Origin: Bordetella pseudohinzii
GTDB lineage: Bacteria > Pseudomonadota > Gammaproteobacteria > Burkholderiales > Burkholderiaceae_B
NCBI RefSeq assembly: GCF_000657795.2
Contig: NZ_JHEP02000010.1
Coordinates: forward strand, 124,001 to 188,000
Direction of reading: 5' to 3'
DNA length: 64,000 bases
Within the stretch, counting starts at the first letter, position 1; the number at the start of each line of letters is the position of its first letter. The translations under genes and the position numbers were made by a program. Of this stretch, positions 1-64,000 are shown in pieces. The notes under the pieces were generated by a model. The model saw only the letters and a list, made by a program, of their open reading frames with translations, did no database searches and had not been told where the DNA came from.

Positions 1-649
1 CCCAGAGCGCCTTCAGCATGTCGATGGTGATGGACTCGGCGCGTGTGTATTTGACGCGTTCGATCAGCTTCGGGTGGTACTTGCACGCGCTGAGTGCCTT
101 GCGGCTGATCATGAGGCGGTTGGGCTCCATGCCGATACTGTCGGCAATGGCTTCTTTGGCCGTTTCGACGTCTTTGGTGGGGTCCGAATCGGGCGAGGTC
201 CACCGGGCAGAGCCCACCAGCTTCACCTTGTGGTCGGTGTTGTACTTGGCCGGGTCGAGCGCGATTTGGGCGCATTCGTGTTCGTGTGCGAGCGCCATGA
301 CACGCAGCACGGTATTCACGGCGCGCGCGCCCAGGTCGATACCCGGAACTTGCGAGGCATCACGCATCAGCTCGCGCGGCACCTTGGCTTCCAGGGCCGA
401 CGGCACGATGGAATACGGATCGCCTTCGTAGCCGAAATCGACGCGCTTGGTGTTCGCACCGGGGGCGCGTTTGGTGTTGTAGAGGCGAAACGCCTCTTTG
501 CCGAAGGTGAGAATCTTGCCGCCGTACTGCGCAACCGGCGCGACCGGAAAGAGCTTCTTTCCGATGAGGGTGCTTTGGCGGTAGCCGCGCGCATGGGTCG
601 ACAGGATGGGGTCGACGACGCGCGCTTGGCCGGGGGACATTTGCGACAT
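1..649 (-). CDS. Phage major capsid protein (partial, runs off window start)
   Basis: The frame opens at an ATG (complement of CAT at 647-649) preceded by AAAGGA and stays open to base 1, giving 216 residues of N-terminal sequence that begin MSQMSPGQARVVDPILS. It continues into regions rich in charged and aromatic residues typical of phage coat proteins, for example KLFPVAPVAQYGGKI and GYEGDPYSIV. It is the next gene after the protease/scaffold and decoration genes, the place of the Mu-like coat gene. The C-terminal part is outside the window. Assignment rests on position and general resemblance to phage major capsid protein E-like/Mu-like coats; no catalytic motif is expected. Confidence 0.75.
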   Translation of the reverse strand, partial: MSQMSPGQARVVDPILSTHARGYRQSTLIGKKLFPVAPVAQYGGKILTFGKEAFRLYNTKRAPGANTKRVDFGYEGDPYSIVPSALEAKVPRELMRDASQVPGIDLGARAVNTVLRVMALAHEHECAQIALDPAKYNTDHKVKLVGSARWTSPDSDPTKDVETAKEAIADSIGMEPNRLMISRKALSACKYHPKLIERVKYTRAESITIDMLKALW

Positions 650-704
650 GGTGAGAATCCTTTGATGTCTTGGTTGATGTGGGGAACAGCCTGGCCCGGA
701 TGGC

Positions 705-1064
705 TTACACGCCGCCGGATGCCGGTTCGGTGCCACCTTGGATCAGCAGAACCTCGACAGTCTGGTCGGCCTCGGCATCCTCCAGGGCGATGGCGACCAA
801 GACGCCCGTGGTTTGCGGAACCGCCGTCGCGCCAGCGCCGACCTCCAGGTTCTGGCCCTTGGTGATGGCGGCGCCGGCCTTGGCCGTGGACGTGCCCAGC
901 ACGTCATAGGGGAAATACTCGCCGGTGGCGGCCGGGGCAACGGCAATGCCAATGGCGGCCTCGCCGGCTGCTGCCGGCTCTCCGGCCAGGGTGACAAAGG
1001 TGTCGGCCGAGATGGCGGCGGCCGCCTCCAGCGACAGGGTCAGGATGGAAGTCTTTTGCGACAT
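705..1064 (-). CDS. DUF2190-type capsid decoration protein
   Basis: A 119-residue protein rich in Ala, Gly and Val, with a repetitive beta pattern and no Trp or Cys. This is the composition of DUF2190/head-decoration proteins that stud phage capsids. It lies between the protease/scaffold and the coat gene, the usual place for a decoration protein in Mu-like head operons. The start ATG is preceded by AAGGAG (complement of the run at 1069-1074). Spacing of about 45-55 bp on both sides suggests one polycistronic head transcript. The function is inferred from family and position. Confidence 0.72.
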   Translation of the reverse strand: MSQKTSILTLSLEAAAAISADTFVTLAGEPAAAGEAAIGIAVAPAATGEYFPYDVLGTSTAKAGAAITKGQNLEVGAGATAVPQTTGVLVAIALEDAEADQTVEVLLIQGGTEPASGGV

Positions 1065-1109
1065 GGAAAACTCCTTGCAGTGGGTGCGTTGGCTGAAGGG
1101 CTGGACGTC

Positions 1110-1622
1110 TTAGCCGCCCACCGCCTTCACGGCGTCGAGCCAGGACACGCTGGGGTTCTTGGCCTGGAACTGCGTGGCGCGCGCGTGCAGATCCGTGCGG
1201 GTGGTATCCACATGCACCCCGGCCGGGGCCGCGAAGCTGATCGCGGCGGTGCTGCCGGCGTTGTCGGGGGACTTCTCGCGGTAGTCGATGCGGCTGGGCA
1301 GTGCCTTCAGCAGGTCGCGCAGCAGGGTGCTGGCCGGCTTGCTGACCTGCGTGCCGGCCTGGCTGAACGACAGCGGCGCGCTGTCGTTGGGTTGCACCAG
1401 CAGCAGCTCGACAACGGGCTCGACTTCGGCCGGCAGCAGCTTGCCGTCCTTGGCCAGCGCCTGGGCAAACTGGACGGCCTGCGAGCGTGCGGCTTCCTTG
1501 GCCTGCTTTTCGAGGGCTTGCTGGCCCTGCGCCACGCGTTCTTCGTCTTGCTTGAGTTTGGCTTCGCGGGCGGCCAGGTCGGCCTCCTTTTGCCGTTGCT
1601 GCTCTTCAGCGGTCTTGTCCAT
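1110..1622 (-). CDS. Internal in-frame scaffold protein (Mu gpZ-like)
   Basis: Inside the protease frame, an AAGGAG (complement of 1632-1637) stands 9 nt before an ATG at 1622. This would produce the last 170 residues alone, starting MDKTAEEQQRQKEADLAARE. The product would be the coiled-coil scaffold without the protease domain, exactly the I/Z (or lambda C/Nu3) nested arrangement. The ribosome site is stronger than that of the full-length gene, fitting the high copy number a scaffold needs. The internal start is inferred from sequence. Confidence 0.68.
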   Translation of the reverse strand: MDKTAEEQQRQKEADLAAREAKLKQDEERVAQGQQALEKQAKEAARSQAVQFAQALAKDGKLLPAEVEPVVELLLVQPNDSAPLSFSQAGTQVSKPASTLLRDLLKALPSRIDYREKSPDNAGSTAAISFAAPAGVHVDTTRTDLHARATQFQAKNPSVSWLDAVKAVGG

Positions 1623-2117
1623 TTCGGAAGGCTCCTTGGGGTTGCCCGCAAAGTCTGCGGGGAAAGAAAATGACAGCGCCTTGCTGTCGGCAGAAAACTT
1701 CACCGCCGGCAAGCCGGTCACGGCCGGCGGCGCTGCGCCCAGCCAGCCGATGTGCTTGATGTACTTCTTGCCAGGCTTGGGATTGCCCGGGGTGTCAGGC
1801 AGGTAGAACGACGCGGATCGGTTCGGGAATCGCCCTTCGTTGACCATCTGGGCGAAGTTCACTTCGATCTGTTCGGACTCGACGACCAGGTACTCGCCAT
1901 CGACGGTGAGCGACTTGGCCCAGCCCCAGGCGGGATCGTCCAGCTCGGGATGGCCGATGACGTGCGGCGCGCGCTGCACCGTGGGGTCGTAGGTGTCGGC
2001 GATTTCCTGCAGGTCGGCGACCGTGATCGTGACGCGCCGGCCGTCGCTGGCGACATGTGTGCCCGCCCGGAAGATCGGGATGCGCGGCTGTGCGAAGGAA
2101 GATGTTTGCGTGGTCAT
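1110..2117 (-). CDS. Mu gpI-like prohead protease with scaffold C-terminal half
   Basis: A 335-residue protein of the Mu gpI family, the maturation protease of the prohead. The N-terminal half carries motifs such as APHVIGHPELDDPAWGWAKSL and NRSASFYLPD, in the style of Mu-like prophage I proteins with their conserved His and Ser. The second half (about residues 166-225) is a charged coiled coil rich in Lys, Glu and Gln, as in scaffolds. An upstream in-frame GTG at 2138 would add seven residues but lies inside the putative late promoter, so ATG 2117 is preferred. No good ribosome site precedes it; the promoter geometry would allow a leaderless mRNA. A second start at 1622 makes the scaffold alone. 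Confidence 0.82.
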   Translation of the reverse strand: MTTQTSSFAQPRIPIFRAGTHVASDGRRVTITVADLQEIADTYDPTVQRAPHVIGHPELDDPAWGWAKSLTVDGEYLVVESEQIEVNFAQMVNEGRFPNRSASFYLPDTPGNPKPGKKYIKHIGWLGAAPPAVTGLPAVKFSADSKALSFSFPADFAGNPKEPSEMDKTAEEQQRQKEADLAAREAKLKQDEERVAQGQQALEKQAKEAARSQAVQFAQALAKDGKLLPAEVEPVVELLLVQPNDSAPLSFSQAGTQVSKPASTLLRDLLKALPSRIDYREKSPDNAGSTAAISFAAPAGVHVDTTRTDLHARATQFQAKNPSVSWLDAVKAVGG

Positions 2118-2119
2118 GC

Positions 2120-2168
2120 CGCCATCTTGGGCGGTCACGCTGCTGGCGTATTTTGAACGGGGGCAAAA
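2120..2168 (-). promoter_or_regulatory. Putative late promoter element, copy 1 (before protease gene)
   Basis: On the minus strand a dyad TTTTG-N8-CAAAA (2151-2168) is followed after exactly 17 nt by CGCCCAAGATGGCG (2120-2133). The same two blocks with the same 17-nt gap occur at 10323-10371 before the lysis genes. The dyad fits the kind of site bound by Mor/C-family activators, and a Mor-like gene is present at 20700. CAAGAT within the second block could act as the -10. There is no TTGACA-type -35. Function is inferred. Confidence 0.6.
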
Positions 2169-2351
2169 TATCGTGCCGCACCCCGATTCATGGATTGCTG
2201 GGGCCGGTCGTGAGATCGCTACGGGAGCATCCCGATGCCGATGGCCCGCCAGGGGGCCAGGTTGGCTTTATAAAGCGGGTCTAGGGCCGTTCGGGTATGT
2301 CGGGCGCACCCTGGCCGGAAAATGCGCCAGAGGGCCGATTTTCGGAAGTGC
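2139..2351. other. Gap between gpG and protease genes
   Basis: No convincing gene is seen. Besides the late-promoter dyad it holds a perfect 12-bp palindrome GCTTTATAAAGC at 2265-2276 and short GC-rich inverted repeats (GGGAGCATCCC near 2223). These might end the upstream gpG message before the new promoter. There is no U-run, so a terminator call would be weak. Confidence 0.4.
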
Positions 2352-2909
2352 CTACTCGACCAGCTTTTGCAGGTAGCGTTGGCCGGCCGCTTCGATCTGC
2401 AGGTTGTCGTCTTCGGTGAGCTGCAGGAAGGGGCGCGCGGGAATGGTCACCGTCCACCCGGACTCGTTGGTCCAGCGCACCGTGCGCACGCGCTTGTGGC
2501 TATCGCGGGCGAACACCGCCAGGTTGCCATTGGCCCCCTGGCGCAGCAAGTTGCCTCGGGCATTCGTGCGCAGGCGCGTGGTGCCCGAGCGCGGGGCAAA
2601 CTGAATCTCGCCGCCTTCCTGGTGAATGCGGGCGTACACGACGTTGGTGCCCACCAGTGCGCTGGACGCATCCCAATACTGGACGATGGAATTGCGCAGC
2701 CGCCCGGACTGCTGCAGCTTGCTGGGCTTCGTCCGGCTCGGGGCCAGGCCCAGCCATTTCGGCCGACCGCCTTGTTCGAAGTTCTCCGCGACGGCGTCCG
2801 ACATCAGGAACGACACTTCCTTCATGAGGGGCCTGGCGTCGAGCAGTCCCTTTTCCAAGGCTGTAAAGGCTTTCTGGACCGCGTCGAAGGTTACCGTGTA
2901 CCTGATCAT
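2352..2909 (-). CDS. Mu gpG-like virion morphogenesis / tail completion protein
   Basis: A 185-residue protein resembling the phage virion morphogenesis family (Mu gpG, P2 gpS-like). It shows the typical run of ENFEQGGRPKWLGLAPS, then LQQSGRLRNSI, then YARIHQEGG, and near the C-terminus a TIPARPFLQLTEDD segment. Such proteins act at the head-tail joint. The gene follows the gpF-like gene as in Mu. ATG 2909 has only a poor purine-rich leader, and a 138-bp non-coding gap with hairpins precedes it, so its translation or expression may be controlled separately. Confidence 0.82.
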   Translation of the reverse strand: MIRYTVTFDAVQKAFTALEKGLLDARPLMKEVSFLMSDAVAENFEQGGRPKWLGLAPSRTKPSKLQQSGRLRNSIVQYWDASSALVGTNVVYARIHQEGGEIQFAPRSGTTRLRTNARGNLLRQGANGNLAVFARDSHKRVRTVRWTNESGWTVTIPARPFLQLTEDDNLQIEAAGQRYLQKLVE

Positions 2910-2965
2910 TGGCTTATACTTGGTTTTGCTGCTGTGACGACAGAAAGACGCCGGGCTGTCGCTGG

Positions 2966-2983
2966 GGCCACCGCTAGGTGGCC
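2966..2983. other. Hairpin in the gpF-gpG gap
   Basis: GGCCACC-GCTA-GGTGGCC is a perfect 7-bp stem with a 4-nt loop, inside a 138-bp gap (2910-3047) with no gene. A second possible stem on the minus-strand transcript pairs CGACAG with CTGTCG over a 12-nt loop (about 2939-2963). There is no poly-U tail. It may be an RNA-processing or translational control element. Confidence 0.4.
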
Positions 2984-3047
2984 GCTACGTGAGGGACACC
3001 CCATAAGGGAAACCGAGCTGGGGAATGGCGCCCCTCCACAGCAGCCC

Positions 3048-4388
3048 TCATTCCTCTACCAGGCCGCCTTCGATGACCTCGTAGCGCTTGGCCTTCAAAT
3101 CCCCCACCTGTACCCGCCCGGCCGTGCGAATGGCATTGGCCGTGATGGCTTCCCGGCCGGCCTCGGTGTTGACGCGGGTGGTCCAGTTCACACGCACCAC
3201 GGCTTTCTTCGCATCGCGTCCGGCCAAGCGCAGCACATACACCAAGGCCGGATCGTCCGCGTCCCACAGCACCGCACGTGCGTTGGCCAGCAGCGCCGGC
3301 AGGTTCAGGATGTCTTCCAGCGAAAGCGCTGCGCCCCGCTTGGACTTGGTCTGCCGCGCCAGGTGCAGCAGCTCGGTATCACGCATCGCCAGGGCCGCGC
3401 TGACCATGTCGACGCCACGGTGCGCGACCGCTTCGATGACCGCCGGGCTGGCCGTGCCCAGGACTCGGTAGGTGTTCCTGGCCTGGCCGGCATCCAGCAC
3501 TCCTTGCGCCCAACGGCGGTATTCAGCCGCCAGCGGCGTCTGCAGCCGGGTATTGCTGGCCATGAGGCCGGCGCCCAGGTCGGGGCTGGCATGCTCGACC
3601 TTGTCGCCCAAGACCTGGGCCAGGCCATCCCGACCCCACGACGCCAGGTCTGGACGTCGGCCGAAGCCCGGCCCGGGCACAAACCGGGCTTTCGTCGTCG
3701 GATCGGTGAAAACCTTGGCCGGCCGGGTTTCGTTGCCGACGAGCTGCTCGGCATCGCTCAGGTACTGCTCACCGTCCAGGACATCCAACTCGCGTGCGTC
3801 GACCATGGCCTGGCTCAACGCCCGGACGCCACAGCGGCACTGGTAGTCGCATGGCGGAAAGTGGCTATTCCATACGGGGTCGTCGTACCGGAAAACCTTG
3901 CCGTGCATCGCAGCGTGGCCAGGCCGGGTCTTGCTGTCCATGACGGCGACGTATTGCCAGAACGGAGCGATATCGACCTGCTGGCTCAACTGGCGGTACT
4001 TGCCGGCCATCAGGGCCGACTGCATGTTCGTGCGGAAAATGTTCTTCAGCCGGTAGCCGGGCAGGTTCGCGGCAACTTCGCCGGTGTCCGCGTCCGCGTG
4101 CAACCCACGGCCGAGGCGATGCCAGCCCCGCGTGCGCAGCGTATCCTCCAGGCCGGCCTTGAACGACGCATAGGTTTTTCCATCGTCCAGGCTGCGCTGC
4201 AGCTCGCCTTTGATGTCCTGCAGGACGTCCAGCTTGGCAATGCCCGTGACCGTGAAGGCACGTTCACGCGCGGCATCCCACGCATCCAGCGCGTTGGTAC
4301 TGAGCCGATAGCCCCGGCCTTTGAAGTATTCAATGGCATCGACCGGGGGGAGCCCGATGGCATAGGCCAGATCCGGCGCGCTAGGCAT
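3048..4388 (-). CDS. Mu gpF-like minor head (head morphogenesis) protein
   Basis: A 446-residue protein of the SPP1 gp7/Mu gpF head-morphogenesis family. The recognisable core is near residues 135-200, with FRTNMQSALMAGKY, DSKTRPGHAAMHGKVF and the cysteine-rich PPCDYQCRCGVRALS. These are hallmarks of the family, which sits at the portal vertex and is needed for DNA ejection or head assembly. The start ATG at 4388 overlaps the end of the portal gene by 8 bases, indicating translational coupling. Confidence 0.88.
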   Translation of the reverse strand: MPSAPDLAYAIGLPPVDAIEYFKGRGYRLSTNALDAWDAARERAFTVTGIAKLDVLQDIKGELQRSLDDGKTYASFKAGLEDTLRTRGWHRLGRGLHADADTGEVAANLPGYRLKNIFRTNMQSALMAGKYRQLSQQVDIAPFWQYVAVMDSKTRPGHAAMHGKVFRYDDPVWNSHFPPCDYQCRCGVRALSQAMVDARELDVLDGEQYLSDAEQLVGNETRPAKVFTDPTTKARFVPGPGFGRRPDLASWGRDGLAQVLGDKVEHASPDLGAGLMASNTRLQTPLAAEYRRWAQGVLDAGQARNTYRVLGTASPAVIEAVAHRGVDMVSAALAMRDTELLHLARQTKSKRGAALSLEDILNLPALLANARAVLWDADDPALVYVLRLAGRDAKKAVVRVNWTTRVNTEAGREAITANAIRTAGRVQVGDLKAKRYEVIEGGLVEE

Positions 4389-5916
4389 TGCCCGCGTCCT
4401 GGTCGCTGATCTGTCCCCACAGATCGGCCACGAAGATGGCGCGCGCCACGCGCTCGTGCAGCTGCGCGTCGTCCATCTCCGGGATGGCCTTGAGCAGCAG
4501 CTCAGCAGCCTCTTCCGGCGATGCTCCCGCCCGGATGGCTGCTACAACGGGCGCCAGGACCGGGTCCATATCCGCGTCGACCTGGTCGCCCGGCAGCGAC
4601 TGCACGGCCCGGTCCAGGCGCGCCTGTGCCGCGACCAAGGGGGCAAGGGTCGGGTCAGCACGCCGGCCGGCCACCGGCGCCGCGAAGGCGACCGGCGTGG
4701 GTGCGCCAATGCCTGGCGCCGGCGCGGGCGACTTTTCCCACATGCCGCCATAGGTCTGCTGCACATAGGCCAGCGTCGGCCGAAAGCCCGTGGTGCGAGC
4801 GACGATCTCGTCGCGCTCTGCGCGCGTCTTCAGGTCTTCCGGCTCCTCTACCTCGCGGAATACGCGCGGCGGCTGGGCGTCGGGAAAGTTCCAGGCGGTA
4901 AGCCAGCGCGCCGGGCCAAGGTTGAACGACTCGCACACCAGGTCGGCATCCGCCTTGATCAGGTCGCGGCGCACGTCCCCCTGCAGCTGGTCGTTGCCCA
5001 GCCGGCCCGGGGTGCCTTGCGAGCTGGCCGTTTGGCCCAGCACCACCTTGGCCATGGTGTTGTCCATGGTGTCGTGCAGGGACTTGTAGTCCGCTGCGCC
5101 CGAGCGTGCCGCTTCCAGCAGCTCCAGCGTCATCCCTTCCGGGATGATCACGGCCGAATCGGTGCCCATGGCCGCAGCGGCCTGCAGCAGCCTGGTCTTG
5201 TCTGCCGGGGTAGCCGACTGAGCGTCGTACTTGCCGACGCGAGAGGGCTGGCCGAACTTGTCCAGGAACGTCAGCCAGAAGCGGATGCCCTGGCGCTTGA
5301 AGAACACCGGCCAGTACAGCCAGTGGCCCAGCCCTTGACCGTACGGTTCATCGTCATTGTCCGCCCCGGTGGCGAAGTGCCAGAAGTACGGGCCTTCAGC
5401 AGGCACGCCTTCGAGCATGTCGTTGGGGGTGAGCATGCGCAGCCCGCCCTCGGGGTCGAAGCGAAAGCGCCGCCGGTTGCGCACCTTGATCTTTTCGATA
5501 CCGACCAAGCCATCCATCCGGGCATAGATCAGTTCGGATACTGCATAGCCGTAGAACACGCCGAACAGCATCAGGCTGGTAACGCGGTCCCAGCCCACGC
5601 GGTTCAGTTCGGCCGACAGAGCGTCGGCCGCGCGCTTGTCGACGGCGGCCTCGCTGGCCGGCTCGACCCGCCAGTTGCACTGCGTGACGGCCAGCTGGCG
5701 CTGGGCGAAAACGCTTTTCACCTGGGGATCGGAATAGACCGATTCGTATAGCGTCAGATTGCCCTGGCTGCGCATGCGCAGCACCGAGTCCGTGTTGACC
5801 AGCAGCGGCCCGACATACCCACGGGTAATGTCCATGCCGTTTGCGATGGTGGCGATCTCGCGGTTCAGTTCGGGGCTGGGCGCCGCCCCGACTTTCTTGC
5901 CTTTCTTCGTGGCCAC
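4381..5916 (-). CDS. DUF935 / Mu gp29-like portal protein
   Basis: A 511-residue portal-type protein of the DUF935 (Mu gp29) family. It forms the dodecameric ring through which DNA enters and leaves the head. The pattern MDITRGYVGPLLVNTD, then LTLYESVYSDPQVKSVFAQR, and later FGQPSRVGKYD and KVVLGQTASSQGTPGR is typical of this family. It starts with GTG at 5916, sharing a base with the stop of the terminase gene, so the two are translationally coupled. It precedes the gpF gene as in Mu. Confidence 0.9.
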   Translation of the reverse strand: MATKKGKKVGAAPSPELNREIATIANGMDITRGYVGPLLVNTDSVLRMRSQGNLTLYESVYSDPQVKSVFAQRQLAVTQCNWRVEPASEAAVDKRAADALSAELNRVGWDRVTSLMLFGVFYGYAVSELIYARMDGLVGIEKIKVRNRRRFRFDPEGGLRMLTPNDMLEGVPAEGPYFWHFATGADNDDEPYGQGLGHWLYWPVFFKRQGIRFWLTFLDKFGQPSRVGKYDAQSATPADKTRLLQAAAAMGTDSAVIIPEGMTLELLEAARSGAADYKSLHDTMDNTMAKVVLGQTASSQGTPGRLGNDQLQGDVRRDLIKADADLVCESFNLGPARWLTAWNFPDAQPPRVFREVEEPEDLKTRAERDEIVARTTGFRPTLAYVQQTYGGMWEKSPAPAPGIGAPTPVAFAAPVAGRRADPTLAPLVAAQARLDRAVQSLPGDQVDADMDPVLAPVVAAIRAGASPEEAAELLLKAIPEMDDAQLHERVARAIFVADLWGQISDQDAGNA

Positions 5917-7598
5917 TAGAAGCCTCCAAAATCGGTGCCACCGGCGACAGTGCCGAAGCCGGTGTCGGTGAATCTCGTTGCCCCAGGCACGCCTTCCTGG
6001 GCGCCAGCGGCCAGGCTTTCACGGGGGCCGGTGGACTGGCTTTCAATCGGCACTACGTCGGTGAGCGTGGCGAACCAGGCCAAGGCCAGCGCGATGGCCG
6101 TATCGCCGTGGCGCTTCAGATCGGGGTCGTTCAGGTCAGCCTTGCGGATGGCCGCCACCATCGGGATGCCGTCGATTTCTTCGATGTCGCGCAGGTCCTG
6201 CGCCGTGTTGTCGTCTTTGGGCAGGTCGATGACGCCGTCTTCGAATGCCTGGATCAGCTTGGGCATCCAGGTGCCATACCAAGCCCGGTTGAGCTTGATC
6301 TGCGCCACCTTGTGATGGCCGAACTCGTCGGCGGTGTACTCGGCAAGGGTTTCACCCGATCCGGTCGCATCCATGGCAGCTGTGAATCGCGGCAATCCCC
6401 TCAGGATGGCCCACAGGATTTGCTCTTGCTGGCGCGTGGGAACCCGGTGCATTTCCACGATGAACGGGCAATGGCGGGTCAGGTTCAGCCGGACAGCAAG
6501 CGGGACGATGATGGAGAAGTCGCGGTGGCGTGCAAAGTCCTGCCCGAGCCCGTGACGTTCCTTGGGATTGAGCCTGGCCAGCAATGGCGCCAGATGCGTA
6601 TTGATCCAATCTTCAACGAAGGATTCTCGCTCCCGCGTGGTGAGCTGCAGGAAGTCGTCGCCCAGCGCCAAACGCAACACGGGGCGCTCTTCGCGCATGC
6701 TGTTTTCGATCCAGATCGAAGGCAGGCACACGCCACTGCCGTCGCGCGGGATGGCATCCAGCTCCTCCCGCATGGCGGCCCTACGTACCCCGTAGCTGTT
6801 GCGAATCTTGGCGTACCACTTGGCCTTGCCCTCAGCGGTGGCCTGCCAGCGCTTCATCAGGCAGACGCGCTCGTAGAGCCCATTGCCCACGGCGTCGTCG
6901 AAGGTAACCCGGTACACCGCCGCGTCTTCCCCATATCGGCCGGCCTCGATATCGCGGATCAGGAGGTTGAACGGGTTTCCCTTGCCGTTGTGCGACGAAA
7001 TGATGGCGATTTCTCCGCCCCAGATCAGAAGCGCCGTAGCCGCGTCGATCACGCCCTGGACGTCAGGGTGAAATGCCGCTTCGTCGATCACCACCTTACC
7101 CTGCAGGCCCCGGATGTTTGCGGGGCGCGACGAAAGCGCCGTGATCTGGAATCCAGAAGCAAAGCGGATGCGGTAGCTGGTGATCTGGCGGCTGTGGCCA
7201 TGCTCGTCCTGGTCTTCGAACAGGAACTCTTCGATTTCGGAGACCCCCTGGCGCTGGGCCTGGGCAATCACCCGGGCAAACTTGGCGCAATAGCCTATGA
7301 ACTCAAGGCCCTTTTCCTTGGTATCGCCCACATAGAAGATGTTGTCGCCGCCGGCGGACTTGCGCGAGGCAGCCTTGATCGTGTCGTCCAGGGCCTCGCA
7401 GAACGTGATGCCCGTGCGCCGGCCCTTCGGCGCCACCTTGATGGCGGCGCGAATCTTGAGCCATTCCACCTGGTGGCGCATCAAGACGCCATCGGCCAGC
7501 GGATTGAAGCCTTCGGGAACTTCCCGCACCGACGCGGGCAGTTCGTCCCACTCGACTACGCGCAGCGTGCTGCCCAACGGTTTGATGACGGCGGCCAT
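5916..7598 (-). CDS. Mu gp28-like terminase large subunit
   Basis: A 560-residue DNA-packaging ATPase/nuclease of the Mu gp28 type. The N-terminal ATPase half has a TGITFCEALDD segment in the Walker A region and VVIDEAAFHPD as Walker B (Asp-Glu). The C-terminal half contains the RNase H-like nuclease signature AAMDATGSGETLAEY. It starts with ATG 7598 overlapping the stop of the small upstream gene (ATGA). It packages DNA by cutting host-flanked replicated copies, the headful mode known for Mu. Confidence 0.9.
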   Translation of the reverse strand: MAAVIKPLGSTLRVVEWDELPASVREVPEGFNPLADGVLMRHQVEWLKIRAAIKVAPKGRRTGITFCEALDDTIKAASRKSAGGDNIFYVGDTKEKGLEFIGYCAKFARVIAQAQRQGVSEIEEFLFEDQDEHGHSRQITSYRIRFASGFQITALSSRPANIRGLQGKVVIDEAAFHPDVQGVIDAATALLIWGGEIAIISSHNGKGNPFNLLIRDIEAGRYGEDAAVYRVTFDDAVGNGLYERVCLMKRWQATAEGKAKWYAKIRNSYGVRRAAMREELDAIPRDGSGVCLPSIWIENSMREERPVLRLALGDDFLQLTTRERESFVEDWINTHLAPLLARLNPKERHGLGQDFARHRDFSIIVPLAVRLNLTRHCPFIVEMHRVPTRQQEQILWAILRGLPRFTAAMDATGSGETLAEYTADEFGHHKVAQIKLNRAWYGTWMPKLIQAFEDGVIDLPKDDNTAQDLRDIEEIDGIPMVAAIRKADLNDPDLKRHGDTAIALALAWFATLTDVVPIESQSTGPRESLAAGAQEGVPGATRFTDTGFGTVAGGTDFGGF

Positions 7599-8149
7599 CA
7601 GACAATCCCCAGGACTTTCTCACGCCAGAACTGGACCTGATCGGCATCCATGCCTTGGGCACGCGCCGCTTCCTGCAAGTTCGCATCCTGCTCGCGCAGC
7701 AGCTTCTCGCGTGCAGCTCGTTCGACAGCCTGGCGTTCCTTGATCGACATGGTTCTGGCTTCCATGGCGGCCTTGGCCGCGCGCGCCAGCTGCGCCACCT
7801 CTTTGATCGACACCTCTTTGTCGGCGTCGTGAGCAGCCAGCGCCGCGTTGGCCGCCAGCGTGGTGACGGCCTGCGCCAGCAGTGCGCCGGCCTTGTCACC
7901 CACACCGTCGCCCAGTTCGTCGATCATGGCGGCAGCACCGGCCTCGATCTCTCGCATGCGGCCGGTCAGCTCGTCGAAGCTGGTCTTGTAGCGGTGCAGG
8001 CTGGACCGGCTGGGCGGTTCCTCGCCCGGAAACTTGGCGCGCAAGTCGGCGATCAGCTCGTCGAGCGTGAGCCGGTCTTCGCGCAGCAGCCTTTCCAGAT
8101 GCTGGCGCACTGGCACGGGCAAGCGCTTGATGTTGGATTGTCGGGCCAT
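7598..8149 (-). CDS. DUF3486 / Mu gp27-like protein, probable terminase small subunit
   Basis: A 183-residue protein of the DUF3486 (Mu gp27) family. The N-terminal part has LPVPVRQHLERLLREDRLTLDEL and SRSSLHRYKTSFDELTGRM, a putative DNA-recognition helix region typical of this family. The remainder is a long Ala/Glu/Arg-rich helical section. It directly precedes and overlaps the large terminase gene, the standard place for a small terminase. The small-terminase role is inferred from position. Confidence 0.82.
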   Translation of the reverse strand: MARQSNIKRLPVPVRQHLERLLREDRLTLDELIADLRAKFPGEEPPSRSSLHRYKTSFDELTGRMREIEAGAAAMIDELGDGVGDKAGALLAQAVTTLAANAALAAHDADKEVSIKEVAQLARAAKAAMEARTMSIKERQAVERAAREKLLREQDANLQEAARAQGMDADQVQFWREKVLGIV

Positions 8150-8152
8150 GGC

Positions 8153-8452
8153 TCACGCTCCAGGGCGCTTCACGCCCGGAACGGTGGCGCGCCCTTTGGC
8201 AACGTCTTCACCGCGCTCCAGCAGCGTGGCCACCAGCACGGGCTCCATGTCTTCGACGCTGACCAGCCCTTGCTCCTCCAACCAGCGCAGCTCGGTCTTG
8301 ACCTGGTCACGCGTCATTGCATGCCCGTAACCTTCCAGCGCCGAAGCCAATACCGAGCTATTCGCCCGATACCCGGCCAGCTCAGACAGCAGCCGCAGAA
8401 TGACCAACCGTTGGTCATGGCGCAGGAAGTCGGCGAACTTGGTTTTGTTCAT
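8153..8452 (-). CDS. Mu gp26-like small winged-helix protein
   Basis: A 99-residue protein starting MNKTKFADFLRHDQRLVILRL. The order of helices and QVKTELRWLEEQGLVSVEDM give a small winged-helix fold like the VpaChn25_0724/Mu gp26 family often annotated as ArsR-like. It sits between the gp25-like and gp27-like genes, just as in Mu. Its role in the phage is unknown; the fold suggests DNA binding, perhaps linked to packaging or late control. Confidence 0.75.
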   Translation of the reverse strand: MNKTKFADFLRHDQRLVILRLLSELAGYRANSSVLASALEGYGHAMTRDQVKTELRWLEEQGLVSVEDMEPVLVATLLERGEDVAKGRATVPGVKRPGA

Positions 8453-8462
8453 CGCGTGAATC

Positions 8463-8759
8463 TCACTTATGGGTCAACAGGTAATCACTGATGCGATCCA
8501 CGCTACGAGCCAAAGGGGCAATGGCTCGTTCAACGCTTTCCAAGCCGACTTTGACGGCTTTCATGTCGCCAGCCAGCTCGTTCACTACCGACTGATCCGG
8601 TAGGTGGCGCATCTGCTCTTCCAGCGCGGTGACCCGCTGCTGCAGCTTGCTGACATCTGCGGCATTGGCGGCATCACGCTTGGCCAGGTAGGCATAAATG
8701 CCCACTGCGCCGCTCACCAGGTATTGCAGCCAGGAAGAAACGTTCAAATCGAAGCTCAT
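8463..8759 (-). CDS. DUF2730 / Mu gp25-like membrane-linked coiled-coil protein
   Basis: A 98-residue protein of the DUF2730 type. It has one N-terminal hydrophobic segment (about residues 10-27, WLQYLVSGAVGIYAYLA), followed by a long coiled coil with heptads (KLQQRVTALEEQMRHL and further). It overlaps the outer spanin gene by four bases. Family members accompany lysis and packaging genes of Mu-like phages; the function is not known. A lysis-related role is possible from its anchor and its neighbours. Confidence 0.72.
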   Translation of the reverse strand: MSFDLNVSSWLQYLVSGAVGIYAYLAKRDAANAADVSKLQQRVTALEEQMRHLPDQSVVNELAGDMKAVKVGLESVERAIAPLARSVDRISDYLLTHK

Positions 8760-9022
8760 TGGCTTTCCCGCGGTCGATTGACGTGGTCCACGTAGTCGAT
8801 GAAGCGACCCGCACAGACACCGTAGAGGTCGTACATGCCCTTGAGCGCCATGGCCGCAGCGTCAGGGCTGTTATCGGTTGGCCGGATCACCGGCGGACAC
8901 CGCACCTCGTATTCCGCCGGCTGCACGTTGGTCGGCGGCATCGGCGGCGGCGGTAATGAGCCGCATGCTGTCAGCGTCAAAGCTGCACAGCACGCGCTCA
9001 TGGGCAGTCTTGGCGAGCGCAT
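8756..9022 (-). CDS. Rz1-like outer-membrane spanin lipoprotein
   Basis: An 88-residue Pro-rich lipoprotein. The signal peptide ends in a lipobox LTAC (Cys about residue 20) followed by GSLPPPPMPPTN, the proline-rich stretch seen in Rz1 proteins. The frame begins inside the inner spanin gene in a different register and runs past its end, the classic overlapping Rz/Rz1 arrangement. Together the two proteins would bridge the envelope and fuse or disrupt the outer membrane at lysis. Confidence 0.85.
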   Translation of the reverse strand: MRSPRLPMSACCAALTLTACGSLPPPPMPPTNVQPAEYEVRCPPVIRPTDNSPDAAAMALKGMYDLYGVCAGRFIDYVDHVNRPRESQ

Positions 9023-9278
9023 TTTTCAGTTCCTTGGTGGACGTCTTGTCGGCGACTTCAATGCGGGCCAGAGCCTCCCGCATTGCCTTGCTGGCAGCGT
9101 GGCTTTGCTGGATATCGTCCGCGACCTGGTTGAGCCTGGTACCGAGGCTCACCACTTCCGCGCGGTCGTGTTCGGCCTGAACGGCCAGCGCGCCGCTGTC
9201 GTAGCCGGCGTCATAGCCCAGCATCAGGGATATCGCTGCAATGACAAGTCCCGCGACTATTGACCAGGCCAGGTTCAT
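8871..9278 (-). CDS. Rz-like inner-membrane spanin
   Basis: A 135-residue protein with one N-terminal transmembrane segment (MNLAWSIVAGLVIAAISLML) followed by an alpha-helical periplasmic domain rich in Ala, Glu, Lys and Arg. The start at 9278 is chosen because it overlaps the endolysin stop by four bases (ATGA) and puts the membrane segment at the very N-terminus; a longer upstream frame reads through the endolysin gene and is not supported. It is paired with the nested Rz1-like lipoprotein. Confidence 0.85.
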   Translation of the reverse strand: MNLAWSIVAGLVIAAISLMLGYDAGYDSGALAVQAEHDRAEVVSLGTRLNQVADDIQQSHAASKAMREALARIEVADKTSTKELKNALAKTAHERVLCSFDADSMRLITAAADAADQRAAGGIRGAVSAGDPANR

Positions 9279-9910
9279 GAGCAGACCCCCAGCCCCCAGC
9301 CCGCCTGGATATAGGTCGGCTGGTGGTGATACAGAATGCGCTTCGGGTAGTCGCGGTTCTCGCGCCAATTGGCGGCGGAACGGCCGGCATTGACCTGTTC
9401 CACCGATCCGAACCAAACCAGCGGGTCGAGCCCCTTACTCGATGCCAGCTTCTTGTCGCGGTTCACCCATCCCAGCCCGCCGTTGTAGGCGGACAGGGCG
9501 AAAGCCCAGCGCTGGCATGCGCTGGCGGCTCGGATGCGCTCATAGAGCCACAGGTCGTAGGTCACCAGCGCCCGCATGGCCCAGCTCGGGTTGTAGGGGT
9601 CGTTAGAGGCCAGCGCCGGAAACAGACCAGCAATCCACTCGGCCGTGGCTGGCATGAACTGCGCCATGCCTTGGGCACCCACGGGTGACCTGGCATTGCT
9701 GCGCCAGCGGCTTTCCTGGTGAATCTGTGCGGCAAACATCGGCACCGGCGCGTCCATGCCAACCAGGGTGCGGGCATTGCGGGTCAGTTCGCTGCGGTGC
9801 TTCAGAGCAGCCTGGGGAACCTCTGCTGCCGGGACCGGCTGCACCGCGCAGGACGCGATAGCCAGCAGCACCGCACCGGACCAGGCCCGGCGTAGAAGGC
9901 GGCGCATCAT
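9275..9910 (-). CDS. Lytic transglycosylase endolysin (SLT family)
   Basis: A 211-residue soluble lytic transglycosylase-type enzyme, cleaving peptidoglycan glycan strands. The N-terminus is hydrophobic with a lipobox-like IASC (Cys about residue 21), so it is exported and may be tethered. The catalytic Glu is expected in AAQIHQESRWRSNARSPVGA (the family ES motif), followed by GMAQFMPATAEWI and ALSAYNGGLGWVNRD, all SLT hallmarks. It starts one base into the stop of the holin gene. This is the phage endolysin, like that of BcepMu. Confidence 0.9.
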   Translation of the reverse strand: MMRRLLRRAWSGAVLLAIASCAVQPVPAAEVPQAALKHRSELTRNARTLVGMDAPVPMFAAQIHQESRWRSNARSPVGAQGMAQFMPATAEWIAGLFPALASNDPYNPSWAMRALVTYDLWLYERIRAASACQRWAFALSAYNGGLGWVNRDKKLASSKGLDPLVWFGSVEQVNAGRSAANWRENRDYPKRILYHHQPTYIQAGWGLGVCS

Positions 9911-10290
9911 TACAGCCCCAGTGCAACGCCGACGACGACCCCGGCCACGATGATGGCGCGGCGCAGTGTGGCCGCAATGAACGCCCAGCGGTAAGTGTCT
10001 ACGATGGGGTAATCGACCTGGTTGAACTGGCCTTGATTGCCGCAGCGCCAGTCCGCGACCAGGTAGCCGTCAGGCCGAGCGTACGGGAACAGCGCGCGGT
10101 CCAGCCAGTAAGCGGCGACTGCCGCCAGGCTGATTAGCGACAGCTTGTAGATGACCACGGGCAGCTGGGCGGGCGAGACGGCAGCAATGGCTGCCACCAG
10201 GCAAACCGCCATCAAGATGAACGTGGTCAGGCGCGGCAGCAGCCGGCGAAACAGCGAAGGGGTCGAGGGAAAGTCGTGAGTGCGGGACAT
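9910..10290 (-). CDS. Putative holin (three membrane segments)
   Basis: A 126-residue protein with hydrophobic segments at about residues 21-41 (LTTFILMAVCLVAAIAAV), 46-66 (VVIYKLSLISLAAVAAYWL) and 107-126 (RAIIVAGVVVGVALGL). Between them a polar stretch contains PDGYLVADWRCGNQG, typical of the family IV-like holins of Mu-like phages. It is the first gene of the lysis cassette and touches the endolysin gene. GGAG precedes its ATG. A late-promoter element lies 33-81 bp upstream. Confidence 0.82.
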   Translation of the reverse strand: MSRTHDFPSTPSLFRRLLPRLTTFILMAVCLVAAIAAVSPAQLPVVIYKLSLISLAAVAAYWLDRALFPYARPDGYLVADWRCGNQGQFNQVDYPIVDTYRWAFIAATLRRAIIVAGVVVGVALGL

Positions 10291-10322
10291 GCGACGCTCC
10301 GGTAGTTGATGTCGGTGTACGT

Positions 10323-10371
10323 CGCCATTCTTGGCGAACCGACCCGGAGCGTCTTTTGAACGCGGGCAAAA
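10323..10371 (-). promoter_or_regulatory. Putative late promoter element, copy 2 (before holin)
   Basis: The minus strand carries TTTTG-N8-CAAAA (10354-10371), then 17 nt, then CGCCAAGAATGGCG (10323-10336). Both blocks and the spacing match copy 1 at 2120-2168, including the sequence inside the dyad (only one of eight bases differs). AAGAAT is a plausible -10, giving a start near 10320 and a leader of about 30 nt with a GGAG ribosome site before the holin ATG. Confidence 0.62.
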
Positions 10372-10383
10372 CTCGTATGAGCT

Positions 10384-10722
10384 TTATTCGTGGGCCAATT
10401 TTTGCAACAAGGCACCGGCGCCGCGCATGGCTGCACGGTAATCATTGGGAGCCAGTTCGCCGCAGTACATCTGAAAATTCCCAGCGTCGGTGTTATCGGC
10501 GCTGCCCGAAACCATGATGACCATTCTCCAAGCGCATGCTTGCACCGGGTCCTTGTCTTGTCCGGCATATGGAAGGTCGGTGTAGCCGAATGCGAGATTA
10601 CGCTGGGCCTGGTAGTCACCGGCTAGAGCTGCAGCTTTTACTTCCGCGTACGAGGCCGCGTCAGCGTTACTTGGTCCAATAACGACCAACAGGGGAATGA
10701 GATAGACAAGGAGTTGTCGCAT
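10384..10722 (-). CDS. Small secreted Sel1-like repeat protein (possible moron)
   Basis: A 112-residue protein with a clear signal peptide (MRQLLVYLIPLLVVIGPSNADA) and then a Sel1/TPR-like stretch (YAEVKAAALAGDYQAQRNLAFGY) with a short extension ending PVQACAWRMVIM. ATG 10722 is preferred over longer upstream starts because GGAAG precedes it and it gives the signal peptide. It has its own gap on both sides and lies between the repressor unit and the late lysis promoter. This is a typical place for a moron expressed from the prophage. Function unknown; periplasmic or host-modifying roles are possible. Confidence 0.68.
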   Translation of the reverse strand: MRQLLVYLIPLLVVIGPSNADAASYAEVKAAALAGDYQAQRNLAFGYTDLPYAGQDKDPVQACAWRMVIMVSGSADNTDAGNFQMYCGELAPNDYRAAMRGAGALLQKLAHE

Positions 10723-10804
10723 TTTTCTTCCAGCTGCGAACCAACAAATCACGAGGAAAATGCTGGTTATTTGGTTGCGATATTCGCTTTTGGTTACGTG
10801 CCAG

Positions 10805-11416
10805 CTAAAAAAACCGGCCCAAGATGAATCCAAGAAGAAGTGTGACCGCCAACCAATGCCATGTAAAGCGCCGCTCCGCTGGCAGCGGTGATGGCGCCAT
10901 CTTGGCGGGGTGTGTGGCTGGAGGCTCGTGCTCGTAGGCTGATTTCGGAGGAGCCCAGTCGTGTGCAAAGCCCAGGGTGGCTTGCAATTGTTCCCGCGTG
11001 AGCAGCTTGAACTGGCTGGTGCCGAAGTTGCGGCTGCAGAATAGCTCTACTTCGGCCCGGTTATCTTTCTCCGAGGAGACGCGTAGCACCTTGGAAACCA
11101 AGCCGCGCAATAGGCTTTCTTCGCGTCGTCCAGTCAGGTGATCCTTTAGAACCTGCTCAGCCAGATCGAATTGCGCTCGGGTTAGGTCTTGGACGCTTTT
11201 AACGCCAAGCTTCGCGTGAACGATTCGCCATACGTCCCACGGCTCATCGTCAAACTCCTCTGTGATCGTGCGCACCAGGTCGTTGAGGGCTCTTCGCTGC
11301 GCAGGGACTAAATCAGCACCAGGGTTTGAATCCGCTTCCGGCTTGACGAAGTTGAAATTGACGATGTCTCCTGCCGTGACCTGACCGACCTGGCCACGAA
11401 AAATCTGAGTCTCCAC
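10805..11416 (-). CDS. Membrane-anchored protein with ORF6C-like repeats and GQVGQ motif
   Basis: A 203-residue protein, not recognised as a named family as a whole. Residues 5-23 contain IFRGQVGQVTAGDIVNFNF, matching the C-terminus of the preceding repressor. The middle has two similar segments, WDVWRIVHAKLGVKSVQDLTRAQF (about 60-85) and ELFCSRNFGTSQFKLLTREQL (about 120-145), each resembling the ORF6C domain of phage antirepressors. The last 20 residues (WHWLAVTLLLGFILGRFF) form a C-terminal membrane anchor. The start is GTG, 2 bp after the repressor stop, so the two are co-translated from the lysogenic promoter. Superinfection exclusion or repressor control are both possible. Confidence 0.6.
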   Translation of the reverse strand: METQIFRGQVGQVTAGDIVNFNFVKPEADSNPGADLVPAQRRALNDLVRTITEEFDDEPWDVWRIVHAKLGVKSVQDLTRAQFDLAEQVLKDHLTGRREESLLRGLVSKVLRVSSEKDNRAEVELFCSRNFGTSQFKLLTREQLQATLGFAHDWAPPKSAYEHEPPATHPAKMAPSPLPAERRFTWHWLAVTLLLGFILGRFF

Positions 11417-11418
11417 TG

Positions 11419-11853
11419 TTATTTCTTCCTCTTGCTGCCGCCCATATTGATGGTCGTACCCTCTTGTGGAGCGTCGACATACTGACCCACCTGGCCGTGG
11501 AAAACCTGTTTCACACGCTTGGATGGCATGGGCACCGATGGCGCGTGGCCACCTGACAATAAAACCGCGAGCGCCGAATTTCTTACCTGCGGCGGCGCAT
11601 CCCGATAGTGCTGAAGCAACACCAGCTCGTCTGCTGTCAATGATGGCGCAGCAGCTCCTCGGTGGCCCGTAATGACGTAGCCAACGTCAATGCCGATGCG
11701 GGCCACGGCCGCCAGATAGGCGGTATCCGGCGAGCGCACGCCTTTTTCGTAGTTGATCTGCGCCAACTTTCGAACGCCCCCTACCTCGCCAAGGGCCGCT
11801 TGGCTAAGGCTTAGCCGCTCTCGTTCCTCACGAAGACGGTCGCCGATATCCAA
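11419..11853 (-). CDS. C1-like phage repressor (HTH_XRE)
   Basis: A 144-residue repressor. Residues 3-60 form a Cro/C1 helix-turn-helix (RLREERERLSLSQAALGEVGG, then NYEKGVRSPDTAYLAAVARIG and VGYVITG). The C-terminal tail (117-137) contains VFHGQVGQYVDAP and TTINM, a motif shared with the next protein and probably used for oligomerisation. The start codon is TTG, 8 nt after GGAGG; a weak codon with a strong ribosome site suits a tightly balanced repressor. It faces the early genes across a 107-bp control region and would hold the early promoter off in the lysogen. Confidence 0.85.
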   Translation of the reverse strand: MDIGDRLREERERLSLSQAALGEVGGVRKLAQINYEKGVRSPDTAYLAAVARIGIDVGYVITGHRGAAAPSLTADELVLLQHYRDAPPQVRNSALAVLLSGGHAPSVPMPSKRVKQVFHGQVGQYVDAPQEGTTINMGGSKRKK

Positions 11854-11873
11854 AAGAATCCTCCAAATGCGAC

Positions 11874-11902
11874 TTGACAGGTATTCATTCGAATACCATA
11901 AT
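11874..11902 (+). promoter_or_regulatory. Early (lytic) promoter with operator between -35 and -10
   Basis: A TTGACA -35 (11874-11879) and CATAAT -10 (11897-11902) are separated by exactly 17 bp. The spacer is filled by the perfect inverted repeat GGTATTCATTCGAATACC (7-bp arms, 11880-11897). A repressor dimer here would block polymerase directly. The promoter reads into the gp16-like gene and the transposase operon. Confidence 0.82.
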
Positions 11903-11910
11903 CACATCGC

Positions 11911-11943
11911 ACCAGTTAACACCACGCCGTACCAGTTCACACA
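11911..11943 (+). repeat. Tandem ACCAGTT direct repeats in the early leader
   Basis: ACCAGTTAACACC (11911-11923) and ACCAGTTCACACA (11931-11943) repeat at a 20-bp interval, just downstream of the predicted early transcription start and before the gp16-like gene. Two helical turns of spacing suggests a same-face binding site, for example for the gp16-like protein acting as a Cro/Ner-type negative regulator. Confidence 0.5.
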
Positions 11944-11960
11944 AACCGGGACGTATCACC

Positions 11961-12185
11961 ATGACCAAAACCCGCAAGCAAGTCCGCGAGGAGCTGCAAC
12001 GCAAGGGCATTCCGTTGTCCGCCATAGCCCGGCGGCACAACTTCAATGCCAATCTGCTGTACGCCATCATCAACGACGACGACGCGAACCCGAAGCGCAA
12101 ATGCCGCTTCGGCGAATCGCACAACATCGCCGTGACTCTCGGCCTGAAAGAGGGCGAGCTGGTCCGCCAGCCTATCGCTGCATGA
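11961..12185 (+). CDS. BcepMu gp16-family DNA-binding protein
   Basis: A 74-residue helix-turn-helix protein. The pattern KTRKQVREELQRKGIPLSAIARRHNF, then AIINDD and HNIAVTLGLKEGE matches the BcepMu gp16 family of phage-associated proteins. It is the first gene of the early operon, the position of Ner/Cro in other Mu-like phages. So it may turn down early transcription or the repressor. ATG 11961 is preferred: the longer frame begins at the TTG of the -35 box and would overlap the promoter. Confidence 0.8.
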   Translation: MTKTRKQVREELQRKGIPLSAIARRHNFNANLLYAIINDDDANPKRKCRFGESHNIAVTLGLKEGELVRQPIAA

Positions 12186-12345
12186 CCGGCCTTATGCCTT
12201 CGTTCGTCGTCGCTGGTCCCCTAGTCGGTGCCTCCGAGTTATTCACACTACCCGCATTATGCAGGCAGAAAAGCTTTTGTGAAGGGCAAAAAACCGACTT
12301 TGTTTGGACGCAGCTTTCCCTAATTTGCATTGGGGATTTCTAGAA
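12186..12345. other. 160-bp gap in the early operon
   Basis: No gene is visible. The stretch is AT-richer than its neighbours (around TTTTGTGAAGGGCAAAAAACC, 12272-12291) and may hold a promoter or processing site for the next gene. No strong -35/-10 pair could be fixed. Confidence 0.3.
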
Positions 12346-12819
12346 ATGCGCCGAAATTGGAAGTCGGTCTACCCGACGAGCCTGCTGGATGCCTTGCGCC
12401 TGGCCAAGGATTTCGCCCGCGAGAAGCGCAATTTCTCGGTCGAGCGCATCGCCGACCTGATGGGCGTCAGCCATGACGTTCTCTACAAATGGCTGGCCAC
12501 CGGCCGCATGCCGGCCAACATGATCCCCCCCTACGAGCACGCATGCGGCTGCACGTTTGTGTCCCGCTGGCTGGCTACCTCGACCGGCAAGCTCGTCATC
12601 GACATCCCTGCGGGCAAGGCCGCCACCACTCAGGAAATGCACACGCTGCAGGCGGTTCTGCATGACACGGTCGGCAAGCTCCTCGGCTTCTACGACGGTA
12701 GCGCCGCATCAGAGGACGTTCTGGCCGTCGTCCAGCGCGGTCTGGAAGGCTTGGCCTGGCATCGCCAGAACGTCCTGCAACACGAAACCCCCCAGCTTGA
12801 CTTCGGAGCCCCGCAATGA
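12346..12819 (+). CDS. Phage early regulator with helix-turn-helix
   Basis: A 157-residue protein. Residues 15-55 contain DALRLAKDFAREKRNFSVERI, then ADLMGVSHDVLYKWLATGRMP, a helix-turn-helix. The following part (ANMIPPYEHACGCTFVSRWLA) and helical C-terminus resemble CII-like regulators found after the ner/gp16 gene in BcepMu-type phages. ATG 12346 is preferred to the upstream ATG 12304 because GGGGA stands 9 nt before it. The stop overlaps the next gene (ATGA). The exact target is unknown. Confidence 0.6.
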   Translation: MRRNWKSVYPTSLLDALRLAKDFAREKRNFSVERIADLMGVSHDVLYKWLATGRMPANMIPPYEHACGCTFVSRWLATSTGKLVIDIPAGKAATTQEMHTLQAVLHDTVGKLLGFYDGSAASEDVLAVVQRGLEGLAWHRQNVLQHETPQLDFGAPQ

Positions 12820-13121
12820 GTCGCACCGCCGTTTGCTCGTCCGCGCAGCGTGTCCTGCGCATCTGGAAGGCCCTGCGTGGTCACACGCTAACTGGCCTGT
12901 CCAATCAGGAGATCGCCCAACGGGCGTCGGAATCCCCGGCCAATGTCACGCGCGCGCTGGCCACCCTGATGGCTGAGGGCCTGGTCGTCAAGTACGAGAC
13001 CGGCCGCTATGCCCATGGCATCGCCACGCTGCAGATCGCCCAGGCGCACGCCAATCACTGTGACCAGCTAACGACCCGCATGGCCGAAGTCAACCAGCGT
13101 ATTGCCGCTGGAGTCCAGTAA
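12816..13121 (+). CDS. Small IclR/MarR-like winged-helix protein
   Basis: A 101-residue protein beginning MSRTAVCSSAQRVLRIWKAL. LSNQEIAQRASESPANVTRAL and MAEGLVVKYETGRYAHGIAT form a winged helix similar to the DNA-binding part of IclR-type regulators. The C-terminal helix may dimerise. It overlaps the previous gene by 4 bp, so the two are translationally coupled. A role in early gene control is inferred. Confidence 0.6.
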   Translation: MSRTAVCSSAQRVLRIWKALRGHTLTGLSNQEIAQRASESPANVTRALATLMAEGLVVKYETGRYAHGIATLQIAQAHANHCDQLTTRMAEVNQRIAAGVQ

Positions 13122-13139
13122 CCAAGGAGAAAGCGCCAA

Positions 13140-14033
13140 ATGGCACGCACAAAGAACATCCTCGCCAAAGACGGCATCGAACCGCAAATCGATGGCGACG
13201 CCCTGGTCGCCGCACAGGCGGCTGCTGCGGAACGCAGCGCCTTGGTACTTCAGCAATTCGGCGACGGCTTGCCGTACGAGCGCGCCCGCCTGGTCAACGA
13301 GGCCAGGTTCTATATGGCGCAGTCCGCCGAGGCGATGCTGGAGGCCGGCAAGCGGTTGATCCTCATGAAGGAACACGAGCCGCATGGAGATTTCATCCAG
13401 ATCGTCGAGGATCAGCTTGGAATTGGTGCCCGGGTCGCCCAACACATGATGCGGGCCGCACTGAAGTACCTCTCGCCCCAACTGGAGTCAAAAGCGAAAG
13501 CGCTTTCGCTTTTGGGCAAGACCAAGCTCCTGGAGCTGGTGACGGAGTCGGACGAAGACCTCGCGGCCCTGGCTGACGGGGGCACCATCGCTGGCCTGAC
13601 CTTGGACGAGATCGACACGATGACGTCGCGGGAGCTGAAGGCCGCGCTGCGCGAAGCCCGCGACGAGGGCAAGGCGAAAGACCAGCTGCTGGCCGACAAG
13701 AACACCAAGCTGGACAAGATGCAGGCCGACCTGAGCAGCTTGAAGCGGCGGATCAAGGCGACATCCCCGGACGAGCAGGCAGAGCAGCTGCGCCGCGAGT
13801 TCACCGCCGAAGCGCACGCCGTGGAACATAGCATCCGTCAGGCCCTGAAGGACGGTATCGAAAAGCTGCAGCAGCATGCGGCCGAAGCCGGCCAGGCCGA
13901 CACCTCGCACAACACCTTCATCGCTGCCTCGCTGGCGACTGTCCGCCAGGCTCTCGCCGACCTGCATGCCGAGTTCGGCCTGGCCGAGGTTGCGGTATCC
14001 GAAGACACGCCCGCCTGGGTGAATGGGGAATAA
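13140..14033 (+). CDS. DUF3102-type protein with coiled coil
   Basis: A 297-residue protein of the DUF3102 type. Residues 45-130 (ERARLVNEARFYMAQSAEAM, AGKRLILMKEHEPHGDF, AQHMMRAALKYL) form the conserved helical domain found beside transposase genes of BcepMu-like phages. Residues 165-215 form a Lys/Asp-rich coiled coil (AKDQLLADKNTKLDKMQADL). Its stop is 2 bp before the transposase gene. The function is unknown; co-occurrence with TnpA/TnpB hints at a transposition or replication accessory role. Confidence 0.7.
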   Translation: MARTKNILAKDGIEPQIDGDALVAAQAAAAERSALVLQQFGDGLPYERARLVNEARFYMAQSAEAMLEAGKRLILMKEHEPHGDFIQIVEDQLGIGARVAQHMMRAALKYLSPQLESKAKALSLLGKTKLLELVTESDEDLAALADGGTIAGLTLDEIDTMTSRELKAALREARDEGKAKDQLLADKNTKLDKMQADLSSLKRRIKATSPDEQAEQLRREFTAEAHAVEHSIRQALKDGIEKLQQHAAEAGQADTSHNTFIAASLATVRQALADLHAEFGLAEVAVSEDTPAWVNGE

Positions 14034-14035
14034 CC

Positions 14036-15811
14036 ATGGGCGCGGTCCTGACCGAAGAACTGTCGGCCGTGGCCCAAGTGTGGCGCGCGGCCCCACATGG
14101 ATGCAAGGGTGAGATTTTGGACAGCGCCTGCCAGCGCCTTGGCATCGCCCGCGCAACACTGCATCGCCGGCTGAAGGAGATCGTCGTGACCGAGCCGCGC
14201 AAGCGCCGCAGTGATGCCGGCCAAATGGCCCTCTCGCTGGACGACGCCAAGCTGATCTCCGCCGTTCTGATGGAGCATATGCGCAAGAACGGCAAGCAGC
14301 TCAAGAGCGTATCCGATGCTGTTGCCATGCTGCGGGCCAATGGCTTGATCGACGCCACGCGCGTGGATGCCGTCTCCGGCGAAGTCGCCGCGCTTTCCGA
14401 TTCCGCCATTCTGCGGGCGCTGCGCCAGTATCGCCTGCATCCCGGCCAGCTGCTTGCGCCTGCGCCGGCCACCAGCATGCGCAGCCTGTACCCCAACCAT
14501 GTCTGGCAGATCGACGCATCGCGGTGCGTGCTGTACTACCTGGCGCGCCAAGGCAAGGACAATGGGCTGCGTATCGCCGATCATCGTGAGTTCTACAAGA
14601 ACAAGCCTGCCAACCTGGTCAAGGCGGTGAACGACGCGCTGTGGCGCTACGTCATCACCGACCACACCAGCAGCGCAACCTACGCCGACTACGTCACCGG
14701 CGGCGAGACCGGCGAGAACCTAGCCGACGTGTTCATCCGCGCGATGTGCCAGCGCGTTGGCGAGGCGATGTATGGCGTGCCCGCGATGGTGATGCTGGAC
14801 CCGGGCAGCGCGAACACGGGCGCCATCTTCCGCAACCTGTGCCAGGCGCTGCGCGTGCGTGTGCAGATCAACCAGCCAGGCAACCCTCGCGCAAAGGGCC
14901 AGGTCGAAAAGGCCCAGGATCTGGTCGAGCGCTCGTTCGAGTCCACGCTGAAGCTGCTGGCCTTGGACCAGGTCGACACGCTGGAGAAAATCAACGCGCT
15001 ATGCGCCCGGTGGCGCCGCTGGTTCAACGGCAGCCATATCCATACACGGCATGGCATGACGCGCGATGCAGCCTGGCTACACATCACGTCAGACCAGCTC
15101 ATCATTCCGCCCTCGGCCGAGGTCATGCGCGAACTGGCTCTGTCCGATCCGGTCTCGCGCGTGGTGACAACCATGCTGCGGGTGAACTTCGAAGGGGCCG
15201 AATACAACGCGGCCAATGTCCCAGGCGTCTGCGTGGGCGAGAAGCTGATGGTGTGCCGCAACCCCTGGCGGGACGACAGCATCAACGCCATCGGAGCCGG
15301 CAAAGACGGCCACGTCGTCTACCACATCCTGGAGCGCGTCGTTCTCGACGAGTTCGGCCAGGTGGCTGAAGCGCCGGTTATCGGGGAATCCTACCAGCGC
15401 CATGCCGACACGCCCGTGCAGAGCAATCTCAAGGAACTGGAACTGCTTGCCACTGGCGCCCACAACCTGGAACAGGCTGCTGCGGCGCGCAAGGCCAAGG
15501 CCGTCCCATTCGGCGGGCAGATCGACCCCTTCAAACACATCGACGACGCCCAGGTCCCCAGCGCAATGCCGCGCCGAGGCACGGCTCATGAGTTGACAGC
15601 GCCAATCGTGCAGCTGCCGCCGCTGACCCACATCCAGGCTGCCAAGCAGCTCAAGGGTCGATTCCCTGACTGGTCGAGCGCGCATTACAGCTGGCTGCAG
15701 GGCCGCTATCCCGAGGGCATTCCGGCCGACGACCTCGATCAGGTCGCCGCCGAACTTTCCGCCGCAATGCGGCCGGCCCAAGCACCCACGCGCACGCTGC
15801 GCGTCGCCTAA
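14036..15811 (+). CDS. tnpA: Transposase A, D,D(35)E (Mu A / rve superfamily)
   Basis: A 591-residue DDE recombinase that cuts and joins phage ends during integration and replicative transposition. The N-terminal third contains HTH-like DNA-binding segments. The catalytic triad is visible as D160 (VWQIDASRC), D255 (MLDPGSANT) and E291 (KGQVEKAQD); D255 to E291 gives the classic D(35)E spacing. The C-terminal region resembles Mu-transposase C-terminal and target/partner-binding parts. The ATG overlaps no gene but is 2 bp after the DUF3102 stop. The likely target sites are the repeats near 21118-21179. Confidence 0.93.
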   Translation: MGAVLTEELSAVAQVWRAAPHGCKGEILDSACQRLGIARATLHRRLKEIVVTEPRKRRSDAGQMALSLDDAKLISAVLMEHMRKNGKQLKSVSDAVAMLRANGLIDATRVDAVSGEVAALSDSAILRALRQYRLHPGQLLAPAPATSMRSLYPNHVWQIDASRCVLYYLARQGKDNGLRIADHREFYKNKPANLVKAVNDALWRYVITDHTSSATYADYVTGGETGENLADVFIRAMCQRVGEAMYGVPAMVMLDPGSANTGAIFRNLCQALRVRVQINQPGNPRAKGQVEKAQDLVERSFESTLKLLALDQVDTLEKINALCARWRRWFNGSHIHTRHGMTRDAAWLHITSDQLIIPPSAEVMRELALSDPVSRVVTTMLRVNFEGAEYNAANVPGVCVGEKLMVCRNPWRDDSINAIGAGKDGHVVYHILERVVLDEFGQVAEAPVIGESYQRHADTPVQSNLKELELLATGAHNLEQAAAARKAKAVPFGGQIDPFKHIDDAQVPSAMPRRGTAHELTAPIVQLPPLTHIQAAKQLKGRFPDWSSAHYSWLQGRYPEGIPADDLDQVAAELSAAMRPAQAPTRTLRVA

Positions 15812-15821
15812 AGGAGGGGCG

Positions 15822-17006
15822 ATGTTAAAGCTCAAAAGAATCTTGGCGGACCTGCACGTCGAGCAGGCTGAGCTGGCCGAGAAGATGTCCTATAGCCAGC
15901 CCACGATTTCGCAACTGCTGAACCACAGCGTTTGGCCCAAACAGGCAGCGCGCTGGGGGCTGCGTGAACGCATCTTGAAGTTCTTGAAGGAGCGCGGCGC
16001 GACTGATGATCAGGTCGCTACCGCATTTGAAGAGTGGACCCCGACGCGCGGCAACGCGTCGGAGTCCGGTTCCCGCACGCCCACGGGCGGCATGGAGGAT
16101 GAAGCAATGTCGATTCGCAAACAGATTCTACACCCCAACACCCGGCGGCATTTCAAACTTCCGGGTGACCCATTCGAAGAGGTCGCCAGTGTCGAAGAGT
16201 TCTACCAGAACGAGCACATCCGATTCACCAGGGCGGCGATGCTTGATGCCGCCAAGCGCGGCGGCTTTCTGGCGGTGGTCGGCGAGTCCGGCTCGGGTAA
16301 GACGACAATGCGGCGCGATCTGCAGGAGCGTATCGAGCGCGAGAGCATCCAGGTCCAAGTCATTCGCCCCTACGTCGTGGCCATGGAGGACAACGACGAG
16401 AAGGGCAAGACGTTGAAAGCGGCCCATATCGCCGAAGCCATCATGTCAGCAGTGGCGCCACATGAAGTGCTCAAGACCAGCTCGGAGGCGCGCTTCCGCC
16501 AGGTCGAGAAAGCGCTCAAGGAATCCTATCGAACCGGCATGCGCCACGTTGTTTTGATCGAAGAGGCCCATGCCATGCCGCTGGCCACGCTGCGTCACCT
16601 CAAGCGATTTATCGAACTGGAAGATGGTTTCACGCGCCTGCTGTCCGTCATCCTGATCGGACAGACCGAGCTGACCGTGAAGCTCAACCCCAAGAACGCC
16701 ACCGTCCGGGAAGTGGTGCAGCGCTGCGAGCTGATCACGCTGCCGCCCCTGGGGCAGTACCTGGAGGATTACCTCAAGTTCCGCTTCGCGCGTTTCAGCG
16801 TGCAGCTGGACCAGGTAGTCACGTTGGATGGCCTGCAGGCTATTCGTAGCCGCCTGCAGCCCGAGGCGCCGCGTGGCCATGAAGAACGGTCATTCCTGTA
16901 CCCGTTGGCCGTCCACAACCTGCTCACCGCTGCCATGAACCTGGCGGCGGAAAACGGTGCTCCCGCCGTCAGCGCCGACATCGTCATGGAGGCGAAATGG
17001 AACTGA
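15822..17006 (+). CDS. tnpB: Transposition AAA+ ATPase (MuB-like TnpB)
   Basis: A 394-residue ATPase that would bind target DNA and activate the transposase, as MuB does. Residues 18-40 form an N-terminal XRE-like helix-turn-helix (ELAEKMSYSQPTISQLLN). Walker A is GESGSGKTT at 154-162; Walker B is VVLIEE at 243-248; a sensor-1-like ILIGQTEL follows. A ribosome site GGAGGGG lies 6-11 bp upstream. It follows TnpA directly, and its end overlaps the next gene by 10 bp. The extra N-terminal helix-turn-helix is usual for the BcepMu/GspA-like branch. Confidence 0.92.
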   Translation: MLKLKRILADLHVEQAELAEKMSYSQPTISQLLNHSVWPKQAARWGLRERILKFLKERGATDDQVATAFEEWTPTRGNASESGSRTPTGGMEDEAMSIRKQILHPNTRRHFKLPGDPFEEVASVEEFYQNEHIRFTRAAMLDAAKRGGFLAVVGESGSGKTTMRRDLQERIERESIQVQVIRPYVVAMEDNDEKGKTLKAAHIAEAIMSAVAPHEVLKTSSEARFRQVEKALKESYRTGMRHVVLIEEAHAMPLATLRHLKRFIELEDGFTRLLSVILIGQTELTVKLNPKNATVREVVQRCELITLPPLGQYLEDYLKFRFARFSVQLDQVVTLDGLQAIRSRLQPEAPRGHEERSFLYPLAVHNLLTAAMNLAAENGAPAVSADIVMEAKWN

Positions 17007-17317
17007 TCGCCACCGATGACATCCAGGCCGTCTCCAGCGTCTTTCATCAGCCGCGGATTCTCACGCACGACTTGGTCGGCCGCTTGGCTGAATGCAATGC
17101 GGCAGCACGCGCTGTGCGCGCCATGGGATACCGCGTGGTTGAAGAGGACGCCGCGCCGAACGACGGCGGCAAGCCGGTGCTGCTCGTCGACCTCAACCAG
17201 CAGCCCGTAGAGCGGCTTCTCAATCAGTGCGATGCCTCGACCCGCCTGGTTGCTACGGGCCGGATTACGGGCCTTTTCCAGGGCGTTCGAATCATCGTGA
17301 GAGGCATATCATGCTGA
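16997..17317 (+). CDS. Hypothetical early protein
   Basis: A 106-residue protein not recognised as a known family. It starts inside the TnpB gene (10-bp overlap) and overlaps the following gene by 7 bp, so it belongs to the early operon. It is a small mixed alpha/beta protein with no membrane segment and a Cys as its last residue. Features include RLAECNAAARAVRAMGYRVVE and a C-terminal GLFQGVRIIVRG. No function can be given. Confidence 0.6.
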   Translation: MELIATDDIQAVSSVFHQPRILTHDLVGRLAECNAAARAVRAMGYRVVEEDAAPNDGGKPVLLVDLNQQPVERLLNQCDASTRLVATGRITGLFQGVRIIVRGISC

Positions 17318-17526
17318 AACCTCGCATCCAGCCCACCTTCAAGGGCTTTCTGACGTGCTGGACGTGCGCAGCAATGTGCGCGGACTTCGACGTGGTGGCG
17401 TCGGCTAACCCCTGCATGCTCCAGTGCCGCAAGTGTGCCGATGGCGCCGAGGCCGCGCCGGCGCGCACGGCTACGGCCGGCCACGTTCGCGCCGGTGGTA
17501 CGGCCAAGGCGCTGGAGGTGGTCTGA
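17311..17526 (+). CDS. Small Cys-rich hypothetical early protein
   Basis: A 71-residue protein with Cys pairs CWTC (about residues 12-15) and CMLQCRKC (about 33-40), suggesting one zinc site. ATG 17311 is chosen because it overlaps the previous gene and yields a compact zinc-finger-like protein; longer upstream starts lie wholly within the previous gene. Its stop overlaps the next gene (ATGA-type). The role is unknown. Confidence 0.55.
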   Translation: MLKPRIQPTFKGFLTCWTCAAMCADFDVVASANPCMLQCRKCADGAEAAPARTATAGHVRAGGTAKALEVV

Positions 17527-18128
17527 TGCCGCTGCCAACCTTCCACTGCCCAGCATGCCGCAACCCGCTAACGGTCGAGACGGTATTCGCCAACGAGGCC
17601 GTCCGGGAGGCGATCCTGCAGTTGATCGAAGTCCACCCCGAAGCGGCCAAGCTGCTGCGGCCGCTGATGAGCTACATCGGCCTGTTCGCGCCCGAGAAGA
17701 CTGCGATGCGCTACGAGCGAATCGCAGCCTTGTTGGGCGAGGTGGTGCCGATGATTCGCTCCGGAGAGGTCTGCCGCAATAGGCGCACCTGGCCGGCCCC
17801 ATTGGCGTACTGGCGTCAGGGGCTGGAGGAAGTCGTGGCGCGCGGGCATTCCGGGGCGCTGCGCCGTCCGCTGGGCACCCATGGCTACCTGCTGGAAATC
17901 GTCGCTGGCCTGGCCAGCAAGGATGACGCCAAGCGCGAAGCCGTGGTCGAGCAGCAGCGTGCAGGCGTTTCCGGCGTCGGTATGGCCCCAGAACGGGCCG
18001 CCCAAGCCGTTACCACGGCGCAGCCGCGTCAGCCTATGCCGGCCGATGTCCGCGCAGAACTGCTGGCCGCTGCTGGCTCCAAGAAGCTTGTCGCAAGTCC
18101 CAACCCCCACCCCAAGGAATCGTCATGA
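17526..18128 (+). CDS. Hypothetical early protein with N-terminal Cys pair
   Basis: A 200-residue protein beginning MPLPTFHCPACRNPLTVET, where CPAC looks like half of a zinc ribbon. A helical middle part follows (KLLRPLMSYIGLFAPEKTAM, then RIAALLGEVVPMI). The C-terminus is low-complexity and Pro/Ala rich. The layout, with APEKTAMRYERIAALLGEV, recalls phage replication-linked helical domains, but no family is recognised. It is translationally coupled at both ends (overlaps of 1 and 4 bp). Confidence 0.55.
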   Translation: MPLPTFHCPACRNPLTVETVFANEAVREAILQLIEVHPEAAKLLRPLMSYIGLFAPEKTAMRYERIAALLGEVVPMIRSGEVCRNRRTWPAPLAYWRQGLEEVVARGHSGALRRPLGTHGYLLEIVAGLASKDDAKREAVVEQQRAGVSGVGMAPERAAQAVTTAQPRQPMPADVRAELLAAAGSKKLVASPNPHPKESS

Positions 18129-18745
18129 GCAATACCCGTACCGTTCCCCCTGGCTACAAGGCAGACGGCCAAGGTCGCCTGACGCCGCTGGATGCGATCA
18201 AACCGATTGACCTCCTGCGTGATGACCTGGTCGTCAAGATCGCCGAGCGGGCGAGGGAGGAATCCCAACGCTTGGCCGAGTTCAAGGGCCATGCCTTCAA
18301 TGACATCGCAGCTTTTGTCGACCTATCGGCCGAGCAGTACGGCGTATCGCTGGGTGGCCGTAAAGGCAATCTGACCTTGTATTCGTTTGATCAGCGCTAC
18401 AAGCTCATCCGTGCCATGGACGAAACGCTGGTGTTCGATGAGCGCCTGCAGGTCGCCAAAGCGCTAATCGACCAGTGCCTGGCCGACTGGACGGCCGACG
18501 CTCGGCCGGAGCTGAAGGCCATCATCGACCGTGCCTTCGAAGTCGACAAGGCCGGCAACATCAACACCGACCGAGTGCTGGCGCTGCGCCGCATCCAATC
18601 CACTGATGAGCGCTGGGCTCAAGCCATGCAGGCCATCAGCGATTCCACCATGCCGGCAGGAAGCAAATCGTACATCCGCGTGTACGAGCGCGTTGGCCTG
18701 ACCGACCGCTACGAGCAGATCCCGCTGGGCGTGGCAAACGTTTAG
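18125..18745 (+). CDS. DUF3164 family phage protein
   Basis: A 206-residue protein matching the DUF3164 family of Mu-like phages. Family-like features are VPPGYKADGQGRLTPLDAIK near the N-terminus, DETLVFDERLQVAKALIDQC in the middle, DRAFEVDKAGNINTDRVLAL, and IRVYERVGLTDRYEQIPL at the end. The function is unknown. It is an early gene, coupled to the previous one by a 4-bp overlap and followed by a 119-bp structured gap before the HU gene. Confidence 0.8.
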   Translation: MSNTRTVPPGYKADGQGRLTPLDAIKPIDLLRDDLVVKIAERAREESQRLAEFKGHAFNDIAAFVDLSAEQYGVSLGGRKGNLTLYSFDQRYKLIRAMDETLVFDERLQVAKALIDQCLADWTADARPELKAIIDRAFEVDKAGNINTDRVLALRRIQSTDERWAQAMQAISDSTMPAGSKSYIRVYERVGLTDRYEQIPLGVANV

Positions 18746-18746
18746 G

Positions 18747-18817
18747 ACCCGGCCTACTGCCAGCCATCGGCAGGCGCACGCGGGCAAACGTGCGCGGTTC
18801 AGGACCCGACGCCGGGT
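18747..18817 (+). other. Structured RNA-like region between DUF3164 and HU genes
   Basis: Three perfect stems can form: ACCCGGC (18747-18753) with GCCGGGT (18811-18817) enclosing CTGCC/GGCAG (18757-18773) and GCGCACG/CGTGCGC (18774-18795). GGACCCG occurs twice (18745 and 18802), so GCCGGGT could alternatively make a local hairpin. The class is unknown; it could control HU expression or processing. There is no U-run, so it is not a standard terminator. Confidence 0.5.
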
Positions 18818-18864
18818 AGGGGGATGGCCCCGGCAACATTCAACTTTTACAGGAAACTGATCAC

Positions 18865-19146
18865 ATGAGTCTCACCAAGAAAGACCTCATCGCCAAGCTA
18901 TCCGACGAGACCGGCTTCTCCCGCAAGGACACCGAAAACATGGTGGACACCCTGGCTGCGACCATCAGCGAGCAGCTGGTCGCGGGCGAGGAGTTCACCC
19001 TGCCGGGCGTCGGCAAGTTCTCGACCTCGCAACGCGAGGCACGCACCGGCCGCAATCCGCAAACGGGCGAATCCATCGAAATTTCCGCCTCCGTGGGCGT
19101 CAAGTTCAGCGCCTCCAAGACCCTGAAGGACCAGGTCAACGCCTGA
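18865..19146 (+). CDS. HU-family DNA-binding protein
   Basis: A 93-residue HU/IHF-family protein that bends DNA. It begins MSLTKKDLIAKLSDETGFSR and contains the beta-arm signature GVGKFSTSQREARTGRNPQTG, with the intercalating Pro in RNPQTG, followed by a short C-terminal helix. It is likely used in transposition or genome packing, as host HU is in Mu transposition. AGGAAAC precedes the ATG. A structured region precedes it and a hammerhead ribozyme follows 10 bp after the stop. Confidence 0.92.
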   Translation: MSLTKKDLIAKLSDETGFSRKDTENMVDTLAATISEQLVAGEEFTLPGVGKFSTSQREARTGRNPQTGESIEISASVGVKFSASKTLKDQVNA

Positions 19147-19156
19147 TTTTCTTTCG

Positions 19157-19213
19157 TGCGAAACCGCCCTCCGGGGCGGTCTGCCGGGCGTGGTGGCCGG
19201 GCACTGATGAGCA
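19157..19213 (+). ncRNA. Type II hammerhead ribozyme 1
   Basis: Full catalytic core in the correct order: stem II strand TGC (19157-19159), GAA (19160-19162), stem III ACCGCCC/GGGCGGT with TCCG loop (19163-19180), cleavage-site C (19181, triplet GUC), stem I TGCC/GGCA closed by a GC-rich loop with a bulge (19182-19203), CUGAUGA (19204-19210), stem II strand GCA (19211-19213). Predicted cleavage is between 19181 and 19182. The stem II of 3 bp is short. Matching partner at 19609-19664. Confidence 0.85.
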
Positions 19214-19241
19214 ACCATGTCAACAACTTTCGAGGCTGAGC

Positions 19242-19607
19242 ATGCGGAAGATCCACGAACATAAGGTCGACAGCTTCAACGAGCTGCTCGACGTCCACGT
19301 CAACGATGAGCGCACTGCTGGCGGTGCGGCGTATCACTACGTCATCGAAGTGCCTGGCGTGCCTGATACCGACATCATTTTTCAGAATGGCGACCCCAAC
19401 CAGGTCGGCCCCACTGGCATCACCATGGAGGTCCTGCTGGCCGTCCTGGCCGACCGCCTGCGTGGGTTCCAGGACGGAGCGTTTCCGTGCCAGGAGAACG
19501 CCGATGCTTTGCGGCATGTGGAAGCTGCCCTGGCGGCCTTGAAGAGCCGGATTCTGCGGCTCAATTCCGGCCAGCAAGCCGCCGATGCGGCATGCCCGAA
19601 TTGTTAG
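19242..19607 (+). CDS. Acb2/Tad1-like cyclic-nucleotide sponge (anti-CBASS/anti-Thoeris candidate)
   Basis: A 121-residue protein. The C-terminal half (about residues 45-105) has the pattern IIFQNGDPNQVGPTGITME, then VLLAVLADRLRGFQDGAFPC and QENADALRHVEAALAALKSR, which resembles the Acb2/Tad1 hairpin domain. Proteins of that group bind the cyclic signals of CBASS or Thoeris and are found in Mu-like phages. The N-terminal part (VNDERTAGGAAYHYVIEVPG) also fits the longer members. The usual C-terminal RGVEGT-like tail is absent. GAGG lies 6 nt before ATG 19242. The gene stands alone between two hammerhead ribozymes. Family assignment is by memory of conserved pattern; ligand is unknown. Confidence 0.7.
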   Translation: MRKIHEHKVDSFNELLDVHVNDERTAGGAAYHYVIEVPGVPDTDIIFQNGDPNQVGPTGITMEVLLAVLADRLRGFQDGAFPCQENADALRHVEAALAALKSRILRLNSGQQAADAACPNC

Positions 19608-19608
19608 A

Positions 19609-19664
19609 AGCGAAACCGCCCATGAGGCGGTCTGCCCACCGTCGTGGCTGGGTACTGATGAGCA
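19609..19664 (+). ncRNA. Type II hammerhead ribozyme 2
   Basis: Same order as ribozyme 1: stem II strand GC (19610-19611), GAA (19612-19614), stem III ACCGCC/GGCGGT with CATGA loop (19615-19631), C at 19632 (GUC), stem I TGCCCA/TGGGTA (19633-19654) with one GU pair, CUGAUGA (19655-19661), GC (19662-19663). Predicted cleavage is between 19632 and 19633. Stem I and the stem III loop differ from ribozyme 1 while keeping pairing, which is compensatory change. Stem II is only 2 bp. Confidence 0.83.
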
Positions 19665-19686
19665 GCGCCAACAATAGGAGATGATC

Positions 19687-20103
19687 GTGTCGAGAACTGA
19701 ACAGGCCCTGGAACTGGTGCGCGCGCGCCCCGGCATCCGTTCCATCGAAATCGAAGATGAGCTTAGCGTCAGTGGCGCCACTGCCATCCTGGCCAGTGCG
19801 GTCCAGAAGGGCATGGTGCGCGCTGAGCGGGTGCAAGCGCCCAGCGGCCGCTGGGTGGCTGCTTTCTATCCCGTAGACCAAGAGCCAGCTGGGGACCGCG
19901 ATATCACCGTGCCGCGCCAGGTTCGCACGGCCGCGCCACGCGCGACGGCCGAAGGCTTGGTGGCCGCTCTATTCACCAATGGCGACTTGGTCCTGGAAGT
20001 TGGCCGCAAATCGATACGGTTGAATGCCGGCCAAACTCGGCACCTAGTGCAGTACCTGGATCGGATCAACGTCGACCAGATCATGGCCGGCGTCGACAAG
20101 TAA
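19687..20103 (+). CDS. Winged-helix hypothetical protein after ribozyme 2
   Basis: A 138-residue protein. Residues 1-60 (EQALELVRARPGIRSIEIED, AILASAVQKGMVRAERVQ, GRWVAAFYPV) form a winged helix of the kind that senses or binds DNA. A linker and a C-terminal domain (GDLVLEVGRKSIRLNAGQTR) of unknown fold follow. GTG 19687 is preferred to ATG 19681: AGGAG ends directly at 19680, leaving no spacer for the ATG but 6 nt for the GTG. Translation would start on the RNA released 3' of ribozyme 2. The function is unknown. Confidence 0.6.
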   Translation: MSRTEQALELVRARPGIRSIEIEDELSVSGATAILASAVQKGMVRAERVQAPSGRWVAAFYPVDQEPAGDRDITVPRQVRTAAPRATAEGLVAALFTNGDLVLEVGRKSIRLNAGQTRHLVQYLDRINVDQIMAGVDK

Positions 20104-20107
20104 GCAC

Positions 20108-20698
20108 ATGGCTGCAACCTCTCCAATCGCCCGGCTGAAGCGGCTTGTCCACGTGGCCAAGCGCGAGCTGGGCATGGACGACGATTCCTACCGCGAAGCC
20201 CTGCACGCGGCCACGGGCAAGCGCTCGACCTCCGGGATGTCCGTGGCCGAGCTGGATGCGGTCATGTTGCATATGAAGCGCTGCGGCTTCAAGGTTCGGC
20301 TGAACCCGAAGCCGAGCCGCCCCTTGGACCTGCAGGCAGAAAGCCGCAAGATTCGCGCGCTTTGGATACTGCTGCGCGACCTGGGTGCCATCCAGAACTC
20401 CTCCGAGGAGGCCCTGGGCGCCTACATCAAGCGCATGACCGGCGTTGATGCCCTGCAGTGGATCAACGGCCAACAGGCCGAACGGGTGATTGAGGGCCTG
20501 AAAAAGTGGGCGCTGCGGTTCCTACCGGCGCGGGTGAGTGCGATGGTGGAAGCCCTCGGGCCGCGCATCAGCAGCTTGGACCCAGTCAACCAAGCTGCGC
20601 TGCGCGTCACGTTGAGCCAAGCATTTGCTCGCCAAACCTTTGACCCGATGTTGAAGGCCTGGACGCTCTTGAGCCAGGTTTCCGCAGCAGGAGAATAG
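20108..20698 (+). CDS. GemA / Mu gp16-like regulatory protein (DUF1018)
   Basis: A 196-residue protein of the GemA (DUF1018) family. The N-terminal ARLKRLVHVAKRELGMDDDS, then YREALHAATGKRSTSGMSV and AELDAVMLHMKRCGF are characteristic. In Mu, GemA affects host gene expression and DNA topology. It is four bases after the previous gene and ends 1 bp before the Mor-like gene; the GemA-Mor order is the same as in Mu. Confidence 0.85.
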   Translation: MAATSPIARLKRLVHVAKRELGMDDDSYREALHAATGKRSTSGMSVAELDAVMLHMKRCGFKVRLNPKPSRPLDLQAESRKIRALWILLRDLGAIQNSSEEALGAYIKRMTGVDALQWINGQQAERVIEGLKKWALRFLPARVSAMVEALGPRISSLDPVNQAALRVTLSQAFARQTFDPMLKAWTLLSQVSAAGE

Positions 20699-20699
20699 G

Positions 20700-21062
20700 A
20701 TGGAACGCCCGAATAGCCGCATGAGTCTGGTCCGTCACGAACTGTTTTCGGACCTCGTGACACACGTGGAAACCCTTCTGAGGGACCTGGGCCTGCCTCC
20801 TGAGATCGCCGACCAGGCGGCGGCTGCCGTGGCGGACTTCCTAGCCGATCATTGGGGAGGGCAATACGTCCTGATCCCCAAAGACTTTCAGTTTAAGCTG
20901 GCCACGCGAGACCTTGAGATGTACCGCAGCCATCGTGGCGACTTCTCGGTCACAGCACGCAAATGGGGCATGACCGAACGGGGTACACGCAAGGTCATCG
21001 AGCGCGTCATGAAGCGGCTGGTGGCCCAAAACCAGGGCCGGCTGTTCGACGACCTGCCGTAA
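20700..21062 (+). CDS. Mor-family transcription activator
   Basis: A 120-residue protein of the Mor/C family, which activates middle or late phage promoters lacking a -35. The N-terminal helical dimerisation part (LFSDLVTHVETLLRDLGLPP) is followed by GGQYVLIPKDFQFKLATRDL and the C-terminal helix-turn-helix (FSVTARKWGMTERGTRKVIE). AGGAG stands about 7 nt before ATG 20700. The natural target would be the two-block elements at 2120-2168 and 10323-10371. It is the last gene before the phage end. Confidence 0.85.
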   Translation: MERPNSRMSLVRHELFSDLVTHVETLLRDLGLPPEIADQAAAAVADFLADHWGGQYVLIPKDFQFKLATRDLEMYRSHRGDFSVTARKWGMTERGTRKVIERVMKRLVAQNQGRLFDDLP

Positions 21063-21117
21063 CATCAGCGCTGCCCATTTTTCATGATTCGCAACTCTTT
21101 TTCCAAGCTGTCCAACT

Positions 21118-21179
21118 AAATCCCGGAATTTCCGACCAAATCCCGGATTTATCTCAGTCTTTCCCCTGTAGTTATCTCA
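21118..21179. repeat. Phage right-end repeats (putative transposase sites and terminus)
   Basis: AAATCCCGG is repeated at 21118-21126 and 21138-21146 (20-bp period, with flanking bases also similar), and TTATCTCA at 21149-21156 and 21172-21179. Read from outside, the end is TGAGATAA, so the element would end TG...CA as Mu does. The terminal base is placed at 21179; the 5-bp target duplication would then begin CTTCT at 21180. The other end is outside the window. Confidence 0.6.
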
Positions 21180-21201
21180 CTTCTCTTCAGGCGTGGCCTA
21201 T

Positions 21202-21220
21202 AATAAGAATGTTTCTCATT
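21202..21220. promoter_or_regulatory. Fur-box-like palindrome with overlapping TATAAT
   Basis: AATAAGAATGTTTCTCATT is a 19-bp imperfect palindrome that matches an idealised AATGAGAATCATTCTCATT Fur site at 16 of 19 positions. TATAAT at 21199-21204 overlaps its edge. It lies only 22 bp from the proposed phage end, so the matching -35 (about 21176-21181) straddles the junction. The regulated host gene is uncertain. Confidence 0.5.
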
Positions 21221-21247
21221 AATTGGCTCCGGCTTCTGTGCCGGGGC

Positions 21248-21274
21248 GCCGCGGCCTGCTATCCTGGCCGCGGC
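21248..21274. other. Perfect hairpin in the nitroreductase leader
   Basis: GCCGCGGCC (21248-21256) and GGCCGCGGC (21266-21274) form a perfect 9-bp stem with the loop TGCTATCCT. The loop also reads as an extended -10 (TGC-TATCCT), so part of this could be a promoter instead. There is no U-run. Confidence 0.35.
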
Positions 21275-21293
21275 CTGCACTTATCCGAACATC

Positions 21294-21896
21294 ATGACCG
21301 AAGCCACCGCCAATCCCGCCCTGCACGCGCTCAATACGCGCCGTTCCATGAAATTCCTGCGCGCGCCCGCGCCCAAGCCCGATGAGCTCGCGCAGATCCT
21401 GCAAGCCGCCATGAGCGCGCCCGATCACGGGGCGCTGCGCCCCTGGCGTTTCGTGCGCATCCAGGGCGAGGCCATCGGCCGCTTCGCCGACGCGGCGCTG
21501 GATGCCGTCAAGCGCAGCGGCGATCCGCGCATGACGCCCGAGAAAGAAAAATCCGTGCGCGCCTGGATGGCCGAGGTGCCGCTGTTCCTGGCCCTGGCGG
21601 CCAAGATCGACCACAACTCCAAAGTGCGCGAGCAGGAGCAGGTGCTGGCCGCCGGCGCGGCCGTGATGAACATCCTCAACGCCACCCATATGCTGGGCTA
21701 CGGCGCTTTCTGGAGCACGGGGCTGGGCACCTATGTCGAAGAGGTCCAGGAGATCCTGGGCCTGGATCCCCTGGAGTACCGCTTCCTGGGCTATCTGGCC
21801 ATCGGCACGCCGGCCTGCGCCGTGCCGCCGGCCAACCGCCCGGATTTCCGCGACTTCCTGACCGAATGGACGGGCGCCGAGGCAGCGGTCAAATAA
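21294..21896 (+). CDS. Nitroreductase family protein (YdjA-like)
   Basis: A 200-residue FMN-dependent oxidoreductase of the small nitroreductase type. N-terminal LNTRRSMKFLRAPAPKPDEL and APDHGALRPWRFVRI carry the FMN-phosphate and ring contacts (Arg-Arg-Ser; SAPDHG). MLGYGAFWSTGL and LGYLAIGTPA further on match YdjA-like enzymes. The physiological substrate is unknown. Its 5' region has a GC hairpin (21248-21274) and it is the first host gene after the prophage. A bidirectional terminator separates it from argH. Confidence 0.85.
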   Translation: MTEATANPALHALNTRRSMKFLRAPAPKPDELAQILQAAMSAPDHGALRPWRFVRIQGEAIGRFADAALDAVKRSGDPRMTPEKEKSVRAWMAEVPLFLALAAKIDHNSKVREQEQVLAAGAAVMNILNATHMLGYGAFWSTGLGTYVEEVQEILGLDPLEYRFLGYLAIGTPACAVPPANRPDFRDFLTEWTGAEAAVK

Positions 21897-21943
21897 GGCG
21901 CGCGCCGCCGCGTTTTCCAGCTGACGGCCGGAAAGCGCCCATG

Positions 21944-21970
21944 ACAAAGGGCCCCTGAAGGGCCCTTTGT
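21944..21970. terminator. Bidirectional intrinsic terminator (nitroreductase / argH)
   Basis: ACAAAGGGCCC and GGGCCCTTTGT form a perfect 11-bp stem with a 5-nt loop between the convergent genes. A-runs and T-runs inside the stem arms make it usable in both directions. Confidence 0.8.
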
Positions 21971-21992
21971 GCCTTGGGGCGCGCCGCGCCGG

Positions 21993-23405
21993 TCAGGCGG
22001 TTTCGTCGATCACGCGCTGGGCTTCGATGCGCACGCGCTCGGGGGCGGTGCCGCCAATGTGCTTGCGCGCGGCCACCGAGCCTTCCAGGGTCAGCACCTC
22101 GTGGATGTCGGCCTCGATGGACGGATGGTAGGCCTTGAGCTCTTCCAGCGTCAGGTCGGCCAGGTCGCAGCCGCGCTGTTCGCAGTCGCGCACGGCATGG
22201 GCGACGACTTCATGGGCGTCGCGGAAGGGCAGGCCGCGCTTGACCAGGTAGTCGGCCAGGTCGGTGGCGGTGGCAAAGCCTTGCAGCGCGGCGGCGCGCA
22301 TGTTCTCGGGCTTGACCTTGATGCCGCCGGCCATGTCGGCGAAGATGGTCAGCGTGTCGCGCAGGGTATCGGCCGTGTCGAACAGGCCTTCCTTGTCTTC
22401 CTGGTTGTCCTTGTTGTAGGCCAGGGGCTGGCCCTTCATCAGGGTCAGCAGGGCGACCAGATGGCCGTTGACGCGGCCGGTCTTGCCGCGCGCCAGCTCG
22501 GGCACGTCGGGGTTTTTCTTCTGCGGCATGATGGAGCTGCCGGTGCAGAAGCGATCGGCCAGGTCGATGAAGCCCACGCGCGGGCTCATCCACAGCACCA
22601 GCTCCTCGGACAGGCGCGAGACGTGCGTCATGATGAGGGCGGCGGCGGCGCAGAACTCGATGGCGAAGTCGCGGTCGGATACGGCATCGAGCGAGTTGCG
22701 GCACACGCCCTCGAAATCCAGGCTGCGGGCCACGCGCTCGCGGTCGATGGGGTAGGAGGTGCCGGCCAGGGCGGCCGCGCCCAGCGGCAGCCGGTTGACC
22801 CGCTTGCGGCAATCGGCCAGGCGCTCGGCGTCGCGGCCGAACATCTCGGCGTAGGCGAGCAGGTGGTGGCCGAAGGTGACCGGCTGGGCCACCTGCAAAT
22901 GGGTGAAGCCCGGCATGATGGTGGCGGCGTTGTCCAGGGCCACCGTGGCCAGGGCGTGGCGCAGCTGGCGCAGCAGGCCGATCAGGGTGTCGATTTCGTC
23001 GCGCAGCCACAGGCGGATGTCGGTGGCGACCTGGTCATTGCGCGAACGGCCGGTGTGCAGGCGCTTGCCCGCGTCGCCGACGAGCTCGACCAGGCGTTTT
23101 TCGATATTCAGGTGGACGTCTTCGAGGTCGAGCAGCCACTGGAAGCTGCCGGCGTCGATTTCCGAGAGGATCTGCCGCATGCCGCGCTGGATGTCGGCCA
23201 GGTCCTGGGCGGAAATAATGCCCTGGGCGGCCAGCATGTCGGCGTGGGCCAGCGAGCCGCGGATGTCGTGGCGCGCCAGGCGCTTGTCGAAATCCACCGA
23301 GGCGGTGTAGCGCTTGACGAGATCGGAGACGGGTTCGGAGAACCGCGCGGACCAGGCTTGCGCCTTGTTGGCGAACTGGTCTTGTTGGGAAGGAGTATTT
23401 GCCAT
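21993..23405 (-). CDS. argH: Argininosuccinate lyase
   Basis: A 470-residue enzyme that splits argininosuccinate into arginine and fumarate, the last step of arginine synthesis, in the cytosol. The fumarase/aspartase superfamily signature [12 protein letters not shown] is at residues 289-300, with the catalytic Ser in it; [17 protein letters not shown] (about 121) and [11 protein letters not shown] (about 167) are other conserved parts. Full family length. It stands alone on the minus strand. Confidence 0.97.
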
Positions 23406-23515
23406 GATGCCCGGAATTATAGGGCCTGGCAGGCATACTGGCGCGCCGCCGCCCCGGGCCGCGATATTGGATAATGAGGCCGGATGGACCCCGACGCAAG
23501 GAGCAAGCTTTGACG

Positions 23516-24835
23516 ATGCAGTGGCAGACCGTGGCCGCGACCCTGGACCACTACACCCCGACCCAGCCCTGGGCGCAGACCCTGGTGGGCGTGGCCGCGC
23601 TGGCGCTGGCGGCGCTTTTCGCCCAATGGGTGGTGGCCCGCCTGGTGCTGTATTTCGCCCACCGCCTGCTGCGCGCCTCCGGCCGCGAAGACTGGGACCA
23701 GGCCCTGCAGCGGCGCCGCGCCTACCAGAATCTCTGGTACGCCGTGCCTTTTGCCGTGGTGTCGATGGGCATCGATCTGGTGCCCCATGCCGAGCGCGCC
23801 GTCACGGTGGTCGGGCGCCTGGCCCATGCCGGCGCCTGGATCTGCGTGTTCGTGGCCTTCAGCGGCGTGCTCAGCGCCTGGCAGGACACCTATTCGGCCA
23901 CCACGCGCGCCCAGACCCGCTCGATCAAGGGCTATATCCAGATCACCAAGCTCATCATGATGGCCATCTGCGTCGTGCTGGTGCTGTCCATCCTGATGGA
24001 TCGCTCGCCCTTGTGGATGATCTCCGGGCTGGGCGCCTTGTCGGCCGTGCTGCTGCTGGTGTTCAAGGACACGCTGCTGTCGCTGGTGGCCAGCACGCAG
24101 CTGACCTCCAACGATATGCTGCGCATCGGCGACTGGATCGAAATGCCCCAGGCCAATGCCGACGGCTTCGTCAAGGACATCGCCCTGCATACGGTCAAGG
24201 TCCAGAACTGGGACAACACGGTCACCACCGTGCCGACCTACAAGCTTTTCTCCGAAAGCTACCGCAATTACCGCCAGATGTTCGAGTCGGGCGGCCGCCG
24301 CATCAAGCGCACCCTGCGCATCGACGCGGCCTCGGTGCGCTTCCTGGATGGCGAGGAGTCGCAGCGGCTGATGCGCTTTCGTCTCCTGCATGACTATCTG
24401 CAGGCCAAGGAGGACGATCTGGCGCGCGCCAACCAGGACCTGGGCCCCTTGGCCGAGGTGCCGGCCAACCGGCGGCGCCTGACCAATATCGGCACCTTCC
24501 GCGTCTATGCGCTGGCCTATCTGCGCCAGCACCCCGAGGTGCGCCAGGACATGGCCATGATGGTGCGCATGATGGAGCCCCAGGCCGAAGGCATCCCGAT
24601 CGAGATCTATTGCTTTACGGCCATCACCGCCTGGGTCGAATACGAGCGCATACAGGGCGATATCTTCGACCATCTGCTGGCTATCCTCCCCGAACTGGGC
24701 CTGAGGCTCTACCAGCAGCCTTCGGGGTCGGACCTCAGCGCCCTGTCCGGGCAGATGCGCGAGGCCGCCTGGCACGAAGCCCGGCGCGAGCAGGCCCTGT
24801 CGCTGCCGGGCTCGGGCGGGCCCGCCATGCGATAA
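23516..24835 (+). CDS. ybdG: MscS-type mechanosensitive channel, YbdG family
   Basis: A 439-residue inner-membrane channel. There are four to five N-terminal hydrophobic segments (about residues 20-180). The pore-lining helix and beta domain have [40 protein letters not shown] and [20 protein letters not shown]. The soluble C-terminal part contains [20 protein letters not shown], seen in YbdG rather than MscS. It would relieve mild osmotic downshock. ATG 23516 lies 12 nt after AAGGAG; TTG 23510 is an alternative; an upstream ATG at 23474 has no site. Confidence 0.88.
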
Positions 24836-24871
24836 TTTGGCATCCCCTTCATTGCATTGGAATCGTCGTTC

Positions 24872-26506
24872 ATGAGCGTTGTCCGGGTAGGAATCGCGCA
24901 AATCAATGCCTGCGTGGGAGACCTGGCAGGCAACGCCGCACGGGTCCTGCAGGCGGCCCGCCAGGCGCATGGCCATGGGGCCGACATCCTGGTGGCACCC
25001 GAGCTGGTGCTGACCGGTTATCCGCCCGAGGACCTGCTGCTGCGCCCGCTGTTCATCGAGCGCCAGCACGCCGAGCTCGACAAGCTGGCCGCCGAGCTGG
25101 CCGGCCTGGCCGGCCTGCATGTGCTGGTGGGCCATGTCGAGCGCCGCGAAGGCCGCCTCTATAACGCCGCCACGCTGCTGGCCGGCGGCAAGCGGCTGGG
25201 CACGTATTGCAAGCGCGAGCTGCCCAACTACTCGGTCTTCGACGAACAACGCTATTTCACGCCCGACACCCGGCCCCTGGTCTTCGAACTCAAGGGGCAG
25301 CGCTTCGGCGTCAATATCTGCGAAGACATCTGGTTCGACCGGACCGCGCGCGCCGCGGCCGAGGCCGGCGCCCAGGTGCTGCTGGTGCCCAATGCCTCGC
25401 CCTACAACGTCGGCAAGCAGGCCGAGCGCCTGATGATCGCCGAGCGCACCGTGGCGGCGACCGGCTGCGCCCTGGTCTACGCCAATCTGGTCGGCGGCCA
25501 GGACGAGCTGGTCTTCGACGGCGCCTCCTTCGTCCTTGACCGCCAGGCGCGGCTGCGGGCGCGCCTGCCCGACTTCACCGAGGGCGTGAACCTCGTCGAC
25601 GTGCACGCCGACGGCAGCATCGAACCGGCCACGCCCGAGGCCTCGGTGCAGCCCTACGGCGAAGAAGAACAGGTCTGGAACGCGCTGGTGCTGGGCACGC
25701 GCGACTACCTGGGCAAAAACGGCTTTCCGGGCGCCATCATCGGCTTGTCCGGCGGCATCGATTCGGCCGTGGTGCTGGCCGTCGCGGTCGATGCCCTGGG
25801 CGCCGAAAACGTGCGCGCCGTCATGATGCCCTCGCGCTATACCGCCGACATCTCGCTGACCGATGCGCGCGACATGGCGCAGCGCCTGGGCGTGCAGTAC
25901 GACGAGATCGTCATCGGCCCCATCGTCGATGCCTTCGAGCGCGCGCTGGCGCCGCAATTCGCTGGCCTGCCGGTCGACGCCACCGAAGAAAACATCCAGG
26001 CGCGCGCGCGCGGCACCTTGCTCATGGCGCTGTCCAACAAGACCGGCCGGCTGGTGCTGACCACCGGCAACAAATCGGAGATGACCACCGGCTATTGCAC
26101 GCTGTACGGCGACATGGCCGGCGGCTTCGCGGTCATCAAGGACGTGCCCAAGACCCTGGTCTACCGTCTGGCGGCCTGGCGCAACACCCGGGGCGACATC
26201 ATCCCCGAGCGCATCATCACGCGCCCGCCCTCGGCCGAGCTGCGTCCCGACCAGAAGGACCAGGACAGCCTGCCGCCCTACGACGTGCTGGACGGCATCG
26301 TCGTGCGCTATATGGAGCAGAATGCCTCGGCCGCCGAGATCGTGGCCGAAGGCTATCCGCCGGCCGCGGTCGAGCAGGTCTTGCGGCTGATCCGCATCAA
26401 CGAATACAAACGGCGGCAGGCGCCGCCCGGGCCGCGCATCACCCCCCGCGCATTCGGCCGGGATTGGCGCTATCCTGTCACCAACGGATTCCGCGAATCC
26501 CCCTGA
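24872..26506 (+). CDS. nadE: Glutamine-dependent NAD+ synthetase
   Basis: A 544-residue fusion of a carbon-nitrogen hydrolase (glutaminase) and an ammonia-dependent NAD synthetase. In the first half, the nitrilase triad is visible as Glu in VAPELVLTGYPPEDL, Lys in GTYCKRELPNY and Cys150 in GVNICEDIWF. In the second half SGGIDSA at 293-299 is the ATP pyrophosphatase loop, and TTGNKSEMTTGYCTLYGDMA is also conserved. It makes NAD+ from deamido-NAD+. It is followed 36 bp later by a PII gene. Confidence 0.96.
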   Translation: MSVVRVGIAQINACVGDLAGNAARVLQAARQAHGHGADILVAPELVLTGYPPEDLLLRPLFIERQHAELDKLAAELAGLAGLHVLVGHVERREGRLYNAATLLAGGKRLGTYCKRELPNYSVFDEQRYFTPDTRPLVFELKGQRFGVNICEDIWFDRTARAAAEAGAQVLLVPNASPYNVGKQAERLMIAERTVAATGCALVYANLVGGQDELVFDGASFVLDRQARLRARLPDFTEGVNLVDVHADGSIEPATPEASVQPYGEEEQVWNALVLGTRDYLGKNGFPGAIIGLSGGIDSAVVLAVAVDALGAENVRAVMMPSRYTADISLTDARDMAQRLGVQYDEIVIGPIVDAFERALAPQFAGLPVDATEENIQARARGTLLMALSNKTGRLVLTTGNKSEMTTGYCTLYGDMAGGFAVIKDVPKTLVYRLAAWRNTRGDIIPERIITRPPSAELRPDQKDQDSLPPYDVLDGIVVRYMEQNASAAEIVAEGYPPAAVEQVLRLIRINEYKRRQAPPGPRITPRAFGRDWRYPVTNGFRESP

Positions 26507-26881
<375 letters not shown>

Positions 26882-26902
26882 AGCCGGCCCGTCTGCCCAG
26901 CG

Positions 26903-26929
26903 AAAAGCGCCGCCTACGCGGCGCTTTTT
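26903..26929 (+). terminator. Intrinsic terminator after glnB
   Basis: AAAAGCGCCGC-CTAC-GCGGCGCTTTT forms an 11-bp stem with a run of five T at the end. It closes the nadE-glnB unit and may also serve the convergent LysR gene. Confidence 0.9.
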
Positions 26930-26934
26930 GCATA

Positions 26935-27864
26935 TCAGCGGCCGGAATCAGCCCGCGCCGCCGGCCTGGCCGCGGCGCGGCGCACGGCGAATCGCTGCTG
27001 GCATTGCTGGCAGATGGCCGCCGTGATGTCCTGGCGCGCGTGTTCGCGCCGCTCCAGCATGCCGATGGCGCGCGCGGTGGGCCCCAGGTCGTCGGGCAAG
27101 GCCAGGACGCGCAGGTCCCGGCTTTCCTGCCAGTTGGCGCCATTGAGCAGGGGCAGCAGGGCCACGCCGGTCTCCTGGCGCACCAGTTCCACCAGGGTCT
27201 CGATGGCGTTGAGCTCCAGGAACTCGCTGACCGCGACGCCCAGGCGGCGCAGCACGCGGTCGATCTGCAGGCCGGTGCGCTGGGTGCGGTCAAAGCGCAA
27301 AAAGGGATTGGCGCGCAGCACCTCGCGCACGTCCTCGCCGCCGGCCGCCGCCGGATGCGCCACCACGACCAGGGGCTCCTCATAAAGCGGCGTCCATCGG
27401 GTGGACGCCATCTTGCGGCCGGCCTCCACGATAAGGGCGGCGTCCAGCTCGCCGGCTTCCACCTTGCTGGCCAGTTCGCTGGCCTTGCCGGACAGCACGC
27501 GGACATCCAGGCCGGGGTGCTCGCGCTTCATGCGGGTGACCACCTTGGACAGCGTGCCCATGCAGGACACGATGGCGCCCACCGAGACCGCGCCGGCCAG
27601 GGCGTCGCTGGTGTGGCGGGGCAGGCGCAGGCGCTCGTACAGATCCAGCAATTGCTTGATTTCGGGCAGCAATTCGCGCCCGGCGGCATTCAGGATGGCC
27701 AGCCGGCCGCTGCGGTCGAACAGTTCGCGTCCCAGTTCGGCCTCCAGCGAGCGCATCTGGAAGCTCACCGCCGCCTGGGTCAGGGCCACCTGTTCGGCGG
27801 CCTCGGCGAAGGTGCCGTGATGGGCGACGGCCAGGAAAGTCCGCATAAAGCGCAGGGTGCTCAT
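26935..27864 (-). CDS. LysR-type regulator (divergent from gamma-glutamyltransferase)
   Basis: A 309-residue LysR regulator. The N-terminal helix-turn-helix is MRTFLAVAHHGTFAEAAEQV followed by LTQAAVSFQMRSLEAELGRE. The effector domain (about residues 90-290) ends with an Ala/Arg-rich tail. It is transcribed away from the GGT/peptide ABC operon across a 108-bp AT-rich control region, so it very likely controls that operon; the effector is unknown and could be a peptide or glutathione-related compound. Confidence 0.9.
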   Translation of the reverse strand: MSTLRFMRTFLAVAHHGTFAEAAEQVALTQAAVSFQMRSLEAELGRELFDRSGRLAILNAAGRELLPEIKQLLDLYERLRLPRHTSDALAGAVSVGAIVSCMGTLSKVVTRMKREHPGLDVRVLSGKASELASKVEAGELDAALIVEAGRKMASTRWTPLYEEPLVVVAHPAAAGGEDVREVLRANPFLRFDRTQRTGLQIDRVLRRLGVAVSEFLELNAIETLVELVRQETGVALLPLLNGANWQESRDLRVLALPDDLGPTARAIGMLERREHARQDITAAICQQCQQRFAVRRAAARPAARADSGR

Positions 27865-27972
27865 GGGGGCCCTCGATAAACAAAAAAACTTTTAATGACG
27901 GATCAAAAAATCAAATTGATTTAATTAAATCACAAGAGTAATTTCAGCAGTTTGTCCCCCGAGAGCCGTGCC
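27865..27972. promoter_or_regulatory. Divergent control region with LysR-type palindromes
   Basis: An AT-rich island holds ATCAAATTGAT (11-bp palindrome, 27910-27920) touching TTTAATTAAA (10-bp palindrome, 27920-27929). These are the kind of dyads that LysR proteins use between divergent genes. No exact -35/-10 could be assigned. Confidence 0.5.
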
Positions 27973-29601
27973 ATGAAACCGTTTGACTGGAGCAATCCCT
28001 ATCCTTCGCACCGCATTCCGCTGTTTGCGCGCAATGTGGTGTCGACTTCGCATCCGCTGGCCGCGCAGGCCGGGCTGCGCATGCTGCTCAAGGGCGGCAA
28101 TGCCGTGGACGCCGCCATCGCCGCGGCGGCCACCATCGTGCTGGTCGAGCCGGTATCCAACGGCCTGGGCAGCGACTGTTTCGCGATTCTCTGGGATGGC
28201 AAGAAACTGCACGGCCTGAATTCCTCGGGCACGGCGCCGGCGGCCTGGAGCGTCGAGTACTTCAAGCGCAAATACGGCACCGACGCCGCCGGCCTGGCCA
28301 AGCAGCCCAAGCGCGGCTGGGATACGGTCACGGTGCCGGGCGCGGTGGCGGGCTGGTCCGCCCTGCATGAGAAGTTCGGCAAGCTGCCGTTCGAGCAGCT
28401 GTTCGAGCCGGCCATCGAAATCGCCGAGCGCGGCTATGCCGTGCCGCCCGTGGTGGCGCACAAATGGGCCGCCGCCGCGCAGGAACTCAGCGAGCAGCCC
28501 GGCTATGCCCAGGCTTTCCTGCCCAAGGGCCGGGCGCCGGAGGTGGGCGAGCATTTCCGCTTCCCCGACGCGGCCTATGCGCTCAAGCGCATCGCCGCCA
28601 GCGGCGGCCGCGATTTCTACGAGGGCGAGCTGGCCGAGCGTATCGCCGCCTTCAGCAAGGAATGCGGCGGCGCGATGACGCTGGAGGATCTGCGCAACTA
28701 CCGTCCGCAATGGGTCGAGCCCATCCGCAAGGCCTATCGCGGCTATGAACTCAACGAAATCCCGCCCAACGGGCAGGGCATCGCGGCGCTGATCGCCCTG
28801 GGCATCTGCGAGAAATTCGACCTGGCCAATATGCCGGTGGATTCGGCGCAGTCGCAGCATGTGCAGATCGAGGCCATGAAGCTGGCCTTCGCCGATCTCT
28901 ACCGCTATGTGGCCGATCCGCGCAGCATGGAAGTCACGCCGGCGCAGATGCTCGACGACGCCTATCTGGCCAGCCGCGCCAAGCTCATCCAGCTGGACCG
29001 CGCGACCCACTTCGCGGCCGGACGCCCGCATGCCGGCGGCACCATCTACCTGACCGCCGCCGACGAAAACGGCATGATGATCTCCTTCATCCAGTCGAAC
29101 TACATGGGCTTTGGCTCGGGCGTGGTCGTGCCCGGCACGGGCATCAGCCTGCAGAACCGCGGCGTGGGTTTTTCGATGGACCCGGCGTCGGCCAATGTGG
29201 TCGAGGGCGGCAAGCGCCCCTTCCATACCATCATCCCGGGCTTCCTGACCCAGGGCGGCCGGCCGGTCATGAGCTTTGGCGTCATGGGCGGCGATATGCA
29301 GCCGCAGGGGCATTTGCAGACCGTCATCCGCATGCTGGACTATCACCAGAATCCCCAGGCGGCCTGCTGCGCGCCGCGCTGGAAGGTCAACCGCGATTTC
29401 ACGCTGGATATCGAATCCAGCATGAATCCGGCCGTCGTGCAGGCGCTCAAGGACATGGGCCATTCCCTGAAGTCGGTCGACGATCCTTATATGGATTTCG
29501 GCGCCGGCCAGTTCATCTGGCGCATGGACGGCAGCGACAACGAGCTGGGCTATGTGGCGGCCAGCGATAGCCGCCGCGACGGCCAGGCCGTCGGTTTCTG
29601 A
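27973..29601 (+). CDS. Gamma-glutamyltransferase family protein (YwrD-like)
   Basis: A 542-residue Ntn-hydrolase of the gamma-glutamyltranspeptidase family. It hydrolyses or transfers gamma-glutamyl groups, for example from glutathione. The proenzyme should self-cleave before Thr357 (PHAGG-TIYLTAADENG). VVSTSHPLAAQAGLRMLLKG, NAVDAAIAAAATIVLVEPVS and SFIQSNYMGFGSGVVVPGTG are family parts. No signal peptide is seen, so it is probably cytoplasmic and acts on imported peptides. ATG 27973 is preferred to an in-frame TTG at 27952. It is the first gene before a peptide ABC transporter. Confidence 0.9.
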   Translation: MKPFDWSNPYPSHRIPLFARNVVSTSHPLAAQAGLRMLLKGGNAVDAAIAAAATIVLVEPVSNGLGSDCFAILWDGKKLHGLNSSGTAPAAWSVEYFKRKYGTDAAGLAKQPKRGWDTVTVPGAVAGWSALHEKFGKLPFEQLFEPAIEIAERGYAVPPVVAHKWAAAAQELSEQPGYAQAFLPKGRAPEVGEHFRFPDAAYALKRIAASGGRDFYEGELAERIAAFSKECGGAMTLEDLRNYRPQWVEPIRKAYRGYELNEIPPNGQGIAALIALGICEKFDLANMPVDSAQSQHVQIEAMKLAFADLYRYVADPRSMEVTPAQMLDDAYLASRAKLIQLDRATHFAAGRPHAGGTIYLTAADENGMMISFIQSNYMGFGSGVVVPGTGISLQNRGVGFSMDPASANVVEGGKRPFHTIIPGFLTQGGRPVMSFGVMGGDMQPQGHLQTVIRMLDYHQNPQAACCAPRWKVNRDFTLDIESSMNPAVVQALKDMGHSLKSVDDPYMDFGAGQFIWRMDGSDNELGYVAASDSRRDGQAVGF

Positions 29602-29611
29602 GGCCGGCCCG

Positions 29612-29642
29612 GGCGCGCCCCGCGGCGGGCGCGCCGTTTTTT
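29612..29642 (+). terminator. Hairpin with U-run between GGT and binding protein genes
   Basis: GGCGCGCCC (29612-29620) and GGGCGCGCC (29627-29635) make a 9-bp stem followed by six T. Full or partial termination here would set the ratio of GGT to transporter mRNA. Confidence 0.7.
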
Positions 29643-29664
29643 CGTCAACAAGGGGAATAATTCA

Positions 29665-31185
29665 ATGAAAACCTGGAAACCTCTCGGCCTGGCCATGGCG
29701 GCGGCGACGCTGTCGCTGGCCGGCGCCGCCGCCGTGGCGCAAGACCTGCGCATCGGCTTGCAGGAGGATCCCGATGTGCTGGATCCGCATCGCGCGCGCA
29801 CCTACGTCGGCCGTCTTGTCTTCACATCGCTGTGCGACAAGCTCGTGGACCTGGACGCCAAGCTGCAGTTCGTGCCGCAGCTGGCGGCCTCCTGGTCCTG
29901 GAGCGAGGACAACAAGACGTTGACCTTCAAGCTGCGCGATGATGCGTATTTCCACGACGGCAGCAAGTTCGACGCCGCCGCGGCCAAGGCCAATCTCGAG
30001 CGCGCCATGACTCTGCAGGACAGCATGCGCAAGGGCGAACTGGCCTCGGTCGAGCGCATCGAGGCGCCCGATGCCCAGACCCTGGTGCTGCATCTGAAGC
30101 GCCCCGACGCCACGCTCGTGGCCCAGCTGTCGGACCGCGCCGGCATGATGCTGTCGCCCAAGTCCTTCGAGGGCGACCCCGCCGCCGTGGGCCGCAAGCC
30201 GATCTGCTCCGGGCCGTATCAATTCGTCGAGCGCGTGCAGAACGACCGCATCGTGCTGGAGAAGTTCGACAAATACTATGACGCCAAGAGCTACGCCTTC
30301 GCGCGCCTGGTGTTCCTGCCCATCCCGGATACCACGGTGCGCCTGTCCAATCTGCGCGCCGGGGGCCTGGACATCCTGGAGCGCATGAATCCTTCCGATG
30401 CGCCGCAGGTCAGAAGCGACAAGAGCGTGCAGTTCATGTCGGCCTCGGGCCTGGGCTTCCAGGAAGTGTTCTACAACCTGGGCAATGGCAAGCGGGCCGA
30501 GACCAGTCCCTTCAAGGATCCGCGCGTGCGTCATGCCTTCGAGCTGACCATAGACCGCAACGTCATCAACGAGGTCGTGGGCGGCGGCATCTTCGAGCCG
30601 GCCAGCCAGCCTTTCCCGCCGGCCAGCCCCTACCATACGGATAAATTCCCCGTGCCCAAGCGCGACGTGGCCCGTGCCCGCGCCCTGCTCAAGGAGGCCG
30701 GCGTGGACAAGGTGAGCGCCGAGTTCGCCTTCGGCAACAACACCACCACGGCGGCCATCGCCGAGATGATCCAGGCCATGTCGGCCGAGGCTGGCTTCCA
30801 GCTCAAGCTGCGGCCCACCGAGTACGCCGCGCTGCTGAACGAGGCGCAGGCCGGCAACTTCGAGGTCATGATGCGCGGTTGGTCGGGCCGGGCGGACCCG
30901 GACGGCAATCTCTACCAGTTCGTGACCTGCAAGGGGTCGCTGAACGACGGCCGCTACTGCAATCCCGAGGTGGACAAGCTGCTGGCCGATGCGCGCACCG
31001 TGCCCGACCAGGACAAGCGGCGCGCCATCTATGACCAGGCGCAGAAGCTGCTGCACGACGACGCGCACAACTTCTACCTGTACTATCAGCCTTGGCCTTT
31101 TGTGCTGGGCAAGAATGTGCGTGGCTTCACCGCCTATCCGGACGGGATGATCCGTCTGAAGGGCGTCAGCTTGGCGCAGAAGTAA
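29665..31185 (+). CDS. Peptide/glutathione ABC transporter substrate-binding protein (family 5)
   Basis: A 506-residue periplasmic binding protein of the DppA/OppA/GsiB family. It has a signal peptide (MKTWKPLGLAMAAATLSLAG ending AVA), then DLRIGLQEDPDVLDPHRA, and later VRHAFELTIDRNVINEVVGG, a family-5 signature. It would catch di-/oligopeptides or glutathione-like peptides. AAGGGG precedes the ATG. It is flanked on both sides by hairpins with U-runs, so it may be made in excess over the permeases, as usual for binding proteins. Confidence 0.92.
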   Translation: MKTWKPLGLAMAAATLSLAGAAAVAQDLRIGLQEDPDVLDPHRARTYVGRLVFTSLCDKLVDLDAKLQFVPQLAASWSWSEDNKTLTFKLRDDAYFHDGSKFDAAAAKANLERAMTLQDSMRKGELASVERIEAPDAQTLVLHLKRPDATLVAQLSDRAGMMLSPKSFEGDPAAVGRKPICSGPYQFVERVQNDRIVLEKFDKYYDAKSYAFARLVFLPIPDTTVRLSNLRAGGLDILERMNPSDAPQVRSDKSVQFMSASGLGFQEVFYNLGNGKRAETSPFKDPRVRHAFELTIDRNVINEVVGGGIFEPASQPFPPASPYHTDKFPVPKRDVARARALLKEAGVDKVSAEFAFGNNTTTAAIAEMIQAMSAEAGFQLKLRPTEYAALLNEAQAGNFEVMMRGWSGRADPDGNLYQFVTCKGSLNDGRYCNPEVDKLLADARTVPDQDKRRAIYDQAQKLLHDDAHNFYLYYQPWPFVLGKNVRGFTAYPDGMIRLKGVSLAQK

Positions 31186-31197
31186 TCCTGCCGCGAT

Positions 31198-31235
31198 GGC
31201 CGGGCGCGTCCCCGCGTCCGGCCGGCGGCTTTTTT
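31198..31235 (+). terminator. Partial terminator/attenuator between binding protein and permease genes
   Basis: GGCCGGGCGC (31198-31207) pairs with GCGTCCGGCC (31214-31223) with one GU pair; six T follow at 31230-31235. Placed inside an operon it would lower permease mRNA relative to the binding protein. Confidence 0.7.
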
Positions 31236-31254
31236 GTTTTCCGGTTTTCCTAGC

Positions 31255-32199
31255 ATGTTCAAATTGATACTGCGCCGCGTGGTGGTGGCGATCCCGACAC
31301 TGATCCTGGTGTCGATGATCGTCTTCATGCTGCAAAAAATCCTGCCGGGCGATCCCGTCCTGACCCTGGCCGGCGAGGAAAGGGATCCCGCCGTGCTGGA
31401 CTACCTGCGCGACAAATACCGCCTGAACGATCCCTTGCCCATGCAATACATGGCCTGGGTGGGGCAGGTCGTCCAGGGGGATCTGGGCAAATCCATGCGC
31501 ACCGATGTCCCGGTGCTCACGCTGATCGGCCAGAAGCTGCCGGTCACGCTGCAACTGGCCGCCATGGCCATGGCCTTCGCCATGCTCATCGGCATCCCCA
31601 TGGGCATCATCGCGGCGGTGCGCAAGGGCACGGCCGTCGAGATGGGCGCCAATGTGGCGGCCTTGTCCGGGATGTCGATACCGAATTTCTGGCTCGGCAT
31701 CATCCTCATCATGTTGGTGTCGGTGCAATGGAAGCTGTTGCCGGCCTCGGGCTATGTCTCGCCGACCGAGGACTTCTGGCTGTCCATCAAGACCATGCTG
31801 ATGCCGGCCTTCGTGCTGTCGACGGCGATCGCCGCTTACCTGATGCGGCATACCCGCTCGGCCATGCTGGAGGCCCTGAGCGCCGACTATGTGCGCACCG
31901 CGCGCGCCAAGGGCGTCTCGGCCCGCAAGGTGGTGCTGCGCCACGCCTTGCGCAATGCCCTCATGCCCATCATCACCCTGGTGACGCTGCTGTTCGGCGA
32001 ATTGCTGGCCGGCGCCGTCCTGACCGAACAGGTCTTCACGATCCCGGGCTTCGGCAAGCTGATCGTCGATGCCGTGTTCAACCGCGATTACGCCGTGGTG
32101 CAGGGGGTCGTGCTCTGCGTCGCGGTGGGCTTTATCTTCATGAATCTGCTGGCCGATGTCCTGTACGTCCTGGTCAATCCCCGTCTGAGGCATCAATGA
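31255..32199 (+). CDS. Peptide ABC transporter permease (DppB-like)
   Basis: A 314-residue inner-membrane permease with six hydrophobic segments. FKLILRRVVVAIPTLILVSM is the first, and the ATPase-docking EAA loop is YVRTARAKGVSARKVVLRHA near residue 215. ATG 31255 gives the usual MFKLILRR start; an upstream ATG at 31234 lies in the U-run of the attenuator. Its stop overlaps the next gene by 4 bp. Confidence 0.93.
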   Translation: MFKLILRRVVVAIPTLILVSMIVFMLQKILPGDPVLTLAGEERDPAVLDYLRDKYRLNDPLPMQYMAWVGQVVQGDLGKSMRTDVPVLTLIGQKLPVTLQLAAMAMAFAMLIGIPMGIIAAVRKGTAVEMGANVAALSGMSIPNFWLGIILIMLVSVQWKLLPASGYVSPTEDFWLSIKTMLMPAFVLSTAIAAYLMRHTRSAMLEALSADYVRTARAKGVSARKVVLRHALRNALMPIITLVTLLFGELLAGAVLTEQVFTIPGFGKLIVDAVFNRDYAVVQGVVLCVAVGFIFMNLLADVLYVLVNPRLRHQ

Positions 32200-33065
32200 G
32201 CGCGACCACCGTCACGGCCGTCCCGCCCCGCGCCGGCAATCGCGCCTGGGCCAAATTCAAGCGCAACAAGGTCGCCCTGGTGGGCGCCTTCATCGTGCTG
32301 TTCTTCGTCGTGCTGGCGCTGTTCGCGCCGCTGATCGCCAACCACGACCCTTTCCAGACCAGTTTCATGACCATCCGCAAGGCGCCCTCGGCGGCCTATT
32401 GGCTGGGCACCGACGAGCTGGGCCGCGATATTTTCAGCCGCATGGTCTTCGGCGCCCGGGCCTCGCTCATGGCGGGCATGGTCTCGGTCCTGATCGCCCT
32501 GGTCGTGGGCGTGCCCTTCGGGCTGGCCGCGGGGTATTTCGGCGGCTGGACCGACAGCGTCATCTCGCGCGCCACCGAGGCGCTGCTGGCCATTCCCTTC
32601 CTGATCCTGGCCATCGCCCTGGCCGCCTTCCTGGGACCGAGCCTGGTCAACGCCATGATCGCCATCGGCGTGTCGGCCGCGCCCAAGTTCATCCGCATCA
32701 CGCGCGGCCAGGTGCTGGCGGTGCGCAATGAAGACTACGTCCAGAGCGCGCGCGCCCTGGGCGCTTCGGATCTGCGCATCATCGCGCGGCATGTCTTCCC
32801 CAATGTGATGCCGCCCCTGATCGTGCAGGCCACCATCACCATCGCCACGGCCATCATCGCCGAGGCCAGCCTGTCCTTTCTGGGCTTGGGGCTGCAGCCG
32901 CCCAATCCTTCCTGGGGCTCGATGCTGAATACGGCCAAGAATTTCATGACCCAGGCGCCGTGGATGTCGATCTTTCCCGGATCGGCGATCTTTCTGGCCG
33001 TGCTGGGCTTCAATCTGCTGGGCGACGGTCTGCGTGACGCCCTGGACCCGCGTCAGGATAAGTAA
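32196..33065 (+). CDS. Peptide ABC transporter permease (DppC-like)
   Basis: A 289-residue permease partner of DppB. The N-terminal FKRNKVALVGAFIVLFFVVL is the first membrane helix, LGTDELGRDIFSRMVFGARA is the typical DppC sequence after the periplasmic section, and YVQSARALGASDLRIIARHV is the EAA loop. ATG 32196 overlaps the stop of the previous gene (ATGA). Confidence 0.93.
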   Translation: MSATTVTAVPPRAGNRAWAKFKRNKVALVGAFIVLFFVVLALFAPLIANHDPFQTSFMTIRKAPSAAYWLGTDELGRDIFSRMVFGARASLMAGMVSVLIALVVGVPFGLAAGYFGGWTDSVISRATEALLAIPFLILAIALAAFLGPSLVNAMIAIGVSAAPKFIRITRGQVLAVRNEDYVQSARALGASDLRIIARHVFPNVMPPLIVQATITIATAIIAEASLSFLGLGLQPPNPSWGSMLNTAKNFMTQAPWMSIFPGSAIFLAVLGFNLLGDGLRDALDPRQDK

Positions 33066-33068
33066 AGC

Positions 33069-34922
<1,854 letters not shown>

Positions 34923-34984
34923 GAGGACGGATACTAGGTTTGGTCTGATATTGGCGGGTGTTTCATGACGGCCATGGACGAGTT

Positions 34985-35007
34985 GGACAAATATTTGCGA
35001 TTTGTCC
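34985..35007. promoter_or_regulatory. Inverted repeat touching the methyltransferase start codon
   Basis: GGACAAAT (34985-34992) and ATTTGTCC (35000-35007) form a perfect 8-bp dyad with a 7-nt loop, ending at the base before ATG 35008. There is no normal ribosome site, so the hairpin could hide or replace it, or serve as an operator. Confidence 0.5.
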
Positions 35008-35640
35008 ATGGCAAATCTCTCTCGTCCCGGGCGCCTGCGGCGCGCCCTCGGCCGCGCGCTGTTTTCCTTGTCGCCCCGCATCGCGCAGGGCCTGGGGGTG
35101 CGCTTCCGCTACGACTCGGCCGACCGGCGCTTTCTCGAGGGGCCGGTCTTTGAATTTCTCAACCTCTGCTATCGCGGACGCCATGCCCGCTGCCTGTTCA
35201 TCGGCATGTCGCGCTACAACTGGCACTATCCGCGCCTGCTCGGCCTGGATTTCCATTCGGTGGATATCGATCCGCGCTGCGCGCGTTTCGGGCAGCCGGG
35301 CCGGCATGTCACGGGCGACGCCACGGCCTTGCGGGACCACTATCCCGCCAGCCACTTCGACGTGGTGATCGCCAACGGCATGGTGGGCTACGGCGTCGAT
35401 GACGCCGAGGCCTTCGGCCGCCTGCTGCACGGGGCGATCGATGTGCTCAGGCCTGGCGGACGGCTGATCCTCGGCTACAACGACACGCCGCGCCGCCTGG
35501 GCTTCGACATGGCGCTGGCGCTGGAGGGCTGCGGCCTGGCGCCGGAGGCGCCGCCCATACTCGGCCTGGACGGCCACACCGTGCGCTTCCCGGCGCCGGG
35601 CTGCCATCGCTATGTGTTCTTGCGCAAACCCCGGGGCTGA
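35008..35640 (+). CDS. Class I SAM-dependent methyltransferase
   Basis: A 210-residue protein. ARCLFIGMSRYNWHYPRLLG replaces the usual glycine-rich motif I, VDIDP is motif II, VIANGMVGYGVDD motif IV, and DVLRPGGRLILGYNDTP the typical motif VI. A basic N-terminus (LSRPGRLRRALGRALFSLSP) precedes. Substrate unknown. It follows the transporter operon after 85 bp. A second frame from ATG 34965 (62 codons) overlaps its start and could be a leader peptide, but it has no other support. Confidence 0.78.
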   Translation: MANLSRPGRLRRALGRALFSLSPRIAQGLGVRFRYDSADRRFLEGPVFEFLNLCYRGRHARCLFIGMSRYNWHYPRLLGLDFHSVDIDPRCARFGQPGRHVTGDATALRDHYPASHFDVVIANGMVGYGVDDAEAFGRLLHGAIDVLRPGGRLILGYNDTPRRLGFDMALALEGCGLAPEAPPILGLDGHTVRFPAPGCHRYVFLRKPRG

Positions 35641-35659
35641 CGGCCTTCGAGGGCGCGTG

Positions 35660-35677
35660 CCTGGCCCCTAGGCCAGG
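35660..35677. terminator. Perfect hairpin after the methyltransferase gene
   Basis: CCTGGCC-CCTA-GGCCAGG is a perfect 7-bp stem 20 bp past the stop. It lacks a U-run, so termination is only a possibility. Confidence 0.45.
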
Positions 35678-35760
35678 AAGACCGTCCCCGTGGCCGAGTC
35701 CGGGCCGCGGCCCGCAGGCGTTATGATGGCGGGCTTTGCTCCACCCGCCGGATGGTGTTC

Positions 35761-36309
35761 ATGGCCTTGCGCGCAACGATATATAAAGCCGACCTCAATA
35801 TTGCCGATACCGACCGCCATTATTACGGCAGCCATGGGCTGACCGTGGCGCGTCACCCTTCGGAGACCGATGAGCGCATGATGGTGCGCATCGCCGCCTT
35901 CGCCATGCATGCCGACGAATCTCTGGCCTTCACCAAGGGCCTGAGCGACACCGACGAGCCCGATATCTGGTCCAAGGACTTGACCGGCGCCGTGTCGCTG
36001 TGGATCGAGGTCGGCCAGCCCGACGAGCGCCGCATCCTGCGGGCCTGCGGCCGCGCCGAGCAAGTCGTCATCTATTGCTATGGCGGCCATGCTTCCCAGG
36101 TCTGGTGGGACGGTGTGCGCGGCAAGGTGGACCGGGCGCGCAACCTGCGCGTGGTCAACCTGCCGGCGGGCCAGACCCAGGCCCTGGCCGGGCTGGCCGA
36201 GCGCGGCATGCAGATCAACGTCAATATCTCCGACCATACGGTCTATGTGTCGGCGGCCCAGGGCGAAGTGGCCCTGGAACCCGAGGTGTGGCGCGAGGCC
36301 AGGGACTGA
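35761..36309 (+). CDS. yaeQ: YaeQ family protein
   Basis: A 182-residue protein starting MALRATIYKADLNIADTDRH, the family's typical start. TVARHPSETDERMMVRIAAF, GLSDTDEPDIWSKDLTG and SLWIEVGQPDERRILRACGR are family hallmarks. YaeQ has a restriction-endonuclease-like fold; the cellular role is not settled. ATG 35761 is preferred to ATG 35752 because family members start at this point. It converges with ubiC, 8 bp away. Confidence 0.95.
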   Translation: MALRATIYKADLNIADTDRHYYGSHGLTVARHPSETDERMMVRIAAFAMHADESLAFTKGLSDTDEPDIWSKDLTGAVSLWIEVGQPDERRILRACGRAEQVVIYCYGGHASQVWWDGVRGKVDRARNLRVVNLPAGQTQALAGLAERGMQINVNISDHTVYVSAAQGEVALEPEVWREARD

Positions 36310-36317
36310 GACCGGCG

Positions 36318-36947
36318 TCAGCCGCGCGGCTCGCTGGCGGGAATCCCGGCGCGCCGTTCATGCGCCTTGAGGGGCGGCACGCCGCGTCCGGCGCCGCGCC
36401 AGAACTGCGGCAAGAAACACTCGGCCACCAGCAGGGGCTGGCCATGGCGCCAGAACACCGAGCGGCGCGCCCACAGGAAGCGGGCGTCGGCGGCCGACAC
36501 CGAGGGCAGCCCGGCGACCATGCGGAAAAAGGGCAGGGGCGAGGCCAGCCTGCGGCAGGCAAAGGGCGAGCGGGTGACGCTGCGGTCGTGGTAGAGCATA
36601 TCGGCCAGCGGCCGCGTCAGCAGGCGCCGCATGCCTTGCCAGCTGCCATGGGAGGCGGGCAGGGGCGTGAGGCTGCGGGCCGGCACGCTGTCGATGCCGT
36701 CGATGGACATCAAGACCTCGCGCACCCATACGGCCGAACCGGGAGCGATGCGCATGGCCCGCGCCTCGTCGGGCGCCGCGCCCTGGGCATATTCGTCCAC
36801 CACGCGCAGTTGGACCTGGCCCAGCTGGCGCAGGCCGGCGGTCAGGGCGCCCGGGCGGAACAGCCAATGGCGTTGGGCAGGGGTCAGGAAAAACGGGGCG
36901 CGTGTCAGCCAGCCGGCGGCCAGCGGTGCGAGATACAGGTCAGTCAT
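36318..36947 (-). CDS. ubiC: Chorismate pyruvate-lyase
   Basis: A 209-residue UbiC-type enzyme that makes 4-hydroxybenzoate from chorismate, the first step of ubiquinone synthesis. [40 protein letters not shown] and [20 protein letters not shown] contain the conserved Arg and Glu of the active site. It is longer than the E. coli enzyme, with an extra C-terminal tail. It diverges from the pseudouridine synthase gene. Confidence 0.9.
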
Positions 36948-37012
36948 GGCTACGTATTATGCCAAGACCGCCGGCGCCGATCGGCCGCCCGCCGCGCCTT
37001 ACAATACGCGCC

Positions 37013-37744
37013 ATGGAAAAAGTACGTATCTCCAAGTTGATGTCGGAGCGCGGCCTGTGCTCGCGCCGCGAGGCCGACAGCTATATCGAGCGCGGCTGGG
37101 TGCGGGTCGACGGCGTGGTCGTCTCCGAGCTTGGCGCCAAGGCCTATCCCGACCAAACGATCACGCTGGAGCGCGCCGCGCGCGCGGCGCAGACCTCGCT
37201 GGTCACCATCCTGATCAACAAGCCCATAGGCTATGTTTCCGGCCAGGCCGAAGACGGCTACAAGCCCGCCGCCGCCCTGGTCGACGCCCGCAGCCAGTAC
37301 GAGGGCGACCGCTCGCGCCGCCGTTTCGACCGCGCGCATCTTCGCGGCCTGGCCGTGGCCGGGCGCCTGGACATCGATTCCCAGGGACTGCTGGTGCTGA
37401 CCCAGGACGGCCGCATCGCCAAGCAGCTGATCGGCGAGGAGTCGGCCGTCGACAAGGAGTATCTGGTGCGTGTCGAGGGCAGGCTGGACGAGCGCGGCCT
37501 GGCGCTGCTCAACCACGGCCTGTCGCTGGACGGCAAGCCGCTCAAGCCGGCCGAGGTGCGCTGGCAGAACGACGACCAGCTGCGCTTTGTGCTGCATGAG
37601 GGCAAAAAGCGCCAGATCCGCCGCATGTGCGAACTGGTCGGCCTGAGGGTCGTGGGCCTGAAGCGCGTGCGCATCGGGCGGGTGCGCCTGGGCGATCTGC
37701 CCTTGGGGCAATGGCGCTATCTGCGCGACGACGAGCGCTTCTGA
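37013..37744 (+). CDS. rluF: 23S rRNA pseudouridine synthase, RsuA/RluF type
   Basis: A 243-residue protein with an N-terminal S4 RNA-binding domain ([20 protein letters not shown]) and a catalytic domain with the nucleophilic Asp in [27 protein letters not shown] and [17 protein letters not shown] further match RluF, which modifies U2604 of 23S rRNA. TACAAT at 37000-37005 is 7 nt before ATG 37013, so the mRNA may be leaderless. The RluF rather than RluB/RluE assignment rests on overall layout. Confidence 0.85.
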
Positions 37745-37814
37745 GCCGCTTGCGGCCGGCCTTATTTGTATCAGCTTCGCGCAAACTAATTTCAGTACAT
37801 TACAAACAGGGCGC

Positions 37815-38747
37815 TCAGACTGTGTGAGGGAACAGCCTGGCGCTATGCTTTTTGCCCGGCCCCTGCATGCCGAGCCGCTCCATCAGGAATTCGATGAAGA
37901 TGCGCGTCTTGGCGGGCAGCAGCCGGGTGTCCGTGACCGCGTAGACCGGGAAGGGGCCGGCATGCCAATCCGGCAGCACCCGTTCCAGGGGGCGGCCTTC
38001 ATTGCCGGGCGTGCTGCCCAGGATGGCGATCCCCGCGCCCAGCCCTGTCAGGCTGCGCAGCATGGACACGCTATTGACCGAATAACGCTTGCCCGGCGTG
38101 ACCTCGAGCTGCTGCTGCCCATCGGTCAGCGGCCATCGGGTGACGCGGCCGGCATGCCCCACCCGGAACTCCAGGCACTCATGTTTGACCAGATCATCCG
38201 GATGCCGCGGCCGGCCATGCCGGTCGAGGTAGTCCGGCGACGCATACAGATAGGCGGGCAGCATGCCCAGCAGGCGCGCGATCTGGGTGGAGTCCGGCAG
38301 CTCGCCCACCTCGATGGCGACGTCGCAGGCCTGGAACACCCGGTTGGCATGCTCCGGGCTGGCGATGTCGAGGTAGAAGTCCACCTCGGGGTAGCGCTGG
38401 GAAAAGGCGACGAAGCACTCGGCCAGGAACTCCGTGCCGAAATCGGCCGGCAGGTTCACGCGCAGCGGGCCCGAGGGCGTTTCCAGCAGGTTTTGCAGTT
38501 CTTCATGCACCACCTGGGCTTCGGCCACGATGCGCTGGCAACGGTCGAAGTACAGCTGTCCAGCCGCGGTCAGTTCGACTTTGCGCGTCGTGCGGGCCAG
38601 CAGTTGCAGGCCGACGGAGCGCTCCAGCTCGGCCACCTGGCGCGACAGCGTCGATTTGGGAATGCCGAGGTTTTCGGCCGCGCGGCTGAAGTTGCGCGTC
38701 TTGGCCACCTCGACGAAGAGTTCCATGCCTTGGAGTCGATTGTTCAT
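37815..38747 (-). CDS. LysR-type regulator divergent from RND efflux operon
   Basis: A 310-residue LysR regulator of the large AaeR/CrgA-like group. The helix-turn-helix is FVEVAKTRNFSRAAENLGIP followed by KSTLSRQVAELERSVGLQLL; the effector domain follows. It is divergent from acrA-acrB-oprM, with 190 bp between, so it is the likely local regulator of the pump. TetR regulators are more common next to such pumps, although LysR ones (e.g. BpeT, MexT, AxyR-like contexts) are known. Confidence 0.9.
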   Translation of the reverse strand: MNNRLQGMELFVEVAKTRNFSRAAENLGIPKSTLSRQVAELERSVGLQLLARTTRKVELTAAGQLYFDRCQRIVAEAQVVHEELQNLLETPSGPLRVNLPADFGTEFLAECFVAFSQRYPEVDFYLDIASPEHANRVFQACDVAIEVGELPDSTQIARLLGMLPAYLYASPDYLDRHGRPRHPDDLVKHECLEFRVGHAGRVTRWPLTDGQQQLEVTPGKRYSVNSVSMLRSLTGLGAGIAILGSTPGNEGRPLERVLPDWHAGPFPVYAVTDTRLLPAKTRIFIEFLMERLGMQGPGKKHSARLFPHTV

Positions 38748-38937
38748 GGAGCGTCAGCTTAATGTCTGGGAAGCAGATTAATTGTCCCATAAATGGAATG
38801 ATGTTTTCGTATCGTCCGACTTTGTTTCTCGGACGGGATAACGGAAAATGTGGCGTTTTGCATCGCAGCAAAACGAGTACCCGCGCACGGGCGTGCAGGC
38901 CCGCCGTCGGGGAGATGTTGGATTCGGGAAGGATCAG
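38748..38937. promoter_or_regulatory. Control region of the efflux operon
   Basis: It holds the AT-rich dyad CCATAAATGG (38787-38796) and a perfect 7-bp hairpin CGTCCGA/TCGGACG with a 9-nt loop (38813-38835). The first is a candidate LysR site. The leader to the acrA ATG is about 100 nt and ends with GGAAGGA. Confidence 0.5.
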
Positions 38938-40134
38938 ATGAAGAACAAGAAGCAGGTTTGGCGCGGCGCGGCCGCGCTTTCGGCGATGGCGCTGGCCCTC
39001 GCATTGGCCGGCTGCGGCAAAGAGCAGGCCGCGCCTCAGGCAAACAAGCCCCAGGTCGGGGTGGTGACCCTCAAGTCGCAGTCTGTTTCGCTTTCCACCG
39101 AATTGCCGGGCCGCACGTCGGCCTTCCGTATCGCCGAGGTGAGGCCGCAGGTCAGCGGCATCGTGCAGAAGCGCCTCTTTACCGAGGGCGGTGAGGTGCG
39201 CGCCGGCCAGCAGCTCTACCAGATCGACCCCGCGCTCTACCAGGCAAGCTATGACAGCGGCAAGGCCGCGCTGGCGCGCGCCCAGGCCCAGCTGCGCACG
39301 GCCGCGCTGCTGGTGGACCGCTACAAGCCGCTGGTCGAGACCCGCGCGGTCAGCCGCCAGACCTATGACGACGCCGTGGCCGCGCGCGACCAGGCCAATG
39401 CCGATGTGCTGTCGGCCAAGGCCGCGCTGGAGACGGCCCGCATCAACCTGGTTTACACCAAGGTGCTGTCGCCCATCGATGGCATCATCGGCCGCTCTCT
39501 CGTGACCGAGGGCGCCCTGGTGACCGCCAACCAGTCCGGCGCGATCGCCTCGGTGCAGCAGATCGATCCCATTTATGTCGATGTGACCCAATCCAGTGTG
39601 CAGCTGCTGCGCCTGAAGAACGCGATGGCCAGCGGCCAGCTGCAGCAGGCCGACGGCGCCCAGGCCGCCAAGGTCACGCTGATGCTGGAGGACGGCAGCA
39701 CCTATGCCGAGGCCGGCAAGCTGGAGTTTTCCGAAGTGACGGTGGACCCCACCACGGGTTCGGTGACCTTGCGCGCGGTGTTTCCCAACCCCAAGCATCA
39801 GCTGCTGCCCGGCATGTTCGTGCGCGCCCGCCTGGCGCAGGGCGTGGCCAATGACGGCCTGCTCGTGCCGCAGCGCGGCGTGACCCGCAGCCAGCGCGGC
39901 CTGCCGACCGCCCTGGTGGTCAATGCCGAGAACAAGGTCGAGCTGCGCGAGCTGGTGACCGACCGCGCGCTGGGGGACCAGTGGCTGGTCACCAAGGGCC
40001 TGGCCGCGGGCGACCGCGTCATCGTCGAGGGCCTGCAGTCGGTGCGTCCGGGTATCGAGGTCAATGCTCAGGAATATCAGGCCCGCGCAGCCGCGCCGGC
40101 CGGGCAGGGCGGCCAGGCGCCGGCGGCCAAGTAA
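38938..40134 (+). CDS. acrA: RND efflux periplasmic adaptor lipoprotein (AcrA/MexA type)
   Basis: A 398-residue membrane-fusion lipoprotein joining the RND pump to its outer channel. The lipobox LAGC is at the end of the signal peptide (Cys about 24). GRTSAFRIAEVRPQVSGIVQ and LFTEGGEVRAGQQLYQIDPA form the lipoyl-like halves around a coiled-coil hairpin; YVDVTQSSVQLLRLKNAMAS follows in the beta-barrel. ATG 38938 is chosen for GGAAGGA 4-10 nt upstream and for the signal peptide. It is the first gene of a three-gene operon. Confidence 0.94.
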   Translation: MKNKKQVWRGAAALSAMALALALAGCGKEQAAPQANKPQVGVVTLKSQSVSLSTELPGRTSAFRIAEVRPQVSGIVQKRLFTEGGEVRAGQQLYQIDPALYQASYDSGKAALARAQAQLRTAALLVDRYKPLVETRAVSRQTYDDAVAARDQANADVLSAKAALETARINLVYTKVLSPIDGIIGRSLVTEGALVTANQSGAIASVQQIDPIYVDVTQSSVQLLRLKNAMASGQLQQADGAQAAKVTLMLEDGSTYAEAGKLEFSEVTVDPTTGSVTLRAVFPNPKHQLLPGMFVRARLAQGVANDGLLVPQRGVTRSQRGLPTALVVNAENKVELRELVTDRALGDQWLVTKGLAAGDRVIVEGLQSVRPGIEVNAQEYQARAAAPAGQGGQAPAAK

Positions 40135-40146
40135 GGGAGCCAGCGC

Positions 40147-43100
40147 ATGGCAAAGTTTTTTATCGACAGGCCGGTCTTCGCCTGGGTGATCGCCATCGTC
40201 CTGATGATGGCCGGCGCCTTGTCCATCCTCAATCTGCCGGTGGCGCAATATCCCAATATCGCGCCGCCCGCCATCGCCATCAACGTGACCTACCCGGGCG
40301 CCTCGGCGCAGACCGTGCAGGACACGGTGGTCCAGGTGATCGAGCAGCAGATGAACGGCATCGACAACCTGGAGTACATCTCTTCGGAGAGTAATTCCGA
40401 CGGCAGCGTCGCCATTACGCTGACCTTCCGCCAGGGCACCAATCCGGACACGGCCCAGGTGCAGGTGCAGAACAAGCTGGCCGTGGCCCAGCCGCTGCTG
40501 CCGCAGGAAGTGCAGCAGCAAGGCATACGGGTGACCAAGGCGACCAAGAACTTCCTGATCGTCGCCGGCTTCGTCTCCTCCGATGGCAGCATGGACAAGT
40601 CGGACCTTGCCGACTATGTGGCGTCCTATGTGCAGGATCCGATCAGCCGCACGCGCGGCGTGGGGGACTTCCAGCTGTTCGGCGCCTCGTATGCGATGCG
40701 GGTCTGGCTCAGCCCCGAAAAGCTCATCAATTACAACCTGGCCGCCTCCGACGTCACCAACGCCATCAAGGAGCAGAACGTCCAGGTGTCCTCGGGCCAG
40801 CTGGGCGGCCTGCCGGCCACGCGCGGCCAGCAATTGAACGCCACCGTCATCGGCCCCACCCGCCTGCAGACGCCGGAGGAGTTCGGCGACATCCTGCTCA
40901 AGGTCAACACCGACGGCTCGCAGGTGCGCCTGCGCGACGTCGCCAAGATCGAGCTGGGCGCGCAGGGTTATTCCATCGACAGCTATTACAACGGCAAGCC
41001 CGCTTCGGGCCTGGCGGTCAAGCTGGCCACCGGCGCCAATGCGCTGGATACGGCGCAGGCGGTGCGCGAGACCATCAATAGCCTCAAGCCCTATTTCCCG
41101 CCGGGCATGGAGGTGGTCTATCCCTACGACACGACGCCCTTTGTCAGCCTGTCCATCGAGAGCGTGATCCACACGCTTTTCGAGGCCATCGTGCTCGTGT
41201 TCCTGGTGATGTACCTCTTCCTGCAGAATGTGCGCGCCACCCTCATCCCGACCCTGGCCGTGCCGGTGGTGCTGCTGGGCACCTTCGGGGTGCTGGCCGC
41301 ATTCGGCTATTCCATCAATACTCTGACCATGTTCGGCATGGTGCTGGCCATCGGCCTGCTGGTCGATGACGCCATCGTGGTGGTGGAAAACGTCGAGCGC
41401 GTCATGGCCGAGGAGGGCTTGTCGCCCAAGGCCGCCACGCGCAAGTCCATGGGCCAGATCACCGGCGCGCTGATCGGCATCGCCATGGTGCTGTCGGCCG
41501 TGTTCATTCCCATGGCCTTTTTCGGCGGCTCCACGGGCGTGATCTATCGCCAGTTCTCGATCACCATTGTTTCGTCCATGGTGCTGTCGGTCATCGTGGC
41601 CATCGTCTTCACGCCGGCCTTGTGCGCCACGCTGCTCAAGCCCATCCCCAAGGGCCATCACGGCACCAAGAAGGGCTTTTTCGGCTGGTTCAACCGCATG
41701 TTCGAGCGCTCCACGGACGGCTATGCCAATACCGTGGCGCGCACGATGACGCGCGGCAAGCGCATGCTGGTCATCTACCTGGCGCTCATCCTGGCCATGG
41801 GCTGGCTGTTTACGCGCATCCCGACGGCCTTCCTGCCCGAGGAAGACCAGGGCATTCTGTTTGCCCAGGTGCAGGCGCCGGCCGGCGCCAGCGCCGAGCG
41901 CACCAAGGTCGTGATCGATCAGGCCGTGAACTACCTGCTCGAAAACGAGAAGGAGTCCGTGGCCTCGGTGTTCGCGGTCTCGGGCTTTTCCTTCGGCGGC
42001 CGGGGCCAGAACGCGGCCATCCTCTTCATCAAGCTGCGTGACTGGAAGGAACGCCAGGCCGCCAGCCAGCGGGCCGCGGCGGTGGCGCAGCGCGCCAATG
42101 GCTATTTCTTCGGCCATATCCGCGACGCCCAGGCCTTTGTCTTCGCGCCGCCGGCCGTGATGGAGCTGGGCAACGCCAGCGGCTTTGACTTCATGCTGCA
42201 GGACCGCGCCGGCGTGGGCCACGAAAAACTGCTGGCCGCGCGCAATCAGCTCCTGGGCGAGGCCGCGCAAAGCCCCGTGCTGGCCCGCGTGCGCCCCAAT
42301 GGTATCGAGGACGCGCCCCAGTACCAGCTGGACATCGACCGCGAGAAAGCGCGCGCGCTGGGCGTGGCCATCGCCGACATCAACAGCACCTTGGCCACGG
42401 CCTGGGGCTCGTCGTATGTCAATGATTTCATCGACCGCGGCCGCGTCAAGAAGGTGTTCGTGCAGGGCGAGGCGGCCTCGCGCATGCTGCCCGAGGACCT
42501 GGAAAAATGGTATGTCCGCAATGCCTCGGGCGACATGGTGCCGTTCTCGGCTTTCGCCAAGGCGCACTGGACCTATGGGCCGCAGAAGCTGAACCGCTAC
42601 AACGGCGTGCCCTCCTACAACATCCAGGGCGAGGCGGCGCCGGGACGCAGTTCGGGCGACGCCATGGCCGAGATGGAACGCCTGGCCGCCAAGTTGCCCG
42701 CGGGGATAGGCTACGAATGGACCGGCCTGTCGCATGAAGAACGGCTCTCCGGCGCCCAGGCGCCCGCCTTGTACGCGATCTCGCTGATCGTGGTCTTTCT
42801 CTGCCTGGCGGCGCTCTATGAAAGCTGGAGCGTTCCGACCGCGGTCATGCTGGTGGTGCCGCTGGGCGTGCTCGGGGCATTGGCCGCCACGTTGTTGCGC
42901 GGCCTGTCCAACGACGTCTATTTCCAGGTCGGCCTGCTCACGACAGTGGGCCTGGCGGCCAAGAACGCGATCCTGATCGTGGAATTCGCCAAGGAGCACT
43001 ATGAGCAGGGCGCCAGCCTGGTCGAAGCGGCGGTGCACGCGGCGCGCCAGCGCCTGCGGCCCATCCTGATGACCTCCATGGCCTTCATCCTCGGCGTGGT

Positions 43101-43317
43101 GCCCCTGGCCATCTCCAATGGCGCGGGCTCCGGCAGCCAGCACGCCATCGGCACCGGCGTGATCGGCGGCATGTTGTCCGGCACCTTCCTGGCGATTTTC
43201 TTCGTGCCCCTGTTCTTCGTGCTGATCCTGCGCCTGTTCAAGGTCAGGCGCCTGACCGAAATCCGCGCGCAGGAAGAGGCGGCGCACCCTCATTCCAACG
43301 GAGATCAGCAGCAATGA
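40147..43317 (+). CDS. acrB: RND multidrug efflux pump (AcrB/MexB, HAE1)
   Basis: A 1056-residue proton-driven drug exporter of full family length. [20 protein letters not shown] is the first of 12 membrane helices. The proton relay is intact: Asp407-Asp408 ([12 protein letters not shown]) and Lys939 ([13 protein letters not shown]). Two large periplasmic loops hold the drug pockets. GGAG lies 8 nt before ATG 40147. Together with acrA and oprM it forms a tripartite pump likely to export several antibiotics or dyes. A very long opposite-strand frame across it is a composition artefact. Confidence 0.97.
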
Positions 43318-44777
43318 TCCCCAGCATGAAAACCCTGTTGTCCCTATCGCTGGCCGGCGCCCTGGCCGGCTGCTCGCTGGCGCCCAAGTACGAGCGCCCC
43401 GAGGCGCCCATCGACGCGGCCTACCCCAGCGGCCCGGCCTATGGCGCGGCGGTCCAGCCGGCCGCCGGGCAGGTGGCGGCCGCCGACGTGGGTTGGCGCG
43501 ATTTCTTCCGCGATCCGCTGCTGCAGCGCATCCTGGAGCTGACGCTGGAGAATAACCGCGACCTGCGCGTGGCCGCGCTCAATGTCGAGGCCGCGCGGGC
43601 GCAGTACCGCATCCAGCGCGCCGACCTCCTGCCCTCGGTGGGCGTGGCCGGCGACGCTTCGGCGCAGCGCCTGCCCGGCGACCTGACCCAATCGGGCAAC
43701 CCGCAGATCTCGCGCCAGTATCGCGTGGGCGGCGCCATCGCCTCCTGGGAGCTGGACCTCTTCGGCCGCATCCAGAGCCTGAGCGAGGAGGCCTTGCAGA
43801 CCTACCTGGCCCAGGACGAGACGCGCATCGCCACCCAGCTGACGCTGATTTCCGAGACGGCCAATGCCTATTTGACCTTGCGGGCCGACCAGGAGCTGCT
43901 CCAGCTGACCCAGGACACCCTGTCTTCGCAGCAGGACTCCTACAAGCTCACCAAGCAAAGCTACGACCAGGGCGTGGCGACCGCGCTGGACCTGAGCCAG
44001 GCGGAGATCTCCCTGCGCACGGCCGAGCGCAACCAGGCCCAGTATCTGCGCCAGGTGGCCCAGGACCGCAATGCGCTCACGCTGCTGGTGGGCCAGCCGC
44101 TGCCGCCCGAGCTGCAGAACCAGCTGGAAGGGGCCACGCGCCTGCCGGATGACATCGTCATCGCCGACCTGCCGGCCGGGCTGCCTTCGGACCTGCTGGC
44201 GCGCCGCCCGGATGTGCGCGCCGCCGAGCATGTGCTGCGGGGAGCCAATGCCAATATCGGCGCGGCGCGCGCGGCTTTCTTCCCCGCCATCAGCCTGACC
44301 GGTTCGGCCGGTACGGCCAGCGCCTCGCTGGGCGGGCTGTTCAAGGCCGGTTCGGGCGCCTGGAGTTTTGCGCCGCAGATCACGCTGCCCATTTTCGCGG
44401 GCGGCTCGCTCATGGCCAATCTCGATCTCGCCCATGTGCGCAAGCGCATCGAAGTGGCCAACTACGAGAAGGCCATCCAGAGCGGCTTCCGGGAAGTGGC
44501 CGACGGCCTGGCCGGGCGCGCGACGCTGGACCAGCAGATCGGCGCGCAGCGCCAGCTGGTCGATGCCAGCCAGCGCGCCTACACGCTGGCCGATCAGCGC
44601 TTTCGGCAGGGGGTGGACAACTACCTGAGCGTGCTGGATTCGCAGCGTTCGCTGTACGCGGCGCAGCAGGTGCTGATCGCCACCCGCCTGGCGCGCCTGT
44701 CCAATCTGATCAGCCTGTATAAATCCCTGGGCGGCGGTTGGACGGAGCGTACGGTGACGGCGGCGCCGCAGGGCTAG
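43314..44777 (+). CDS. oprM: Outer-membrane efflux channel lipoprotein (OprM type)
   Basis: A 487-residue TolC-family factor. The lipobox LAGC follows [16 protein letters not shown]; the NodT-type repeated coiled-coil domains include [20 protein letters not shown] and [23 protein letters not shown] 43314 overlaps the acrB stop; M5 at 43326 is an alternative start. It completes the pump operon and is followed by a 16-bp terminator. Confidence 0.94.
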
Positions 44778-44796
44778 CCGCGTCCTGGTTGAACGC

Positions 44797-44844
44797 GGGC
44801 CGGGCAAACACGTTTTTGCGTGTTTGCCCGGCCCGTTCTTATTT
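44797..44844 (+). terminator. Strong intrinsic terminator of the efflux operon
   Basis: GGGCCGGGCAAACACG (44797-44812) pairs perfectly with CGTGTTTGCCCGGCCC (44819-44834) over a 6-nt loop, followed by GTTCTTATTT. A 16-bp stem is unusually long. Confidence 0.88.
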
Positions 44845-44951
44845 ATCAGCCCAGTTAACCGTCCTGTGTATATGCCCTGCAACAGTCGGCCCAAAATAGG
44901 CCGGATTCACCTATGGGCCCGCCGGCCCCGCTCTTAGAGTACGCCCTGGCT

Positions 44952-44980
44952 CGCCCCGCTCGCCGGGGCGTTTCTTATTT
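44952..44980 (+). terminator. Leader hairpin/attenuator before the beta-barrel protein gene
   Basis: CGCCCCG (44952-44958) and CGGGGCG (44964-44970) form a 7-bp stem followed by TTTCTTATTT. It lies 23 bp before the next gene's start, so it could act as a leader attenuator, or as a second terminator. Confidence 0.6.
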
Positions 44981-45002
44981 CGAACGCCAAGAGGCATGGG
45001 GT

Positions 45003-45701
45003 ATGCATCATATGAAGAAACTGGTGATTGGATGGGTGGTCGGCCTGGCCGCGGCGGGGGCGGCCCAGGCCCAGGATAGCGGTTTTTACGGCACCGTCCG
45101 CATGGGCGCGGCCATCAACCGCCTGAATGACATGCAAGGGCACACGCGCTCGACCGGCGGCGTGGACCTGGGCGATTCCGCGCATGTCACGCGCTGGCTG
45201 GGCGCCGTGGGGGTGGGCTATCACTTCCATCCGGGCTGGCGCGCCGAGGTCGAGTATGTCCTGCCTAACAGCATGCGCTTCAAGCGCAAGGCGGCGTTGC
45301 GCGAAGGCAACGTCGGGGTGGGCGTGCACCTCATGCGCTCGCAGCGGCTGATGCTGAATCTGTATCGGGATATCGAGCTGAGCGATCGCTTCAGCCTGTA
45401 TGGCAATGTGGGCCTGGGCATGGCCTTCGTCAAGGCCGACGGCCATGTGACCTCGCTGCCCGATAACCGGCGCGATGACCTGAGCAGCCGCCGGCAGACG
45501 CGCTTTGCCTGGAATATCGGCGCTGGCGCCACCTATGCCCTGAACGAGGCGTTCAGCCTGGACCTGGGCTATCGCTATGTGCAGGCGGGCAATGTCCGCA
45601 CGGGCACGGTTGCGGGCGTGCCGGCCGACGGCGAGAACGCCCATTTGCGCGGCAAGCTGCGCGTGCACGAAGTCTATCTCGGCGCGCGCTACCGCTTCTA
45701 A
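45003..45701 (+). CDS. Outer-membrane beta-barrel protein
   Basis: A 232-residue (from 45003) protein with signal peptide (KKLVIGWVVGLAAAGAAQAQ) and alternating beta strands ending in ARYRF, the C-terminal Phe needed for insertion. LGAVGVGYHFHPGWRAEVEY and AFSLDLGYRYVQAG are OmpA/opacity-type 8-strand barrel features. ATG 45003 has GAGG 8 nt upstream; ATG 45012 is an alternative. Function unknown; a surface or adhesin-like role is possible. Confidence 0.8.
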   Translation: MHHMKKLVIGWVVGLAAAGAAQAQDSGFYGTVRMGAAINRLNDMQGHTRSTGGVDLGDSAHVTRWLGAVGVGYHFHPGWRAEVEYVLPNSMRFKRKAALREGNVGVGVHLMRSQRLMLNLYRDIELSDRFSLYGNVGLGMAFVKADGHVTSLPDNRRDDLSSRRQTRFAWNIGAGATYALNEAFSLDLGYRYVQAGNVRTGTVAGVPADGENAHLRGKLRVHEVYLGARYRF

Positions 45702-45740
45702 GGCGGGGCGGGGCGGGGCGCCGGGCGGCGCCCCGCGCCT

Positions 45741-45992
45741 TCAGGCGCGTTTGCGGGCGATGAATCCCACGACGAAGAGCACGATGACCGCGCCGACGAC
45801 AGAGCCTATCCAGCCCGCCGGCTCGCCGGGCGCATACCAGCCCAGCGCCTGCCCGAGATAGCCCGCCACGACCGCGCCGACGATACCCAGTATGGTGGTC
45901 ATGATGATGCCCATGTTCTGGTCTCCGGGCATCAGGGCACGGGCGATAAGACCCACGACAAAGCCGACGATAATCATAATGATGATGCTCAT
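45741..45992 (-). CDS. GlsB/YeaQ/YmgE family stress-response membrane protein
   Basis: An 83-residue hydrophobic protein with three membrane segments: SIIIMIIVGFVVGLIARALM, GIIMTTILGIVGAVVAGYLG and GSVVGAVIVLFVVGFIARKR. This is the YeaQ/GlsB pattern, with the GD near residue 23 (PGDQNMG). ATG 45992 is chosen because AAGGAG stands 7 nt before it; longer starts lack a site. Confidence 0.93.
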   Translation of the reverse strand: MSIIIMIIVGFVVGLIARALMPGDQNMGIIMTTILGIVGAVVAGYLGQALGWYAPGEPAGWIGSVVGAVIVLFVVGFIARKRA

Positions 45993-46084
45993 GCGCGCTC
46001 TCCTTCCTAGGGGGGTGGTCGCAGCCATCATACTCACGACAGGCTGCGGCGGGGTGTAACAACTCGTGTATGCCGCCCGCCGTG

Positions 46085-46705
46085 TCAGCCCTCGGTGATC
46101 TCCAGCAGCTGCTTCAGGTCCTTGGCGATGGCCGCCACGCTGTCGGTATCGGAGGCCAGCAGCCGGGCGCGGCCCTGCTTGTCGAAAATATAGACGCCGC
46201 GGCTGTGGGTGACGTCGTAGATATCGGGCGAGTCGCCGGGCTTGGGCTTTTCGATCTGGTAGGCCACGCGATAGCGCCGCGCCAGGTCGGCGATCTGTTT
46301 TTCGCTGCCGGTCACGCCGATGGCCTGCTGGTTGAAGGCGTTGACATAGGCTTGCAGGATGTCGGGCGTGTCGCGGTGAGGGTCGACGCTGACGAACAGG
46401 ATGCGCACGTTGCGGGCCTGATCGCCCAGCTGCTGCAGGACTGCCGTGAGCTGGGCCATGGTGGTGGGGCAGACATCCGGGCAGCTGGCATAACCGAAAA
46501 AGAGCAGCACCGTCTTGCCCTTGAGGTCCTCGCTGCTCAGGGTCTTGCCCCCGGCGGCCGGCAGGCTGAACTTGAGATCGGGCAGATGCCCCTTGACGTC
46601 ATACAGCGTCCAGTCCGCGGAGCGGTCGCCGCAGGCGGCCAGGGTGAGGCAGAACACCAGCATGAGCGCGCGCCAGGCGCGGCCAGGGAAAAGCTTGCGC
46701 AGCAT
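46085..46705 (-). CDS. SCO1/SenC family copper protein
   Basis: A 206-residue lipoprotein for cytochrome oxidase copper assembly. The lipobox is LAAC (Cys about 25). The copper-binding cysteines are C75 and C79 (SCPDVC) and the His is in DVTHSRGVYIFD. The thioredoxin-like fold is visible (LLFFGYAS). It stands as a single gene. Confidence 0.95.
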   Translation of the reverse strand: MLRKLFPGRAWRALMLVFCLTLAACGDRSADWTLYDVKGHLPDLKFSLPAAGGKTLSSEDLKGKTVLLFFGYASCPDVCPTTMAQLTAVLQQLGDQARNVRILFVSVDPHRDTPDILQAYVNAFNQQAIGVTGSEKQIADLARRYRVAYQIEKPKPGDSPDIYDVTHSRGVYIFDKQGRARLLASDTDSVAAIAKDLKQLLEITEG

Positions 46706-46891
46706 AGGGCAGGAGCGGCAGGCGCCGCGATAGGGGGTCGTTGGGCTGGCATGATTCTACCGTCATGCGGCGTACGGGCAGGTAATTCCGTCCCGTATTT
46801 GCCATTGTCATCTCAAGCGCGCATGCTTTGGCCAAGACTTTCGGTTTTTTGTCAGTATCGGCCCCGCTCGGGGCCCGGCAAGGCAGGCAGT

Positions 46892-47575
46892 GTGATTCCG
46901 TACCACCCCGTTGTTCTCGACCTCCTGGCGCGCGATGGCGCGCGCGAAGTCCTGGATGCGCCATGCGGCACCGGCTGGCTGGGCCAGTCCTCGACCGGCT
47001 TGCTGCTTGACGGCGTGGGGTTGTGGGAGTTTCCGCCGCCGCGGGCCGGGTATCGCGAGGTGCGCCAGCATGATCTGGACCGGCCGCTGTCGCTGCCGCG
47101 CCATTACGACGCCGTGGTGTGCTGCGAGGCCATCCATCTGCTGACCAATCCTGGCCTGGCCTTCGAGAGTTTCTTCCAGGCCCTGCGGCCGGGAGGCCGG
47201 CTCATCGTCACCACGCCCAATACCTGGTATCAGCGCTCACGGCTGCAGTTTCTGCTCAGGGGCTTTCATTCGGGTTTCCGGCCCATGGTGGGCCGCAGGC
47301 GCGGCGAGGACTACATCACTTACTTCGCCTGGAGTTTTCCGCTGCTGCATCTGCTGATGACGCACTGCGGCTATGAGGACATCCGGCTGCACGAGGTCAG
47401 CGAGCCCAAGCCCAAGCGCCTGGTCGAGCATGTGCTGGCGCTGCCGTCGCGGCTGTACTGCCGCCGCCAGCAGCGCCGCGACCCGCATCATGCGGACTAC
47501 TGGCGCCAGGCGGGATCGGCGCAGTCCCTGCACGGCCGCTGGCTGGTGGTGTCAGCCAGGCGGCCGCGGGCCTGA
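46892..47575 (+). CDS. Class I SAM-dependent methyltransferase
   Basis: A 227-residue protein. VLDAPCGTGWLGQSS is motif I, HYDAVVCCEAIHLLTNPGLA motif IV and ALRPGGRLIVTTPNTWYQRS motif VI; the last resembles ubiquinone/sugar-type methyltransferases. A GTG start at 46892 with AAGG 9 nt upstream is preferred; an upstream ATG (46823) would add 23 residues of unlike composition. Substrate unknown. It converges with prlC, 6 bp apart. Confidence 0.85.
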   Translation: MIPYHPVVLDLLARDGAREVLDAPCGTGWLGQSSTGLLLDGVGLWEFPPPRAGYREVRQHDLDRPLSLPRHYDAVVCCEAIHLLTNPGLAFESFFQALRPGGRLIVTTPNTWYQRSRLQFLLRGFHSGFRPMVGRRRGEDYITYFAWSFPLLHLLMTHCGYEDIRLHEVSEPKPKRLVEHVLALPSRLYCRRQQRRDPHHADYWRQAGSAQSLHGRWLVVSARRPRA

Positions 47576-47581
47576 CGCCCG

Positions 47582-49636
47582 TCAGGCGGCGTCGAGCATG
47601 CCGCTGTGACGCAGCAAGGCGTCGATGCGGGGCGCGCGGCCCCGGAAGGCCGCAAAGGATTCGGCCGCCGGCCGGGCGCCGCCCACGGCCAGGATCTCGC
47701 GCCGGAAACGCAGGCCGGTGGCGGGGTCCAGGGTGCTGCCCGCCTGGGCGGCTTCTTCGAAAGCCTCGTAGGCGTCGGCCGATAACACCTCGGCCCATTT
47801 GTAGCTGTAATAACCGGCGCCGTAGCCGCCGGCAAACAGGTGCGAGAAGGCATGCGGGAAACGATGCCATTGCGGCGGGAACAGCACGGCCACCTCGGCG
47901 CGCACGGTTTCCAGCAGGGCCATCACGTCGGCGATGGGCATGCCGCCGGCGCGGTCGTGCATCAGCATGTCGAACAGCGCGAACTCGATCTGCCGCACGG
48001 CCTGCATGCCGCTCTGGAAATTGCGCGCCGCCAGCAGGCGGTCGAAGAGGGCGCGAGGCAGGGGTTCGCCGCTGTCGACATGGGCGGAGAGCTTTTGCAC
48101 CACGGCCCATTCCCAGCAGAAGTTCTCCATGAATTGCGAGGGCAGTTCGATGGCGTCCCATTCGACGCTGGCGAAGGCCGAGGCGCCCGGTTCGTCGACT
48201 TCCGACAGCAGGGCATGCAGGGCGTGGCCGGTCTCATGGAAGAGGGTGATGACGTCGTCGTGCGTGAGCAGGGCCGCCTTGCCGCCGTTGGGGCGCGAGA
48301 AATTGCAGGTCAGGTAGGCGACCGGGGTCTGCACCTGGCCGGCCACGCGGCGGCGGTTGCGCTCGCTATCGACCCAGGCGCCGCTTTGCTTGCCGGCGCG
48401 CGCATAGAGGTCGAGGTAGAGATAGCCCAGGGTCTGGCCGGCGGGGGATTCCACCCGCACGCCGCGCACATCGGGATGCCAGGCCGACACCTCGGCTTCG
48501 CGCAGGCGCACGTCGAAGAGGGTCTCGATGACCTCGAACAGGCCGGCCAGCACGCGCGGCTCCGTGAAGTACTGCTTGATCTCGTCTTCGGAATAGGCGT
48601 AGCGGGTTTCGCGCAGCCGCTCCGAGACAAAGGGCACGTCCCAGGGCTGCAGGTCGGCCAGCCCCATTTCGGCCTGGGCGAAGGCGCGCAGCTCGGCCAG
48701 ATCGCGCTGCGCATGAGGCTTGGCGCGGGCGGCCAGGTCGCGCAGGAAACCGGTGACTTCGGCCGCCGTGCTGGCCATGCGGGTCTGCAGGCGCAGGTCG
48801 GCGAAGCTGGCAAAGCGCAGCAGCGCGGCCTCTTCGGCGCGCAGGGCCAGCAGTTCTTCGATCAGGCCGGAGTTGTCGTAGCGGCTTTCGCCCTGTTCGG
48901 AGGCCACGGTGCCATAGGCGCGATACAGGGTCTCGCGCAGCGTACGGTCGCGCGCATACTGCATGACGGGCAGGTAGCAGGGCATCTTGAGCGTGAGCAG
49001 ATAGCCTTCGCGGCCCTGTTCGCGCGCGGCGTCGGCCGCGGCGGCCACCACGTCGGCCGGCACGCCCTCCAGGCGGCTGGCGTCGGGCAGGTGCAGCGTC
49101 CAGGCGTCGATGGCGTCGAGCACGTTTTCGGAGAATTTTTGCGAGGCCTGGGCTTCGCGGTCGGAGATCTCGGCATAGCGCGCGCGGGCCTCGCCCTGCA
49201 GCTCCACGCCGCTGAGGCGGAAGTCGCGCAAAGCCAGCTCGACGACGCGGCGGCGCACGGCCGGCCATTGGGCAAAATCGGCCGCCTGGGACAGGCGCTG
49301 ATACTGGCGGTACAGCCCCTCGTGCAGGCCGACCCAGGTCGAGAACTCGGTGACCTTGGGGAGGGCGGCGTTGTAGGCCTCGCGCAGCTCGGGGGTGTTG
49401 ACCACGGCGTTCAGGTGGCCGGCCACCGACCAGGCGCGCCACAGGCGCTCGGATTGCGTATCCAGGGGCTCGACCACGGCTTGCCAGGTGGCGGGGCGGG
49501 CCGGGTCGGCCGCGGCCTCGACAGCCTGGCGCGCCAGGACCAGCAACTCGTCGATGGCCGGGACGATGTGTTCGGGTTTGACAGCGGCGTAGTCAACCAG
49601 GTCAGCCACGGGGGCGAGCAGCGGGTTCTGAGTCAT
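47582..49636 (-). CDS. prlC: Oligopeptidase A (M3 family)
   Basis: A 684-residue zinc peptidase that degrades short peptides including cleaved signal peptides. The zinc site is HETGH at residues 467-471 in TLFHETGHALHALLSEVDEP, with the third ligand Glu further on (FASVEWDAIELPSQFMENFC). ATG 49636 is preferred: it gives the usual M-T-x-NPLL start; the frame is open upstream without a site. It follows folD on the same strand. Confidence 0.96.
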   Translation of the reverse strand: MTQNPLLAPVADLVDYAAVKPEHIVPAIDELLVLARQAVEAAADPARPATWQAVVEPLDTQSERLWRAWSVAGHLNAVVNTPELREAYNAALPKVTEFSTWVGLHEGLYRQYQRLSQAADFAQWPAVRRRVVELALRDFRLSGVELQGEARARYAEISDREAQASQKFSENVLDAIDAWTLHLPDASRLEGVPADVVAAAADAAREQGREGYLLTLKMPCYLPVMQYARDRTLRETLYRAYGTVASEQGESRYDNSGLIEELLALRAEEAALLRFASFADLRLQTRMASTAAEVTGFLRDLAARAKPHAQRDLAELRAFAQAEMGLADLQPWDVPFVSERLRETRYAYSEDEIKQYFTEPRVLAGLFEVIETLFDVRLREAEVSAWHPDVRGVRVESPAGQTLGYLYLDLYARAGKQSGAWVDSERNRRRVAGQVQTPVAYLTCNFSRPNGGKAALLTHDDVITLFHETGHALHALLSEVDEPGASAFASVEWDAIELPSQFMENFCWEWAVVQKLSAHVDSGEPLPRALFDRLLAARNFQSGMQAVRQIEFALFDMLMHDRAGGMPIADVMALLETVRAEVAVLFPPQWHRFPHAFSHLFAGGYGAGYYSYKWAEVLSADAYEAFEEAAQAGSTLDPATGLRFRREILAVGGARPAAESFAAFRGRAPRIDALLRHSGMLDAA

Positions 49637-49722
49637 GGGCATCCGATAGAAAGGCGTAACAGGGCCGCCCGCTGCGCGCGGCAGGGGCGGATGCTTGATA
49701 TATGGGGAGTATGCCCGGGAAT

Positions 49723-49750
49723 GCAAGCGGCCGGCAGGCCGGCCGCTTGC
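49723..49750. terminator. Perfect 12-bp hairpin between folD and prlC
   Basis: GCAAGCGGCCGG (49723-49734) and CCGGCCGCTTGC (49739-49750) with a CAGG loop. It lies 12 bp after the folD stop. No U-run follows, so it may end or shield the folD message only partly. Confidence 0.55.
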
Positions 49751-49762
49751 CGGATCGGACGG

Positions 49763-50617
49763 TCAGCCGGCCAGGGTGCGCTCGGCGGCTTCGACGGTAT
49801 TGACCAGCAGCATGGCGATGGTCATGGGGCCCACGCCGCCGGGCACGGGCGTGATGGCGCCGGCCACTTCGCGCGCGCTGGCGAAGTCCACGTCGCCGCA
49901 GAGCTTGCCGTCGGCGCCGCGGTTGATACCGACATCGATGACGACGGCGCCGGGCTTGATCATGTCGCCGGTGACCATGCGCGGGCGGCCGGTGGCCACC
50001 ACCAGCACGTCGGCGCGGCGCGTCTGCGCGCCCAGGTCGCGCGTCTTGGAGTTGCACAGCGTCACGGTCGCGCCGGCGGCCAGCAGCAGCATGGCCATGG
50101 GCTTGCCGACGATGTTGCTGGCGCCCACGACCACGGCCTCGGCGCCGCGCAGGGCCACGCCTTCGGCTTCGAGCATCTTCATGACGCCGTAGGGCGTGCA
50201 GGGACGGAACAGCGGCTGGCCCGTCATGAGCAGGCCGGCATTGCTGATATGAAAGCCGTCGACGTCCTTGCCGGGGGCGATGGCTTCGATGACCTTGTGC
50301 GAGTCCAGGTGGGCGGGCAGGGGCAGCTGCACCAGGATGCCGTGGATGGACGGGTCGCGGTTCAGGGCGTCGATGCGGGCCAGCAGCTCGGCCTCGCTCA
50401 GGTCGGCCGGATATTGCTCCTTGACCGAATGCAGGCCGGCTTTTTCGCAAGCCGCCACCTTGTTGCGCACGTAGACCTGGGAGGCCGGGTCCTCGCCCAC
50501 CAGGACGACGGCCAGGCCGGGGCGCACGCCCTTGGCGGCCAGGGCCGTCACGCGCTGGGCGACCTCTTCGCGGATACGCTGCGAGAGCGCGGCGCCATCA
50601 ATGATTCTTGCGGTCAT
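49763..50617 (-). CDS. folD: Bifunctional methylene-THF dehydrogenase/cyclohydrolase
   Basis: A 284-residue Fol[21 protein letters not shown] contains the catalytic Lys, [20 protein letters not shown] and [20 protein letters not shown] the two conserved signatures, and [15 protein letters not shown] the NADP fold. It interconverts one-carbon folates. Its start overlaps the response-regulator gene by 4 bp, so folD is probably transcribed with the two-component genes. Confidence 0.97.
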
Positions 50618-51240
50618 GCGTGGGCCTCGGGTTTGGCCAAGGCGACTTTCATGAGGTCGGCTACGGTGGTCACTTCAAGTTTTTCCATGATGTTGGCGCG
50701 ATGCGCCTCGACGGTCTTGATGCTGATGCCCAGGTCGTCGGCGATCTGCTTGTTCAAGCGGCCGGCGACGATGCGCTCGAGCACCTGCTGCTCGCGCGCG
50801 GTCAGGCGCGCCAGCATGGCTTCGTGGTCTTTCTGGGCCTGGTGCTTGGAGATGCGCTGCGCGGCCTGCTCCAGCATGCGCGCGACGATTTCGCGCAGGT
50901 CCGATTCGTTGAAGGGCTTTTCGAGGAAGTCGATCGCGCCCTTTTTCATGGTGGACACGGCCATGGGCACGTCGCCGTGGCCGGTGATGAAGACGATGGG
51001 CAGGGGGGCGTTGCGGGCGATGAGCTGCTCCTGCAGCTCCAGGCCGCTCATGCCGGGCATGCGCACGTCGGCGATGAGCACGCCCACCTGGGCGGCGTCG
51101 TATTCGTCCAGAAAGGATTCCGCGCTGGCGAAAGCGCGCACCCGGTAACCGTTGGCCTCCAGCAGCCAACGCAGGGAATCGCGGACAGCTTCGTCGTCAT
51201 CGACTATGTATACCGTGCTCGACAGGTGGGGGGTGTTCAT
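50614..51240 (-). CDS. FixJ-family response regulator
   Basis: A 208-residue regulator: receiver domain with acidic pocket VDDDEA, phospho-acceptor Asp58 (IADVRMPGM), Thr in FITGHGDV and Lys in LEKPF; LuxR-type helix-turn-helix at the C-terminus ([20 protein letters not shown], then [15 protein letters not shown]). It overlaps the kinase gene by 4 bp. The target is unknown; divergent aceE is a candidate. Confidence 0.95.
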
Positions 51241-52997
51241 GCGTGCAACTCCTCGGACTGGTCATTCTGTGCGGGCGCCTCGGGCGCCGCACAGGGCAAG
51301 GTAAAGCGGAATATGGTCCCGCCAGCGGGGTTCGGATCGGCCCACAGACGACCGTGGTGCGATTCGATAATGGTACGGCAGATATTCAGCCCCATGCCCA
51401 GGCCCTGGGACTTGGTGCTGAAGAAAGGCTCGAAGAGCCGCTCGGGCTCGGCGATGCCATGGCCGCGGTCGACCACGGCCACTTCGATCTGGTTGTCGTG
51501 CGGGATGACCGCCACCTTGAGCTCATCGGATTCGCTGCCTTCCATGGCCTCCAGGCCATTCTTGAGCAGGTTGAGCAGCACTTGCTCGATGAGGATGGGG
51601 TCGGCCAGCACATCGGGCGCGGTCGAGGGCACGAAGCTCTCGATGCGGATGCGGCGCTTGCGCGCGTCGATCTCGGCAAAGCCGATGGCGTTGTCGACGA
51701 TGCGGCCGATGGGCACGCGCTGGCGGCGCGGCTCGCTGCGTTTGACGAATTCGCGGATGCGGCTGATGATCTTGCCGGCCCGCTCGGCCTGGGCCGCGGC
51801 TTTTTCGAGCGCGGGCAGCAGCATGTTGGGGCTGGTGTGGCCGGCCTTGACCAGGGCCACCGCGCCCATGCTGTAGTTGGCGATGGCGGTCAGCGGCTGG
51901 TTGAGTTCGTGCGCCAGCGAGGAGGCCATCTCGCCCATGGTGGTCAGGCGGCTGGTGAGCTGGATTTTTTCTTGCTGCACGCGCGAGGCTTCTTCGTGGG
52001 TGCGGCGCTCGGTGATGTCGCGGGCCACCTGCATGCGCACGCGCCGGCCGTCGGTCCAGGCCAGCATGCGGTGGTGCACCTCGAACCAGCGCTGCACCGA
52101 GGGCGCGAAGACTTCCACCGACTCATCGGTGAAACGGCCGCGCCGCCCGGCCAGCAGTTCGTCGTGGCCGCCGGTCTGGGCGCCGAAGACGCGCCGGTAG
52201 GTGCGGTTGGCGAACAGCAGCTCCAGGCCGTCGTGCGTGTCGGCGGTGACCGAGATGGCGTCGTCCAGGCCTTCGAGCACCGTCATGAAGCGCTCATGGG
52301 CGGCGGTCAGGGCCTCGCGGATGCGCTTGGGCTCGGTGATGTCGGTCATGGAGGTCATCCAGCCGATCTGGTTGCCGTTGGGGTCCAGCAGCGGCGAGAC
52401 ATACATGCGCGCGGTAAAGCGCGAGCCATCGCGGCGCTGGGCCTCGACCTCCAGGCCGCTGGAGGGCGTCTTGCCCGACATCAGCACGTCCAGCGTGTGC
52501 TGGTGCTGCTCGTGGCGGCCCGGCACCCAATAGGGAAAGGGAGGGCTGCGCCCGATCAGGTCGGCCTCGTTCCAGCCTATCATGCGGCAGAAGGCCGGAT
52601 TGACATAGGCGATCCGGCCTTCCATGTCGAGCACGCGCATGCCGGTGGACATGGAGTTTTCCATGGCGCGCCGGAACCCGGTCTCGGCGATCAGGGCGGC
52701 CTCGGCCGTGGACCGGAAGCGTGTGTAGCGCCACAGCATCAGCAGGCTGATGATGATGACGATGGACAGCGCCAGCACCACCCAGATCAGGCGCTGCTGG
52801 CGCAGCTCCTGGTCTATGGTCACGAACATGACGCTGTCGTCGTGGATGCGCTGCAGCCAGAAAAACATGCCCATCACGCATAGATAGAGGACGAGCACCA
52901 GCGCAGGCGTTACCCAATACAGACCGCGCCGGCGCGAGCGGGCGTGATCACGGAAGGAATTCGGGATATTGGACTTGGCGGGACTGGACATGGGCAT
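51237..52997 (-). CDS. PAS-domain sensor histidine kinase (FixL-like)
   Basis: A 586-residue kinase. There are two N-terminal membrane segments (YWVTPALVLVLYLCVMGMFF and LIWVVLALSIVIIISLLMLW) with a short periplasmic loop. Two PAS domains follow (about 105-225 and 235-335). The phospho-acceptor is His363 in SSLAHELNQPL, and the ATP domain has NLLKNGLEAME and GLGMGLNICRTIIESHHG. No haem-binding His could be proven in the PAS domains. Its signal is unknown. It starts 527 bp from aceE, divergently. Confidence 0.94.
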   Translation of the reverse strand: MPMSSPAKSNIPNSFRDHARSRRRGLYWVTPALVLVLYLCVMGMFFWLQRIHDDSVMFVTIDQELRQQRLIWVVLALSIVIIISLLMLWRYTRFRSTAEAALIAETGFRRAMENSMSTGMRVLDMEGRIAYVNPAFCRMIGWNEADLIGRSPPFPYWVPGRHEQHQHTLDVLMSGKTPSSGLEVEAQRRDGSRFTARMYVSPLLDPNGNQIGWMTSMTDITEPKRIREALTAAHERFMTVLEGLDDAISVTADTHDGLELLFANRTYRRVFGAQTGGHDELLAGRRGRFTDESVEVFAPSVQRWFEVHHRMLAWTDGRRVRMQVARDITERRTHEEASRVQQEKIQLTSRLTTMGEMASSLAHELNQPLTAIANYSMGAVALVKAGHTSPNMLLPALEKAAAQAERAGKIISRIREFVKRSEPRRQRVPIGRIVDNAIGFAEIDARKRRIRIESFVPSTAPDVLADPILIEQVLLNLLKNGLEAMEGSESDELKVAVIPHDNQIEVAVVDRGHGIAEPERLFEPFFSTKSQGLGMGLNICRTIIESHHGRLWADPNPAGGTIFRFTLPCAAPEAPAQNDQSEELHA

Positions 52998-53524
52998 GCG
53001 GCCGTTAGGCTGCGTATTTTACGGGGTAATGAGGTCCGGGTGGGCCGCGGGCCGGCCGTCCGGCGGACGCCGGCCGGGCCGAGGCGGGCGCGGGCGCCGA
53101 TATTTCGATGTTGCACTGCGCAATATCGGGCCGCCGGGGAGGGGGTTTACCCCGTTTTCCGCTCTGGCGGCCGTCCTGGCTGCGCCGCCGCATCGCCATG
53201 CCGGACCTGGCACGGCGATGCGGCCGGCTGCCGCCGGTTGGCCGCGCACGCCGCCATGGCGGGCCATCCGGCGCGGAAAATGCCAGGCAGGGTATGCCAT
53301 CCTATTAGCGGGAGCGGGTTCAGAAAATTGTCAGCATTCCGCATTATGAAATGCCGTACCGCAACATGAAATTTTTCTTGCTCCGAGCTAACCTAGCTAC
53401 TTAGAATGCGCGCTTCGATGGTTGGCGTCCCCGATTCAGTCGGCGGCGTCGGCACGCATAAACTTCTGTACCCCGCTTACCCATGACGGGGTGTGGTCCA
53501 AGAAACCTCATCAGGAGACACACG
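52998..53524. promoter_or_regulatory. 527-bp control region between the sensor kinase and aceE
   Basis: The half near aceE holds a good promoter: TTGCTC (53378-53383), 18-bp spacer, TAGAAT (53402-53407), with the inverted repeat AGCTA-ACC-TAGCT (53386-53398) in the spacer. The leader is about 110 nt with AGGAG before ATG 53525. The half near the kinase is very GC-rich (52998-53290) and shows no gene that could be supported, only shadow frames. Confidence 0.6.
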
Positions 53525-56236
53525 ATGTCCTCTCCCGCTCTGGCCGGCGGCCTTCTGGCCGCCAACGACGAAGACACCCAAGAAACCCAGGAATGGCTGG
53601 AAGCCCTGGCCGCCGTCCTCGATCGCGAAGGTCCGCAGCGCGCGCACTATTTGCTGGAGCGTCTGATCGATGAGGCCCGCCGTTCGGGCGCCCACATCCC
53701 GTTTTCGCCGAACACGGCCTATGTGAACACCATCCCGCCGGGCCTGGAGCCCGCGCACCCGGGCAATCTGGAGCTGGAATCGCGCATTCGCTCCTATGTC
53801 CGCTGGAACGCCATGGCGATGGTGGTCAAGGCCAACAAGCATAACCCGCCCGATGGCGGCGACCTGGGCGGCCATATCGCCTCCTTCGCCTCGCTGGCCA
53901 CCATGATCGGCTGCGGCCAGAACCACTTCTGGCACGCCGAGAACGAGAACCACGGCGGCGACCTGGTCTATTTCCAGGGCCATACCTCGCCCGGCATGTA
54001 CGGCCGCGCCTATCTCGAAGGCCGCCTGACCGAAGAGCAGCTGAACCACTTCCGCCAGGAAGTCGACGGCAAGGGCCTGTCCTCCTATCCGCATCCCAAG
54101 CTGATGCCGGATTTCTGGCAGTTCCCGACCGTGTCCATGGGCCTGGGCCCGCTGATGGCCATCTACCAGGCCCGCTTCCTGAAGTATCTGCACGCCCGCG
54201 GCATCGCCGACACGAGCAAGCGCAAGGTGTGGGTATTCTGCGGCGACGGCGAAATGGACGAGCCGGAGTCGCTGGGCGCCATCGCCCTGGCGGCCCGCGA
54301 GAAACTCGACAACCTGATCTTCGTGATCAATTGCAACCTGCAGCGCCTGGACGGCCCGGTGCGCGGCAACGGCAAGATCATCCAGGAACTGGAAGGCGAC
54401 TTCCGCGGTTCGGGCTGGAACGTGATCAAGCTGATCTGGGGCGGTTACTGGGATCCGCTGCTGGCGCACGACAAGGAAGGCATCCTGCGCAAGATCATGG
54501 AAGAAACCGTCGACGGCGAGTACCAGGCGTACAAGGCCAATGACGGCAAGTTCGTGCGCGAGCATTTCTTCGGCAAGCACCCCAAGCTGCTCGAGGCCGT
54601 GGCCCGCATGAGCGACGAGGACATCTGGCGCCTGAACCGCGGCGGCCATGATCCGCACAAGGTCTACGCCGCCTTCGACGCGGCCTCGCGTCACGAGGGC
54701 CAGCCCACCGTCATCCTGGCCAAGACCATCAAGGGCTATGGCATGGGCCACGTGGGCCAGGCCAAGAACCCGACGCACCAGCAGAAAAAGCTGGAGCTGG
54801 ATTCCATCCGCGAATTCCGCGACCGCTTCGCCATCCCCATCCCGGACGACCAGCTCGAGAAGCTGCCGTACTTCAAGCCGGCCGAAGATTCGCCGGAAAT
54901 GAAATACCTGCACGAGCGCCGCCAGGCCCTGGGCGGCTATCTGCCCAAGCGCCGCCAGAAGGCCGACGAGCAGCTGACCGTGCCCGCGCTGGACGCCTTC
55001 AAGGCCGTGCTGGAACCCACCGCCGAAGGGCGTGAGATCTCCACCACCCAGGCCTTTGTCCGCGTGCTCAACCAGGTCCTGCGCGACAAGCAGATCGGTC
55101 CGCGCGTGGTGCCCATCCTGGCCGACGAATCGCGCACCTTCGGCATGGAAGGCCTGTTCCGTCAGATCGGCATCTACGCGCCGGAAGGCCAGAAGTACGT
55201 GCCGGTCGACAAGGACCAGGTCATGTACTACAAGGAAGCGGCCGACGGCCAGCTCCTGCAAGAAGGCATCAACGAAGCGGGCGCCATGAGCTCCTGGATC
55301 GCGGCGGCCACGTCGTACTCCACCAACAACCGCATCATGGTGCCGTTCTACATCTATTACTCGATGTTCGGCTTCCAGCGCGTGGGCGACCTGGCCTGGG
55401 CGGCTGGCGACATGCAGGCCCGCGGCTTCCTGCTGGGCGGCACGGCCGGCCGGACCACGCTCAACGGCGAGGGCCTGCAGCACGAGGACGGCCATAGCCA
55501 CATCCTGGCCTCGACCATCCCGAACTGCGTCTCCTATGATCCGACCTTCGCCCACGAGCTGGCCGTGATCATCCAGCATGGCCTCAAGCGCATGGTGGAA
55601 GACCAGGAGAATGTGTATTACTACCTGACGGTGATGAACGAGAACTACGCCCAGCCGGGCCTGAAGGCGGGCGACGAAGAGGGCATCATCAAGGGCATGT
55701 ACAAGCTGCAGTCCAAGGGCAATGCCAAGGCCAAGGCCCGCGTGCAGCTCATGGGCTCGGGCACCATCCTGCGCGAAGTGATGGCCGCCCAGGACCTGCT
55801 CGAAGCCGATTGGGGCGTGGCCTCCGACGTCTGGAGCGTGACCAGCTTCACCGAGCTGCGCCGCAATGGCCTGGACGCCGAACGCTTCAACATGCTGCAT
55901 CCGGAAGCGCCGGCCCAGCTGCCCTATGTGACCGAGCAGCTGGCTTCGACCGAGGGCCCCATCATCGCCTCGACCGACTACATGAAGCTGTTTGCCGACC
56001 AGATCCGCCCCTTCATGCCCAAGGGCCGCGAATACAAGGTGCTGGGCACGGACGGTTTCGGCCGCTCGGACTTCCGCAGCAAGCTGCGCGAGCACTTCGA
56101 GATCGATCGTCATTTCGTGGTCGTGGCCGCGCTCAAGGCGCTGGCCGACGAAGGCAAGGTGCCGGCCGCCAAGGTCGCCGAGGCGATCAAAAAGTACGGC
56201 ATCAACCCGAACAAAGCCAACCCGCAATACGCCTGA
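53525..56236 (+). CDS. aceE: Pyruvate dehydrogenase E1 component (homodimeric)
   Basis: A 903-residue thiamine-diphosphate enzyme decarboxylating pyruvate. The TPP motif begins with GDGEMDEPESLGAIALAARE and ends near NCNLQRLDGPVRGNG (about 240-285). RIMVPFYIYYSMFGFQRVGD and LLGGTAGRTTLNGEGLQHED carry the active-site loops. ATG 53525 follows AGGAG by 8 nt; an upstream ATG at 53483 has none. It is the first gene of aceE-aceF-lpdA. Confidence 0.97.
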   Translation: MSSPALAGGLLAANDEDTQETQEWLEALAAVLDREGPQRAHYLLERLIDEARRSGAHIPFSPNTAYVNTIPPGLEPAHPGNLELESRIRSYVRWNAMAMVVKANKHNPPDGGDLGGHIASFASLATMIGCGQNHFWHAENENHGGDLVYFQGHTSPGMYGRAYLEGRLTEEQLNHFRQEVDGKGLSSYPHPKLMPDFWQFPTVSMGLGPLMAIYQARFLKYLHARGIADTSKRKVWVFCGDGEMDEPESLGAIALAAREKLDNLIFVINCNLQRLDGPVRGNGKIIQELEGDFRGSGWNVIKLIWGGYWDPLLAHDKEGILRKIMEETVDGEYQAYKANDGKFVREHFFGKHPKLLEAVARMSDEDIWRLNRGGHDPHKVYAAFDAASRHEGQPTVILAKTIKGYGMGHVGQAKNPTHQQKKLELDSIREFRDRFAIPIPDDQLEKLPYFKPAEDSPEMKYLHERRQALGGYLPKRRQKADEQLTVPALDAFKAVLEPTAEGREISTTQAFVRVLNQVLRDKQIGPRVVPILADESRTFGMEGLFRQIGIYAPEGQKYVPVDKDQVMYYKEAADGQLLQEGINEAGAMSSWIAAATSYSTNNRIMVPFYIYYSMFGFQRVGDLAWAAGDMQARGFLLGGTAGRTTLNGEGLQHEDGHSHILASTIPNCVSYDPTFAHELAVIIQHGLKRMVEDQENVYYYLTVMNENYAQPGLKAGDEEGIIKGMYKLQSKGNAKAKARVQLMGSGTILREVMAAQDLLEADWGVASDVWSVTSFTELRRNGLDAERFNMLHPEAPAQLPYVTEQLASTEGPIIASTDYMKLFADQIRPFMPKGREYKVLGTDGFGRSDFRSKLREHFEIDRHFVVVAALKALADEGKVPAAKVAEAIKKYGINPNKANPQYA

Positions 56237-56248
56237 GGGTAGACAGAG

Positions 56249-57880
56249 ATGAGCAATATCGTGGAAATCAAGGTTCCCGACATCGGCGACTTCAAGGAGG
56301 TGGAAGTCATCGAGGTGCTGGTGGCCCCGGGCGATACCATCAAGGCCGAGCAAAGCCTGATCACGGTTGAGTCCGACAAGGCCTCGATGGAGATTCCCGC
56401 CTCGCAGGGCGGCGTGGTCAAGGCCGTCAAGATCCAGGTCGGCGACAAGGTCGCCGAGGGCAGCGTGATCCTGGAGCTCGAAGCGGCTGGCGCCGCCGAG
56501 GCGCCCGCGGCCAAGCCTGCCAAGGCCAAGGCCGAGGCGCCCAAGCAGGAGCCGGCCAAGGCCGAGGCGCCCGCCGCGCCGGCTGCCGCCAGCGGCCCGG
56601 TGGACGTCACCGTGCCCGATATCGGCGACTTCAAGGATGTCGAAGTCATCGAAGTGCTCGTGGCCGTGGGCGACACCATCAAGGCCGAGCAAAGCCTGAT
56701 CACCGTCGAGTCCGACAAGGCCTCGATGGAAATCCCCGCCAGCACCGGCGGCGTGGTCAAGGCCGTCAAGGTCAAGGTGGGCGACCGCATCAACAAGGGC
56801 GACGCGATCCTGGTGGTCGAGGGCGGCGCGGCCGCGCCGGCCCAGGCCGCCGCGGCGCCCGCGCCCAAGGCCGAGGCGCCCGCCGCTTCGGCTGCCCCCG
56901 CTGCCCCCGCGCCGGCCCAGCGGCCTTCGCCCACGCAAGCCCTGCAGGATCCGGATCTCAAGCCGGGCCAGCTGCCGCATGCTTCGCCCTCGGTGCGCAA
57001 GTTCGCGCGCGAGCTCGGCGTGAACCTGTCGCGCGTGTCCGGCAGCGGTCCCAAGGGCCGCATCGTGATCGAGGACGTGCGCGGCTACGTGAAAAACGCC
57101 CTGGCGGCCGCGCCGGCGGCGGCCCAGGGGTCGGCCGATGGCGCGGCCCTGGGCCTGCTGCCCTGGCCCAAGGTGGACTTCACCAAGTTCGGTCCCATCG
57201 ACGCCAAGCCCCTGTCGCGCATCAAGAAGATCTCCGGCGCCAACCTGCACCGCAACTGGGTCATGATCCCGCACGTCACCAACAATGACGAAGCGGACAT
57301 CACCGAGCTCGAAGCCCTGCGCGTGCAGCTCAACAAAGAAAACGAGAAATCGGGCGTGAAGGTCACCATGCTGGCCTTCGTCATCAAGGCCGTGGTCGCG
57401 GCCCTGAAGAAATTCCCCGAGTTCAATGCCTCGCTGGACGGCGACAACCTGGTCTACAAGCAGTACTACCACATCGGCTTTGCCGCCGATACGCCCAATG
57501 GGCTGGTGGTGCCGGTGGTGCGCGACGCCGACAAGAAGGGCATCATCGAACTGGCCCGCGAGACCGCCGAGCTGGCCAAGAAGGCGCGCGACGGCAAGGT
57601 GTCCCCGGCCGACATGCAGGGCGGCTGCTTCTCGATCTCGTCGCTGGGCGGCATCGGCGGCACGCATTTCACGCCCATCATCAACGCGCCGGAAGTCGCC
57701 ATTCTCGGCCTGTCGCGCTCCTTCCAGAAGCCGGTGTGGGATGGCAAGCAGTTCCTGCCGCGCCTGACGCTGCCGCTGTCGCTGTCCTATGACCACCGCG
57801 TCATCGACGGCGCGTCCGCCGCGCGCTTTAACGCCTATCTCGGCCAGCTGCTGGCTGATTTCCGCCGCATCGCGCTGTAA
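56249..57880 (+). CDS. aceF: Pyruvate dehydrogenase E2 (dihydrolipoyl acetyltransferase)
   Basis: A 543-residue E2 core. There are two lipoyl domains with lipoyl-Lys at K44 and K157 (both DKASMEIPA), linked by Ala/Pro/Lys-rich hinges, then a peripheral-subunit-binding domain ([20 protein letters not shown], about 247) and the catalytic domain ending [13 protein letters not shown] with His516 and Asp520. E. coli has three lipoyl domains; here the third is found on E3. It is 12 bp after aceE. Confidence 0.97.
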
Positions 57881-57895
57881 GCGCCCGGAGAGACG

Positions 57896-59662
57896 ATGAG
57901 CAATCTCAAGCAGATCCAGATCCCGGACATCGGCGACTTCAAGGAAGTGGAAGTCATCGAAGTGCTGGTCGCCGAGGGCGACACCATCAAGGCCGAGCAA
58001 AGCCTGATCACCGTCGAGTCCGACAAGGCCTCGATGGAGATCCCGGCCTCCGAGGGCGGCGTGGTCAAGTCGCTCAAGGTCAAGGTTGGCGACAAGGTGG
58101 CCGAAGGCTCGGTCATCCTCGAAGTCGAAGCCGGCGCGGATGCGCCCAAGGCCGAGGCGCCCAAGAGCGCGGCGCCCAAGGCCGAAGCCCCCAAGGCCGA
58201 GGCTCCCAAGGCCGCGGCGCCGGCCGCCGCCTCCTATGGCGGCTCGGCCGACCTGGAGTGCGATGTCCTGGTGCTGGGCGCGGGCCCGGGCGGCTATTCG
58301 GCCGCCTTCCGCGCGGCCGACCTGGGCTTGTCGACGGTGCTGGTGGAGCGCTACGCCACCCTGGGCGGCGTGTGCCTGAACGTGGGCTGCATCCCGTCCA
58401 AGGCGCTGCTGCACAATGCCGCCGTCATCGACGAGGCGCGCGCCCTGGCCGCGCACGGCATCAGCTTCGGCGAGCCCAAGATCGACCTGGACAAGCTGCG
58501 CGGCTACAAGGACAGCGTGGTGGCCAAGCTGACCGGCGGCCTGGCCGGCATGGCCCGCGCGCGCAAGGTCACCGTGGTCACGGGCGTGGGCGAGTTCGCC
58601 GACCCCCACCACCTGACGGTCAAGACCGCCGAGGGCAAGATCCAGACCATACGCTTCAAGAACGCCATCATCGCCGCCGGCAGCCAGTCGGTGAAGCTGC
58701 CCTTCCTGCCGCAGGACGAGCGCATCGTCGATTCGACCGGCGCGCTGCAGCTGCGCGAGATCCCCAAGAAGATGCTCATCATCGGCGGGGGCATCATCGG
58801 CCTGGAAATGGGCACGGTCTACTCCACGCTGGGCGCGCGCCTGGACGTGGTGGAAATGCTCGACGGCCTGATGCAGGGCGCCGACCGCGACCTGGTCAAG
58901 GTCTGGCAAAAGATGAACGCCGGGCGCTTTGACAACATCATGCTGAAGACCAAGACCGTGGGCGCCGAGGCGCGCGCCGACGGCATCTACGTCAGCTTTG
59001 AAGGCGAGGGCGCGCCCAAGGAGCCGCAGCGCTACGATCTGGTGCTCCAGGCCGTGGGCCGCAGCCCCAACGGCAAGAAGATCGCCGCCGACAAGGCGGG
59101 CGTGGCCGTGACCGACCGGGGCTTTATCGAGGTCGATCGCCAGATGCGCACCAATGTGCCGCACATCTTCGCCATCGGCGACATCGTGGGCCAGCCCATG
59201 CTGGCGCATAAGGCCGTGCACGAAGGCCATGTGGCCGCCGAAGCCGCCGCCGGCCAGAAGTCCTTCTTCGACGCCCGCGTCATTCCCTCGGTGGCCTACA
59301 CCGATCCCGAAGTGGCCTGGGTGGGCCTGACCGAAGACGAAGCCAAGAAGCAGGGCATCAAGGTCGAGAAGGGCCTCTTCCCCTGGGCCGCCTCGGGCCG
59401 CGCCATCGCCAATGGCCGCGACGAAGGCTTCACCAAGCTGCTCTTTGACGCCGAAACCCATCGCATCCTGGGCGGCGGCATCGTGGGCACGCACGCGGGC
59501 GACCTGATCAGCGAAATCGCGCTGGCCATCGAAATGGGCGCCGACGTGGTGGATATCGCCAAGACCATCCACCCGCACCCGACCCTGGGCGAATCCGTCG
59601 GCATGGCCGCCGAAGTCGCCGAAGGCGTGTGCACCGACCTGCCGCCGCAACGCAAGAAGTAA
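57896..59662 (+). CDS. lpdA: Lipoyl-domain-bearing dihydrolipoamide dehydrogenase (E3)
   Basis: A 588-residue E3 with an N-terminal lipoyl domain (lipoyl-Lys K44, DKASMEIPA) and an Ala/Pro/Lys linker, then the flavoprotein: FAD fold VLVLGAGPGGYSAAF (about 123), redox pair C160/C165 (GGVCLNVGCIPSK), NAD fold MLIIGGGIIGLEMG (from 293), and C-terminal HPHPTLGE (His559/His561) for the partner subunit. E3 with its own lipoyl domain is known from Ralstonia and Neisseria. It closes the operon, ending with a strong terminator. Confidence 0.97.
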   Translation: MSNLKQIQIPDIGDFKEVEVIEVLVAEGDTIKAEQSLITVESDKASMEIPASEGGVVKSLKVKVGDKVAEGSVILEVEAGADAPKAEAPKSAAPKAEAPKAEAPKAAAPAAASYGGSADLECDVLVLGAGPGGYSAAFRAADLGLSTVLVERYATLGGVCLNVGCIPSKALLHNAAVIDEARALAAHGISFGEPKIDLDKLRGYKDSVVAKLTGGLAGMARARKVTVVTGVGEFADPHHLTVKTAEGKIQTIRFKNAIIAAGSQSVKLPFLPQDERIVDSTGALQLREIPKKMLIIGGGIIGLEMGTVYSTLGARLDVVEMLDGLMQGADRDLVKVWQKMNAGRFDNIMLKTKTVGAEARADGIYVSFEGEGAPKEPQRYDLVLQAVGRSPNGKKIAADKAGVAVTDRGFIEVDRQMRTNVPHIFAIGDIVGQPMLAHKAVHEGHVAAEAAAGQKSFFDARVIPSVAYTDPEVAWVGLTEDEAKKQGIKVEKGLFPWAASGRAIANGRDEGFTKLLFDAETHRILGGGIVGTHAGDLISEIALAIEMGADVVDIAKTIHPHPTLGESVGMAAEVAEGVCTDLPPQRKK

Positions 59663-59678
59663 TCGGTACCGGCAAGAC

Positions 59679-59709
59679 GACAAAGCCGCCCCATCGGGGC
59701 GGCTTTGTC
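59679..59709 (+). terminator. Intrinsic terminator of the pdh operon
   Basis: A 14-bp perfect stem, GACAAAGCCGCCCC with its complement, with an ATC loop. It lies between lpdA and the convergent glycosyltransferase gene and may work from both sides. Confidence 0.88.
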
Positions 59710-59797
59710 ATTGGGCGAGGGCTGGCGCGCCATGCATCGGTATTCCTTGTGCGCCCCGATCGCGGGGCAAGGATGCACTGGCGCCAGTTGAGAACGT

Positions 59798-62700
59798 CTA
59801 GTCGCAGGCAAAGAGATAGGTGGCGGTCGCGTTGAATCGATTCAGCACGCGGTAGCCCATGGGTTCGAGATAGTTCCTCAGGGAAGCGAGTTCCGCTTCA
59901 GTGGCCGCCTCGGCGTAAATCATTGGCCGTTGCGATTTCAACAACAGGCCGGCTCCCCGGAGGACGTCGAGCTCCATTCCTTCGACGTCGATCTTGATCA
60001 CCGAGACTTCGGGCGGGTTTTCAAGCTCATGCAGCAACTCGTCGAGCACTCGCACTTCGATGTCGCCCTCTGCGGCGAGATCGAGTTTGGTCATGCCGAT
60101 ATTGTTGGGATCGACCTGACCAAGCCGGGCGCGGCGGGCCTGTCTTCCCAGACCCACCGGAAAGGTCTTGACGCAGTCTTGCAGCGCATTGAGCGATACA
60201 TTCCTGCGCAGCGTCTGATACACGGCAGGTTGGGGTTCAAACGACATGACCAAACCGGCTTGGCAGAACAGGCCAAAAAACACCGTATGGTTGCCGATGT
60301 TGGCGCCGATATCCAATATCACCGTGCCGGGCCTGACCCGCGCGGCAATGTCGAGCAACATCTGCAGTTCATAGAAGGATAGGCTGCTGCGGATGAAGCG
60401 CTGAATATGATCGTCCTTGTCAGGCAAGGCGAAGCGTACGGTTGTTTCTCTAAATTGAAAGGCGACAGGCAGGTTCTGGGTCAGAGCCTGAGCTTGAGCA
60501 GCGTTGAGACGGCCCGAGGGGAAACCATAGCGCGCCACCATTTTGGTGATCTGTGCGTCGTTTCCATGTTGCAACAGATTTTGATGCCACAAGGATTCGT
60601 CCTGACTGCCAGTCCATGTTTTCAGCGCCATTCGAGGGCCGACAACGCGCACGGTGCGACGCGCCAGCCGGATCATCCAGTAAAGCCAGACGTCATCGGC
60701 GGTCGGGCATAGGTCGGTGAATAGTTCCACCTTGCCGATATCAGCATGAAAGGCATGCGGAGGATAGAGCACGCCGGCCCCGGTGGTCGGGAAGAGCAAT
60801 TCGGACGGGCTCGTCGAACCGCTGAACTCCCATTCCCAATTGGCATAGGGCAGGGGGCGCTTGCTTTTATCCAGCGCGATCTTGTGGGCGCGCCAGGCCA
60901 CGATGACCTCAGGGCCGCTCCAGGCTGCGCACAGATCGCGCAGCCAGTGTTCCGGATAGCAGATATCGTCGTCCGCCGTGACGATGAAGGCCTCCGGCTC
61001 CTCGCACAGGGTGGGAACGATTTTCTTGTAAGACTTCAAATCCTCGCAATAGCGGATATCGATTCCTTGGGATGCGAGGGCCAATACGTCTGGCGGAAGC
61101 AGATTGCGCTCAGTTTCGGCAATCCACAGGATGATGCGATCCGCTTGCACAGATTGCCGCAATAGCGTTTCCAAGGTCTTGGGTAAGACCGCGAAGCGCT
61201 TTTGATAGGAAGTCAACGAGATGACCAGACGGCCCGGCAGCGAATGCCGGACCGCCGCCGGGCGCACGATGGCGGCCGGAACTGCGGGCCGCGCGTCCGT
61301 CGCGTCCGTCCTATCGCCCACGATGTCGTCCAGATAGGCTTGAGCCAACTGCGGATTGGATTCCTCGATCAGCCTGTAGGCGTAGTCATGCAGGCCATAG
61401 GCGGCGTGCATGATGAATGCCAGACGCATCTTCTCCGCGTCGTTCAACGCCCGGTTGGGGACATAGACCGCGTCGGCATAGAGCAGCAGCGAACCCTGGC
61501 CGGGGTCGAAGAGATCCCGGTCGCCGGGCAGGTAGTTGTGGTGGTGCTGGTTGCGCAGGCGCAGCAGCTGGAAGCCGCTTTCTTTCAGCAAGGGGCGCAA
61601 GGCGTCCAGGCTGGTCTGGCCCGCATGGCTTGCCACGAAGGGCACGCGCACCTGGACCGCCAGGGCGGTTTGCAGCGTGCGCCGCGCGCCGCGCAGAATG
61701 GCCGCGTTGTCGTGGCCCAGGGCCAGCACCAGCCAGTCCACCCGCTCCAGGCCCTGGACCTCGTCCAGGGGCACGGTGGCAATCGGCAGGGGCGCCAGCA
61801 CTTTGGCGCCCGGGCGCCAGCAGGGCGGCAGTTCGTCGGCGGGCGCGGGCGGCAGCGTGCCGCTGAAGGCCGGGTCCAGGCAGGCGTGCAGGGTGGCGGG
61901 CAGGCCGTCGCCCAGGGCGATATGGCCGTGATAGCTCTGTATGGTCTGGGCGGCCAGCAGGGCGGCCGAATCGGCCAGCCGGGTGGCCGGATCGATGACC
62001 ACGGTGTTCAGGGTCTTCAGGCGCGCCAGGCCGGCGAAATTCGGCTCGCTGGCCAGCAGGCCGCCATGGTCAAGGGCATGGATCTTGCCGGCCAGGCTGA
62101 AGTTGAAGCCGCGTTGGCCGGCGGCCGCCTCGGGATGGACGATGGCGCGCGGCGCGTCCTCGTCCTCGAACCAGAGCTGCCCCTCGGCCGTGAAGGCCAG
62201 GGCGGCGCGCGGCCGGCCCTCGGTATAGCGTTGCCAGATGCCGCGCAAGGCGTCGGCCAGGTGGCGGGCGAAGCGCGGCCCGTCGCATACCGGCGACTCC
62301 AGCAGCACGCGCCGCAGATGCTGGCGTATGTCGGCCAGCGCCTGGGCGTCGCCGGCCAGTTCCAGGCAGCGCGCGCGATAGCTGTCCCAGCTGTCGGTCA
62401 CAAGCTCGGGCAGGCCGGCATTGGCCAGGTGGGTGGCCGAGTGCCGGCCCGCGAAGGTGGGGCCGGGCAGGGTGACCACGGGCACGCCCATCAACAGCGC
62501 TTCGCAGGTGGTCAGGCCGCCCGAATAGGGCCAGGGATCCAGGGCGATATCGACCTCGTGATAGGCCTTGAGCAAATCCAGGTGATTGGAATGGCCCTCC
62601 ATGCGGATGCGCTCGGCGGCGATGCCGTGGCGTGCCAGGGCGTCCAGCACCCGCTGGCGCTTATGCTCGGCGCCGAAGGCCGCGCCCTTGAGGAAGAGGC

Positions 62701-64000
62701 GGGAATCCGGCAGCGCGTCCAGCAGCCGGGCCCATTCGGCCAGCAGGACGTCGTTGATCTTGGTCGGGTTGTTGAAGCAGCCGAAGGTGATATAGCCCTT
62801 GCTGGCCGAGGGCGGCGGTGCGCAATCGGGCAGCTGGGCGGGCGGCAGGTAGCAGATATAGTCGTCGGGCAGGCGTATCAGTTTTTCGGTATAGAGCGCG
62901 TCGCTGCCCGGCGGCGATTCTATGCTGTCGGTGATCAGATAGTCTATGGACTCCACGCCCGTGGTGTTGATCAGGCCGCCCACCCATTTGACGATGAGCG
63001 GCGCAGGCTCCATGGCGATGACCCGCATGCGCGTGCCGGCGTTAAAGCCCGACAGGTCGATGAGGATGTCGATGCCATCGTCGCGCAGGCGCTGGGCCAG
63101 CTCGGCGTCGCTGAAGCTGGCGATGGGCGTCCAGCGCTTGGCCAGCGCCATGATGCGCAGGGTGATGGGGTCTATCACGCCGCTGCTGCCATAGCAGTAC
63201 AGCTCCAGGCCATATTGCGCCAGGTGTTCCAGGGCGGGCGTGATCATGGCGCCCACTGGATGCTGGCGAAAACCATCGGAAATCATGCCCACGCGCAGCA
63301 CCCGGCCGGGCGAGAGATCGGCGGGCGCGGGCCGCGTGGTGGCGTTGCGCGGCGCGTATTGCCGGCCCCAGGCCCGGCACAGCCGCAGGATATCCTCGGG
63401 ACGGCTCTCGGGCAGATAGTGGGCCAGGGTGATCTGGTTGGACAGCGGCACCGGGTCGACCTGGGTGAGCTCGGCCGCGCGCTGGTAGGAGCGGGCGGCG
63501 GCCTGCAGTTCGCCCAGATCGCGCTGGATATTGCCCAGATCGTTATAGAAGAGCGCCCGGCCTTGCGGCGCATGGGTGATCAGCCAGCGCGCCACTTGCA
63601 GCGCTTCGTCAAAGCGGTGACTGCGGTGCAAGGCCTGGCATTTGCGCTGCAGCGCCGGCGTATTGTCCGGCGCGACCGCCAGGATACGTTCGGCCAGCGT
63701 CAGCACCTGGGCATAATCGCTGCGCCCATTGGCCAGCTCCAGCAGGCCGTGCAAGGCCTCGATATTCCGCGGCTGCCGCTGCAGGACGTGATCGAAGGCC
63801 TGGACGGCGCGCTGGGGATTGCCGCGCTTGTGGTGCAGCCGGCCCAGCTCCAGCCAGGCCGGCGCGAAGTCCGGGTCCAGGCGCTGGCAGGCGGCCAGGG
63901 CCTCTTCGGCCAGGTCCAGCTGGCCGTCGGCCAGGTGGCGGCGCGCCAGGGCGTGCCAGGCCTGGGGGTCGCCGGGCCGCGTTTGCGTGGCCTTGAGCGC
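59798..64000 (-). CDS. Giant TPR/OGT-like + FkbM + GT-A glycosyltransferase (partial, runs off window end)
   Basis: The minus-strand frame is open from 64000 to the stop at 59798, 1400 residues; the N-terminus is outside. In order: TPR repeats (first about 170 residues, e.g. AWLELGRLHHKRGNPQRAVQ); a GT41/OGT-SPINDLY-like transferase (LRVGMISDGFRQHPVGAMIT; IALDPWPYSGGLTTCEALLM; MGVPVVTLPG); a degenerate FkbM-like domain; a GT-A domain with DxD in FIVTADDDICYPEHW; and a C-terminal FkbM methyltransferase (VILDIGANIGNHTVFF; VIKIDVEGMELDVLRGAG). It would modify proteins or surface sugars such as flagellin, adhesin or LPS. The last third is visibly lower in GC, suggesting later addition. Confidence 0.85.
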   Translation of the reverse strand, partial: ALKATQTRPGDPQAWHALARRHLADGQLDLAEEALAACQRLDPDFAPAWLELGRLHHKRGNPQRAVQAFDHVLQRQPRNIEALHGLLELANGRSDYAQVLTLAERILAVAPDNTPALQRKCQALHRSHRFDEALQVARWLITHAPQGRALFYNDLGNIQRDLGELQAAARSYQRAAELTQVDPVPLSNQITLAHYLPESRPEDILRLCRAWGRQYAPRNATTRPAPADLSPGRVLRVGMISDGFRQHPVGAMITPALEHLAQYGLELYCYGSSGVIDPITLRIMALAKRWTPIASFSDAELAQRLRDDGIDILIDLSGFNAGTRMRVIAMEPAPLIVKWVGGLINTTGVESIDYLITDSIESPPGSDALYTEKLIRLPDDYICYLPPAQLPDCAPPPSASKGYITFGCFNNPTKINDVLLAEWARLLDALPDSRLFLKGAAFGAEHKRQRVLDALARHGIAAERIRMEGHSNHLDLLKAYHEVDIALDPWPYSGGLTTCEALLMGVPVVTLPGPTFAGRHSATHLANAGLPELVTDSWDSYRARCLELAGDAQALADIRQHLRRVLLESPVCDGPRFARHLADALRGIWQRYTEGRPRAALAFTAEGQLWFEDEDAPRAIVHPEAAAGQRGFNFSLAGKIHALDHGGLLASEPNFAGLARLKTLNTVVIDPATRLADSAALLAAQTIQSYHGHIALGDGLPATLHACLDPAFSGTLPPAPADELPPCWRPGAKVLAPLPIATVPLDEVQGLERVDWLVLALGHDNAAILRGARRTLQTALAVQVRVPFVASHAGQTSLDALRPLLKESGFQLLRLRNQHHHNYLPGDRDLFDPGQGSLLLYADAVYVPNRALNDAEKMRLAFIMHAAYGLHDYAYRLIEESNPQLAQAYLDDIVGDRTDATDARPAVPAAIVRPAAVRHSLPGRLVISLTSYQKRFAVLPKTLETLLRQSVQADRIILWIAETERNLLPPDVLALASQGIDIRYCEDLKSYKKIVPTLCEEPEAFIVTADDDICYPEHWLRDLCAAWSGPEVIVAWRAHKIALDKSKRPLPYANWEWEFSGSTSPSELLFPTTGAGVLYPPHAFHADIGKVELFTDLCPTADDVWLYWMIRLARRTVRVVGPRMALKTWTGSQDESLWHQNLLQHGNDAQITKMVARYGFPSGRLNAAQAQALTQNLPVAFQFRETTVRFALPDKDDHIQRFIRSSLSFYELQMLLDIAARVRPGTVILDIGANIGNHTVFFGLFCQAGLVMSFEPQPAVYQTLRRNVSLNALQDCVKTFPVGLGRQARRARLGQVDPNNIGMTKLDLAAEGDIEVRVLDELLHELENPPEVSVIKIDVEGMELDVLRGAGLLLKSQRPMIYAEAATEAELASLRNYLEPMGYRVLNRFNATATYLFACD

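What the first reader, a model, noticed from the sequence alone, without database searches (positions are those of the whole stretch)
19157..19664. Two type II hammerhead ribozymes in the early operon of the prophage
Both elements have, in circularly permuted type II order, GAA, A-U closing stem III, a GUC cleavage triplet, closed stem I and CUGAUGA, with stem II open to the outside. All invariant core bases are present twice. The copies differ in stem I and in the stem III loop while keeping pairing, which argues for selection on structure. Hammerheads in bacteria and prophages are known as a group; this pair is tightly spaced and embedded in a BcepMu-type operon. The short stem II (3 and 2 bp) is the weak point.
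Basis: partly seen in the sequence, partly recalled or inferred. Interest (0 to 1): 0.95.

Follow-up and report, generated by a model that had tools for sequence, protein, structure and literature searches.

The report
Paired hammerhead ribozymes behind phage HU gene
A prophage carries two RNA elements of a known self-cutting family, one on each side of a small gene and the first right behind a gene for an HU-type DNA-binding protein; many related phages with that gene have such an element, or instead a predicted plain hairpin, at the same spot, so the elements are predicted to cut the messenger RNA there and likely serve to give the HU message a protected end.

Summary
Confirmed. Both elements match Rfam RF02276 (Hammerhead_II) at 68.6 and 58.2 bits (cut-off 37); the genome search found no others. 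The 'weak' stem II (3 and 2 bp) is normal for the class. Clustered hammerheads flanking single prophage genes were published in 2011 (PMC3088659), and enrichment near Mu-like phage genes is in print with its reason 'still unknown' (PMC10085705). So: new member of a known kind.

The new part is position. In loci with a related transposase, 14 of the 18 that carry a ribozyme have it 0-11 nt behind the HU stop codon, as does the named phage KS10; the downstream gene varies. HU gaps without a ribozyme still fold strongly (14 of 14 dereplicated gaps of 45 nt or more; TTTT in 1). One clade shares the stem III hairpin but lacks the rest. I infer that the element mainly makes a hairpin-capped 3' end for the HU message. 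Cleavage and role are untested, and the HU association weakens to median p 0.06 on a tree. The transposase is B3-like, not BcepMu-like.

The parts
18865..19146 (+). HU-family DNA-binding protein gene (93 aa), upstream cistron of copy 1
   Evidence: Pfam Bac_DNA_binding E 2.5e-31; phrog_379 E 4e-30
19156..19220 (+). Hammerhead copy 1, type II; first core base pair G19158 lies 11 nt behind the HU stop codon
   Evidence: RF02276 68.6 bits; minimum-energy fold is the hammerhead
19163..19180 (+). Copy 1 stem III hairpin; would form the 3' end of the HU message
   Evidence: upstream piece alone z -2.34
19181..19182 (+). Predicted cut site of copy 1, after GUC
   Evidence: RF02276 alignment; cleavage not tested
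19182..19203 (+). Copy 1 stem I hairpin; would form the 5' end of the downstream message
19191..19217 (+). Copy 1 pseudoknot: loop 19191-19194 (UGGU) with tail 19214-19217 (ACCA)
   Evidence: alignment A5 row 1; covariation across 84 elements
19204..19213 (+). Copy 1 CUGAUGA core strand and stem II 5' strand (GCA, 3 pairs with 19157-19159)
19242..19607 (+). 121-aa gene of unknown function between the two ribozymes
   Evidence: phrog_2428 E 3.2e-17, unknown function; no Pfam match
19608..19671 (+). Hammerhead copy 2, type II; G19610 lies 2 nt behind the stop codon of the 121-aa gene
   Evidence: RF02276 58.2 bits
19632..19633 (+). Predicted cut site of copy 2, after GUC
   Evidence: RF02276 alignment; cleavage not tested
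19642..19668 (+). Copy 2 pseudoknot, partial: loop 19642-19644 (UCG) with tail 19666-19668 (CGC), two of three pairs
   Evidence: alignment A5 row 2
19681..20103 (+). 140-aa gene of unknown function, downstream cistron of copy 2
   Evidence: phrog_18765 E 5.8e-55

Best explanation
Two RNA elements that match the type II hammerhead ribozyme model lie behind the HU gene and behind the next small gene of a B3-like prophage, and they are predicted to cut the early mRNA so that each upstream message likely ends in a stable hairpin. Cutting after GUC would leave the HU message with its stop codon, a short spacer and the stem III hairpin, ending in a 2',3'-cyclic phosphate. The next message would start with a 5'-hydroxyl, the stem I hairpin and its loop/tail pseudoknot, close before its ribosome-binding site. 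Cutting at both sites would free a 451-nt message for the 121-aa gene. I infer that the main selected role is to form the 3' end of the HU message and to separate it from the rest: HU is the recurrent upstream neighbour, the downstream gene changes, and relatives without a ribozyme have another hairpin at that place. Shown: sequence match, position, covariation, folding of the HU gaps. Inferred: cotranscription, cleavage, end protection, role.
For: RF02276 68.6 and 58.2 bits. Pseudoknot and stem I covariation. Of 18 ribozyme-bearing loci among 160 with a related transposase, 14 have the ribozyme 0-11 nt behind the HU stop; KS10 has it 1 nt behind. HU is the commonest upstream PHROG in an independent set of viral hammerheads, 12 of 103, against 2 of 97 downstream. 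Downstream genes differ. HU gaps without a ribozyme: 14 of 14 dereplicated gaps of at least 45 nt have z below -1.5, against 7 of 39 (phrog_846), 1 of 11 (GemA), 11 of 22 (Mor); TTTT in 1 of 14 against 12 of 22 behind Mor. Stem III shared with ribozyme-free relatives in one clade. The stem III pieces fold well alone (z -2.34, -2.76). PMC3088659 reports cleavage in vitro for 14 of 18 consensus hammerheads tested.
Against: No cleavage data for these two. Copy 2 has a competing minimum-energy fold and a partial pseudoknot. The stem I ends of the downstream pieces are not unusually stable (z 0.01 and 0.86). 24 of the 39 HU-bearing loci in the test have no ribozyme, and 2 of 63 without HU have one. 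On a transposase tree the HU-ribozyme association has median p 0.06. The window's second copy does not follow HU. In one search, without the gap filter, 3 of 16 HU junctions without a ribozyme were not below z -1.5, and HU gaps with a ribozyme gave only 2 of 5. 103 of 117 viral hammerheads abut some upstream stop codon, 91 of them not of HU, so HU is one case of a wider habit. A weak terminator-like site (19132-19145) overlaps the end of the HU gene.
Confidence: 0.5

Rival explanations
1. The ribozymes serve the downstream message: cutting gives it a 5'-hydroxyl end and a hairpin/pseudoknot ahead of its ribosome-binding site, which sets its stability or translation.
For: A start codon follows at 8-38 nt in 97 of 117 viral elements. 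The pseudoknot lies wholly in the downstream piece. PMC3088659 describes a hammerhead 13 nt before a helicase start in haloviruses, with a transcript 5' end mapped within 3 nt of the cut site, and one before ardA in Legionella.
Against: The downstream gene differs between related phages while HU stays upstream. Two contigs (L131, L132) encode relatives (43-44%) of the window's 121-aa gene with no RF02276 match above cut-off.
Confidence: 0.2
2. The elements are neutral or selfish joints: similar ribozyme sequences spread or mark module borders at which phages swap genes, and cutting has no function.
For: The gene content between the DUF3164 gene and GemA varies among relatives with one or two copies. 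PMC3088659 notes that flanked genes are not constant and that ribozymes are common in selfish elements. A related contig (L179) has a decayed copy, 22.6 bits.
Against: Pairs covary in stem I and pseudoknot. The position behind HU recurs in distant phages. I did not test recombination at the elements.
Confidence: 0.15
3. Cutting is gated by ribosomes: the element abuts a stop codon, so a terminating ribosome covers its first strand and only untranslated or ribosome-free message is cut.
For: The gap between stop codon and element is -1 to 1 nt in 53 of 117 viral elements. Copy 2 starts 2 nt behind a stop codon.
Against: Copy 1 lies 11 nt behind its stop codon. Close packing alone is expected in compact phage genomes. 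The ribosome's footprint is recalled, not computed.
Confidence: 0.1
4. The stem III hairpins are intrinsic terminators and the hammerhead likeness is incidental.
For: Stem III is a stable hairpin behind each gene.
Against: No T-run follows either stem III. The scan finds two terminator-like sites in 18700-20200 (shuffles: mean 1.0), neither of them stem III, though one overlaps the HU stop codon. Core and pseudoknot match the ribozyme model.
Confidence: 0.03

Closest known systems
Type II hammerhead ribozymes, Rfam RF02276 (Perreault et al. 2011, PMC3088659)
   Same: Family model match, core, permuted order, stem II of 2-3 pairs, loop I/tail pseudoknot, copies flanking one gene in a prophage
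   Different: Nothing in the RNA itself. The position behind the HU gene and its hairpin replacements were not in the passages I saw
Burkholderia phage KS10, HU gene region (NC_011216.1)
   Same: DUF3164 gene, HU gene, RF02276 hammerhead (72 bits) 1 nt behind the HU stop, later GemA and Mor
   Different: One hammerhead in the 6.3 kb read; its record is not among the 58 that match the window's transposase; another gene follows
Hammerhead pairs in Rheinheimera baltica and R. maricola prophages (L275, L285)
   Same: Related transposase, two RF02276 matches above cut-off close together
   Different: The pair frames HU itself instead of the gene behind it
Enrichment of hammerhead and twister ribozymes near genes of Mu-like phages (as told in PMC10085705, passages)
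   Same: This is a further case; the paper calls the biological reason still unknown
   Different: No HU-side rule in the passages seen

Membership tests
Type II hammerhead ribozyme (RF02276) | Score above Rfam's gathering threshold (37 bits) | tested here: met
   68.6 and 58.2 bits
Type II hammerhead ribozyme (RF02276) | Conserved core: GAAA, A-U closing stem III, GUC, CUGAUGA, in type II order with stem II open | tested here: met
   Read in the sequence and in the model alignments
Type II hammerhead ribozyme (RF02276) | Three stems, stem II of at least about two pairs | tested here: met
   Copy 1 stem II 3 pairs, copy 2 2 pairs; one mismatch in each stem I
Type II hammerhead ribozyme (RF02276) | Loop I/3' tail pseudoknot (common, not universal) | tested here: met
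   4 pairs in copy 1, 2 standard pairs in copy 2; 86.5% of cells paired in 84 elements, four Watson-Crick types at the central pair
Type II hammerhead ribozyme (RF02276) | Self-cleavage at the GUC site | not testable with these tools
   No experiment
B3-like (Beetrevirus) transposable phage | Transposase A similar to that of phage B3 | tested here: met
   B3 46.5%, JBD67 (Beetrevirus) 49.7% over 98% of the query
B3-like (Beetrevirus) transposable phage | Whole-genome placement in the genus | not tested
   No genome-wide comparison made; 'B3-like' here refers to the transposase
   No Burkholderia phage among the 58 matching phage records at E <= 1e-5; presence of BcepMu in the collection not checked. 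KS10's DUF3164 gene is noted as similar to BcepMu gp05, so parts of the region may be shared

The most novel reading that the evidence does not exclude
The 3' end of the HU gene in Mu-like phages is an RNA-hairpin niche that evolution fills with a self-cleaving ribozyme in some lineages and with catalytically dead or unrelated hairpins in others. The job of these phage hammerheads is then to make the 3' end of an upstream message, and some of the plain hairpins may be undescribed ribozymes.
Probability: 0.35. Interest if true: 0.75.

Novelty: new member of a known kind. Interest (0 to 1): 0.45.

Why it matters
Why phages carry hammerhead ribozymes is an open question in print (PMC10085705, passages). 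A recurrent position behind one gene, with plain hairpins in its place in relatives, makes it a direct test: does the HU message need the cut, or only the hairpin? The isolated phage KS10 has the same HU-hammerhead junction.

Tried and rejected
Chance match: rejected (E 3.7e-12 and 1.9e-9; no other match in the genome).

Intrinsic terminator: rejected. BcepMu-type label: rejected for the transposase.

Gene neighbours by a greedy longest-ORF caller: it put 38 of 104 elements inside called ORFs (mostly on the other strand), and of the other 66 found the upstream ORF on the same strand in 49 of 60 and the downstream one in 46 of 60. I judged the caller poor in G+C-rich DNA and used ORFs that end at the element, with a random-position control. 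One search had a bug in its stem I filter; its counts are not used. The expression missed ribozymes with other stem II letters (L176, L237); they were added.

Known RNA families in HU gaps without a ribozyme: none above cut-off in 15 of the 26 such loci, scanned whole; the other 11 were not scanned against all families.

Counts: 58 of 160 loci lack the phrog_846 gene or GemA in the stretch held and are left out of the Fisher test. Matches in the genomes of L233, L236, L250, L266 and L271 are not in the transposase loci held and are not counted; those from the genomes of L233 and L236 (L325, L327) also follow an HU gene.

Hairpin control. One search took 70 nt after each stop codon, coding or not, dereplicated; below z -1.5: HU without ribozyme 13 of 16, HU with ribozyme 4 of 7, phrog_846 3 of 58, GemA 4 of 69, Mor 30 of 74. 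One search took gaps of at least 45 nt to a called start (23 of the 26 HU loci without ribozyme, 14 after dereplication); HU with ribozyme gave 2 of 5.

HU tree: 57 rows (31 with ribozyme, 26 without), 10 changes of state, of which starred branches force only 2; few columns, and no direction of change.

Full report
What is there. The window holds two matches to Rfam's type II hammerhead model, both far above its cut-off, at 19156-19220 and 19608-19671 on the + strand; the family search of the whole genome gives no other. Copy 1 has the hammerhead as its minimum-energy secondary structure. Copy 2 has a competing fold in which CUG of the core pairs with CAG just behind it. Neither element folds much better than shuffled sequence as a whole (z -0.84, -0.90); the stem III pieces do (z -2.34, -2.76), the downstream pieces do not (z 0.01, 0.86).

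In an alignment of 84 elements with the same stem I length (the window pair, viral contigs and genomes) stem I has 93.1% of cells paired, and a three-pair pseudoknot between the stem I loop and the tail behind stem II has 86.5%. Its central pair occurs as GC 67, AU 5, CG 3, GU 1 and UA 1, with 7 unpaired. For stem I and pseudoknot together 0 of 500 shuffles reach the covariation score, and sliding the partners destroys it. Such pseudoknots, stem II of two pairs, and copies flanking single prophage genes are all described in PMC3088659 (passages; first of two parts of the Discussion). Copy 1 has a four-pair version; copy 2 keeps two standard pairs and one possible U-G.

Setting. The genes are those of a transposable phage: transposase A and B, phrog_846 (DUF3164 in named phages), HU, the 121-aa and 140-aa genes of unknown function, GemA and Mor. 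The transposase is 46.5% identical to that of phage B3 and 49.7% to that of JBD67, and none of the 58 matching phage records is a Burkholderia phage. That these genes form one early operon is inferred from order and strand; the promoter scan of 18700-20200 found no site.

Spread. RF02276 is above cut-off in 5 of 268 genomes of the host's family, the window's own included. After stem checks 117 distinct elements in 103 of those loci remain. A same-strand ORF of at least 40 aa ends within -25..+8 nt of the element in 103 of 117, and at 294 of 2300 random positions under the same rule. The gap is -1 to 1 nt in 53 of 117, and a start codon follows at 8-38 nt in 97 of 117. So the element often fills the space between a stop codon and the next start.

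The HU side. Among the 103 upstream ORFs the commonest PHROG is phrog_379, the HU family, with 12 members (phrog_38608, which also matches the window's HU, has 11; each other family shown has at most 5). Among the 97 downstream ORFs phrog_379 has 2. Independently I took 160 loci with a related transposase (the best 80 of 421 viral and of 220 genomic) and searched the records or genomes in which they lie: above cut-off 9 of 40 and 2 of 40 viral records, 8 of 39 and 4 of 40 genomes. In the stretches held, 18 of 160 loci carry a ribozyme: in 14 it starts 0-11 nt behind the HU stop codon, in one (L154) 158 nt behind it, and in three (L162, L177, L232) no HU precedes it. Many are close kin: I count about eight lineages by eye among the 15 with HU. 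Of the 102 loci that hold both the phrog_846 gene and GemA, 15 of 39 with HU and 2 of 63 without HU have a ribozyme (Fisher p 5.4e-6, kinship ignored). On a transposase tree, with 12 independent pairs, the median p is 0.06. The isolated Burkholderia phage KS10 has HU, 1 nt, then a 72-bit hammerhead. In Rheinheimera baltica and R. maricola two hammerheads frame HU itself. The next gene is the 121-aa gene here, GemA in others, and further genes elsewhere. Distant relatives of the 121-aa gene (L131, L132; 43-44%) have no match above cut-off.

Without a ribozyme. In 26 HU-bearing loci without one, 23 have a gap of at least 45 nt behind HU; after dereplication 14 of 14 fold with z below -1.5 (median -3.53), against 7 of 39 behind phrog_846, 1 of 11 behind GemA and 11 of 22 behind Mor. 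TTTT occurs in 1 of 14 HU gaps and 12 of 22 Mor gaps, so most HU hairpins do not look like intrinsic terminators. Without the gap filter the HU figure is 13 of 16. None of the 15 loci scanned whole matches a known RNA family above cut-off. In one clade L186, L198 and L204 have the hammerhead (L186 with changes in GAAA and at N7, L198 at N7), while L169, L172-L175, L178 and L236 have almost the same hairpin arms as its stem III but no CUGANGA and no stem I. On the HU tree the two states are interleaved: 10 changes, of which starred branches force 2.

Mechanism. By the known chemistry of hammerheads (recalled) cutting after C17 leaves a 2',3'-cyclic phosphate on the upstream piece and a 5'-hydroxyl on the downstream piece. 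The upstream piece then ends in stem III and the downstream piece begins with stem I. I read the element as a device that gives the HU message, and at the second site the message of the 121-aa gene, a hairpin-capped 3' end and cuts it off from what follows. HU as the recurrent neighbour and the plain hairpins at the same place favour the upstream side; the link from hairpin to message stability is inference. Nothing in these calls shows that either copy cuts.

Novelty. RNA family, architecture, pseudoknot and prophage clustering are known. PMC10085705 (passages) says hammerhead and twister ribozymes are enriched near genes of Mu-like phages for a reason still unknown; two earlier papers that I took to be its sources, by DOIs recalled, are not held. 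PMC6155905 (passages) also calls the role of prokaryotic hammerheads open. The listings of my searches show no paper on an HU-side ribozyme or its replacement by hairpins; most subscription papers lie outside that library.

Noticed in passing
L004:1501-1562, L007:1501-1562, L332:1501-1562 (minus strand): A different type II hammerhead form in two genomes of the host's family and in Rhodocyclus tenuis (36.4, 37.6, 39.5 bits). In L004 and L332 a similar small ORF (MMAGYVYLCFD...) reads through it, with ATGATG of CUGAUGAUGG as its likely start, so ribozyme core and start codon would overlap.
   Followed up: partly
L240, L241, L300, L256 and L157, L159-L161, L164, L183, L231, just behind HU: Two further groups of HU-side hairpins with conserved flanking letters and variable stems or loops; no Rfam match in the members scanned (L240, L256, L300, L157, L159, L161). 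Candidates for undescribed structured RNAs.
   Followed up: partly
L179 (L319:1501-1569): A hammerhead-like stretch at 22.6 bits, below cut-off, with changes in GAAA, GUC and CUGAUGA: looks like a decayed copy next to the intact ones of L162 and L232.
   Followed up: no
window 21294-21896: An ORF of the nitroreductase family (Pfam PF00881, E 8.3e-26) just behind Mor, perhaps cargo or the edge of the prophage.
   Followed up: no
window 19132-19145: A weak terminator-like hairpin with a T-rich tail overlaps the HU stop codon, just before copy 1 (two sites found, shuffles mean 1.0).
   Followed up: no
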